Of a stretch of DNA of 38,997 bases, positions 1-38,997 are shown piece by piece. The stretch spans positions 1 through 38,997 of the forward strand of contig JAGHTZ010000082.1 of the NCBI GenBank assembly GCA_018065065.1. Reading direction: 5' to 3'. This DNA comes from Candidatus Equadaptatus faecalis. Its GTDB lineage: Bacteria > Synergistota > Synergistia > Synergistales > Synergistaceae. Under the pieces are notes generated by a model that made no database searches, was not told where the DNA came from, and saw nothing but the letters and a program-made list of their open reading frames with translations. Each line of letters opens with the position of its first letter. Within the stretch, counting starts at the first letter, position 1. Position numbers and translations under genes: made by a program.

Positions 1-203
1 ACTGTCGGATAAACGTAGAACATATCCGCTTTATGAGCCGTTTCATCCTGTTTGTACATCCAGTTTGAAGCTTTTGAATAATCTGTGGCAGAACTATCGG
101 AAGACGAGGACCCGTCGCACCCTCCGGCAAATATCACTGCCGAAAACAGAGCGATAAGCGCAAGGAAGGTTAAAAACTTTGATTTTGTGTATGATTTGAA
201 CAT
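1..203 (-). CDS. Lipoprotein, DUF3089-like (5' part only)
   Basis: The first 67 codons of a gene that runs off the left edge of the window. The ATG at 203 follows a GGAGG ribosome-binding site. The product starts with a lysine-bearing n-region, a hydrophobic segment (residues about 10-26) and a lipobox ending AGGC, so it should be lipidated on Cys29 and anchored in a membrane. A Ser-rich linker follows, and the visible part ends in ADMFYVYPTV. That block resembles the start of DUF3089 proteins, an alpha/beta-hydrolase-like family in which an FY-hPT motif opens the domain. The assignment rests on this one motif because the catalytic part lies outside the window. It is the last minus-strand gene on this side, placed after the tRNA terminator and probably transcribed alone. 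Confidence 0.6.
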   Translation of the reverse strand, partial: MFKSYTKSKFLTFLALIALFSAVIFAGGCDGSSSSDSSATDYSKASNWMYKQDETAHKADMFYVYPT

Positions 204-243
204 AGCAAGACCGCCTCCAAATTTTTTTTTGCCGTGCGGCGTT

Positions 244-249
244 ATTATA
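244..249 (-). promoter_or_regulatory. Candidate -10 box for the lipoprotein gene
   Basis: TATAAT on the minus strand, about 40 bases ahead of the lipoprotein ATG and downstream of the tRNA-Lys terminator. No convincing -35 hexamer is visible at 16-18 bases, so this is a partial promoter call. Confidence 0.35.
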
Positions 250-323
250 GCATTTCCGAAGGAATTTACAGCATTTTTTTCTTTTTTTAGGTAGTTTGGC
301 TGTTTTTTCAGGAATTTTCGGAA

Positions 324-350
324 AATAAAAAACAGACCTTTCGGTCTGTT
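324..350 (-). terminator. Rho-independent terminator after tRNA-Lys
   Basis: A perfect 7-bp stem (ACAGACC/GGTCTGT) with a GAAA tetraloop as read on the minus strand, followed directly by a run of six T. It closes the Arg-His-Lys tRNA transcript. Confidence 0.9.
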
Positions 351-360
351 GAATTTTCAC

Positions 361-436
361 TGGTGGACTGTGCAGGAATCGAACCTGTAACCCTCTGATT
401 AAGAGTCAGATGCTCTGCCAATTGAGCTAACAGTCC
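361..436 (-). tRNA. tRNA-Lys (anticodon CTT)
   Basis: Cloverleaf on the minus strand: acceptor GGACTGT pairs with ACAGTCC, discriminator A, and CCA is encoded. The D-arm reads GCTC...GAGC, the anticodon stem is TCTGA/TCAGA with loop CTCTTAA (anticodon CTT), and the T-loop is TTCGATT. The T-stem carries one A-C mismatch at its base. It is the third and last tRNA of a three-gene transcript. Confidence 0.95.
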
Positions 437-444
437 AAAAAAAG

Positions 445-523
445 TGGGGTGAGTGAAGGGATTTGAACCCTCAACAACTGGAACCACAATCCAGGACTCT
501 AACCGAATTGAGCTACACTCACC
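445..523 (-). tRNA. tRNA-His (anticodon GTG)
   Basis: Cloverleaf with acceptor GTGAGTG/CACTCAC, anticodon stem CTGGA/TCCAG with loop TTGTGGT (GTG) and T-loop TTCAAAT. The extra 5' G at position -1 opposite discriminator C, typical of histidine tRNA, is present in the DNA, and CCA is encoded. It lies 8 bases from tRNA-Lys and 3 bases from tRNA-Arg, so all three come from one precursor. Confidence 0.95.
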
Positions 524-526
524 ATT

Positions 527-603
<77 letters not shown>

Positions 604-638
604 ACGGGTCTTGCCTTCTTTTGCGAAACACGGTAGTT

Positions 639-666
639 ATTATATCGAAAACTTTTGGTCTGTCAA
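639..666 (-). promoter_or_regulatory. Sigma-70-type promoter of the Arg-His-Lys tRNA unit
   Basis: TTGACA and TATAAT on the minus strand, both perfect consensus, separated by 16 bases. The -10 box ends about 35 bases ahead of tRNA-Arg. Such a strong promoter fits a stable-RNA transcript. Confidence 0.9.
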
Positions 667-705
667 GATTTTTTCTGTTTTATATTTTACGGCGTCTGTC
701 TTTGG

Positions 706-739
706 CAAAAAAAGAGACCCCTTTGCAGAAGTCTCTTTG
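706..739 (-). terminator. Rho-independent terminator after tRNA-Val
   Basis: Minus-strand stem AAGAGAC...GTCTCTT with a 12-base loop followed by a run of T. It separates the tRNA-Val transcript from the next tRNA promoter, 40 bases further on. Confidence 0.8.
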
Positions 740-748
740 TTAATGTCA

Positions 749-823
749 TGGTGGGCGATACAAGGATTGAACTTGTGACCCCCTCCGTGTCAGGGAGGTG
801 CTCTCCCGCTGAGCTAACCGCCC
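749..823 (-). tRNA. tRNA-Val (anticodon GAC)
   Basis: Cloverleaf with acceptor GGGCGGT/ATCGCCC (one G-T pair), discriminator A, encoded CCA, anticodon stem CTCC/GGAG around the GAC anticodon, and T-loop TTCAATC. It is a single-gene transcript with its own promoter upstream and terminator downstream. Confidence 0.95.
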
Positions 824-842
824 ATGGTCTTAACGAGGAAAA

Positions 843-871
843 ATTTTACTCGCCTTTCTATATCTTGTCAA
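843..871 (-). promoter_or_regulatory. Promoter of tRNA-Val
   Basis: TTGACA, a 17-base spacer and TAAAAT on the minus strand, with the -10 box about 20 bases ahead of tRNA-Val. It lies in the short gap after the guaB stop codon. Confidence 0.85.
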
Positions 872-894
872 GGCTTTTTTCAGTTTTCGCGTTT

Positions 895-2373
895 TTATTC
901 CGCGGCGTAGTTCGGCGCTTCTTTCGTTATGACTATGTCGTGCGGATGGCTTTCTTTCATTGACGCTGAGGTTACCTGTACGAACTGCGCGTTTTTGTGG
1001 AGCGCGTCCATATTTTTCGCGCCTACGTAGCCCATTCCCGAGCGTATGCCGCCTACCATCTGATAAACAACCGCAGAGAGCGAGCCTTTTGACGGAACCA
1101 TGCCTTCAATGCCTTCCGGTACAAGTTTGTCTTCCGCCATTCCTTCCTGGAAATAACGGTCTTTGCAGCAGCCTTTCATTGCGCCGAGCGAGCCCATGCC
1201 GCGGTACGTTTTGAAGGAACGGCCTTTGTAGATGACTGTTTCGCCGGGGCTTTCGTTTGTTCCTGCGAACATTGAGCCTATCATAACAACGTCGCCGCCT
1301 GCCGCCAGCGCTTTGACGATGTCGCCAGAGTAGCGTATTCCGCCGTCGGCGATGAGTCTCTTGCCGCGTTTGTGGGCGACTTCCGCAACGTTGAGGACAG
1401 CCGCCACCTGAGGTACGCCTATGCCGGCGACTATGCGTGTCGTGCATATCGACCCCGGTCCTATTCCGACCTTTACAGTTTCCGCACCGGCGTCAAAGAG
1501 GGCTTCCGCCGCTTCTTTTGTCGCTATGTTTCCTGCTATGAGCGGGAAGTCGGGATAGCGTTTGTGGAGCGTTTTTACCATGTCTATGACCATTTTTGAG
1601 TGTCCGTGCGCCGTATCGACGATAATGGTATCGACACCGGCTTTTATAAGCGCGTCTGCCCTGTCTGACGCGTCTTTGCCGACGCCTATCGCCGCCCCGA
1701 TAAGCAGACGTCCCCTGTCGTCTTTCGCCGCGTTCGGAAATTCTTTTGCTTTAAGAATGTCTTTTATCGTTATAAGTCCGGTGAGTTTGCCTTTTTTGTC
1801 AACTATCGGAAGTTTTTCAACTTTCTGGCGCATGAGTATGTCTTTGGCTTCTTTAAGCGTTGTGCCTGCCGGCGCCGTGATGAGGTTTCCTTTTGTCATG
1901 ACTGCCGATATGGGCTGGTCGAGGTTTGTAACGAAGCGGAGGTCGCGGTTTGTGATAATTCCGACAAGCTTAATTTTGTCGTCAACGATCGGGACTCCTG
2001 AAATATGGTAGTGTGCCATGAGCTCAACAGCCTGACGCACCATGTCATCCGGTTTGAGGTAGAACGGGTCTACGATAACGCCGGATTCAGAGCGTTTGAC
2101 TTTGTCAACTTCAGCAGCCTGAAGCTCTATCGGAAGATTGCGGTGCAGTATTCCTATTCCGCCTTCACGCGCAAGAGCTATCGCAAGCTGTGCTTCGGTG
2201 ACGGTATCCATGGCGGCGCTGCAGATAGGAACGTTGAGTTTTATCTGCGGAGTGAGCCACGTCGTTAAATCTGCGTCGCCGGGAAGCGTTTCGCTGTACG
2301 CAGGGACAAGAAGTACGTCGTCAAAGGTAAAGCCGCTGTAGTCCACAAATTTTTTCGATGCTGTTTTTGCCAT
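895..2373 (-). CDS. guaB: Inosine-5'-monophosphate dehydrogenase
   Basis: GuaB oxidises IMP to XMP with NAD+, the committed step to GMP, in the cytosol. The 492 residues match the usual bacterial length. The N-terminal barrel half comes first, then two CBS domains (about residues 101-155 and 160-212), and then the second barrel half with the catalytic loop GPGSICTTR (Cys310). The GG...IGS phosphate-binding stretch is at about 356-367 and the mobile flap is around 400-445. The ATG has a GGAGG site 8 bases ahead. It starts 23 bases after the ispDF stop and is probably the last gene of ybaB-recR-ispDF-guaB. The call is certain from the complete set of motifs. Confidence 0.98.
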
Positions 2374-2396
2374 TTTCAGACCTCCGTTTGTTTGAA

Positions 2397-3566
2397 TTAT
2401 TTATGATTTTGCTGCATATTTATTCTTGAAAGCGTTGCAACAGCGTGGCATTTCATACATTCGCAGCGCCCCACCGAGCCGCATTTTTCGCCTGATTTCA
2501 CTTTCAGGCTGAAATTGGGGGTGCCGTCTTCGGCTATGCTGCGCCCGAGGTTTCGTGTTAATTTATCTATAATACCACCAAGTTTTGGAATCTGCGCATT
2601 CAATGTTGCGTCCACCCATTCAATTTTCCAGCCCTTTTCACGAACAAGCTTTACGACCTTTTCGAGCAGTTTCATGCTGTCGGCGTCTTTGTACGTGCTG
2701 TCGGACGCAGGGAACAGCGTTCCTATGTCGGGAAGACCTGCGGCGCCGAGAAGCGCGTCCATAACCGTGTGGGCAATCACGTCGGCATCTGAATGTCCGT
2801 CAAGTCCGACCGGCGAGTTTTCTATTTCAACTCCGGCAAGTATCAGCCTGCGCCCTTTTACAAGCGGGTGAACGTCAAAGCCGTGTCCCGTGCGCACTTC
2901 TTTGCCCGCCGCAACCATACAGGAGGCATTCATCCAGTCATAAGGGGTTGTGATTTTGAAATTGATTTCTTCGCCCTGTACACGCGAAACGGCGTAACCT
3001 GCCTCAATCCATGTCGCAGCTTCGTCCGCTGCGATTTTTCCCGTTTCGGCAAGTTTAAGCAGTTTTTCGCGCTCAAACGCCTGAGGCGTCTGCGTTCTGA
3101 AATATTTTGCCCTGTCGGCGGGGGCGATTTTTTCCCCGTCAATAAACTTTATCGAATCGACGACCGGCAGCAGCGGAATGGCAGCTCCCGATTTTTCTGT
3201 CTCTTCCATAAGCCTGATACAAAGCTCTTTGGTGAGGAACGGACGCGCTGCGTCGTGTATCAGAACGTATTTTCCGCTGCAGGCTCTGAGCCCGTTCAGC
3301 ACCGACTGAGATCTTTCGGCGCCTGCGAGGGCGGTTTTCACTCCGCTTTTTGCGGAAAGCTCGGCGGCAAGTCCGCTCATTTCCGGAGAAAGTACCACGA
3401 CTATTTCGGATATTTTTCCGCTGTCCAGCAGCTCTTCGGCAACAGCAAACGACCACTGCCAGACGGGTATTCCCCCGAGCAGCCTGAACTGCTTGGCTTC
3501 CCCGCCGAGCCTGCTTCCGTGCCCGCCGGCGGCTATGATAAACGACCATTCAGCGTTTTTCATCAT
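2397..3566 (-). CDS. ispDF: Bifunctional IspD/IspF of the MEP isoprenoid pathway
   Basis: One 389-residue chain carries two enzymes. Residues 1 to about 225 are the 2-C-methyl-D-erythritol 4-phosphate cytidylyltransferase (nucleotide-binding [13 protein letters not shown] at 14-26, HDAARPF at 104-110). Residues about 226-389 are the 2,4-cyclodiphosphate synthase (GHGFDVHP with zinc ligands Asp231 and His233; His266 is the likely third ligand). Fused IspDF is a known arrangement in several phyla. The ATG overlaps the recR stop (ATGA), so translation is coupled. Odd feature: the end of the IspF part, usually GRGEGI-A-A, reads [12 protein letters not shown], with Cys at 362, 368, 370 and 373, followed by an extra polar tail. 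Confidence 0.96.
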
Positions 3567-4171
3567 AAATCCTCTGTCATTTCCCTGCGCGATTCAAGTG
3601 CCAGATGAAGCGTAACTCTGTCTGCAAAGCCGATGCTGCCACCTACCGGAAGTCCGTAGGAAAGGCGCGAGATTTTAACTTTAACGCCTTTCAGAGCGTT
3701 CTGTACGGTGTAAGCGGTCATATCTCCCTCTATGCGCGGAGTTGTCGCCAAAATCAGCTCTTCAGCGCCGAGAGTTTCAATTCTGTTTTTCAGTTTTTCA
3801 AGGCTTTCGGGAGGTATTTCCTGTCCGTCAAGCGGCGAACAGCGTCCGCCGAGTACGTGATAAAGCCCGTTGTATATTCCCGACTGCTCTATTGCGGCGC
3901 AGTCTTCGTCTGTTTCCACAACGCATATTGTCTTTCTGTTGCGCATAGGGTCGGAGCACACAGGACACGGGTCCGTGTCGGTTATGCTTCCGCACTGCGA
4001 GCAGTGGTGCACAAGCTCCGCGAGCTGCCTTGTCGATTCGGCAAATTCTATTACCCATGACGGATTCTGTTCAAGCAGATAAAACACCATGCGTCTGGCG
4101 GTCTTTTCACCGATTCCGGGCAGTGCGCTCCAAAGCTTTATTAATTTTTGTACCGATGACGGAAGAGCCAA
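3563..4171 (-). CDS. recR: Recombination protein RecR
   Basis: RecR works with RecO (and RecF) to load RecA on gapped DNA. The 202 residues show the N-terminal helix-hairpin-helix (LPGIGEKTARR at about 18-28), the four-cysteine zinc finger (HHCSQCGS...CPVC, about 54-73), and a Toprim domain (VVETDED near 84; LATTPRIEGDMTAYT). The start is TTG at 4171, chosen because GAGG lies 6 bases ahead and the frame begins MALPSSVQKL as in other RecR proteins. It follows ybaB by 9 bases, the common ybaB-recR pair, although dnaX, which often precedes them, is absent here. Confidence 0.97.
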   Translation of the reverse strand: MALPSSVQKLIKLWSALPGIGEKTARRMVFYLLEQNPSWVIEFAESTRQLAELVHHCSQCGSITDTDPCPVCSDPMRNRKTICVVETDEDCAAIEQSGIYNGLYHVLGGRCSPLDGQEIPPESLEKLKNRIETLGAEELILATTPRIEGDMTAYTVQNALKGVKVKISRLSYGLPVGGSIGFADRVTLHLALESRREMTEDL

Positions 4172-4180
4172 GGCCTGCCT

Positions 4181-4492
4181 CTACATAAGCCCGGGGAAAC
4201 CGCCGAGTCCGCCTGTCAGTGCGCCCATTTTTGAAGCCGCGGCTTCTTTGCTTTTGTTCAGTGCGTCCTTTACGGCGCTGAGAATAAGGTCTTCAAGCAT
4301 TTCAACGTCTTCAGGGTCAACAACATCTTTTGAAATTGAAATCGCGACAAGATCGCCCTGTCCGTTGACAGCTGCCTTGACTGCCCCGCCTCCGGCGCTT
4401 CCCTCAACCCTGATTTTCGCAAGCTCCTCCTGTGCGCGGACAAGTCCTGCCTGCATTTTCTGAGCCTGCTGCATAAGCTTGTTCATATTCAT
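4181..4492 (-). CDS. ybaB: YbaB/EbfC nucleoid-associated protein
   Basis: A small (103 aa) DNA-binding protein of the YbaB/EbfC family, a dimer thought to bind nucleoid DNA and often linked with recR. The sequence begins MNMNKLMQQAQKMQ and has the family's charged helix followed by the EGSAGGGAVKA strand and a Gly/Met-rich tail. The ATG at 4492 is preferred because AAAGGG sits 8 bases ahead. The reading frame is open further upstream, but that extension has no ribosome-binding site and falls in a degenerate repeat. Confidence 0.93.
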   Translation of the reverse strand: MNMNKLMQQAQKMQAGLVRAQEELAKIRVEGSAGGGAVKAAVNGQGDLVAISISKDVVDPEDVEMLEDLILSAVKDALNKSKEAAASKMGALTGGLGGFPGLM

Positions 4493-4510
4493 TAAGAACA
4501 CCCTTTCGTT

Positions 4511-4643
4511 TGTTATTCGCTGTATTCTGTTCGCTGCGCTCACGCTGTTGGCTGTATTCTCCCTGCGGTCGTCAGCCGTCAGCCATATTCTCCCTGCGGT
4601 CGATATTCCCTACGGTCATCAGCTGTCAGCGGCGCAAAGCGCC
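4511..4643 (-). repeat. Degenerate tandem repeat between glycosyltransferase and ybaB
   Basis: On the plus strand the words GCTGTATTCT, CCCTGCGGTCG, GTCAGCCGTCAGCC and ATATTCCC-ACGGTC recur in three or four imperfect copies of roughly 30 bases. The block ends in a small GGCGC-AAA-GCGCC hairpin at 4631-4643. No T-run follows the hairpin on the minus strand, so it is not an obvious terminator. No gene is seen in this 155-base gap. Confidence 0.6.
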
Positions 4644-4648
4644 AATAT

Positions 4649-6373
4649 TTACTGTTTGTAATTGTCCAAGCGTACCTTTGTCATTAAAACACGGAACACG
4701 AACACTGGCAGACCGAGCAGGCGTTTCCAGCGCCAGGGCTCCTGTATCGTTCTGTAGAGCCATTCAAGCTTCAGCTTCTGCCACGCTTCCGGCGCGCGTT
4801 TAAGATTGCCGGATATAACATCCATACTTCCGCCTATTCCCATACCGGCAACCGCCCCTGTTTCGGAGAGATGCTCCGTAAGCCAATACTCCTGTTTCGG
4901 CACTCCGAGACCGACAAAAAGTATGTCCGCGCCGCTGTTTTTGATGGTGCTGCAGATCACCGGCGTTTCGTCGTCGCTGAAATATCCGTCTCGGCAGCCT
5001 GCTACGGTCAGTCCTTCATATTTGTTTTTCAAAACGTCTGCCGCCGCTTCCGCGACTCCGGGTTTTCCGCCGAAGAAATAAACCTTCCAGCCGCTGCACG
5101 CAGCCAGTTCGCAGAGATGTTCCACAAATTCACAGCCCGGAAGCCTTTCCTGTATCGGCATACCGAGCAGGCTGAAAGCAGAGATAAGCCCTGCGCCGTC
5201 AGGCAGCACAAGTCCTGCGTTGGCACAGGCATTTCTGTAACATCTGTCATTTCTGCTTCTGAGGGCAGCAAGAGCGTCCGGTGTAATTATCACGTGTGCA
5301 CTTCTTTCCGAAGTAATCCAATGCTGCACCCTGCCGAGCGCGTAGTTCAGCGAAACGTTGTCAACCGATATGCCCCAAAGGCAGGGACGGCGCGTTGTTT
5401 CCGCGCTTTTCTGTTTCTTAAATTTGAAAAGCACCACCGAAGCGGCAAATATTGCAAACACGACGCCCAGCGCCACAAAGAACGCGTTTTTGTGCAGCGT
5501 GTTATACACGAGAAGGCATGCGGTTGACGCACAAATAAAGGCAAAGGCGTGAAGCGCCTCAGCATGATTTATTCCGCGTCCGATAAGTTTTCTGTAGATT
5601 ATGCAGCTTCCCCCGGGATAGCGCGAGAAAAGCGCGGTGATAAGGCTGACGGTTATCTCAAGGGCAGGAAGCAGCAGCATTCCGGCTGTTATCGAAATCA
5701 CGGAATAGGTGGCTATGCCTCTGCTGATTGCAAAAACTATAACTCCCGCGACCAAGGTGCCCCAGAAAGCGCTCAAAGGCTCTGTCAGCCTGCGGTATGC
5801 GTTGAGGTGCCTGCTCCAGAAAACAAGCAGGAATATTATCCCCATTATGCACATCTGGGTTATGTCCTGAATATGCTGAGGGGCGGTGATGATAACGACG
5901 GAAATCAAGCCCCATATCAGGGCAAGAAACAGTCCGCACATTCCGGGTATTTCGTCAATTTCCTGAAAAAACAGCGGCATAACGCCCACCCATGCGGTAC
6001 AGATAAGGATTGAAGTTATGTTTGAAAGATAAAGAAATTCCCCGTTCTGAGCCTCTATGAACGCAATGCGCGGTCCGAACACAGCAAATGCAAAGCCCGT
6101 CAGGAAATACAGAAAGCGCAGCCAGCGTTTGTTTGTAACCTTCTGGCAGAAGCCTATGCAGCCGGAAACTGCCGAAGCGGCAATCGTCACCCTGAGCAGA
6201 GGGTTGGGCGTCCATATTCCGAAAAGCGCCCATATTCCTATAAGGGTAATGTCTTTCAGGTAATAATACTGGTCGGGATCAAGATATTTTCTGAAAAATT
6301 TCTGTGCGGCGGAACATGCGAGGGCAACCGCAAAAACAGCGAGCGTCATCTGAAGATACGGTATGTTTGCCAT
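4649..6373 (-). CDS. Fused degenerate WecA-like membrane domain + WecG/TagA/CpsF glycosyltransferase
   Basis: A 574-residue protein in two parts. Residues 1 to about 320 form roughly ten membrane segments and keep the outline of a WecA/MraY (GT4) phosphosugar transferase. A block at 135-150 (QEIDEIPGMCGL) matches the NLxDGxDGL region, and 233-273 matches the family's loop before the last helices. The catalytic residues are gone, however: no DD pair, no HLHH (here IIYRKL), and the loop Asp replaced (LPALE). Residues about 330-574 are a complete WecG/TagA/CpsF domain (GT26) with ITPD (Thr364) and LVLPDGAGL (Asp392), GVPKQE near 490-495 and a Trp/Arg-rich tail. Inferred role: glycosyl transfer to a polyprenyl-linked intermediate at the inner membrane for a surface polysaccharide. 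It starts after GGAGG and appears to be in its own unit behind the serS terminator. Confidence 0.85.
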   Translation of the reverse strand: MANIPYLQMTLAVFAVALACSAAQKFFRKYLDPDQYYYLKDITLIGIWALFGIWTPNPLLRVTIAASAVSGCIGFCQKVTNKRWLRFLYFLTGFAFAVFGPRIAFIEAQNGEFLYLSNITSILICTAWVGVMPLFFQEIDEIPGMCGLFLALIWGLISVVIITAPQHIQDITQMCIMGIIFLLVFWSRHLNAYRRLTEPLSAFWGTLVAGVIVFAISRGIATYSVISITAGMLLLPALEITVSLITALFSRYPGGSCIIYRKLIGRGINHAEALHAFAFICASTACLLVYNTLHKNAFFVALGVVFAIFAASVVLFKFKKQKSAETTRRPCLWGISVDNVSLNYALGRVQHWITSERSAHVIITPDALAALRSRNDRCYRNACANAGLVLPDGAGLISAFSLLGMPIQERLPGCEFVEHLCELAACSGWKVYFFGGKPGVAEAAADVLKNKYEGLTVAGCRDGYFSDDETPVICSTIKNSGADILFVGLGVPKQEYWLTEHLSETGAVAGMGIGGSMDVISGNLKRAPEAWQKLKLEWLYRTIQEPWRWKRLLGLPVFVFRVLMTKVRLDNYKQ

Positions 6374-6423
6374 GCGTTCAGCCCTCCAAATCCTTTTATA
6401 TATGTTACCATAGTTTGCAGGAT

Positions 6424-6461
6424 TTTAAAAAAGAAACCGGAAGGATTTTCCGGTTTCTTTT
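6424..6461 (-). terminator. Rho-independent terminator after serS
   Basis: Minus-strand stem GAAACCGGAA...TTCCGGTTTC (10 perfect base pairs, 4-base loop) followed by six T. It begins 16 bases after the serS stop and ends the uvrC-rib-serS unit. The flanking A/T runs mean it could also work weakly in the other direction. Confidence 0.92.
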
Positions 6462-6476
6462 CATATTTGCAGATTA

Positions 6477-7748
6477 TCAGCCGATTTTTTCAAGCCCGCC
6501 GAGATACGGACGGAGTGCTTCCGGAATTGTAACGGAGCCGTCCTCGTTCTGGCAGTTTTCGACAACTGCGATCAGGGTTCTGCCTATCGCCAGTCCCGAG
6601 CCGTTGAGCGTGTGGACAAACTGCGGTTTTCCGCCGTCTGCCGGTCTGTATCTGAGTCCCATGCGGCGTGCCTGGAAATCTTCGCAGTTGCTGCACGAGC
6701 TGATTTCTCTGTAGCAGTTTTGGAACGGGAGCCACACTTCAAGGTCGTAGGTTTTTGCGGCGCCGAAGCCCATGTCGCCCGACGAGAGGCAGACAACCCT
6801 GTACGGCAGTCCGAGTACCTGAAGCACTTCTTCCGCACAGTTGGTAAGGTGCTCAAGTTCATCGTAGCTTTTCTCAGGGGTGCTGAGCTTCACCATTTCG
6901 ACCTTGTCAAACTGGTGCTGACGGAGCATGCCCTTCATATCGCGTCCGTAGCTTCCCGCTTCTCTGCGGAAGCAGGGCGTGTACGCCGTAAAGTACATCG
7001 GAAGGTCTTTTTCGGCAAGGATTTCGCCTGAGTGCATGTTCGTAAGGGGCACTTCCGCCGTTGGAATAAGCCAAAGGTCGTCGTTTGCGCAGCGGTAAAG
7101 GTCTTCCGTGAATTTCGGGAGCTGCCCTGTGCCTGTCATTGTTTTTGAATTGACGAGCACCGGCGGCATGATTTCCGTAAAGCCGTGTTTCGTCGTATGA
7201 AGGTCAAGCATGAAATTCATGAGGGCGCGTTCGAGACGGGCGCCTTCTTTTTTAAGGATTGTGAAGCGGCTTTCCGCAAGCTTTACGCCTCTTTCAAAAT
7301 CCATAATTCCAAGCGTCTCGCCAATTTCCCAATGGGCTTTCGGCGTGAAGCTGAATTCTCTCGGCGTGCCCCAGCGGCGGATTTCAACGTTGTCGTTTTC
7401 GTCTTTACCGACAGGAACTGAACTGTGCACCTTGTTCGGAATTGAAAGAGCCATATTGTCCAGTTCAGCCTGAATTTCAGCCGTTTTAGCGTCAAGTTCG
7501 CTTATTCTGTCGCCGAGCTGACGCATCTCTTCCATAAGCGCGTCGGCATTTTCGCCGTTCTTTTTGAGCACGCCGACCTGTTTTGCGCCGGCGTTGCGTT
7601 TTTCTTTCAGTTTTTCAACTTCAAGAAGCGCGGATTTTCTCTTTTCGTCAAGCTTGAGAAGCTCGTCAAGAGGGAAAGAGTTGTTTCTGTTTTTAAGCAT
7701 CTGCGCGACTTCTTCGGGATTTTCGCGCACCCATTTCAAATCAAGCAT
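6477..7748 (-). CDS. serS: Seryl-tRNA synthetase
   Basis: Charges tRNA-Ser (and tRNA-Sec) with serine in the cytosol. The 423 residues have the N-terminal antiparallel coiled-coil arm (about 25-105, Lys/Glu-rich) and the class II core. Motif 2 is near [21 protein letters not shown] (about 258-278) and motif 3 is [20 protein letters not shown] near the C-terminus. The start codon overlaps the ribH stop by one base (TAATG), so it is translated from the riboflavin operon message. A strong terminator follows. Confidence 0.98.
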
Positions 7749-8230
7749 TATTCTTCGTCTGCTCCGTTTCTTATATTTGCAAGCAGATTGGCAGCTTCAA
7801 GAGCCGCCAAAGCCGCATCTGCGCCTTTGTTGCCCGCTTTAACGCCTGCGCGTTCGATTGCCTGGTCAAGTGTGTCGCAGGTAAGGATTCCGAACGCGAC
7901 AGGCACTCTCTGTTCGAGCGAGATCATTGCAAGACCCTTTGCCGCTTCCGAGGCTACATAGACGTCATGCGACGTATCGCCCTTGATAACGGCGCCGACC
8001 GAGATTATTGCATCGTATTTACCGCTGAGAGCTATTTCCTTTGCGGTAAGCGGCTGTTCCCATGCGCCCGGGACCCAGAAAAGATCAATGTCCTGATGGC
8101 GCACGTCATGGCGCAGAAGAGCGTCCTTTGCGCCGTCGATAAGCTTTGATGTGATGAATTCGTTGAAACGGGACGCCACTATTGCAAAACGCAGTCCTGT
8201 TCCGATCATGTTGCCCTGATAAATTTTCAT
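7748..8230 (-). CDS. ribH: 6,7-dimethyl-8-ribityllumazine synthase
   Basis: RibH condenses 5-amino-6-ribitylaminouracil with 3,4-dihydroxy-2-butanone 4-phosphate to give lumazine, the penultimate step of riboflavin synthesis. The 160 residues carry the family landmarks: ASRFNEFIT near the start, WVPGAWEQP (pyrimidine site), [14 protein letters not shown] with the catalytic His, and PVAFGILT. The ATG has GGGAG 7 bases ahead. It is the last rib gene, between ribBA (29-base gap) and serS (one-base overlap). Confidence 0.97.
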
Positions 8231-8259
8231 GTAATCACTCCCTGCGGATTTTATTTGAC

Positions 8260-9501
8260 TTAATTTTCTTTATCTTCGCAGCATGAACAGCTGCTCTTTT
8301 CGAGATGCAGATAGTGCCCCATCTTGCATATTTTCGTATTCAGATATTTCTCGTTGTATGGATTGGGCGGTATTTCTATCGGCACCCTTTCCGTAATTTC
8401 AAGCCCGTAGGCGGAAAGTCCGGAAATTTTTACCGGGTTGTTTGTCATAAGCCTGAAACGTTTTATGCCCAAATCGGCAAGTATCTGGGCTCCTATGCCG
8501 TAATTCCGCTGGTCAGGCTGGAAGCCGAGCGCAAGATTGGCTTCAACTGTATCCATACCTTTTTCCTGCAATTCATAGGCTTTAAGCTTGTTGAGAAGTC
8601 CTATTCCCCTGCCTTCCTGTCTCAGGTAAAGCAGCACGCCCGCGCCCTCTTTTTCTATCATAGACATTGCCGTATGCAGCTGCGGTCCGCAGTCGCAGCG
8701 CAGCGAACCGAGAAGGTCTCCCGTAAAACATTCCGAATGGACGCGTACAAGAACGTTGTCCGTGTCCGAAACGTCGCCCTTTACAAGCGCTATGTGCACT
8801 GCTCCGGGATTGTCCCCGTAGGGACTGACGTATGCGTAACAGGCAAAATCGCCCCATTTTGTCGGAAGATGGCACGCAGCCTCGCGGAAAACTATTTTTT
8901 CGCGCATCAGCCTGTATTTAACCAAATCTTCGATGGAAATTATCTTAAGTCCCCATTCCTCCGCAAGCTTCAAAAGCTCAGGCAGACGCGCCATTGAGCC
9001 GTCCTCGTTTGATATTTCGCAGCAAAGCCCTACCGGTTCAAGTCCTGCAAGGCGCATAAGGTCAACAGTCGCTTCCGTATGCCCGTTGCGTTCAAGCACG
9101 CCTCCCTGCTTTGCTACAAGCGGGAAAAGATGCCCGGGCCTGTGAAGTTCTTCGGCACAGCACGAAGGATTTGCAAGGCAGCGTGCGGTATCCGCACGTT
9201 CGGCAGATGATACGCCGGTTTTAGTGTCAAATTTGTCAACCGACACGGTAAACGCCGTGCAGTGCGCGTCTGTATTGTACTGAACCATCGGCGAAAGCTT
9301 GAGATGCTTCGCCTTTTCTGCTGTCAGAGGCGCGCAGACGACGCCGCGCGCATTCGTTACCATAAAATTCATGTCTTCGGTACGGCAGAACTGTGCAGCC
9401 ATGATAAGGTCGCCCTCGTTTTCGCGGTTCTCGTCGTCAACAACTATGATAATTCTGCCGTTTTGAAGCTCGCTTATCGCTTCTTCTATCGTGTTAAGCA
9501 T
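8260..9501 (-). CDS. ribBA: Bifunctional DHBP synthase / GTP cyclohydrolase II
   Basis: The two riboflavin entry enzymes in one 413-residue chain. The N-terminal half (about 1-200) makes 3,4-dihydroxy-2-butanone 4-phosphate from ribulose 5-phosphate ([15 protein letters not shown] near 23-37; RPGHLFPL). The C-terminal half opens the GTP ring, with zinc ligands in [17 protein letters not shown] (Cys, Cys, Cys) and RQEGRGIGL. The tail ends in a Cys cluster (CSCC). I place the start at the ATG at 9501, 6 bases after GGAGG, rather than at the TTG one codon earlier. It follows ribE by 14 bases. Confidence 0.97.
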
Positions 9502-9515
9502 CAAAAACCTCCGCG

Positions 9516-10178
9516 TTACAGCCAGCCGTTGTCCGCCAGCTTCTGCCAGGTGATATTCTCTTTAGGCTTTTCCCCGCTGTCCTGACCGAAACGTTTTTCA
9601 AGGAATTTTGCGACGTATTTTCCTATTACGTCTGTTTCGAGGTTGACTATGCTTCCCTGTTCAAGCGCAGACAGTGAGGTCTGCGCAAGAGTTTCAGGTA
9701 TCAGTCCGACGGAAAATTCATTGTCCGAAACGTCTATCACCGTCAGGCTCACGCCGTCAACAGCCACTGAACCCTTGGAAACTATACCGGATATTATATC
9801 AGCGTTTGCCGCAAAGAACACTTTTTTTGTTCTGCCGCTGTTTTCTATTTTTGCAACCCTGCCGACTCCGTCAACGTGCCCGCTGACGATATGTCCGTCA
9901 AAGCGCGAGTCAGCCGCCATTGCCCGTTCTAAATTCACCAAAGCTCCGGATTCCAGGGAACCGAGTTTTGTGCGCTGTTTTGTTTCTTCCATCATTTCCG
10001 CACGAAAGCCTGCCGTATTAAAATCCGTAACTGTCAGACACGCGCCCGAAACAGCAACAGAATCGCCCTTTTTCAATTCAGGGGCAATTTCAGGAGCCGA
10101 TATGTCAATCAGCCACGTATCGGCATTCTGCTTTACAGATCTTATTTTTCCGACGGTTTCAACCAGTCCAGTGAACAT
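9516..10178 (-). CDS. ribE: Riboflavin synthase, alpha chain
   Basis: RibE joins two lumazine molecules to give riboflavin and the pyrimidine that is recycled. It is a 220-residue protein with the two tandem lumazine-binding barrels. The first opens [10 protein letters not shown] and holds [15 protein letters not shown], and the second holds [26 protein letters not shown] lies at the junction. Its start overlaps the ribD end by 37 bases, an unusually long overlap that suggests tight translational coupling. A C-terminal extension after the second barrel ([14 protein letters not shown]...) is the usual trimer helix region. Confidence 0.97.
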
Positions 10179-11263
10179 TCGGTTACTCCCTTTATCAGCA
10201 AATCTTCCCCGCAGGCTTCGGCAGACAGCTCTTTAAGCCTGAGCGCACTGCCGAGAGAAGCGGTTTCAAAACCTTCGGTAAAGCCGAGCCCGCTGCCTAT
10301 AAGCTTCGGCGCGACGAACAAACTGAACTCGTCGGCAAGCCCCTCCCGAAGGAAAGCGCTCACGGTACGCGCTCCGGCTTCCACCATTAAGTAGTTTATA
10401 CCATTTTCGCCCATTTTGCTCAATATATTTGCAAGCGGACGTTCTGATTTGAAATCAATGAGTTCTACTTTTGTGCCTTTTTCTTCAAAACGGCTGACTT
10501 TTTCTTCTGAAACGCCGGCATCCGCATAAAAAACTACGTTTCCTCCCACAAAGACTGCAGCGTTTTCGGGCGTTCTTAAAGACGGGTCAATAACTGCCCT
10601 CAACGGAGTTCGTCCGGGAACGTCCCTGACGGTAAGCTTCGGATCATCGGCGGCGACGGTTCCGACGCCCGTCAGAAGAACGTCGTTTTCGGCACGAAGA
10701 CGCTGTGCTTCAAGCCTTGAGCTTTCGCCCGTTATCCATTTGCTTTCCCCGCTGTTCAGGGCAATTTTACCGTCGAGCGAAATACCCGCCTTTATCGTCA
10801 CCCAAGGTCTTCCGCGCTCAATTCTGCTGAGAAAGCCCTTGTTCAGCCTTCTGCATTCTTCTTCAAGCAGCGGCATGCGGACTGCGATTCCCGCTTCCTT
10901 TAAAATTTCTATGCCCTTTCCGTTGACCTTCGGATTCGGGTCGCCCATTCCGGCAATTACTTCTTTCGGGTGCAGTTCTGCAAGCATTTTTGCGCAGGGC
11001 GGCGTTTTGCCATAATGCGAGCACGGTTCAAGCGTAACGTAGACGGAAGAACCTTCGATGCTTCCGGAGGCATTCTTTACCGCGTCAACCTCCGCATGGT
11101 CAGAACCGTATTTATGATGCCACCCCTCGGCAATTATTCTTCCGTCCCTGACAATCACACAGCCGACAAGCGGATTAGGCGAAGTCTCACGCCCTCCTTG
11201 CTTCGCAAGTTCTATTGCTCTTTTCATATAGAAAATATCGTTTTCGTTATACTTGTCAGTCAT
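10142..11263 (-). CDS. ribD: Bifunctional pyrimidine deaminase/reductase RibD
   Basis: RibD deaminates and then reduces the pyrimidine from GTP cyclohydrolase II. The 373 residues hold an N-terminal cytidine-deaminase-like domain (zinc site HAE at about residue 50 and PCSHYGKTPPC, near 80) and a C-terminal NADPH-dependent reductase of the DHFR-like fold (VTIKAGISLDGKIA, SKWITGE). I prefer the ATG at 11263 over a GTG three codons upstream because GGGTG lies 6 bases before it. It comes 84 bases after the uvrC stop. No FMN riboswitch precedes it; the gap contains only a short palindrome. Confidence 0.96.
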   Translation of the reverse strand: MTDKYNENDIFYMKRAIELAKQGGRETSPNPLVGCVIVRDGRIIAEGWHHKYGSDHAEVDAVKNASGSIEGSSVYVTLEPCSHYGKTPPCAKMLAELHPKEVIAGMGDPNPKVNGKGIEILKEAGIAVRMPLLEEECRRLNKGFLSRIERGRPWVTIKAGISLDGKIALNSGESKWITGESSRLEAQRLRAENDVLLTGVGTVAADDPKLTVRDVPGRTPLRAVIDPSLRTPENAAVFVGGNVVFYADAGVSEEKVSRFEEKGTKVELIDFKSERPLANILSKMGENGINYLMVEAGARTVSAFLREGLADEFSLFVAPKLIGSGLGFTEGFETASLGSALRLKELSAEACGEDLLIKGVTECSLDWLKPSEK

Positions 11264-11291
11264 AATTTTCACCCGGTTCTAAATAATTCCT

Positions 11292-11320
11292 GTCGTTCCG
11301 GCGAAAGCCGGAATCCAGTG
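11292..11320 (+). repeat. REP-like palindrome between uvrC and ribD
   Basis: The plus strand shows TTCCGGC-GAAA-GCCGGAA flanked by GTCG and TCCAGTG. This matches the general form of a common dispersed intergenic palindrome (TTCCGGCGAAAGCCGGAA type) found in many genomes. It forms a 7-bp hairpin on either strand. There is no T-run, so it is not a terminator. Confidence 0.65.
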
Positions 11321-11346
11321 TCTTTAAAATTTGCACCTGATTTCTC

Positions 11347-12795
11347 TTACAGCGCTTCTTTAATTCTTTTCGCCAGCACCGGACCAATCCCCTGTGTCGC
11401 GGCTATGTCCTTTTCATCGGCGGCGCGCAGAGCCTTTGCGCTCCCGAACTTCGTTATAAGCTGCGAGGCTTTTGCCTTGCCTATGCCGGGTATGTCTTCC
11501 AGCGAACTTCTGCTGAAAATGCGCTCACGCTTGTGTCTGTGCGAGGTTATCGCGTAGCGGTGCGCCTCGTCCCGGACACTCTGAAGCAGGCGGAGAACAG
11601 GATCTGTAAATTCAAGCCTTACCGGCGTTTTTTCGCCCGGCAGATATATTTCTTCAAAACGCTCCGCAAGCGAAATCATCGGAATGTCAATTCCCAAATC
11701 GTGTATCGCTTTCTGTGCGAATTCAAGCTGCACCGTGCCGCCGTCTATCAGTATCAGCTGCGGAAGAGGCTCCTGCCCTTCAAGGCAGCGTTTGTAACGG
11801 CGCGTTACTGTTTCGTACATGGAACGGAAATCGTCTATTCCTTCCACCGTTTTGATATTGAAACGCCTGTAAAGCGACGTGTTGGGATAACCCTGTTCAA
11901 ACACGACTGCCACCCCAACCGTCTGATTCCCTGACGTGTGGGAAATGTCAAAGCCGTCTATTCTCCACGGAAGCAGCGGAAGCTTGAAAAGCTCCTGCAT
12001 GGCGGAAAGCGTTTTCCACAAGCTCTCGCCGCTGCCCGTTCCAGGCGCCTCAGGCAGCGTGTTTCTCTGCCTTGTGACACGCCATATCGCCCTTATCGTA
12101 TCGCGGAGGCGTCCGGCTTCCTCAAATGCAAGCCGCGAAGCGGCGGCGTTCATTCTCTTTCTCAGCCGCTCCACAAGCTCTGCCCCGTTGCCCTGAAGCA
12201 GCAGAATAACGTCTGCGACGCGTTCCTTGTATTCGTCCTCGCTGCATTTTGCGCAGCACGGCGCCAGACAGCGTCCCAGCGCGTAGCGCATGCACGGACG
12301 CGCGCTGTCCTGACGGTTTATGTCGGAAGAACAGCTCCGCAAAGGGAGATAGCGCTCTATAAGCCTCAGCATCCAGCGCACCTCTGCAACACGGACATAA
12401 GGACCTATATAGACTGCTTCATCGTCCTCTTTTCGGCGCGTTACAAGCAGTCTCGGAAATTTTTCATGCGTTACCTTTATGTATGCGTAACGCTCGTTCA
12501 TCTTTAAATCTACGTTGAAATACGGCTGGTAATATTTAATCAGCTTGTTCTCAAGCAGAAGAGCTTCCATTTCCGTTTCGGTACGTATTGTGGCTATCTC
12601 CCTGACAGTTTCCACAAGCTTGCGCAGTCTCGGGGAAGCAAAGCCGTTTGCATGGCGGAAATAAGACGAGACACGCTTTTTCAGCGATTTTGCCTTGCCG
12701 ACGTAAATTATTTTGTCGTTCTCGTCATGCATCAGATAAACGCCCGGTTTGTCCGGAAAAGACCTGACGCGGCGGAGCAAATCTTCTCTTTCCAA
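11347..12795 (-). CDS. uvrC: UvrABC system protein C, short form
   Basis: The nuclease subunit that cuts on both sides of a DNA lesion. I start it at TTG (12795): AAGGAG lies 8 bases ahead, and the product then begins, like other UvrC proteins, a few residues before the GIY-YIG domain (FPDKPGVYLMHD). The longer frame up to 12882 would overlap the cysS start. With this start it has 482 residues. GIY-YIG spans about 9-90, the Cys motif ARPCMRYALGRCLAPC about 165-180, and UVR 205-237. The RNase H-like nuclease starts at FDISHTSG (Asp283) with LILIDGG (Asp351) and DEAHRYA (His412). Tandem helix-hairpin-helix motifs close it at 432-482. The family norm is near 600 because of a region between UVR and FDISH that is missing here. 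Reading is otherwise intact. Confidence 0.95.
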   Translation of the reverse strand: MEREDLLRRVRSFPDKPGVYLMHDENDKIIYVGKAKSLKKRVSSYFRHANGFASPRLRKLVETVREIATIRTETEMEALLLENKLIKYYQPYFNVDLKMNERYAYIKVTHEKFPRLLVTRRKEDDEAVYIGPYVRVAEVRWMLRLIERYLPLRSCSSDINRQDSARPCMRYALGRCLAPCCAKCSEDEYKERVADVILLLQGNGAELVERLRKRMNAAASRLAFEEAGRLRDTIRAIWRVTRQRNTLPEAPGTGSGESLWKTLSAMQELFKLPLLPWRIDGFDISHTSGNQTVGVAVVFEQGYPNTSLYRRFNIKTVEGIDDFRSMYETVTRRYKRCLEGQEPLPQLILIDGGTVQLEFAQKAIHDLGIDIPMISLAERFEEIYLPGEKTPVRLEFTDPVLRLLQSVRDEAHRYAITSHRHKRERIFSRSSLEDIPGIGKAKASQLITKFGSAKALRAADEKDIAATQGIGPVLAKRIKEAL

Positions 12796-12815
12796 AAAAA
12801 AATCTCCTTTTCCGT

Positions 12816-12844
12816 TTGCCGAAATCGGCTTCTTGGTATAGGAT
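12816..12844 (+). promoter_or_regulatory. Candidate cysS promoter
   Basis: TTGCCG, a 17-base spacer and TAGGAT, ending 36 bases before the cysS ATG. It lies in the 85-base divergent gap shared with uvrC. Two of the twelve hexamer bases in each half depart from consensus, so this is a moderate call. I saw no clear promoter for uvrC in the other direction. Confidence 0.5.
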
Positions 12845-12880
12845 AGTGTCGTCACAAAAACCTTACGGAGGTATTTTAGC

Positions 12881-14290
12881 ATGAGCCTTGCAATTTACAA
12901 CGACCTGACAAGAAAACGAGAAGAATTCAAGCCGCTTGAAAACGGCAAAGTACGCATGTACTGCTGCGGTCCGACCGTATATGACTTCTTCCATATCGGA
13001 AACGCGCGTCCGTTTGTTTTCTTCGACGCAGCAAGACGCTATCTTGAAAGTCTCGGCTACGAGGTATCGTACATACAGAACTTTACCGATATAGACGACA
13101 AAATGATAAACCGCGCCAACGAACGCGGAATAACCGTCGCGGAGCTTGCGGAAGAATTTATCACAGCCTACTACGAAGACGCAGACGCTCTCGGAATCAA
13201 GCGTGCGACCAAAAATCCGCGTGCAACTCACGAAATTGACACAATTATATCAATTATAGAAAAACTTGTCGAAAAAGGGCACGCATACCCTATGGACGGA
13301 AGCGTTTATTTTGACGTGGCAAGTGATCCCGAATACGGCAAACTTTCCAAACAGAGCATAGACGAGCTTCAGTCAGGCGCACGAATCGATGTTGACGAAA
13401 AGAAAAAGCAGCCGCTCGACTTTGCTCTCTGGAAAGCGGCAAAGCCCGGCGAACCGTTCTGGGAAAGCCCGTGGGGCAAGGGAAGACCGGGGTGGCACAT
13501 TGAATGCAGCGCTATGTCAACGAAATATCTCGGCGAAACGATAGACATACACGGCGGCGGAAGCGACCTGATATTCCCTCATCACGAAAACGAAATCGCG
13601 CAGTCGGAAGGCGCTTCGGGCAAACCGTTCGTCAACTACTGGATGCACAACGCCTATCTGCTCATTGACAAGGAAAAAATGTCAAAATCGCTCGGCAACT
13701 TTATGACAGTCCGCGACATCAGGAAAAAATACAATCCGCTCGTTCTCCGCTTCTTCCTGCTCAGCGCACAGTACCGCTCGCCGATAAATTTCACGGCTGA
13801 AGCGCTCGAACAGGCAAAAAGCGCGCTCGAACGCATCACGAACTGCTTCGGCGATCTTAAATTCGCTCTTGAAAACCGCAAAGCCGGAGAAAAAGACGAA
13901 ACGCTTGCGCAGAAACTTGAAGCGGCGAAAAAACTTTATACGGACTGCATGGACGACGACTTCAATACAGCCGGAGCAATCGGCGGAATATTCGACGCCG
14001 TCTCGGCAATTAACGTGCATCTCACGGAACACAAAGAAATAGACAAAGAAACTCTGACGGAAGCTCTTGAATTCTTCGACAAAGCCAACTATGTATTCGG
14101 CTTCTTTGCAGAGGAAAAAGAAGGCGCAGACCCGGAAGCGGCAGAAATTGAAAAACTGCTTGCGCAGCGCACCGAAGCCCGCAAAAACAAAGACTGGGCA
14201 CTATCGGACAAAATACGCGACGAACTCGCCGCCCGCGGCATAACGATTAAAGACACCCCGCAAGGCACAATCTGGACAAAACAGCTGTAA
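12881..14290 (+). CDS. cysS: Cysteinyl-tRNA synthetase
   Basis: The only plus-strand gene of the window; it charges tRNA-Cys. The 469 residues are the standard length. CCGPTVYDFFHIGNARP near 28-44 holds a zinc Cys and the HIGH-type motif. WHIECSAMS and HHENEIAQSEG (about 206-238) supply the other zinc ligands, and KEKMSKSLGN (about 265-274) is the class I KMSKS loop. The C-terminal helical anticodon domain ends RGITIKDTPQGTIW. The ATG has GGAGG 9 bases ahead. It is divergent from uvrC and convergent with glpX, with which it shares a terminator. Confidence 0.98.
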   Translation: MSLAIYNDLTRKREEFKPLENGKVRMYCCGPTVYDFFHIGNARPFVFFDAARRYLESLGYEVSYIQNFTDIDDKMINRANERGITVAELAEEFITAYYEDADALGIKRATKNPRATHEIDTIISIIEKLVEKGHAYPMDGSVYFDVASDPEYGKLSKQSIDELQSGARIDVDEKKKQPLDFALWKAAKPGEPFWESPWGKGRPGWHIECSAMSTKYLGETIDIHGGGSDLIFPHHENEIAQSEGASGKPFVNYWMHNAYLLIDKEKMSKSLGNFMTVRDIRKKYNPLVLRFFLLSAQYRSPINFTAEALEQAKSALERITNCFGDLKFALENRKAGEKDETLAQKLEAAKKLYTDCMDDDFNTAGAIGGIFDAVSAINVHLTEHKEIDKETLTEALEFFDKANYVFGFFAEEKEGADPEAAEIEKLLAQRTEARKNKDWALSDKIRDELAARGITIKDTPQGTIWTKQL

Positions 14291-14309
14291 TATTTAAATA
14301 CGGCAAATT

Positions 14310-14341
14310 AAACAAGCGGCGGAATTATCCGCCGCTTGTTT
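14310..14341. terminator. Bidirectional terminator between cysS and glpX
   Basis: A 14-bp perfect stem AAACAAGCGGCGGA / TCCGCCGCTTGTTT with an ATTA loop. It has A-rich DNA on its left and T-rich DNA on its right, so both converging transcripts can use it. It starts 20 bases after the cysS stop and ends 20 bases before the glpX stop. Confidence 0.85.
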
Positions 14342-14361
14342 GTTGTTCTTATGATTAAGAG

Positions 14362-15348
14362 TTACGCTTTGTATCTGTCGCCGCTGATTTCGTTAAGTTT
14401 CGCGGTGTTATGAACGGCGTTGATGTAGCGTATTGTTCCGCTCTGCGCTCTCATAACGAGCGATGACGTTTCAATACCCTTGCCCGTATAGCGGACGCCT
14501 CTGAGCCAGTCTCCGTCGGTAACGCCTGTTGCCGCGAAGAATACGTTGTCGGTCGCGACGAGGTCGTCAAGTTTGAGAACTTTGTTGACGTCCATGCCGA
14601 CTTCAGCACATTTATCTCTTTCTGCGTCGCTGCGCGGCCAGAGTTTGCACTGCATATTGCCTCCGACGCATTTTATGGCGCAGGCGGTTATAACTGCTTC
14701 CGGCGAACCGCCGATACCCATCATAAGATCAATGCCCGACGCGGGGTTGCAGGTCGAAAGGCAGCCGGCAACGTCTCCGTCCGTGATAAGACGGATACGC
14801 GCGCCCGCGGCGCGGAGCTGTCTGATAAGCTCATCGTGTCTCGGTCTGTCGAGTACGCAGACTGTTACTTCAGATACTTCTTTGTCAAGGGCTTTCGCAA
14901 CGGCTTTGACGTTTTCTTCCGGCGCAGCGTCAATATCAATTGCGTTTGCCGAACGCGGGCCTGTTGCTATTTTGTTCATGTAGAATATGTGTTTCGGGTC
15001 AAACATTGTTCCTCTTTCGGCAAAAGCAACAACGCTGACGGCATTCGGGAGACCAAGCGACGTAAGACGCGTACCGTCTACGGGGTCAACTGCTATGTCA
15101 ATCTGAGGGTCAGTACCGACGCCGAGTTTTTCTCCGTTGAAAAGCATCGGGGCTTCGTCTTTTTCGCCTTCGCCGATTACAACGATACCGTCCATGTGTA
15201 CCGTGTTAAGCATATAGCGCATAGCGTCAACGGCTGCCCCGTCAACTGCGTTTTTGTCGCCTCTGCCCATGAAACGGGCTGCGGACATGGCGGCGGCTTC
15301 TGTGGCTCTTACCATTTCGAGTGCAATGTTTCTGTCGGGTGATGACAT
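14362..15348 (-). CDS. glpX: Fructose-1,6-bisphosphatase class II
   Basis: Removes the 1-phosphate of fructose 1,6-bisphosphate in gluconeogenesis. The 328 residues match Glp[21 protein letters not shown] at the start, [17 protein letters not shown], the metal-binding [11 protein letters not shown] (about 59-69), [12 protein letters not shown] (about 84-95), and [10 protein letters not shown]. The ATG has AAGGAG 8 bases ahead. It lies 49 bases after purB on the same strand and is probably cotranscribed with it; together they end at the shared terminator. Confidence 0.97.
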
Positions 15349-15397
15349 TTTTCTGTCTCCTTTGCGTTTTGTTTTTATTTAAAACAAAGATTGAAGC

Positions 15398-16693
15398 CTA
15401 AAGCTCAGGGAATCTGGCAAATATTTCGTCCACGTGTTTCATGTAGTAATCAAGGTTAAACAACTCCGCAAGCTGTCCGCGTGACATCTTTTTTATGCGG
15501 CCGTCTTTTGCAAGAAGGTCAAGCAGCGGCGTTTTTGTCTCCCAGCATATCATGGCATTGTCCTGAACTATCGAGTATGCATCTTCCCTGCTGATGCCCT
15601 CGCGTTCCACCAGTTCGACAAGGACTCTTCCCGAAAACATCAGTCCGTTGGTTGCGTTTATATTCTCTCTCATTTCTTCGATATTTACAACAAGATTATT
15701 TATTATTTTGAACATTGTACTGCACATGTAGTTGAAAGTATGGAAGCAGTCAGGCCAAATTATGCGCTCAACCGATGAATGACTTATGTCTCTTTCGTGC
15801 CAGAGTGCTATGTCTTCCATTGCCGGCACCGCGTTTCCGCGAAGCAGACGCGCCATGCCGCAGACTCTTTCGCAGAGTATCGGGTTTTTCTTGTGCGGCA
15901 TTGCGGAGGAGCCTTTCTGTCCTTTGCGGAAAGGTTCAAGCGCTTCAAGCACTTCCGTGCGCTGCAGATGGCGTATTTCAAGCGCCAGGCGTTCAAGGGA
16001 CGCTCCGGCAATCGCAAGGTCTGTCAGAACGCGTGCATGGCGGTCTCTCTGTATAATCTGCGTTGAAACAGGATCAACCTTAAGTCCCAGAAGCTCACAG
16101 GCTCTTGCTTCAATCTCAGGCGGGCAGTTCGCGTACGTGCCTACGGCTCCGGAAATTGCGCCTACCAGCATTTCTTCGCGCACCGTTTTAAGCCGTTTGA
16201 TATCCCGTCCCAGCTCCGAATAGTGATTGAGCAGTTTAAGACCGAACGTCGTCGGTTCGGCGTGTATTCCGTGTGTTCTTCCCGCACACGGCGTTTTCTT
16301 GTATTTCACAGCTTTTTCGCCGATGACTTTGCGGAGTTTTTCAATGTTTTTAACGGTAAATTCGAGGCTTTCGCCGAGCATAAGCGATGAGGCAGTATCT
16401 ATAACGTCGCTGCTTGTCAGACCAAGGTGTACGTAACGCCCCGATTCACCGACAGTTTCAGCCACACAGGTGTTGAACGCAATCATGTCGTGATGCGTAA
16501 CAGCTTCTATCTCATGTATTCTGTCAACGTTAAAGGCTGCTTTTGCTTTGATATTTTCAAAATCTTTTTCGGGGATTACGCCTTTTTCCGTCCATGCCCT
16601 GCATACGGCAAGCTCAACGTCCAGCCAGCGGCGGAATTTGTTTTCATCGCTCCATATTTTGGAAATTTCAGCAATCTCGTATCTTGGAATCAT
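15398..16693 (-). CDS. purB: Adenylosuccinate lyase
   Basis: Cleaves fumarate from SAICAR and from adenylosuccinate in purine synthesis. It has 431 residues of the fumarase/aspartase superfamily. The three conserved regions are visible: GLTSSDVIDTA near 90, AGRTHGIHAEP near 140 with the acid His, and the signature GSSAMPHKKNPI near 263-274 with the mobile-loop catalytic Ser. The ATG follows GGAGG by 8 bases. Upstream lies a candidate promoter (16832-16860) and a perfect dyad (16754-16773) in the predicted leader. Confidence 0.98.
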   Translation of the reverse strand: MIPRYEIAEISKIWSDENKFRRWLDVELAVCRAWTEKGVIPEKDFENIKAKAAFNVDRIHEIEAVTHHDMIAFNTCVAETVGESGRYVHLGLTSSDVIDTASSLMLGESLEFTVKNIEKLRKVIGEKAVKYKKTPCAGRTHGIHAEPTTFGLKLLNHYSELGRDIKRLKTVREEMLVGAISGAVGTYANCPPEIEARACELLGLKVDPVSTQIIQRDRHARVLTDLAIAGASLERLALEIRHLQRTEVLEALEPFRKGQKGSSAMPHKKNPILCERVCGMARLLRGNAVPAMEDIALWHERDISHSSVERIIWPDCFHTFNYMCSTMFKIINNLVVNIEEMRENINATNGLMFSGRVLVELVEREGISREDAYSIVQDNAMICWETKTPLLDLLAKDGRIKKMSRGQLAELFNLDYYMKHVDEIFARFPEL

Positions 16694-16753
16694 CGTTGCA
16701 CCTCCACATAAATTGCTAAATAAAAATTACCGATTACCAAGTACCAATTATGG

Positions 16754-16773
16754 TGTCTGAACAAGTTCAGACA
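16754..16773. promoter_or_regulatory. Operator-like dyad in the purB leader
   Basis: TGTCTGAAC and GTTCAGACA form a perfect inverted repeat of 9-bp arms around a 2-base centre. It lies about 60 bases ahead of purB and downstream of the candidate promoter, where it could be an operator or an RNA hairpin. No T-run follows. No regulator is encoded nearby. Confidence 0.45.
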
Positions 16774-16831
16774 TTGGAAGTCAGAACCGTAACATCTTTA
16801 AAAGATTTCAATCTCTATGTTCTTTAATGCT

Positions 16832-16860
16832 ATTATCTCAGTTGAAGGCTTGCAGAGCAA
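16832..16860 (-). promoter_or_regulatory. Candidate purB-glpX promoter
   Basis: TTGCTC, 17 bases, GATAAT on the minus strand, about 140 bases ahead of the purB ATG. It lies inside the MITE-like spacer. Spacing is ideal but each hexamer has one or two mismatches. Confidence 0.45.
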
Positions 16861-16899
16861 GGCAGCCTCAATCGGTCATTGGTAATTCGTAATTGGTAA

Positions 16900-17460
16900 T
16901 TATCTTTTCAGGAATTTCTCATGTTCTCTCTTCCAGTCTTCCCTGACGCTTTCAAGCCACTTGTCGTACACTCCGCTTGAAAAATCAGGAAAGGTGTAAA
17001 AGAAATGTTCCCATCGTCCTTTTCTCCGGCACAGCGTAACTTCGGCAAATATTCCGTCGCGCATGTACATTCTGTGTGCCTGTCCCTTTGTGGACGCAAG
17101 CAGCAGACGTGCTCCGTCTATTGTTCCGGGATCTATGTTCACCCTACGTGATTCACCCGTTTTTTTCTCTATCGCGCAGCTCGTCAGCTTCCAGTCAGGA
17201 AGTTTTGACATGGGATAAAGTCCGGGGTAGGAAAAGAAGCAGCGGTCAAGTTCAGACGCTATTTCTTCGTAATAATTCGTCCACGTGAACGGGTAAAAGC
17301 CGCTGATTTTTTCAGGTTCGCCCCACTTTTCCGCCAGCAGTTTTTTTGTTTTTTCAAAAATTTCCGTATCGCCGCGCGGCACAAGCAGTGCCGCGATTTT
17401 CTTGACAAGCGGATCGCGCGGATGACGGTTTTCGCAGTCAAAAAGCCTGCTGTCAGACAT
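16900..17460 (-). CDS. DUF4416 family protein
   Basis: A 186-residue protein that matches the uncharacterised DUF4416 family by its central block: RRVNIDPGTIDGARLLLAST, then KGQAHRMYMRDGIFAEVTL and FPDFSSG near the end. It is probably cytosolic, with no signal peptide or membrane segment. Its start overlaps the ftsY stop by 8 bases, so it is the last gene of the long def operon; a second enzyme function cannot be read from sequence. The stop codon sits at the edge of an inverted repeat, which may have replaced its original 3' flank. Confidence 0.85.
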   Translation of the reverse strand: MSDSRLFDCENRHPRDPLVKKIAALLVPRGDTEIFEKTKKLLAEKWGEPEKISGFYPFTWTNYYEEIASELDRCFFSYPGLYPMSKLPDWKLTSCAIEKKTGESRRVNIDPGTIDGARLLLASTKGQAHRMYMRDGIFAEVTLCRRKGRWEHFFYTFPDFSSGVYDKWLESVREDWKREHEKFLKR

Positions 17461-18364
17461 TCAGCAGCGTCTCTGTAAGGGCTTTGGCGTCGAACAGCCT
17501 GAGATCCTCCACTGCTTCGCCGAGTCCGACGTATCTTACTGGAAGATGAAGTTTGTCCGCGATTGAAAAAACTATCCCGCCCTTTGAGGTATTGTCATAT
17601 TTTGTAAGCATCACGCCGCTGACCGGCATACATTTGCCAAAGCTTTCAGCCTGTACAAAAGCATTCTGACCTGTAACCGCGTCAAGAACTATCAAAACTT
17701 CCGCAGGGTCGCTGCCCGTTTCCCTTTTGACTACGCGGAAAATTTTCTGCAATTCTTCCATCAGGTTCGATTTTGTATGCAGCCGTCCGGCGGTGTCGGC
17801 AATAACGACGTCTGCGCCGGAAGCCTTTGCGGAATTTACGGCATCAAACAAAACTGCCGCAGGGTCGCTGTTTTCAGCCTGAGATATAACCTTTGTGCCT
17901 GTGCGTTCGCCCCAAACCTTAAGCTGGTCTACAGCCGCGGCGCGGAAAGTGTCCGCTGCTGCCAAAACCACCTTTTTGCCCTGATTTTTGAGCTGCAGGG
18001 CAAGCTTGCCCGCCGTTGTCGTTTTGCCGCTTCCGTTTACGCCTATCAGAAGTACTACGGACGGTTTTTTATCAAGCCGAAGAGGCTTTCCCGTATTCGG
18101 AACGCTCTCAAGTTTATTCTGAAGCATTCCGGCAAAAGCCTGTTTCAGTTCGGTGCAGTTGGCAATTCTTTTGTCAACCGCGTATTTTTTCAACTCGTCA
18201 ATAAGAGCGTAGGAAGTGTCTATCCCTACGTCTCCCGTCAGGAGAATTTCTTCAAGTTCGTCCCAAAAATCGTCAGTAACAGGCTGCTCAGAGAACAGTT
18301 TTGAAATACCTTGTGCCCACCTGTTGCCGCCGTTACGAATTTTGTCCGCTAAATTTCCGAACAT
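17453..18364 (-). CDS. ftsY: Signal recognition particle receptor FtsY
   Basis: The membrane-docking GTPase that receives SRP-ribosome complexes for cotranslational insertion. At 303 residues it is the short NG form without a long acidic N-terminal domain. It has the P-loop [15 protein letters not shown] (about 113-127), [11 protein letters not shown], the G3 motif [16 protein letters not shown] and the specificity motif TKYD, followed by NTSKGG where most FtsY read GTAKGG. The ATG overlaps the ricT stop by one base (TAATG). It sits between ricT and DUF4416 in the long operon. Confidence 0.97.
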
Positions 18365-19587
18365 TACGCTTCGCCGCCGCCGTTCTGCTGTTTTCCGCGG
18401 TGTTTTCTGCCTCCGCGGTGATGATAGCGGAAATGCTTTTTCTGCTGCTTTTCTTCAGCTTCGTTATCGTCCGCAATTTCATCTTCAGCATGAAACATTT
18501 CACCGGCACTTATCTGCCTGACAGCACCGTCTGCCTGCTTCGGCTGTGAATGTCTGTTGAAACGGGCTTTGGATCTGTGTTGATGTTCTTCTGAAGTTTT
18601 TCCGTCAGTTTCTTTTTTGTCAGCGTGTTCCCTGAATATTTTGTCAACAGCTCCGTCAAACAGAAAATCTGACACGGGATCTTCCATTTTAATCAGATTC
18701 TCAAGCTCTTCGTTGACAGTTCCGGCTTCTACAGCTTTTGTGAACTGCTCGAATTTATCAATCGGCACGTCTTTTTCTCCGAGTCCCTGTATATAACATT
18801 TCAAAGCTTTTGCCCCGATATTGATTCCTGTTACCTGCACACTGCTTTCAGGACCTTTAATTTTGCTTCCTGGTGCGGGCAGACCTTCCCAAAGCTCGCT
18901 GTAAACATTGTGTTCATAGCACATGCAGCACATCAGCCTGCCGCAGATTCCTGATATTTTTGCAGGGTTAAGCGCGAGATTCTGTTCTTTTACCATTTTA
19001 ATGCCCACCGGCTCGAACTGGTGCAGCCAAAAACTGCAGCAGCACGGATTTCCGCATATTCCGAGCCCGCCTATAATTTTCGATTCGTCTCTCACGCCTA
19101 TCTGGCGCAGCTCAATTCTTGTTTTGAATTCCCTTGCCAAATCGCGCACGAACGCTCTGAAATCAACTCTCTGTTCGGACGAAAAATAGACAAACAGCTT
19201 TTTTCTTCCGAGCATAAGTTCTACGTCGATCAGCTTCATGTCAAGCTCGTGCGGAACAACAAGTTCCTTGACTTTTTTCAGTATTTCGCGCTCTTCAACC
19301 TTAAACAGTCCCAGTTCGTTAAGTTCCCTGTTTTCGGCAAATTTAACGAATCTGAGATCGGTAACAGCCGGTTCTGAAACTTTGGGAGCGTTTTCAGCGC
19401 GTTCAACAGTGTTTTTCATAGCCCTGTATTCCGCTTCCTGTTCGTCGTTAAGGCTTCCGGCGACAAAAGCAATATCATCGCCGCGTACAGATTCGACTAC
19501 GACAATATCCTTCTGTTTCAGTTCTTTATCGGTAGCTATAATCCCGAGATAGCGGGGTTTACCGTAGACTGCCAAATATTTGTTCAC
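18364..19587 (-). CDS. ricT: RicT/PSP1 family regulator
   Basis: A 407-residue protein with the PSP1 domain. In Bacillus, RicT (YaaT) is part of the Y-complex that helps RNase Y act and binds iron-sulfur clusters. The Cys-rich block GLGICGNPCCCSFW...GICGRLMCCMCYE (about 175-225) is the hallmark. The C-terminal 90 residues are a low-complexity tail rich in His, Lys, Arg, Gln and Glu, ending in Gly; it probably binds RNA or is disordered. The start is GTG at 19587, 9 bases after GGGAG. It overlaps holB by 29 bases, in the common tmk-holB-ricT order. Confidence 0.93.
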   Translation of the reverse strand: MNKYLAVYGKPRYLGIIATDKELKQKDIVVVESVRGDDIAFVAGSLNDEQEAEYRAMKNTVERAENAPKVSEPAVTDLRFVKFAENRELNELGLFKVEEREILKKVKELVVPHELDMKLIDVELMLGRKKLFVYFSSEQRVDFRAFVRDLAREFKTRIELRQIGVRDESKIIGGLGICGNPCCCSFWLHQFEPVGIKMVKEQNLALNPAKISGICGRLMCCMCYEHNVYSELWEGLPAPGSKIKGPESSVQVTGINIGAKALKCYIQGLGEKDVPIDKFEQFTKAVEAGTVNEELENLIKMEDPVSDFLFDGAVDKIFREHADKKETDGKTSEEHQHRSKARFNRHSQPKQADGAVRQISAGEMFHAEDEIADDNEAEEKQQKKHFRYHHRGGRKHRGKQQNGGGEA

Positions 19588-20314
19588 AAGCTACATCTCC
19601 CTGAAGTACTGCAAATGCCATATCCTGAAGCATTGACAGCGACGTATTTTTCTGTTTTGCCATTTTTACAAGCAGTTCAGCATTGGAAGCTTTTGCAAAC
19701 TCCCCCTGCTCAATATAGTAATTTATCCAGCCCTGTATTTCAAGACAGGCGGCGTCAAATTCCCCTTTTTTGCCGGAAGAATTTCTGCCGAACCATTCCG
19801 CCCACTCTGCCGGAGTCTGCGGCGGTTTGGACGCGTTCAGACATTCCTCGGGAAAATCAATGTTTATCGTCCATACACGGCTCCGGATTGTCGGAAGAAG
19901 CTTGTTTTCTTCCATTACGAACAAAATACACGCGTTTGCAGGAGGTTCTTCCGTAAGCTTAAGGAGACTGTTCTCCGCTTCAAGCGAAAGCTTGTCTGCC
20001 GCCCATATCACAGAAAGACGCCGTTTTGCCGATACAGGGTGCAGGGACATTTCCTCGTTAAGCTTGCGGCACTCCTCTATTGACGGGGCTTTGTCGGGAG
20101 TTCCGGCATAAATCAGGTCAGGATGTCTGCCGTCGCTCCATGCCCTGTCATCTTCAAGCATTATACGCGCGTAACATTCCACAAAATATTCCTGTCCCGC
20201 TGGCGGGACAAGGGCGGCTACCGACTGCGGATGCCTGCCGGAATTAACGGCGCTGCATATTTCGTTCCAGCCGCCTGAATTTTCCATAAGCGCTGCAAAA
20301 TCGTTGTCAGACAA
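19559..20314 (-). CDS. holB: DNA polymerase III delta' subunit
   Basis: The clamp-loader delta' subunit (251 aa). The gene starts with TTG directly after the tmk stop codon (TAATTG), with GAGGT about 9 bases ahead. The AAA+ core is recognisable from PSIEECRKLNEEMSLHP, IWAADKLSLEAENSLLKLTEEPP (the family signature), and LLPTIRSRVW, where the arginine-finger SRC reads SRV. There is no Walker A sequence (a short VPPAGQEY stretch stands in its place), consistent with delta' subunits that do not hydrolyse ATP. The zinc-binding Cys set seen in many delta' proteins is also lacking. Confidence 0.9.
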   Translation of the reverse strand: MSDNDFAALMENSGGWNEICSAVNSGRHPQSVAALVPPAGQEYFVECYARIMLEDDRAWSDGRHPDLIYAGTPDKAPSIEECRKLNEEMSLHPVSAKRRLSVIWAADKLSLEAENSLLKLTEEPPANACILFVMEENKLLPTIRSRVWTINIDFPEECLNASKPPQTPAEWAEWFGRNSSGKKGEFDAACLEIQGWINYYIEQGEFAKASNAELLVKMAKQKNTSLSMLQDMAFAVLQGDVACEQIFGSLR

Positions 20315-20923
20315 TTAAATAATACCTCTGCTTTTTATTTCGGATACTATATTTTCAAAAACAACGTCAGGCGAAGCTTCTGCGGAAATACACGCCCAGG
20401 AAGCAGCGGTCCGTTTCATCTGTTCAAGATAGCCGGTGCGTATCTTTGTCATAAAAGCACAGCCTTCGCTTTCAAACGCGTCTTCCTTTCCTCTGCTTCT
20501 GACTCTGGCAAGCGCGGCGTCAGGTTCCATATCAAGCAGAATTGTCAAATCGGGAACCGGAAAATTCGAAAGCTTGAAAAGCCTGTCAAACGGTTCTATC
20601 GGCAGACCTCTGCCCCACACCTGATAAGCAAGCGTTGAGGCGTGATAGCGTTCGCAAACAACAATTTTTCCTTCTCTTACTGCCGGTTCGATAACGCGGC
20701 TGACGTGTTCAGCACGGTCAAGCATAAACAAATAGCCTTCGCTCCATGGATGAACAAGTTCCCCGCTGAGGACAAGTTCCCTGAGGATCGTACCTCCGTT
20801 CCAGCCGCCAGGTTCTTTCGTCAGCAGTACTTCCCTGCCGCAGTCTGTCTTCAAATAAGCCGCAAGCCGCGCAGCCTGAGTTGATTTTCCTGTTCCGTCA
20901 ATTCCTTCTATCGCTATGAACAT
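20315..20923 (-). CDS. tmk: Thymidylate kinase
   Basis: Phosphorylates dTMP to dTDP. The 202 residues include the P-loop EGIDGTGKSTQAARL (about 6-20), the substrate-binding DRAEHVSRVIEPAVREGKIVVCERYHASTLAYQ with the DR-x motif near 69-70 and ERY near 91-93, and the LID region RSRGKEDAFES. The ATG at 20923 follows the punA stop by 17 bases. The neighbour holB starts right after its stop codon, the usual tmk-holB pair. Confidence 0.97.
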   Translation of the reverse strand: MFIAIEGIDGTGKSTQAARLAAYLKTDCGREVLLTKEPGGWNGGTILRELVLSGELVHPWSEGYLFMLDRAEHVSRVIEPAVREGKIVVCERYHASTLAYQVWGRGLPIEPFDRLFKLSNFPVPDLTILLDMEPDAALARVRSRGKEDAFESEGCAFMTKIRTGYLEQMKRTAASWACISAEASPDVVFENIVSEIKSRGII

Positions 20924-20940
20924 GCAATCACTGTCCCGTG

Positions 20941-21768
20941 TTAAATTTCTTTAAAGAATTCCGCAACGAGCCCGCCGATTTTATCCGCGTTGCCGCCGAT
21001 TGTCTCAAGCACTTCCTCTTCCGTCAGTCTTTCATTCCTGACGCCTGCGGCATAGTTTGAAACGCAGGAAAGCACCGCTATTCTCATTCCCATGTGGCGT
21101 GCCGCTATAACCTCGGGAACGGTTGACATTCCGACTGCGTCAGCTCCGAGAAGCTTAGCCATTCGGATTTCAGCCGGTGTCTCGTAGGAAGGTCCGCGCA
21201 TTGCGATGTAAATTCCCTGGAAAAGTTCTATCTTCTGTTCGGAAGCAAGCCTTGTAAGCAGATTGATATAGGCTTTGTCGTAGGTGAACGTCATGTCAGG
21301 GAATCTGTCGCCCCATTCAGGATTGTTGGCGCCTCTGAGAGGATTGTCTCCCATAAAATTTATATGGTCGGTAACGGCGATTATGCTGCCGGGCTTTATG
21401 TCCCTGCCCTCCGACGGAATCCCGCCGGAAGCGTTGGTGAACAGCACAGATTTTACGCCAAGCTCGCCGAGCACGCGCACGGGAAAGGTTACCTCTGTCA
21501 TGTCGTAGCCTTCGTATCCGTGTATTCTTCCCTGCATAACGACAGTGTATTTTCCGCCGAGCATACCGAAAAGCAGACGTCCGCGGTGACCCGGCGCCGT
21601 AGATTTCGGCCAGTACGGTATGCTTTCGTAGCTGACTACCGTTTCCGCCTCCAGCATATCGGCAACGCTGCCAAGTCCCGAACCAAGCACGAGCATGTAT
21701 TCAGGCGCGCTGCTTATTCTTTTCTGCAGATAATTTCTTGCTTTTCTGACTTTGTCAGCGTAGTCCAT
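20941..21768 (-). CDS. punA: Purine nucleoside phosphorylase
   Basis: Splits purine nucleosides with phosphate to base plus ribose 1-phosphate, for salvage. The 275 residues belong to the trimeric PNP class: LVLGSGLGSVAD (phosphate site, about 26-37), PGHRGRL, QGRIHGYEGYD (about 85-95), FTNASGGI, and the base-site GMSTVPEVIAARHMGM. The ATG follows GGAGG by 8 bases. It starts inside the last 14 bases of the xer gene, so translation is coupled. Confidence 0.96.
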   Translation of the reverse strand: MDYADKVRKARNYLQKRISSAPEYMLVLGSGLGSVADMLEAETVVSYESIPYWPKSTAPGHRGRLLFGMLGGKYTVVMQGRIHGYEGYDMTEVTFPVRVLGELGVKSVLFTNASGGIPSEGRDIKPGSIIAVTDHINFMGDNPLRGANNPEWGDRFPDMTFTYDKAYINLLTRLASEQKIELFQGIYIAMRGPSYETPAEIRMAKLLGADAVGMSTVPEVIAARHMGMRIAVLSCVSNYAAGVRNERLTEEEVLETIGGNADKIGGLVAEFFKEI

Positions 21769-22690
21769 CGTTTTCCTCCGTTGCTTCTGACGCGCGGGGA
21801 TGATAACGGTCGTACAAGTCCCGCATTTCCTCGTCTATGTGCGTATATTTCTGTGTTGTCAGTATTGACGAATGTCCAAGCATTTCCTGCAAGGTTCTCT
21901 GATCCATGCCGTTGCGAAGAAGATGCGTCGCGAAAGTATGCCGCAAAACGTGAGGGTGCAGTCTTGCTATAGGAATGCCCGCCTCCTGTCCGCGTTTGCG
22001 GAGTATATGCCAAAGCGAATCGCGGCCGAGCTGCTGCCCGCTTCTGCTCAAAAACAGCCACTGCAGACCGTCTCTGTTCAGTGAAGGACGCGTTTCCTCA
22101 ATGTAATTTTCAACTATTCGCCGCACCGCGCCTACAAACGGAATACTGCGTTCTTTCGAGCCTTTTCCGCGCGTGTAGAGCACGCCGCTTCCGAAATCTA
22201 TGTCTTTGAGAGCGATGCCGCATATTTCCGACGCCCTCATACCCGTGCCGTACGCCAGTTCAATTATTGCCCTGTCGCGTTTTCCGAACGCTGTTCCGTC
22301 CTCGCAGGCGTTGATTATGCGCTGTATTTCACCCTCGGTCATAACCTCCGGCAGCTTTTTGTCGCGTTTTGGAAGTTCGTCAAGCTTCGGCAGATGCGAT
22401 TCTTCTCCGTCATAGACTAAAAAATGCGCGAAAGAAGCAAGAACTGCCGCATTTCTCTGTATCGTGCTTTTTGCCTTGCCGGCGGCTGTCAGTTCAAGAA
22501 CAAACCTTGAAACGGCGTCTGCGTTTAACTTTTCAGGCACAGCGTCATGCTTTCTGCAGAACGTGTACCATGCGTTCAAATCGGACATGTATGATTTGAC
22601 GGTATTCTGACTTGCCCCCCGTTCAAACAGAAGGTAATCTTTAAATCTCTCCGTAAGCAGCGCGAATTCGCTGCTAAATTCTGTTATCAA
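21755..22690 (-). CDS. xerD: XerC/D-type tyrosine recombinase
   Basis: Site-specific recombinase of the Xer family, which resolves chromosome dimers at dif. The start is TTG at 22690, chosen because AGGAGG lies 7 bases ahead; the ATG-like starts further up lack one. The product has 311 residues. An N-terminal SAM-like core-binding domain (about 1-95) is followed by the catalytic domain with GTGMRASEI (Arg), HVLRHTFATHLL (His-x-x-Arg), LGHSSILTTQKYTH (His/Tyr nucleophile). A charged tail of about 20 residues follows the Tyr helix. Whether it is the XerC or XerD partner is uncertain. It overlaps nudF by 17 bases in an operon, not beside a mobile element. Confidence 0.9.
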   Translation of the reverse strand: MITEFSSEFALLTERFKDYLLFERGASQNTVKSYMSDLNAWYTFCRKHDAVPEKLNADAVSRFVLELTAAGKAKSTIQRNAAVLASFAHFLVYDGEESHLPKLDELPKRDKKLPEVMTEGEIQRIINACEDGTAFGKRDRAIIELAYGTGMRASEICGIALKDIDFGSGVLYTRGKGSKERSIPFVGAVRRIVENYIEETRPSLNRDGLQWLFLSRSGQQLGRDSLWHILRKRGQEAGIPIARLHPHVLRHTFATHLLRNGMDQRTLQEMLGHSSILTTQKYTHIDEEMRDLYDRYHPRASEATEENDGLR

Positions 22691-23219
22691 GCTGCTGCCT
22701 CCTGTACCAGTAAACCGCAGCAATAGTTTTTGCATCGACTATTTCGCCGTTCGTTATTTTTTCTTCCGCCTCGGCGGGGGAAAGGCGTACGACCTCTATC
22801 AGTTCGTCCTCGTCCTCCGGCAGTTTTGACTTTACAAGCTCTGAAGCAAAATAAACGTGCAGTTTTTCCGTAGAAAAGCCCGGCGAACAGTAGAACGAAG
22901 CAATTTTTTCAAGTTTTCCCGGCTTGCAGCCACATTCCTCCTGAAGCTCGCGCACCGCGGTATCAGCCGGATTTTCGCCGTCCTCAACCAGACCGGCGGG
23001 AATTTCAAGCAGTTCGGCGCCGGCGGCGTAGCGGTACTGCGAAACAAAAAGCAGCAGTCCGTAAGCGTCAGCGGCAAGAACAGCAGAAACGTCCCTGTGC
23101 TCCACGACTTCCCTTTTCGTCTGCACTCCGGACGGAAGCGCAACCTCATCTATTCTGAGATTAAGTATGCGGCCGCTGTAAAGAAGATTTGAAGCAATAC
23201 TGCGTTCAGTTTTGTCCAT
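22674..23219 (-). CDS. nudF: Nudix hydrolase, ADP-ribose pyrophosphatase type
   Basis: A 181-residue Nudix protein. The box GLVEDGENPADTAVRELQEECG (about 76-97) matches GX5EX7REUXEEXGU exactly. The family outline (VEHRDVSAVLA, QYRYAAGAELLEIPAG, FYCSPGFSTEKLHVYFA) is that of the ADP-ribose pyrophosphatase NudF/YffH. It probably hydrolyses ADP-ribose in the cytosol. The ATG has GGGAGG 7 bases ahead. It lies between fmt and xer in the long operon. Confidence 0.92.
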   Translation of the reverse strand: MDKTERSIASNLLYSGRILNLRIDEVALPSGVQTKREVVEHRDVSAVLAADAYGLLLFVSQYRYAAGAELLEIPAGLVEDGENPADTAVRELQEECGCKPGKLEKIASFYCSPGFSTEKLHVYFASELVKSKLPEDEDELIEVVRLSPAEAEEKITNGEIVDAKTIAAVYWYRRQQLDNRI

Positions 23220-23237
23220 TCTGCCGCCTCCCTGTAC

Positions 23238-24170
23238 CTATTGCAGCCTGTCGCCGACAGACAGTCTTGCTCCTCTGAGCCAGTCCGCCGCGCTCTGCTG
23301 TTTTTTGCTGTCAGGCTGCACTGTTTCAAGCTTCAGCGCGTTTTCTCCGCACGCAATTACCGGCTCGCCGTTCTCTATTGCAATGATTTCTCCGGGTTCG
23401 GCAGTTTTTTGACTTTTTATCACAGACGCCTTGAAAATTCTGAGCCTTTTATCGCCGTTAAAGCAGAAAACTCCCGGCGCGTTTGACAGCGCGCGCACAA
23501 GGCAGCCGCAGGCAAATGCAGACTTATTCCAGTCAATTCTCCCCTCTGATTTGTCAATTTTCGGGGCAAGACTGAAACCGTCCTGCGGCTGGGGCTTAAA
23601 TTTCCAGTTATCGGGTTTAACTTCAAAAATCAGACGCAGCATTTCGCGGCAGCCTGCTTCCGCGCAGCGTTCAAGCAGCGAATCGTAAGTATCGTTTTCC
23701 GAAATTTCTACTCCAGGCTGTGAGAGCAAATCTCCCGTATCCATTCCTGAATCAAGCTTGAAAACAGAAACGGCGGTAGTCTTCAGCCCGTCCATAATCG
23801 CTCTCTGCAACGGAGCAGAACCTCTGTAAAGAGGCAACTTAGACGGGTGCAGATTTATGCAGCCGTATTTCGGCAGGGAAAGCAGCGGTTCCTTTATAAG
23901 ATGGCCGAAATCTATAACAAATATAATATCCGGTGCGTCGCTGACAATCCATTCTGTTCTTTCTGTATCGGCGGACAGCCTGTCAGTCGTAAAACACGGA
24001 ATTTCAAGCTCCTGCGCCGCAATGCTGACGGGAGTGTCGTGAAGCTGAAGCCCTCTGCCGGAAGTTTTCGGAGTATTCGTAACAACCCATGCCGGCTTAA
24101 ACTGTCCTGACAAAAGACGAAGGCACGCCGCGGCAAATCTGCCGCTTCCGCAAAAACCTGCCCTGAGCAT
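23238..24170 (-). CDS. fmt: Methionyl-tRNA formyltransferase
   Basis: Adds the formyl group to Met-tRNAi with 10-formyl-THF. With the ATG at 24170 (right after the def stop) it has 310 residues and starts MLRAGFCGSGRFAA, as the family does; an upstream in-frame start would lie inside def. The catalytic set is seen in GCINLHPSKLPLYRGSAPLQ (Asn and His) and SGMDTGDLL (Asp). The second, tRNA-binding domain (about 205-310) is present. It is paired with def, the enzyme that later removes the formyl group. Confidence 0.96.
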   Translation of the reverse strand: MLRAGFCGSGRFAAACLRLLSGQFKPAWVVTNTPKTSGRGLQLHDTPVSIAAQELEIPCFTTDRLSADTERTEWIVSDAPDIIFVIDFGHLIKEPLLSLPKYGCINLHPSKLPLYRGSAPLQRAIMDGLKTTAVSVFKLDSGMDTGDLLSQPGVEISENDTYDSLLERCAEAGCREMLRLIFEVKPDNWKFKPQPQDGFSLAPKIDKSEGRIDWNKSAFACGCLVRALSNAPGVFCFNGDKRLRIFKASVIKSQKTAEPGEIIAIENGEPVIACGENALKLETVQPDSKKQQSAADWLRGARLSVGDRLQ

Positions 24171-24171
24171 C

Positions 24172-24660
24172 TTATTTACCGCTTTCTTTCTCAATTTTTT
24201 TCTTCATAAAACTTCTTTTAAGCGGTGAAACGCGGTCTATAAGCATTCTGCCGCGCAAGTGGTCTATTTCGTGAGAAAATACGGTAGTCAAAAATCCTTC
24301 CGTCTGCTTTGTATGCTCGTTTCCAAACTCGTCCTTATATACAACCGTCATGCTGACGGGCGACGGCACTTTAACGTAAATGCGCGGGAAACTCAGGCAG
24401 CCTTCCTCGTGTACCTCAGAACCCTCTGATTTGATGATTTCGGGATTTATCAGCGTATATTTCTCTCCCTGATAATCTATGACTATTATCTGTTTGTTAA
24501 GCCCTATCTGAGGTCCTGCAAGCCCTATTCCGTCAGCCGCGTACATTGTCTCGAACATATCGGCAACAATTTTGCGCAGCTCGTCGTCAAATACCTTTAC
24601 CGGCTTATTTTCGTTTCTGAGCACAGGGTCGGGATAGGTACATATTTTTAATATGCTCAA
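24172..24660 (-). CDS. def: Peptide deformylase
   Basis: Removes N-formyl groups from new proteins at the ribosome exit. All three motifs are present: GIGLAGPQIG (motif 1), EGCLSFPR with the metal Cys (motif 2), and FSHEIDHLRGRM with HEXXH (motif 3). I start it at TTG (24660), which gives MSILKICTYPDPVL and has GGAG 8 bases before it, for 162 residues; ATG codons just upstream overlap the ribosome-binding site. It is the first gene of the long operon def-fmt-nudF-xer-punA-tmk-holB-ricT-ftsY-DUF4416. Confidence 0.95.
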   Translation of the reverse strand: MSILKICTYPDPVLRNENKPVKVFDDELRKIVADMFETMYAADGIGLAGPQIGLNKQIIVIDYQGEKYTLINPEIIKSEGSEVHEEGCLSFPRIYVKVPSPVSMTVVYKDEFGNEHTKQTEGFLTTVFSHEIDHLRGRMLIDRVSPLKRSFMKKKIEKESGK

Positions 24661-24722
24661 AGAAAACATCTCCATTCGCCGCGCAGCACGCGCGTAAATA
24701 AATCCAAACTTGGTACAACAAG

Positions 24723-24752
24723 ATTATAACACGATAAAGGCTTGAAAAACAA
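24723..24752 (-). promoter_or_regulatory. Promoter of the def operon
   Basis: TATAAT preceded by TGT (an extended -10), with TTGTTT 18 bases further upstream, on the minus strand. It lies about 65 bases ahead of the def start, just behind the fchA terminator. Confidence 0.7.
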
Positions 24753-24763
24753 AACAGCGGCGT

Positions 24764-24800
24764 CAAATAAAACGAGGCAGTGCAAAACCGCGCTGCCCCG
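24764..24800 (-). terminator. Rho-independent terminator of the yebC-ruv-fchA operon
   Basis: Minus-strand stem GGGGCAGCGC / GCACTGCCTC (10 bp with one mismatch and one G-T) and a GGTTTT loop, followed by GTTTTATTT. It separates the fchA side from the def promoter. Confidence 0.75.
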
Positions 24801-24832
24801 CATATAAAACGCTGAAAAAATTTCACACAATT

Positions 24833-24960
24833 TTATTCGTATATTTCCACCAAAAACCCGCGTTCGACCGCCTCGCGGAGCGACATCTTTCTTGGGGCGC
24901 CGAACCGTTTTTCTTCGCCGTCTTTTATTAAAACGATTGTGTTTTGTCGGGCTTAAACAT
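24833..24960 (-). pseudogene. Frameshifted small reading frame after fchA
   Basis: An ATG overlaps the fchA stop codon (TAATG). The frame begins MFKPDKT but stops after 10 codons. In another frame, from about codon 8 onward, the DNA reads IVLIKDGEEKRFGAPRKM and then SLREAVERGFLVEIYE before a stop at 24833. That stretch has the codon use and residue mix of a real protein. Removing one CA from the ACACA at about 24943-24938 joins the two parts into a 41-residue protein. It is either a small gene broken by a 2-base insertion or a sequencing error. I do not recognise the family. Confidence 0.5.
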
Positions 24961-25607
24961 TACGCTCCGTTCACAGTTGCGTCAAAGATTTTCCGAAGTA
25001 TGTCCGAAACTTCCGAGGCGAGCTCCGCAACCTTTCCAAGCCCTTCGTTCATTCTGATTTGATAACTTCCTGCAAGTTCAGGGTCGGAAACGTGCGGAAG
25101 GTTCATGTACACGTTGTAGGACGCGGATTTTGCCGCCGCTTCAGCCAAAAGAGAGGCTGCCCCTGCGTCGCTTACCGCCCCGGGGTTTCCGCTGCGCGCT
25201 GCCAAGAGCGCAAGCTCCGCTGTTTTCACACAGGCGTCTATCATTTTGAGCGGCACTTCCGTTGAAAGCCTTACAGCGTCCTGCATTGCGGCTTTTCTCG
25301 CCCGTTTTTCAAGCTCCGTTTCCTTTTTCATGCGCAATGCGGACATATAGAACGAGAACGCGTCAATATCTTCCTGCATGAGTTTCAGGAAATTTCCGCG
25401 CAGCTCTTTTGTTTCCGAGATAAGCTGCTGCATAAGGCTTTCCTGTTCTGCAAATTTTTCTTTGCCTGCGGTCAGGTTCGCAACCATGGAGACAAGAGCG
25501 GCTGCAAGGGCACCGCAAACGGCAGAGGCGCTTCCGCCGCCGGGCGCCGGTGAATTTGACGCAAGGTCTTCAAGAAAGGCTTTTATTTCGGCGTTTTCAA
25601 AATGCAT
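24960..25607 (-). CDS. fchA: Cyclodeaminase/cyclohydrolase family protein
   Basis: A helical protein of the formiminotransferase-cyclodeaminase C-terminal family (215 aa). Members convert 5-formimino-THF to 5,10-methenyl-THF and ammonia, or act as methenyl-THF cyclohydrolase. The signature SNSPAPGGGSASAVCGALAAALVSMVANLT opens the protein at about 18-47. No formiminotransferase (FtcD N-terminal) partner is in the window, so the exact substrate is unknown. I take the ATG at 25607 (AGGTG 7 bases ahead) over an upstream GTG. It follows the 85-aa gene by 12 bases. Confidence 0.88.
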   Translation of the reverse strand: MHFENAEIKAFLEDLASNSPAPGGGSASAVCGALAAALVSMVANLTAGKEKFAEQESLMQQLISETKELRGNFLKLMQEDIDAFSFYMSALRMKKETELEKRARKAAMQDAVRLSTEVPLKMIDACVKTAELALLAARSGNPGAVSDAGAASLLAEAAAKSASYNVYMNLPHVSDPELAGSYQIRMNEGLGKVAELASEVSDILRKIFDATVNGA

Positions 25608-25619
25608 TTTCAGCACCTG

Positions 25620-25877
25620 TTACGCGTTGTTTTTAATTATTCCGAGTTTTTCAGCCACTTCAACGCCATAGCCAGGATTTTCGCGGAAGGCGTTACGTAT
25701 CAGGCTGAGCCAAACTCCGTCTGCGTATTCGTCGTCAAGAAAATCGTACATGTACTGCGGATCTCCGCTCGTGAGATAACATTCGTCAAGGAATATGTCG
25801 TAAAAATTCATGAGCAGATATGCAAGCTGCTCCTTGTTCCGACAGATTTCCCTTATTTTGTCAATGTTCTTTTTCAT
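25620..25877 (-). CDS. Small acidic protein of unknown function (85 aa)
   Basis: I do not recognise a family. The ATG at 25877 has a perfect GGAGG 8 bases ahead, which argues for translation. The product is mostly helical and acidic (a run with DFLDDEYADG), with an aromatic-rich LMNFYDIFLDECYL segment and a KLGIIKNNA end. It has no signal peptide or membrane segment. It overlaps neither neighbour but starts just past the queA stop; queA and fchA flank it in the same operon. It could be a small regulatory or assembly protein. Confidence 0.75.
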   Translation of the reverse strand: MKKNIDKIREICRNKEQLAYLLMNFYDIFLDECYLTSGDPQYMYDFLDDEYADGVWLSLIRNAFRENPGYGVEVAEKLGIIKNNA

Positions 25878-25893
25878 TTGTACAGCCTCCTGT

Positions 25894-26943
25894 TTATTGT
25901 ATGAATGTTGCGTCACCGAATGAAAAGACACGATAGCGTTCTTTCATTGCCGTTTTGTATGCCGCCATTATCGTATCATAGCCTGCAAACGCAGAGACGA
26001 GCATAAGCAGCGTACTTTTCGGCAGGTGAAAGTTTGTTATCAGCGCGTCAACTATTTTAAACTCAAATCCTGGGCGGATAAAGAGGTTTGAATTCATTAT
26101 GCCAGGCTCAATTTTCCCTGTTTCACGCGCAAAGCTTTCAAGCGTGCGGACAACTGTCGTCCCGACCGCTACCACCCTGCGGCCTTCCGCTTTTGCGCGG
26201 TTGATTTTTTCCGCCGTTTCGGCAGATATTTCGCAAAGTTCAAAGTGCATTATATGGTCGTCAACATTGTCGCTTTTGACAGGTCTGAACGTTCCGAGCC
26301 CTACCTGAAGCGTTACGAAGACGTGCTCTACACCTGAGGCGTATATTTTTTCAAGCAGTTCGTTTGTAAAATGCAGTCCCGCCGTGGGCGAAGCAACGGA
26401 GTTCTCTTTTTCAAGCTTTGAATAGACTGTCTGATATTCTTCGGCGTCTGCCGTACTTTCCGTGATGTAGTGAGGAAGCGGCGTCTGTCCGTTTTTGTGT
26501 ATGACGTCCAGCGCGTTGTCGCTCTCTGCAAAATATACGTAGCGCAGACCGTCTTCAAGACGTTCGCCGACGGTAACGACCGAGCCGCCCGAAAAAGTTA
26601 CTTTCGTACCTTCGGGAAGCTTGCGCCCGGGTTTCACAAGAGCAGTCCATTTGCCCTGATTTTCAGAAACAGGCGAGAGAAAAAATATTTCAACCTTTGC
26701 CCCGTCACCGTTTTTTCTTCCTTCAAGACGCGCGGGGAGCACTCTCGTATCGTTCATAACGAGCAGGTCGCCCGGACGGAGATATTCCGTTACGTCGCGG
26801 AAAATTCTGTGTTCAAATTCCGTGCTGCCTTTTTTGATTACCATAAGCCGCGCGGAGTCGCGAGGAGACGCGGGGTTCTGCGCAATGAGCGACTGGTCAA
26901 GAGGATAATCAAAGGTTGAGGTTTTGTTAAAATCAGGCTTCAT
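25894..26943 (-). CDS. queA: tRNA preQ1(34) S-adenosylmethionine ribosyltransferase-isomerase
   Basis: Makes epoxyqueuosine on tRNA from preQ1 by moving the ribosyl group of SAM. The 349 residues are the typical length. Landmarks are FDYPLDQSLIAQNPASPRDSARL at the start, LLVMNDTRVLPARL, TAGLHFTNELL, the conserved VSDNVDDHIMHFELCEIS-like stretch (here VKSDNVDDHIMHFE) and NLFIRPGF. The ATG overlaps the spoIID stop (TGATG). It fits a general RNA/DNA-maintenance operon; no other queuosine gene lies in the window. Confidence 0.97.
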   Translation of the reverse strand: MKPDFNKTSTFDYPLDQSLIAQNPASPRDSARLMVIKKGSTEFEHRIFRDVTEYLRPGDLLVMNDTRVLPARLEGRKNGDGAKVEIFFLSPVSENQGKWTALVKPGRKLPEGTKVTFSGGSVVTVGERLEDGLRYVYFAESDNALDVIHKNGQTPLPHYITESTADAEEYQTVYSKLEKENSVASPTAGLHFTNELLEKIYASGVEHVFVTLQVGLGTFRPVKSDNVDDHIMHFELCEISAETAEKINRAKAEGRRVVAVGTTVVRTLESFARETGKIEPGIMNSNLFIRPGFEFKIVDALITNFHLPKSTLLMLVSAFAGYDTIMAAYKTAMKERYRVFSFGDATFIQ

Positions 26944-28055
26944 CAGTAATGCTCCAGTATGAGCCCAGGAAAATAATATTCAAGAATCTGCCGGCAGTCC
27001 CAGCCGTTTTCAGCCATTGCCTTTGCCTGTCTCTGCGGAAGTCCGACGCCGTGTCCCCAGCCTTTTCCGCTGAAAGTTACGGTTTCTCCTATGCCGTATT
27101 CGCCAAACTGCGCCGCAGGCTGAATATCCTGTGCCTTTTCAGTTTTTTCAGCTGTTCCGCTTCCGCCGGAGACAGACTGCGCAACCACGTTATTGGCTGT
27201 ATCAAGCCTTCTCATGCCAAGTTCTATATATTCGTCAATTTTCTCAGGCTTTGCAAGCATTCGCATGAATTCTTCAACGCTGAAAAGTCTGTTGTCCGCA
27301 AACCAGTTCAGCTGCGCCCGTTTATCCTCAGGCATAGTACTGCGGTCTATCACTCTTTTTCTTCCGAACGCCGGAACGTATGCCGTTTTTCGCGGTGCTG
27401 AAACGACGGGCGCACCGCCGCCGAAATTTACAAGCGTGCTTTTAAGTCCTGTCAGTATGCGGAATTTGTTTCCGTTAAGCGATGCTTTTCCGCTGCTGCC
27501 CCTGATTTCAAGAGAGGCTATTCGTCCGCTTGCGTCGCGTTTTACGTTTGAAAAGGCAAGCGGCGTGCCTATTGAAAAGCCGGCGTTGTTAAGGCATTTT
27601 TCAAGTTCTTCCCTGCTGATTGTTTTAGTCCAGGAGCTGTCTGTTCCCTGCGGAAATTTGTCAGGTTTTGCGGTAAGATACGGCAGCGCCTTTCCTCCCC
27701 ACACATCGCTGTTTCCCGTAGTTATTCCGCCGCTGTCCGCATGATAAAAAACAGCCGCAGGCTGTCCGTCGTATTTCAGGACAAGCCCTGCTGTTTCCTT
27801 TACAGCGCGTACGGGGCCGTCGTCAAGCGAAAAATCCGCAGAAGCCGTGCAGTTTCCGCGTCCGGCGTTAAGCTCAAACGTGCGGGCAAGCACCGCCTGG
27901 GCTTTGAGAGCCTCAATATTCCAGCCAGGGCTCATTTCTTTTTTGACGTGAGTCAGTATGTAGCCTTCAAAGCCTTCGTCAAAACTTTCTTCAGCAAAAC
28001 ATACCGTGCATAAAGCAAGAGTAATCGCAAACGCTGCGAACACAATTTTTTTCAT
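26943..28055 (-). CDS. SpoIID/LytB domain protein, secreted
   Basis: A 370-residue exported protein: signal peptide 1-20 (cut near CFA-EE), then the SpoIID domain with KEMSPGWNIEALKAQAVLARTF (about 38-60, likely catalytic Glu40) and YHADSGGITTGNSDVWGG (about 104-121). It ends with GKGWGHGVGLPQRQAKAMA and EYYFPG. SpoIID enzymes are lytic transglycosylases acting on denuded glycan strands. Here the host is probably a non-sporulating diderm, so the role is likely cell-wall turnover in the periplasm. About 100 residues (215-318) sit between the two halves of the domain where family members have a short turn. Start and stop overlap its neighbours. Confidence 0.9.
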   Translation of the reverse strand: MKKIVFAAFAITLALCTVCFAEESFDEGFEGYILTHVKKEMSPGWNIEALKAQAVLARTFELNAGRGNCTASADFSLDDGPVRAVKETAGLVLKYDGQPAAVFYHADSGGITTGNSDVWGGKALPYLTAKPDKFPQGTDSSWTKTISREELEKCLNNAGFSIGTPLAFSNVKRDASGRIASLEIRGSSGKASLNGNKFRILTGLKSTLVNFGGGAPVVSAPRKTAYVPAFGRKRVIDRSTMPEDKRAQLNWFADNRLFSVEEFMRMLAKPEKIDEYIELGMRRLDTANNVVAQSVSGGSGTAEKTEKAQDIQPAAQFGEYGIGETVTFSGKGWGHGVGLPQRQAKAMAENGWDCRQILEYYFPGLILEHY

Positions 28056-28276
28056 TATTTAAACCTCGAAAAGAATTTCAGAAGAAGCGAAAGTACGACG
28101 CTAACAAGCAGCATTGTGCCGAACGGCGCAAATACCGTAACTTTTTTGCCGTGATATGAAATGTCTCCGGGCAGACGCCCGAACGGAAGCGAAAGTTTCC
28201 CTGCAAGCAGAAAAATACAGCCGGCAGCCGTGAGCAGCAGTCCGAAAAATATCAGCGTTTTGCCGAGCTGTTGCAT
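28055..28276 (-). CDS. DUF2905 family small membrane protein
   Basis: A 73-residue protein with two hydrophobic helices (about 6-27 and 47-67), joined by the block GRLPGDISYHGKKVTVFAPFGT that defines DUF2905. It should span the inner membrane twice, with no known function. It overlaps both ruvB (stop/start at 28276) and spoIID (at 28055) by one base. DUF2905 genes next to ruvB are a common arrangement. Confidence 0.9.
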   Translation of the reverse strand: MQQLGKTLIFFGLLLTAAGCIFLLAGKLSLPFGRLPGDISYHGKKVTVFAPFGTMLLVSVVLSLLLKFFSRFK

Positions 28277-29340
28277 TATTCCCCGTCCGTATCAAGCAGC
28301 TGAGTCTGCTGATACTGCACAAAATCAGACGGCACCGGTTTGCCGAGATAGCCCCACGATGCTTTTGTAGCCTTGCGTCCGCGCGGGGTGCGTTCTATAA
28401 GCCCTTTCTGTATCAGATACGGCTCGTAGATGTCTTCTATGGTTCTCGTGTCTTCATTAAGGGCGGCGGCTAACGTTGAAAGCCCGACAGGACCTCCTTC
28501 AAACAGCTCCACAACAGCTTTCAGATATTTTCTGTCGCTGTCGTCAAGTCCCTGATCGTCAACGCCGAGCATATTAAGCGCTTCGTTGGCGGTTGTTCTG
28601 TCAATCGTTGCCAGCCCCTTGACTTCCGCAACGTCGCGCACACGGCGCAGGAAACGCAGCGCAACACGGGGCGTGCCGCGCGAACGGAGACCGATTTCCT
28701 CCGCTGCGTCGTCATTTATTCCTATGCCGAGCACGGATGCGCCGCGTCTTACAATAGCGGTCAGTTCCTCCGGCGTGTAGAGCTTAAGCTGTTCGCATAT
28801 CCCGAAACGTGCGCGGAGCGGCGAACTAAGCAAACCAAGCCGCGTCGTAGCCCCTATAAGCGTAAATTTCGGAAGCGTGAGCGAAATGCTCCTCGCAAGA
28901 GGACCTTTGCCGGTAATAATTGACAGCGAAAAATCTTCCATCGCCGGATAGAGTATTTCCTCAACGTTGGCAGGCATTCTGTGTATTTCGTCTATGAAAA
29001 GCACGTCTCCGGGCTGTATGTTCGAAAGCAGCGCGGCAAGGTCGCCTGCGCGTTCAAGAGCCGGTCCGGTCGTAACGCGGAGACTGCCGTGCATTTCTTT
29101 GGCGATAATTCCGGCAAGCGTTGTTTTGCCAAGCCCCGGAGGACCGTAGAACAGCACGTGGTCAAGCGGTTCCTCACGCTGAAGAGCCGCGGTCATAAAT
29201 ATGCTGAGTTTGTCTTTCAGTTCCGACTGCCCCACAAATTCTTCAAGCGCGGCAGGGCGCAGCGACTGAACGTCAAAATCGCGTTCAGGTTCGTAACGCA
29301 TTCTTTCCATAAGCTTATCGTCAGTATCGGGATACATCAT
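28276..29340 (-). CDS. ruvB: Holliday junction ATP-dependent DNA helicase RuvB
   Basis: The AAA+ motor that drives branch migration with RuvA. The 354 residues show SLRPAALEEFVGQSELKDKL at the start, Walker A YGPPGLGKTTLA (about 65-76), Walker B VLFIDEIHRM (about 113-122), sensor I and the RuvB-type beta-hairpin (ARSISLTLPKFTLIGATTR), and a winged-helix end (GLIERTPRGRKATKASWGYLG). The ATG follows GGAGG. It lies 15 bases after ruvA; the ruvCAB order is intact. Confidence 0.98.
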   Translation of the reverse strand: MMYPDTDDKLMERMRYEPERDFDVQSLRPAALEEFVGQSELKDKLSIFMTAALQREEPLDHVLFYGPPGLGKTTLAGIIAKEMHGSLRVTTGPALERAGDLAALLSNIQPGDVLFIDEIHRMPANVEEILYPAMEDFSLSIITGKGPLARSISLTLPKFTLIGATTRLGLLSSPLRARFGICEQLKLYTPEELTAIVRRGASVLGIGINDDAAEEIGLRSRGTPRVALRFLRRVRDVAEVKGLATIDRTTANEALNMLGVDDQGLDDSDRKYLKAVVELFEGGPVGLSTLAAALNEDTRTIEDIYEPYLIQKGLIERTPRGRKATKASWGYLGKPVPSDFVQYQQTQLLDTDGE

Positions 29341-29355
29341 AGCCGCAAGCCTCCG

Positions 29356-29961
29356 TTAACGCCTCTGAAGCATACTGAGAGACGACCTGAGCAGTTCGGA
29401 TTCCGTCCACTCTTTTTCCGGGTCAGCCATGCCTTTTGAAAGGGCAACAGCACGGGCGGCTTCGCTCTGCGAAAAGCCGAGTCCGACAAGCGCGTCCATG
29501 ACGGAATTGTCAAAGCCTCCGGCGGCAAATGAAGAAACGGAACCACCGCCTGCTCCGGGAAATTTCTTTTCGATTTTGTTTTTAAGCTCGAAGCAGATGC
29601 GTTCGGCGCGTTTTGCGCCAAGCCCCGGGGCTGTAAGCATACGAGGCGATTCGCTTGTAATCGCCTGTACAACGTCGTCAAAATTGTTGTGTCTCAAAAC
29701 TGTAATCGCAAGCTTTCCGCCTACGGTTTTCACCTGCACCAGTTCAAGGAAAAGTTCCTTTTCCCTTTCGTCGGCAAAACCAAACATACTGACGCCTGCG
29801 TCGCTTATCTGCATGTACGCAGGGCAGCTGAGATCTTCGCCGGCTACGGCATTGTTAATCAGCGCTTTCGAAACGAAAAGCTGTATTCCGAAACCGGAAA
29901 CGTCAAGTATTATGCTGTCGTCAGTTACGGAAAGCACCTTTCCGCGAAGCGAACTTATCAT
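29356..29961 (-). CDS. ruvA: Holliday junction DNA helicase RuvA
   Basis: Binds the four-way junction and loads RuvB. The 201 residues start with MISSLRGKV, hold an OB fold (about 1-62), tandem helix-hairpin-helix motifs (TVGGKLAITVL; MLTAPGLGAKRAERICFELKNKI), a linker rich in Gly/Ala, and a C-terminal RuvB-binding domain (MDALVGLGFSQSEAARAV). The ATG is one base after the ruvC stop. Length and domains match the family. Confidence 0.97.
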   Translation of the reverse strand: MISSLRGKVLSVTDDSIILDVSGFGIQLFVSKALINNAVAGEDLSCPAYMQISDAGVSMFGFADEREKELFLELVQVKTVGGKLAITVLRHNNFDDVVQAITSESPRMLTAPGLGAKRAERICFELKNKIEKKFPGAGGGSVSSFAAGGFDNSVMDALVGLGFSQSEAARAVALSKGMADPEKEWTESELLRSSLSMLQRR

Positions 29962-29962
29962 T

Positions 29963-30496
29963 TTACAACCCTCTCAGAAGACTGTTGTCAAAATTGGAAG
30001 CGGTCATACCCGCGATGGCTATTGCCAAAGCGTCGGCGGCGTCATCAGGGGTCGGACGTTTCGGAAGTCCGAGAATTTTCGCTACCATTCCCTGAACCTG
30101 TATTTTTTCCGCAAGCCCGTAGCCGCATACCGCCATTTTAACGTCAGCTGGCTTCAGTTCATACGGTTCAAGTCCGAGTTCGGAAGCGTACAGCAGAATT
30201 ATTCCGCGCGCCTCCCAGACCATTTCAGCGGTCGTTACGTTTCTGCCGAAGAACAGTTTTTCAACGGCAAAAACCTCGGGCCGGTACTGGTCAAGAATTA
30301 TGTGCAGCTCGTCGTAAAGGCATTTCAGACGCTGCGTAACCGAAATTTTTGTGGGCGTCTTGATAACGCCGTACGTTTCGCATACGAGCCTGTTTCCGAT
30401 CTGCGAAATTACTCCGTAGCCGCAAGTGCCAAGCCCCGGGTCAATGCCCAGGGCTCGTTTCGGCTTATTTTGCGTATTAGTCGTCAAGCTGTGCAA
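29963..30496 (-). CDS. ruvC: Crossover junction endodeoxyribonuclease RuvC
   Basis: Cuts Holliday junctions. The 177-residue protein has the RNase H-fold acidic set: GIDPGLGTCGYGV (Asp near 19), VEKLFFGRN (Glu), and the pair in TPDDAADALAIA. The start is uncertain: a TTG at 30496 or another TTG at 30487 both overlap the yebC end and neither has a clear ribosome-binding site, so coupling to yebC termination is likely. Positions are given for the longer form, which has about 18 residues before GIDPG where most RuvC proteins have fewer. Confidence 0.93.
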   Translation of the reverse strand: MHSLTTNTQNKPKRALGIDPGLGTCGYGVISQIGNRLVCETYGVIKTPTKISVTQRLKCLYDELHIILDQYRPEVFAVEKLFFGRNVTTAEMVWEARGIILLYASELGLEPYELKPADVKMAVCGYGLAEKIQVQGMVAKILGLPKRPTPDDAADALAIAIAGMTASNFDNSLLRGL

Positions 30497-31226
30497 GAAC
30501 GTCGTCCGCTATTACAAAGTTCGCGTAAACAGCCTGAACGTCGTCGTCTTCTTCAAAACGCTCTACCAGCGAGAGCATTTTCTGAGCTTTTTCTTTCGTG
30601 GTGATTGTGACCGTGTTTTTTGGAATCATTGCGATTTCCATTGATTCCACGTTGTAGCCTGCGTCTTTGAGCGCCTGGGCGACTTTTGCGAGCATAGTGG
30701 CTTCGCAGTTGACTTCAAAGCCTTCTTCTCCTGTCGTCATGTCGTCTCCGCCTGCGTCGAGAACTGCCATCAGCAATTCTTCTTCGTCAATGCCTTCGCC
30801 GACAATCTGGATTATGCCTTTGCGGTCAAAGTTCCATGCAACGCAGCCCATTTCACCGATCTGTCCGCCGCACTTCGTGAAGAGCGAACGCATAACAGGA
30901 GCCGTTCTGTTGCGGTTGTCGGTCATAGCGTCAACCATAACCGCGACTCCGTCCGGACCGTAACCTTCGTAGTAGATTTCTTCCATCGGTCCGCCGAGTT
31001 CTCCTGTTCCTCTTTTGATTCCGCGGTCGATGTTGTCCGCAGGAACGTTGCCGGCTTTTGCCCTGTCTATTGCGACTTTAAGACGGAAGTTGGCGTTCGG
31101 GTCTCCGCCGCCTTCTCTCGCGGCTGCGATTATATCCTTAATAAGTTTCTGGAAAGCTACTCCTCTTTTTGCGTCCTGTGCTTCTTTACGGCGTTTGATA
31201 CCTGCCCAGTGTGAATGTCCTGACAT
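30477..31226 (-). CDS. yebC: YebC/PmpR family protein
   Basis: A 249-residue protein of the YebC/TACO1 family, which includes transcription regulators and translation factors that relieve ribosome stalling at proline runs. MSGHSHWAGIKRRKEAQDAKRG at the start and NVPADNIDRGIKRGTGE (about 55-75) are clear. The ATG at 31226 is chosen because GAGGTG lies 5-8 bases ahead. It is the first gene of the yebC-ruvC-ruvA-ruvB unit, a very common grouping. Confidence 0.97.
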   Translation of the reverse strand: MSGHSHWAGIKRRKEAQDAKRGVAFQKLIKDIIAAAREGGGDPNANFRLKVAIDRAKAGNVPADNIDRGIKRGTGELGGPMEEIYYEGYGPDGVAVMVDAMTDNRNRTAPVMRSLFTKCGGQIGEMGCVAWNFDRKGIIQIVGEGIDEEELLMAVLDAGGDDMTTGEEGFEVNCEATMLAKVAQALKDAGYNVESMEIAMIPKNTVTITTKEKAQKMLSLVERFEEDDDVQAVYANFVIADDVLAQLDD

Positions 31227-31265
31227 TTTTATCACCTCATAATAGATTTAGTTTCTGAATTAAAA

Positions 31266-31295
31266 CACGAAAAACTGCCTGTACTTCAGCACAGG
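31266..31295 (-). terminator. Attenuator-like hairpin in the yebC leader
   Basis: Minus-strand stem CCTGTGC...GTACAGG followed by CAG and TTTTT. It ends about 40 bases ahead of yebC. It could be the argF terminator, but it lies downstream of the candidate yebC promoter and overlaps the stop codon of a 29-codon frame, so an attenuator is possible. Confidence 0.45.
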
Positions 31296-31375
31296 TTCGG
31301 AGGAAGCGAAGCGCGCTCAACAGACCACGGCTTCGCCAGTTTCTGATTGTTTTCAAAGTATCTTCTTCGCAGCAT
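31286..31375 (-). CDS. Possible 29-aa leader peptide upstream of yebC
   Basis: ATG at 31375, with GGAG 7 bases ahead, opens a 29-codon frame: MLRRRYFENNQKLAKPW and then SVERASLPPNLC. It is basic, with one Trp, and ends inside the first arm of a terminator-like hairpin. It lies between the candidate promoter and yebC, so it could be a leader peptide that senses translation. It may also be chance or a fragment of a dispersed repeat. I do not recognise a family. Confidence 0.35.
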   Translation of the reverse strand: MLRRRYFENNQKLAKPWSVERASLPPNLC

Positions 31376-31396
31376 GCGTTCACTCCGCGTCTTGCG

Positions 31397-31455
31397 ATTT
31401 AGTACTGATATTTTAGCATAAATGAGAGCAGGACAACAGCATAAATTTAGTACTG
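31397..31455. promoter_or_regulatory. Two 11-base direct repeats flanking the yebC promoter
   Basis: ATTTAGTACTG occurs at 31397-31407 and at 31445-31455, 48 bases apart, with the -10 box and -35 region of the candidate promoter between them. The second copy lies in the loop of a GGACA...TGTCC hairpin (31431-31461). This could be a pair of regulator sites. Confidence 0.35.
31410..31436 (-). promoter_or_regulatory. Candidate yebC-ruvCAB promoter
   Basis: TTGTCC and TAAAAT on the minus strand with a short spacer of 15 bases, about 185 bases ahead of yebC. The short spacer lowers confidence. It leaves a leader containing a small open frame and a hairpin. Confidence 0.4.
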
Positions 31456-31472
31456 CTGTCCGCACATTCTTT

Positions 31473-32426
31473 TTAATAATTTCCTATTGAGGCGACCATA
31501 ACCGCTTTTATCGTGTGCAGACGGTTTTCGGCTTCGTCAAAAACCTTTGAGAACGGCGCTTCAAGCACTTCTTCCGTAACTTCGCTGCCCTTTACCGCAG
31601 GCAGGCAGTGCAGGAATATCGTTTCAGCCTTTCCTGTTGCTTTTATAAGCTCCATATTGACCTGATAGGGCGCAAGCAGTTTTTTGCGTTCTTCGTACTG
31701 CGCTTCCTCACCCATCGACGCCCATACATCGGTATAAATAACGTCCGCGTTTTCGACAGCTTCTTTTGGATCAGAGATTATTTCAATAACCGCTCCGGTT
31801 TTATCGTCTTCGGCTATCTTCCTGCATTCTGCGACAAGCTCCGGCGCCGTATGAAGCGCTTCGGGAGCGCAGACAACGAAATGAAGCCCGCATTTTGCGG
31901 CGCCTATCATAAGCGAATTTGCCATATTGTTGCGTCCGTCGCCCATAAACACAAGCTTTATGCCTTTAAGCCTTCCGAAATTTTCTTTTATCGTAAGAAA
32001 ATCGGCAAGTATCTGCGTCGGATGATATTCGTCTGTCAGTCCGTTCCACACGGCAGCACCGGAATATTTTGCAAGGTCTTCAACCGTTTTCTGGCTGAAG
32101 CCGCGGAATTCTATGCCGTCAAACATTCTGCCGAGCACCCTCGCCGTGTCTTTAACGTCTTCCTTGTGCCCAAGCTGAATATCGTTTCTGCCGAGATATT
32201 CCGAATGTCCGCCCTCGTCAAAAGCCGCCACGGTGAATGCGCAGCGCGTGCGTGTCGATGGTTTTTCAAATATCAGGGCAATGTTTTTGCCGTCAAGCGC
32301 GTGCCCTCTTTCTCCGGCTTTCTTTTTGCGTTTAAGCTCTGCCGCCAAATCCACAAGGTATTCCACCTCTGCAGGCGTATGATGTTTCATTGTGAGAAGA
32401 TGGCGTCCGTGCAGCTGTTCTTTCAT
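31473..32426 (-). CDS. argF: Ornithine carbamoyltransferase
   Basis: Makes citrulline from ornithine and carbamoyl phosphate; it works in arginine synthesis or, in reverse, in the arginine deiminase route. The 317 residues include FEKPSTRTRCAF (carbamoyl phosphate site, about 53-64), the family's DVKDTARVLGRM and FLHCLPA (about 271-277). The ATG comes directly after the ispG stop codon with AAGGAGG 8 bases ahead. No other arginine gene is in the window, so it is an orphan placed at the end of a dxr-rseP-ispG operon. Confidence 0.96.
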   Translation of the reverse strand: MKEQLHGRHLLTMKHHTPAEVEYLVDLAAELKRKKKAGERGHALDGKNIALIFEKPSTRTRCAFTVAAFDEGGHSEYLGRNDIQLGHKEDVKDTARVLGRMFDGIEFRGFSQKTVEDLAKYSGAAVWNGLTDEYHPTQILADFLTIKENFGRLKGIKLVFMGDGRNNMANSLMIGAAKCGLHFVVCAPEALHTAPELVAECRKIAEDDKTGAVIEIISDPKEAVENADVIYTDVWASMGEEAQYEERKKLLAPYQVNMELIKATGKAETIFLHCLPAVKGSEVTEEVLEAPFSKVFDEAENRLHTIKAVMVASIGNY

Positions 32427-33482
32427 TTACATTTCCTCCTTAAAGCTTTTCACAAGCTCAAAAAGTTTTTCTTCAAATTCACCGGCAGAGGCGTTGCAGA
32501 ACGGCGTACCGTGTCTGAACATCACAAAGCCCGAAGGTGTTCCCGCTATGCCGAGGTCTGCGTTTGCCGCTTCCCTAGGTCCGTTGACCTCGCAGCCCAT
32601 AACGGCTACGGTTGTTCCGTCGGGCAGATCGTCGGGCAAAAGGGCGCGAACCTTTTCGGCAAGGGTGATTACGTCTATTCTGCGACGTCCGCAGGTCGGG
32701 CAGCTGACAAGATTGTAACCTCGTTTTCTTATGCCTGCGGCGTTGAGTATGCTGTAGCCTGTTTTTACTTCTTCGACGGGGTCAGCTGTGAGGCTTACCC
32801 GTATCGTGTCTCCTATTCCCTGCAAAAGCATTGCGCCTATACCGACTGAGCCTTTGACAATTCCTGAAATTCCGAAGCCCGCCTCCGTTATGCCTATGTG
32901 CTGCGGGAAATTCCAGCGCTGCGCAAGTATGGTGTTTGCCCTGACGCTTTCCTGAACGCTGCTTGATTTTGCGGAAATTATTACGTTGTCAAAATTATTG
33001 TCAAGCAGAAGCCTCAGCTGTTCTTCAACCGCCGAAACGAGCGCAAGCGCGCGGTCGCCGTTTGCCGCCGCAAGCTGCGACGCGTTGAGCGAGCCACCGT
33101 TCGCGCCTATCCTGATTACCGCCCCGTTTGCCTTCGCGGCTGCAACTATTTCGGGAACTGCCTGCGGACTGCTCATGTTTCCCGGATTGATACGCACGGA
33201 CGGGCAGCCGGAATCAAGCGCGGAAAGCGCAAATTTATGGTTGAAATGTATGTCTGCCATAAGCCTTAACTTTGAGCGGCTGACAAGCTCGCGGAACTGT
33301 TGCGCCGTATCCATTGACGGAAACGCGACTCTCGCAAGCTCGCAGCCCGCTTCGCGCAGGCGTTCCGTCTCCTCAAAACACGCGTCAGGGTCGGACAGCC
33401 GCGCCGTAAGCATGCTTTCAACGCGTACGGGATTGTTACCGCCTATTTTAAGACCGTTAACGTCAACAACTTTCGCACTCAT
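32427..33482 (-). CDS. ispG: 4-hydroxy-3-methylbut-2-enyl diphosphate synthase
   Basis: The iron-sulfur enzyme GcpE of the MEP pathway. The 351 residues have the barrel start (VDVNGLKIGGNNPVRVESM) and the [4Fe-4S] ligands CPTCGRRRIDV (about 261-264) and GCEVNGPREA (about 295-304). ADIHFNHKFAL and VRINPGN are the usual barrel landmarks. The ATG follows GAGGTG by 5 bases. It lies 10 bases after rseP and abuts argF. Three MEP genes (dxr, ispG, ispDF) thus lie in two operons here. Confidence 0.97.
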   Translation of the reverse strand: MSAKVVDVNGLKIGGNNPVRVESMLTARLSDPDACFEETERLREAGCELARVAFPSMDTAQQFRELVSRSKLRLMADIHFNHKFALSALDSGCPSVRINPGNMSSPQAVPEIVAAAKANGAVIRIGANGGSLNASQLAAANGDRALALVSAVEEQLRLLLDNNFDNVIISAKSSSVQESVRANTILAQRWNFPQHIGITEAGFGISGIVKGSVGIGAMLLQGIGDTIRVSLTADPVEEVKTGYSILNAAGIRKRGYNLVSCPTCGRRRIDVITLAEKVRALLPDDLPDGTTVAVMGCEVNGPREAANADLGIAGTPSGFVMFRHGTPFCNASAGEFEEKLFELVKSFKEEM

Positions 33483-33492
33483 TTATATCACC

Positions 33493-34530
33493 TCAGCGGA
33501 CAAGCCGCAAAATGTCAAGTCCCGTTACGTAGATTATGAAAAGAAGCAGCAGCACAAATCCTGCATAGTGCACCGCGCCTTCAAATTTTGCTGAAACCTT
33601 TCTGCCCGTAACAAGCTCCGCAAACGCGAAAACTATTCTGCCGCCGTCAAGCGCAGGGAAAGGCAGAAGATTAACCAGTCCCAAATTGAGATTTATCAGT
33701 CCGAGGAACATAAGGAAGCTCCATAAGCCCTGCTTCGCCGCCTCTCCGGACATAACGGCTATGCCGAGCGGTCCCGAAATTTCCTCCTTGTTTCTTCCAA
33801 TCAGCAGTCTGCCGAGCGAACTGAAAATATCGCTGCTCATACGAAACGCAAAACGCAGCGCTTCGGACATTGACTGAATAAGCGAAAAACGCAGTTTGCG
33901 CGGCTGTATGCCGAGCAGTCTCCCGCCGTGTTCTTTGCTGACAGGAACGCTGGTTTTAATGCAGATCTCTCTGCCGCCGCGCAGATATACAAGCTTAACG
34001 CTGTCGTCAGACACGCTGCGCAGAGTTTTGCTGATGTCTGCCCACTGCTTTATTTCAATATTGTTTATCTTTTTTATAACGTCTCCGCTGCGCAGCCGTA
34101 TTTCAGCCGCCGGAGTGCCTTCCATAACTTTTCCGACCGTTGCCGTTTTCAAATCCCACGTACCGTTCGCAAAGAGATAGCTGCTGAACAAAAGCCATGC
34201 AAGCAGAAGATTTACAGAAATTCCGGCGGCAAGAATAACAAGCCTTTCCCACGGTTTTTTGGCGTAAAGCGCTCTTTCGCGCGGAATTTCAGAATTTTGG
34301 GCTTCGGGGCTTTCATCTTCCCCTTCGAGTTTAACGTAGCCTCCGACAGGGAAAGCACGCAGCGAGTATTTTGTTTCGCCCTTCTGCTTTGAAACAATCA
34401 GAGGACCCATGCCGAAAGAAAATTCGTGTACGTAGACGTTCCGCCACTTTGCGGCAAGGAAATGCCCGCCTTCATGCGATACAACGCATATTCCGATAAC
34501 TACCAGAAATGCCGTAAAGGTAAAGAGCAT
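33493..34530 (-). CDS. rseP: RIP metalloprotease RseP (site-2 protease)
   Basis: An inner-membrane zinc protease of the M50 family. The 345 residues start with a membrane helix holding VVSHEGGHFLAAKW (HEGGH zinc motif, about 18-22), then a PDZ domain (about 125-200), and end with membrane helices holding NLLPFPALDGGRIVFAFAE (LDG motif, Asp as third ligand). It is a single-PDZ form. In relatives it cleaves anti-sigma factors, signal peptide remnants or lipoproteins; the target here cannot be seen. The ATG follows GGAGG by 7 bases and overlaps the dxr stop by one base (TAATG). Confidence 0.95.
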   Translation of the reverse strand: MLFTFTAFLVVIGICVVSHEGGHFLAAKWRNVYVHEFSFGMGPLIVSKQKGETKYSLRAFPVGGYVKLEGEDESPEAQNSEIPRERALYAKKPWERLVILAAGISVNLLLAWLLFSSYLFANGTWDLKTATVGKVMEGTPAAEIRLRSGDVIKKINNIEIKQWADISKTLRSVSDDSVKLVYLRGGREICIKTSVPVSKEHGGRLLGIQPRKLRFSLIQSMSEALRFAFRMSSDIFSSLGRLLIGRNKEEISGPLGIAVMSGEAAKQGLWSFLMFLGLINLNLGLVNLLPFPALDGGRIVFAFAELVTGRKVSAKFEGAVHYAGFVLLLLFIIYVTGLDILRLVR

Positions 34531-35693
34531 TATTCAGACCTCCTGAGGCAGCTTTCCGCCGCGAGCCTTCTGCCTTCGCCGACAAGGGCGACAGCGTCTT
34601 CAAGCGAAGCCGGCGCTGAGCCGCTCCAGTTTGAAAGCACGTCCTCAACAACGCAGGCAATGCCGGTAAAGGATATTTTCCCGTCAAGAAACGCGGAGAC
34701 CGCCGTTTCGTCGGCACCGACAAGCAGCGCGGGATACGCGCCGCCTTTTTTCCCTGCTTCAAGCGCAAGCGGAAAACACGGGAAACGATTTCCGTCTATT
34801 TCGTCAAAACGGAGGTCAAGCCCTGCAGGCTCAAGTGCTTCAATTCCGCGCTCCGCAAGCGGAAGCCTGTCAGGCCACGCGATTGCTGAGGCGGACGGCA
34901 GTCTCATGTCGGCTTTTGAAAGCAGCATTTTTGTCGTTCCGTCAATAAAGCGGACAAGCCCGTGCACGTACGAACCGGGGTGCACGAGAGCGCCGACCTT
35001 TTCCTGTGCCATGCCGAAAAGCTGCGCCGCTTCAATGCACTCAATACCTTTGTTCATAAGGGTTGCGCTGTCTATCGTTATCTTTGCGCCCATATTCCAC
35101 GTAGGGTGTTTCAGCGCGTCGGAAGGAGTTACCTTTTCCATCTGTTCAGCCGTAAAGCTTCTGAACGGGCCTCCTGAAGCGGTAAGCCAGAGCTTGTCAA
35201 CCTCTTCCGAAGGTGCACCCTCCATACACTGCCATACGGCGCTGTGTTCGCTGTCAACGGGACGCAGCTGGTTTTTATACTGAACGAGCGGCATAACCCA
35301 CGGACCTGCCACCACAATACTTTCCTTATTTGCGAGAGAAACTTTTTTGCCCGTTTTAAGAGCGCACTGCAAAGCAGGGATCGCCGCCGTTCCTGAAGAC
35401 GCGAATACGACCTGGTCAATCTCCGGAGAACAGGCGATTTCAGACAACCCCTCAACTCCTGAAAGGCAGGTGAAATCATTATCTGAAAACGGCGCTTCAG
35501 GATTGCTGAGGCAGAGGATTTTTGAAGAAAAAGAACGTCCGAGCTCTTTCAGTTTCTTTTCGTTTGAATTTGCGGCAAGGGCAGCCACCCTGAAACGCTC
35601 AGGAAAACGCGAGCAGACGCCAAGCACGGAACTGCCTACGCTTCCCGTTGCGCCTATAACCGCTATGTTTTGTATTTCGCTGCGTTCTGTCAT
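34530..35693 (-). CDS. dxr: 1-deoxy-D-xylulose 5-phosphate reductoisomerase
   Basis: The first committed enzyme of the MEP pathway, an NADPH-dependent reductoisomerase. The 387 residues start with IAVIGATGSVGSSVLGV (Rossmann, about 11-27), then LANKESIVVAGP, SEHSAVWQCMEG and the metal/substrate site with TASGGPFR and SATLMNKGIECIEA (about 230). The ATG overlaps the stop of the preceding 37-aa frame (ATGA), so translation may be coupled. Usual neighbours cdsA and uppS are absent; the unit starts at a promoter near 35840. Confidence 0.97.
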   Translation of the reverse strand: MTERSEIQNIAVIGATGSVGSSVLGVCSRFPERFRVAALAANSNEKKLKELGRSFSSKILCLSNPEAPFSDNDFTCLSGVEGLSEIACSPEIDQVVFASSGTAAIPALQCALKTGKKVSLANKESIVVAGPWVMPLVQYKNQLRPVDSEHSAVWQCMEGAPSEEVDKLWLTASGGPFRSFTAEQMEKVTPSDALKHPTWNMGAKITIDSATLMNKGIECIEAAQLFGMAQEKVGALVHPGSYVHGLVRFIDGTTKMLLSKADMRLPSASAIAWPDRLPLAERGIEALEPAGLDLRFDEIDGNRFPCFPLALEAGKKGGAYPALLVGADETAVSAFLDGKISFTGIACVVEDVLSNWSGSAPASLEDAVALVGEGRRLAAESCLRRSE

Positions 35694-35803
35694 TTTACAA
35701 AAAGTCCGAAAATTATATAGGCGATAACAGCGTTCACAAGCATAGCGCCGTGCCGGCGGACACTACCGTCAGAAGCCTTAAAATCCCGAAAAGAAACTGC
35801 CAT
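35690..35803 (-). CDS. Small membrane protein coupled to dxr (37 aa)
   Basis: From the ATG at 35803 the frame reads MAVSFRDFKASDGSVRRHGA, then a hydrophobic helix (MLVNAVIAYIIFGLFVK) and stops at 35690, overlapping the dxr ATG (ATGA). A basic N-terminal part and one membrane helix are clear. A GGGCGG element 7 bases ahead is only a weak ribosome site, but the 17-base-spaced promoter at 35840-35868 gives a leader of about 30 bases, which suits this start. The overlap with dxr argues for real translation. No family is recognised. Confidence 0.55.
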   Translation of the reverse strand: MAVSFRDFKASDGSVRRHGAMLVNAVIAYIIFGLFVK

Positions 35804-35839
35804 TGCATTACCGCCCTTCGTTCCTGTCTCCGCCTGTAT

Positions 35840-35868
35840 ATGATAACTCTCAAAACGCGATATGTCTA
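35840..35868 (-). promoter_or_regulatory. Promoter of the dxr-rseP-ispG-argF operon
   Basis: TAGACA, 17 bases, TATCAT on the minus strand: one mismatch in each hexamer and ideal spacing. It lies behind the adhesin terminator (35890-35921) and just ahead of the 37-aa frame. Confidence 0.7.
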
Positions 35869-35889
35869 ACACTTTCGGCAAAACGTCCA

Positions 35890-35921
35890 AAACAAAACGG
35901 CGCAGAACGAAACCGCGCCGT
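35890..35921 (-). terminator. Rho-independent terminator after the adhesin gene
   Basis: Minus-strand stem ACGGCGC/GCGCCGT (7 perfect pairs, 11-base loop) followed by TTTGTTTTGG. It starts 33 bases after the stop of the trimeric autotransporter and precedes the dxr promoter. Confidence 0.75.
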
Positions 35922-35953
35922 CTGTTGTTTGATATTTAAGTCTGCCGCTCAGG

Positions 35954-37348
35954 CTATTTTTTAATCAGCTTTTTAAGCTCCTCAAGCTCATTCTTAAGCG
36001 TCTGAATTTCCGTACCCTGTTGCGCGACCGTACTTTCAAGCACGCTGTTTTTATCGTTAAGATACTTCACCTGTTTCTGAAGCTCCGCCTTTGTCTTTGC
36101 CGTTTCGCCCTTGCCGAATTTCAGGCTGAATCCGACGTTGTACGCGTTCTGGCTGTCGTTTCCGTTGCTGATTGACGTTGACGCCGAGAGCATCATATTC
36201 GGGCTCGGTTTGTAGGCAAGTCCTATCGCTTCCGCGTTTGAACCTCTGTAACCGCCGTACGCAACCGCGCCGACAAGCTTGTCGCCTGCTTCGCCGCTCG
36301 GTTCAGCAAAGTGCAGTCCGGCCAATGCCGCTGATATTGCGCCAACTTCGCGGATTTCCTGCGTGTTGGCGTTAATTTCGTTCTGCAAATGTCTTTCAAC
36401 AGCCTGAGCTCTCATCGATTCAGCCGCTATCGCCTGATTTGTCTTATATAGCTGTCCCGTTGTCGCCGCGGAGGTTCCGCCTTCGGCAAGTTCAGCCGCT
36501 TTCACATTGCTGATTGTCGTTCCGTTGCTGCCCAAAAGTTCAATTTTCGACTTGTCCGCATTATAGTGTACGGCATTTGCGTCTTCTCCGCCGCCGCCGC
36601 TCGGAAGATTGCTGATTATGTCAAATATCTGTCCGCCGTTGACCGCGTCTGTTGAGCCGCTTTCTATCGCGCCGTTGGCAACGTTGACTATCTGTTTCAG
36701 ATGTCCTTCGTCTCCAACTGATACTACACCTTCGGCTGCGCTTCCGCCCGTGAAATTGTAGGTTTTCGTTCCGATTGTCGCGCTTGATATATTTGCCGCG
36801 TCTTTTGTTACAGCGTTATTGCCGAGCGCGACTGAATTTGCGTGTGTTGCCTGCGCGCCGCTGCCGAACGCAATTGTTCCGGCGTAGTCGGCTGCCTGAC
36901 CTTCAACACCCGCAACCGCGCCTTTACCGAACGCGAACGAGTAGTCGCCGTATGCCTTGCTCTGGGCGCCTCCCGCGAAGGAAGCCGTTCCGCCGGCGTT
37001 TGTTTGAGTGCCTATCGCTACAGAAGCCATTCCGACGGCGTTCGTATTCCAGCCAATCGCCACGGCGTAGTTTCTGTGTGCTTGAGCTCCGCTACCCATC
37101 GCTACGGAATAGTTGCCGCTGGCATTCGTCTGGTAACCCATCGCCGTGGAATAATTTCCGCCGGCATTCGTGTCTTTGCCCATCGCTGTGGAATAATCTC
37201 CGCTGGCATTGTTATTTCCGATTGCTACAGCGCCAATGCCGCTCGCATTTGCGCCTGTTCCGAGCGCAAGCGCGTTTTCCGCCGTTGCCCGTGCATCGTT
37301 GCCGAATACTGCCGAGTTCTTGCCTGAGGCAAGCGTGCCTTCAGACAA
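35954..37348 (-). CDS. Trimeric autotransporter, C-terminal part (head, neck, stalk, anchor)
   Basis: A 464-residue frame that is the in-frame continuation of the upstream adhesin part; no signal peptide, and the start shown (TTG) lacks a ribosome site. The frame is open back to 37414. It holds ten YadA-like 14-residue head repeats (about 6-143), a GTIAFGSGAQATHANSVALG block, a neck VANGAIESGSTDAVNGGQIF (about 223-242), a short stalk with a second TGQLYKTNQ motif near 297-305, and the YadA membrane anchor (about 330-411, VGAISAALAGL...YNVGFSLKFG). After the last strand comes a 50-residue coiled coil (413-464, Glu/Lys-rich). If translated by readthrough it should form a trimer on the cell surface that binds other cells or matrix. 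Confidence 0.8.
   Translation of the reverse strand: MSEGTLASGKNSAVFGNDARATAENALALGTGANASGIGAVAIGNNNASGDYSTAMGKDTNAGGNYSTAMGYQTNASGNYSVAMGSGAQAHRNYAVAIGWNTNAVGMASVAIGTQTNAGGTASFAGGAQSKAYGDYSFAFGKGAVAGVEGQAADYAGTIAFGSGAQATHANSVALGNNAVTKDAANISSATIGTKTYNFTGGSAAEGVVSVGDEGHLKQIVNVANGAIESGSTDAVNGGQIFDIISNLPSGGGGEDANAVHYNADKSKIELLGSNGTTISNVKAAELAEGGTSAATTGQLYKTNQAIAAESMRAQAVERHLQNEINANTQEIREVGAISAALAGLHFAEPSGEAGDKLVGAVAYGGYRGSNAEAIGLAYKPSPNMMLSASTSISNGNDSQNAYNVGFSLKFGKGETAKTKAELQKQVKYLNDKNSVLESTVAQQGTEIQTLKNELEELKKLIKK
36920..37333 (-). repeat. Tandem 42-base repeats of the adhesin head, second block
   Basis: Ten imperfect copies of a 42-base unit encode 14-residue YadA head repeats with the core SVAMG / STAMG / AVAIG. 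Copies NASGDYSTAMGKDT, NAGGNYSTAMGYQT and NASGNYSVAMGSGA are closest to each other, a sign of recent duplication or conversion. Confidence 0.75.
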
Positions 37349-37414
37349 CGAAGTACCTATAGCTATTGCGTTTTCGCCGCTTGCAGTTACACCGGGCGCA
37401 TACGGCTTCGCATA

Positions 37415-37417
37415 TCA
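37415..37417 (-). other. In-frame TGA inside the adhesin reading frame
   Basis: Reading GAC TGA TAT on the minus strand, this stop divides one 780-codon frame (38293 to 35954). Both sides read as adhesin coding sequence in the same frame. One base change from TGG (Trp) would create it. Elsewhere in the window TGA acts as an ordinary stop (for example recR and spoIID), so the code is not altered. Confidence 0.85.
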
Positions 37418-38293
37418 GTCAAATATATTATCCTCAGTAATAACCCCAAGACTTGCCATAGCTGCAACAATTTCTTCAGCAGGTTTGTTTTTCCATTCGT
37501 TTACATCCAAAGCCCAGCTTGGATCAAACAGCCAACTAAAATTACTCCACTCTGTCGCGTAAGTGACAGGGTCATTGATAACTTTCTTTATAAACTCGCA
37601 ATAATATGATTTTGATCTAGACCCTAACGCGATAGTGTTGTCTCCGCCGTAAACAGGCGTGCCGCTGCTGTCGTCCATAGTACCCGCGACTGCGCCGTCA
37701 CCGAACGCAAAGGAATTTGCGCCGTACGCTGTACTGCTGCTGCCCCCTGCAAAGGAATTTGCACCGTATGCTGCGCTGTTGCTGCCCCCTGCAAAGGAAC
37801 TTTTGCCGTTTGCAGTCGTATTAAAGCCCATCGCTGTGGAATTTTCGCCTTCCGCTCTCGTAGTATTGCCCAACGCTGTGGAATAGTCGCCTTCCGCTCT
37901 CGTCCATAAACCCGTTGCTGTGGAAGCACGTCCGCTTGCGGTCGTCATGTAGCCCATCGCCGTGGAAGCCTCATTGGTTGCACATGTAGTGTAGCCCATC
38001 GCTACAGAATAGTTCCCGCTTGCGCTCGTCATGTAGCCCATCGCCGTGGAATCATGTCCGATGGCGTTCGTGTTCTGACCCATCGCAACAGAATAGTTGC
38101 CGATTGCGGTCGTTTGGTAGCCCATTGCCGTGGAATATTCTCCGCTTGCGGTGTTGTCGCTGCCGTTGTCAACGTAAATACCACCCGTTCCGGCACCTGA
38201 ATCGCTCCAAGACGTCGCCATTGCCGGCGATACCGCAGCAAAGATGAATGACAGGAGCATGAATAGTGCTGCTAACTTCTTGAAACTTCTCAT
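37415..38293 (-). CDS. Trimeric autotransporter, N-terminal part (signal peptide and head)
   Basis: A 292-residue frame whose ATG at 38293 has AGGAAG about 10 bases ahead. It starts with a Sec signal peptide (1-26, cut near AMA-TS), then eleven 14-residue YadA head repeats (48-201: TASGEYSTAMGYQT, TAIGNYSVAMGQNT and so on), and a GGDNTIALGSRSK motif. From about 228 comes an unusual non-repeat insert with four Trp (WLFDPSW, VNEWKNKPAEE), ending at TGA. It has no neck, stalk or membrane anchor, so alone it would be a loose secreted head. It lies under a good promoter with operator-like repeats. Confidence 0.85.
   Translation of the reverse strand: MRSFKKLAALFMLLSFIFAAVSPAMATSWSDSGAGTGGIYVDNGSDNTASGEYSTAMGYQTTAIGNYSVAMGQNTNAIGHDSTAMGYMTSASGNYSVAMGYTTCATNEASTAMGYMTTASGRASTATGLWTRAEGDYSTALGNTTRAEGENSTAMGFNTTANGKSSFAGGSNSAAYGANSFAGGSSSTAYGANSFAFGDGAVAGTMDDSSGTPVYGGDNTIALGSRSKSYYCEFIKKVINDPVTYATEWSNFSWLFDPSWALDVNEWKNKPAEEIVAAMASLGVITEDNIFD
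37691..38152 (-). repeat. Tandem 42-base repeats of the adhesin head, first block
   Basis: Eleven imperfect copies of a 42-base unit (154 codons) encode the first head block. On the plus strand the units read with GCCCATNGC and GGAATA/GGAACA words. The copies TAYGANS and AAYGANS with FAGGS, near 37710-37800, are nearly identical at the DNA level. Confidence 0.8.
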
Positions 38294-38321
38294 GTTGTTT
38301 TTCTTCCTTTCAAAATAAATT

Positions 38322-38440
38322 TTGCACAACTGAAATCTGATTTATGACGATAAAAACTCTCGCCGCAGCGTGACACACAAACCCGACGGAATACGTTCCG
38401 CCGCTTTGTTTATTTTACGGCGGCATTGACTGTTGTGCAA
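38322..38440. repeat. Nine-base inverted repeats around the adhesin leader
   Basis: TTGCACAAC (plus, 38322-38330, next to the ribosome site) and its complement GTTGTGCAA (38432-38440, holding the -35 box) face each other across about 100 bases of leader and promoter. The pair might bind a regulator, or be the ends of an invertible segment; nine bases could also be chance. Confidence 0.4.
38412..38440 (-). promoter_or_regulatory. Promoter of the adhesin gene
   Basis: TTGCAC, 17 bases, TAAAAT on the minus strand. It leaves a leader of about 110 bases before the ATG at 38293. The leader contains a GGAACG-TATTCC palindrome that could fold. Confidence 0.75.
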
Positions 38441-38453
38441 GTATTGATTTTCA

Positions 38454-38487
38454 AAATTTCGTCATGTGTCCCTCCAAATTTCGTCAT
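38454..38487. promoter_or_regulatory. Operator-like direct repeats upstream of the adhesin promoter
   Basis: AAATTTCGTCAT occurs twice (38454-38465 and 38476-38487), exactly 22 bases apart, two helical turns. The sites lie just upstream of the -35 box (centres about 20 and 42 bases from it). A third partial copy AAATTTCG is at 38511. This is the layout expected for an activator or response-regulator site. Confidence 0.5.
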
Positions 38488-38490
38488 ACC

Positions 38491-38534
38491 CCTCTATTTA
38501 AATATCTTGAAAATTTCGCTTTTTTTGGAAACTC
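38491..38534 (+). repeat. Dispersed repeat, copy A (inverted relative to copy B)
   Basis: CCTCTATTTAAATATCTTGA followed by AAA...GGAAAC on the plus strand. The same block, differing by one base in the first 23, occurs on the minus strand at 38751-38792 (copy B). The two face each other across about 220 bases. Confidence 0.55.
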
Positions 38535-38557
38535 AGCCGTTTTTGAAACACAATAAA

Positions 38558-38603
38558 AATACAGCTGCCATGCGGTTTCGCATTGACAGCTGTTTCCATT
38601 TTT
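38558..38603 (+). repeat. Repeat unit R1 with a strong hairpin
   Basis: A 46-base unit that begins AATACAG and ends TGTTTCCATTTTT. Inside, ACAGCTG...CAGCTGT plus ATGCG...CGCAT form a 14-bp stem with one mismatch and a GTTT loop (38561-38593). Unit R2 at 38717-38762 has the same frame of fixed and variable blocks. T-rich runs on either strand make it a possible two-way terminator. Confidence 0.6.
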
Positions 38604-38716
38604 ACAAATTTTTTGCAGAGCGTTTTTCAGGGGTGTCAGTCTTGGGGTAATTTGTATAACGTCAGGACAGGCAGGTTAAAAATTGTGTTTTTGACCGTTT
38701 TTTGAGACGAGGTTCA

Positions 38717-38764
38717 AATACAGACGCCGCAAGGCTTCGCAAGGACAGGTGTTTCCATTTTTTT
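38717..38764 (+). repeat. Repeat unit R2
   Basis: A 46-base unit matching R1 (38558-38603), 159 bases apart in the same direction. Fixed blocks AATACAG, GCC, TTCGCA, GACAG and TGTTTCCATTTTT are shared; four blocks differ. The long stem of R1 is not kept; R2 instead has GCC-GCAA-GGC. Confidence 0.6.
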
Positions 38765-38793
38765 GTCTTTTTTCAAGATATTTATATAGAGGG
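38751..38793 (-). repeat. Dispersed repeat, copy B
   Basis: Minus-strand CCCTCTATATAAATATCTTG followed by AAAAAA...GGAAAC. It is the inverted partner of copy A (38491-38534) and overlaps the end of unit R2. Confidence 0.55.
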
Positions 38794-38997
38794 TGCTGAC
38801 GATTTTTCGTCGGGCATGGCTTTTCTGAAACAGTTGTATGACCTGCCGAGGTCTGCATTTGCGGCTGTTTCTCGGCAGAGAGGCTGTGCCTTGTATATCT
38901 CTCACGCATTACGTGATGCGGCTCCAAACGGAGGTAAGCCCGTTGCTTTTCAGCTAAAGCTCTGCAACACTTCGGTAACGGCACGCTTAGCGGTCGG

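Follow-up and report, generated by a model that had tools for sequence, protein, structure and literature searches.

The window, that is, the whole 38,997-nucleotide stretch of DNA analysed here, comes from a Synergistaceae genome and carries a trimeric autotransporter adhesin gene that is divided by a single premature in-frame TGA. Probably, one of several redundant adhesins has recently lost its function here through a nonsense mutation, whether the resulting allele is fixed or still segregating. The reading, drawn from sequence, becomes if anything slightly more probable if it is taken to include arrival of the stop together with an adjoining insert. The lone TGA would switch off the adhesin gene and leave two open pieces that mimic two genes. 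A recent nonsense mutation had been one of three options raised by the first-pass annotation, next to a mixed population and readthrough, and it is the best supported of them, given the intact closest paralogue and a second adhesin cut in the same genome.

A lone TGA divides one adhesin frame

Translation of 38293..35954 on the minus strand yields 780 codons with stops solely at codon 293 (TGA, 37417-37415) and at the end (TAG, 35956-35954), and each of the five remaining frames contains 18-37 stops over the same stretch. Together with the Pfam domain content, this confirms the initial proposal of one trimeric autotransporter adhesin frame cut by a lone in-frame TGA. The N-terminus of ORF1, MRSFKKLAALFMLLSFIFAAVSPAMA, is signal-peptide-like as judged by eye and of the same type as in the intact adhesin paralogues of this genome. 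YadA heads (PF05658) are matched in ORF1 and ORF2, the stalk/neck (PF05662) and the anchor (PF03895, above cut-off) in ORF2 only. The domain split first described, with signal peptide and heads in ORF1 and stalk and anchor in ORF2, stands in these parts but has to be amended, as many heads are found in ORF2 too: the second frame opens with more head repeats, so the cut falls within the YadA head and not at the head/neck border. Signal-like N-terminus and anchor are located on separate chains with the TGA between them, and the gene as it stands does not encode the single polypeptide of type Vc. The coordinates of all features are given in Table 1.

Table 1. Features of the interrupted adhesin gene and its surroundings, in window coordinates
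Feature	Position	Strand	Basis
AAAGGA, ribosome-binding-site-like, 11 nt upstream of ATG	38305..38310	-	sequence
ORF1, 292 aa: signal-peptide-like N-terminus, six YadA head stretches, non-repeat insert	37418..38293	-	translation, Pfam
Low-GC non-repeat head insert	37418..37618	-	composition, genome search
TGA, codon 293, next base T, at or adjoining the 3' edge of the insert	37415..37417	-	sequence
ORF2, 486 codons + TAG: YadA heads, stalk, anchor, coiled-coil-like tail	35954..37414	-	translation, Pfam
YadA stalk/neck, PF05662	36569..36694	-	Pfam
YadA membrane anchor, PF03895	36122..36286	-	Pfam
Coiled-coil-like C-terminal extension past the anchor, ~50 aa	35963..36109	-	sequence; sub-threshold coiled-coil-type Pfam matches
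dxr, intact housekeeping gene downstream	34530..35693	-	local context
Dispersed repeat copy at contig end	38721..38997	.	genome search

ORF2 lacks both a signal peptide and a recognisable ribosome-binding site; its first ATG lies 77 codons past the TGA, and a TTG is found 22 codons past it. The earlier statement that neither half works alone fits the domain content, and the part concerning ORF2 agrees, at the level of sequence, with its missing signal peptide and the distance to its first ATG. The predicted fate of ORF1 is export into the periplasm, where an unanchored head would presumably be broken down; ORF2, with no signal peptide and no plausible start, would probably not be made. With the signal for export on one half and the anchor on the other, we infer that the adhesin product is lost.

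Repeat-length phase variation had already been discounted as the cause, and we reject it as well: the stop lies in-frame in non-repeat sequence, outside any simple or tandem repeat, and the frame is not shifted. Elsewhere, the window holds ordinary housekeeping DNA whose genes are intact, including dxr, rseP, ispG (GcpE), and ruvABC as well as the genes for an ornithine/aspartate carbamoyltransferase and an IMP dehydrogenase.

An intact paralogue and a second interrupted adhesin

The assembly comprises 1.6 Mb in 100 contigs, with the window as contig C82, and encodes 10 YadA anchors. The closest paralogue, on contig C50, is one uninterrupted frame of 803 aa with the same order of signal peptide, head, insert position, stalk, anchor, and tail; relative to this intact homologue of matching architecture, the frame of the window gene is disrupted. 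An adhesin gene on contig C79 (L031:957-4565) is cut in the same manner. Its first 267 codons encode a signal peptide and a DUF6273 domain, at the end of which an in-frame TAA stop codon (1758-1760) is located, and the following 935 codons reach a YadA anchor and a SPOR domain. Across the motif at which the C79 gene stops, the frame stays open in three paralogues (C96, C88, C11) and in one gene of the same-genus sister genome G001. Further, a third adhesin gene is divided between contigs C46 (L033) and C74 (L030), whose starts overlap by 159 bp inside the adhesin head with 3 mismatches, one of which forms a stop in the adhesin frame, in C46 only; this disagreement reflects either strain variation or assembly error.

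To gauge the base rate of split genes, 512 kb of the assembly, ~30 kb of it adhesin genes, were scanned for same-frame neighbours of which the second has no early ATG. No split gene besides the window gene and C79 was found in these 512 kb. Six further flags looked by eye like normal adjacent genes that begin at GTG, TTG, or a late start codon, or like a spurious frame. Both genes cut by a single stop in the scanned sequence are trimeric autotransporter adhesins. As the analysis set out from the window gene, C79 is the sole independent case, and an enrichment of nonsense lesions in adhesins is suggestive, not proven. Such a concentration would be consistent with selection that is relaxed, or that fluctuates, on proteins involved in surface contact. 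In practical terms, automatic annotation would report four “adhesin” genes in place of two broken ones.

A SPOR domain following the YadA anchor and a coiled-coil-like stretch was observed at L025:4585-8292, L027:3033-5492, L031:1761-4565, and L036:3-2753. Judged by this domain order, these adhesins probably possess a built-in peptidoglycan tether. Our literature search found no description of a trimeric autotransporter adhesin with a SPOR domain; C-terminal periplasmic extensions of trimeric autotransporter adhesins have already been reported as widespread (PMC13082670).

Age and genomic setting of the lesion

The lesion is read as recent because the gene has acquired neither a further stop nor a frameshift. 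As a rough bound, the lack of further lesions limits neutral divergence to about 1-2% if indels are included and to up to 5% for nonsense changes alone; the same lack is equally expected from a sequencing or assembly error or from readthrough. A point change may have produced the stop, or it may have come along with the adjoining low-GC insert; in the population sampled, the allele would be either fixed or segregating. Its loss appears to be tolerated, since the genome holds about ten related adhesins, of which at least one other (C79) is cut likewise.

Searches with ORF2 against a collection of genome contigs and with ORF1 against viral contigs recovered paralogues or distant adhesins only. 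In the related genomes G001, G002, G004, and G008, a cdsA-like gene is located upstream of dxr and followed by uppS-like genes (names assigned by eye), and none of the four has an adhesin gene upstream of dxr. Because the cdsA-like gene occupies this site in four relatives, there is no syntenic orthologue of the window gene, and with no orthologue found, its age and ancestral state rest on the paralogues. To judge from gene order, the adhesin site upstream of dxr (window 35694-38997) arose in this lineage through insertion or rearrangement.

Assembly error as an alternative origin of the stop

If the consensus were wrong, through an error of assembly or by blending co-existing strains into a chimera, the stop would be absent from real cells or from most of them. 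We consider this unlikely for the window gene, despite a source that invites it: the 100-contig draft assembly is probably a MAG, as is the sister genome, the conflict between C46 and C74 concerns a stop in yet another adhesin gene, and dispersed repeats lie at many contig ends, that of the window contig included. Against it, the TGA is embedded in single-copy sequence, and at 1.6 kb from the end of the contig a wrong join through repeats is unlikely. Moreover, the stop region of C79 is only ~72% identical to the nearest paralogue found, and paralogue collapse therefore does not account for that stop. Finally, the ~480 kb of other sequence contain no split gene, which argues that random consensus errors creating stops are rare in this assembly.

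The dispersed repeat itself is ~340 bp long, apparently non-coding, and present in ~20 places, many of them at contig ends, with 77-99% identity (window 38721-38997; L107-L111). It has no Rfam match, and its plus strand folds better than shuffles (z = -2.4). The repeat may explain the contig breaks.

A low-GC insert ends at or near the stop

The non-repeat insert of the ORF1 head has a GC content of about 0.37-0.40 and a GC3 of about 0.32 in a gene of 53% GC overall, and it ends at or very near the TGA. Stated in codons, GC amounts to 37% over the 68 codons preceding the TGA versus 62% over the 8 codons following it. This coincidence of GC step and stop is what speaks for a recombination event that put a low-GC segment, ending in or creating the stop, into an intact head. 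Such an event, which overlaps with the nonsense-allele reading, has a rather small probability in our assessment, as the heads of intact paralogues carry inserts of the same kind: those of C50 (48% GC) and C64 (42% GC) are in-frame, and low-GC inserts are accordingly normal, stop-free parts of the head. In C50, the insert even precedes the same TASGENAIA head repeat directly. In addition, neither a donor nor an empty site was found in the genome and in 183 genomes of the order. The window insert is single-copy in the genome, shows no homology above shuffles to the inserts of the paralogues, and has no counterpart in the same-genus sister genome G001 or among the 183 genomes of the order.

Redundant adhesins might also be kept as on/off alleles by means of segregating nonsense codons, with different genes off in different cells. 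Two clean nonsense-cut genes and one stop conflict at contig ends, all of them in adhesins, are compatible with this proposal, which we regard as speculative and hold to be rather improbable. Equally tentative is its second part, in which a gene would return to the on state by reversion or by recombination among the roughly ten paralogues, a contingency system in which stop codons take the role of repeat slippage.

Recoding of the stop codon as an improbable reading

Programmed or tolerated readthrough, which would supply a low level of full-length adhesin, was another of the options initially raised and would be in keeping with two sides that are still open and domains that are intact. The tests of this option speak against it. 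TGA terminates 7 of the 36 window ORFs examined and is an ordinary stop here. Among 45 tRNA genes, detected with the Rfam model and assigned anticodons by ARAGORN, Trp is represented by CCA only, and none has a UCA anticodon or otherwise reads TGA. SelA, SelB, and tRNA-Sec gave no hit over cut-off in this genome; all three are present in the sister genome G001. The RNA around the TGA folds no better than shuffles (z = +0.85), forms no SECIS-like hairpin, and has no Rfam match. The base that follows the TGA is a T, and UGA followed by T is generally not a leaky context in E. coli. Readthrough is further disfavoured by the sibling adhesin on C79, which is cut by a different stop codon, TAA. With no selenocysteine system, no suppressor tRNA, a TGA in normal use, and no RNA structure, we consider readthrough very improbable.

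Two specific forms of recoding were rejected. A selenoprotein, in which UGA is read as selenocysteine, is contradicted by the missing selA, selB, and tRNA-Sec and by the lack of a SECIS-like structure, and an alternative code with UGA as Trp or Gly by the use of TGA as stop and the absence of a UCA-anticodon tRNA. As a side observation, selA, tRNA-Sec, and selB are clustered at G001:C99:6170-9392, and all are missing in this genome and in G002; by gene content, selenocysteine coding has apparently been lost within the family.

A reading as two genes, with ORF1 as a secreted soluble head and ORF2 as a second protein translated from its own start, for which the TTG 22 codons past the stop is a candidate, is hardly credible given the lack of a signal peptide, a near ATG, and a recognisable ribosome-binding site in ORF2 and the single chain of the intact paralogue C50.

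Comparison with known systems

The window gene shares its signal-peptide-like N-terminus, repeated YadA heads, stalk, and YadA anchor with type Vc adhesins of the YadA/BadA kind, from which it differs by the interrupting stop and by the short coiled-coil-like extension past the anchor. Systems of stop-codon recoding likewise have one in-frame UGA in an open frame, but their machinery and signals were not found here. Our literature search found no study of such adhesin genes in this group.

Broken copies of surface adhesins are common. Reading the window gene as a nonsense allele places it beside several lesions described in other bacteria. In Bartonella henselae strains, badA is disrupted by premature stops (PMC8859334), Mannheimia haemolytica has trimeric autotransporter isoforms with premature stops (PMC7424683), and in Brucella a trimeric autotransporter locus has been reduced through deletions and frameshifts (PMC7688925). 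As in badA and in adhesin G of M. haemolytica, a premature-stop lesion affects one family member. In contrast to these genes, whose alleles have been followed across strains, the window gene is known from one assembly and no orthologue of it was found; moreover, the badA lesions are frameshifts, whereas the window gene carries an in-frame stop codon. The window gene is thus a further case of an adhesin pseudogene or off-allele and not a new kind of system.
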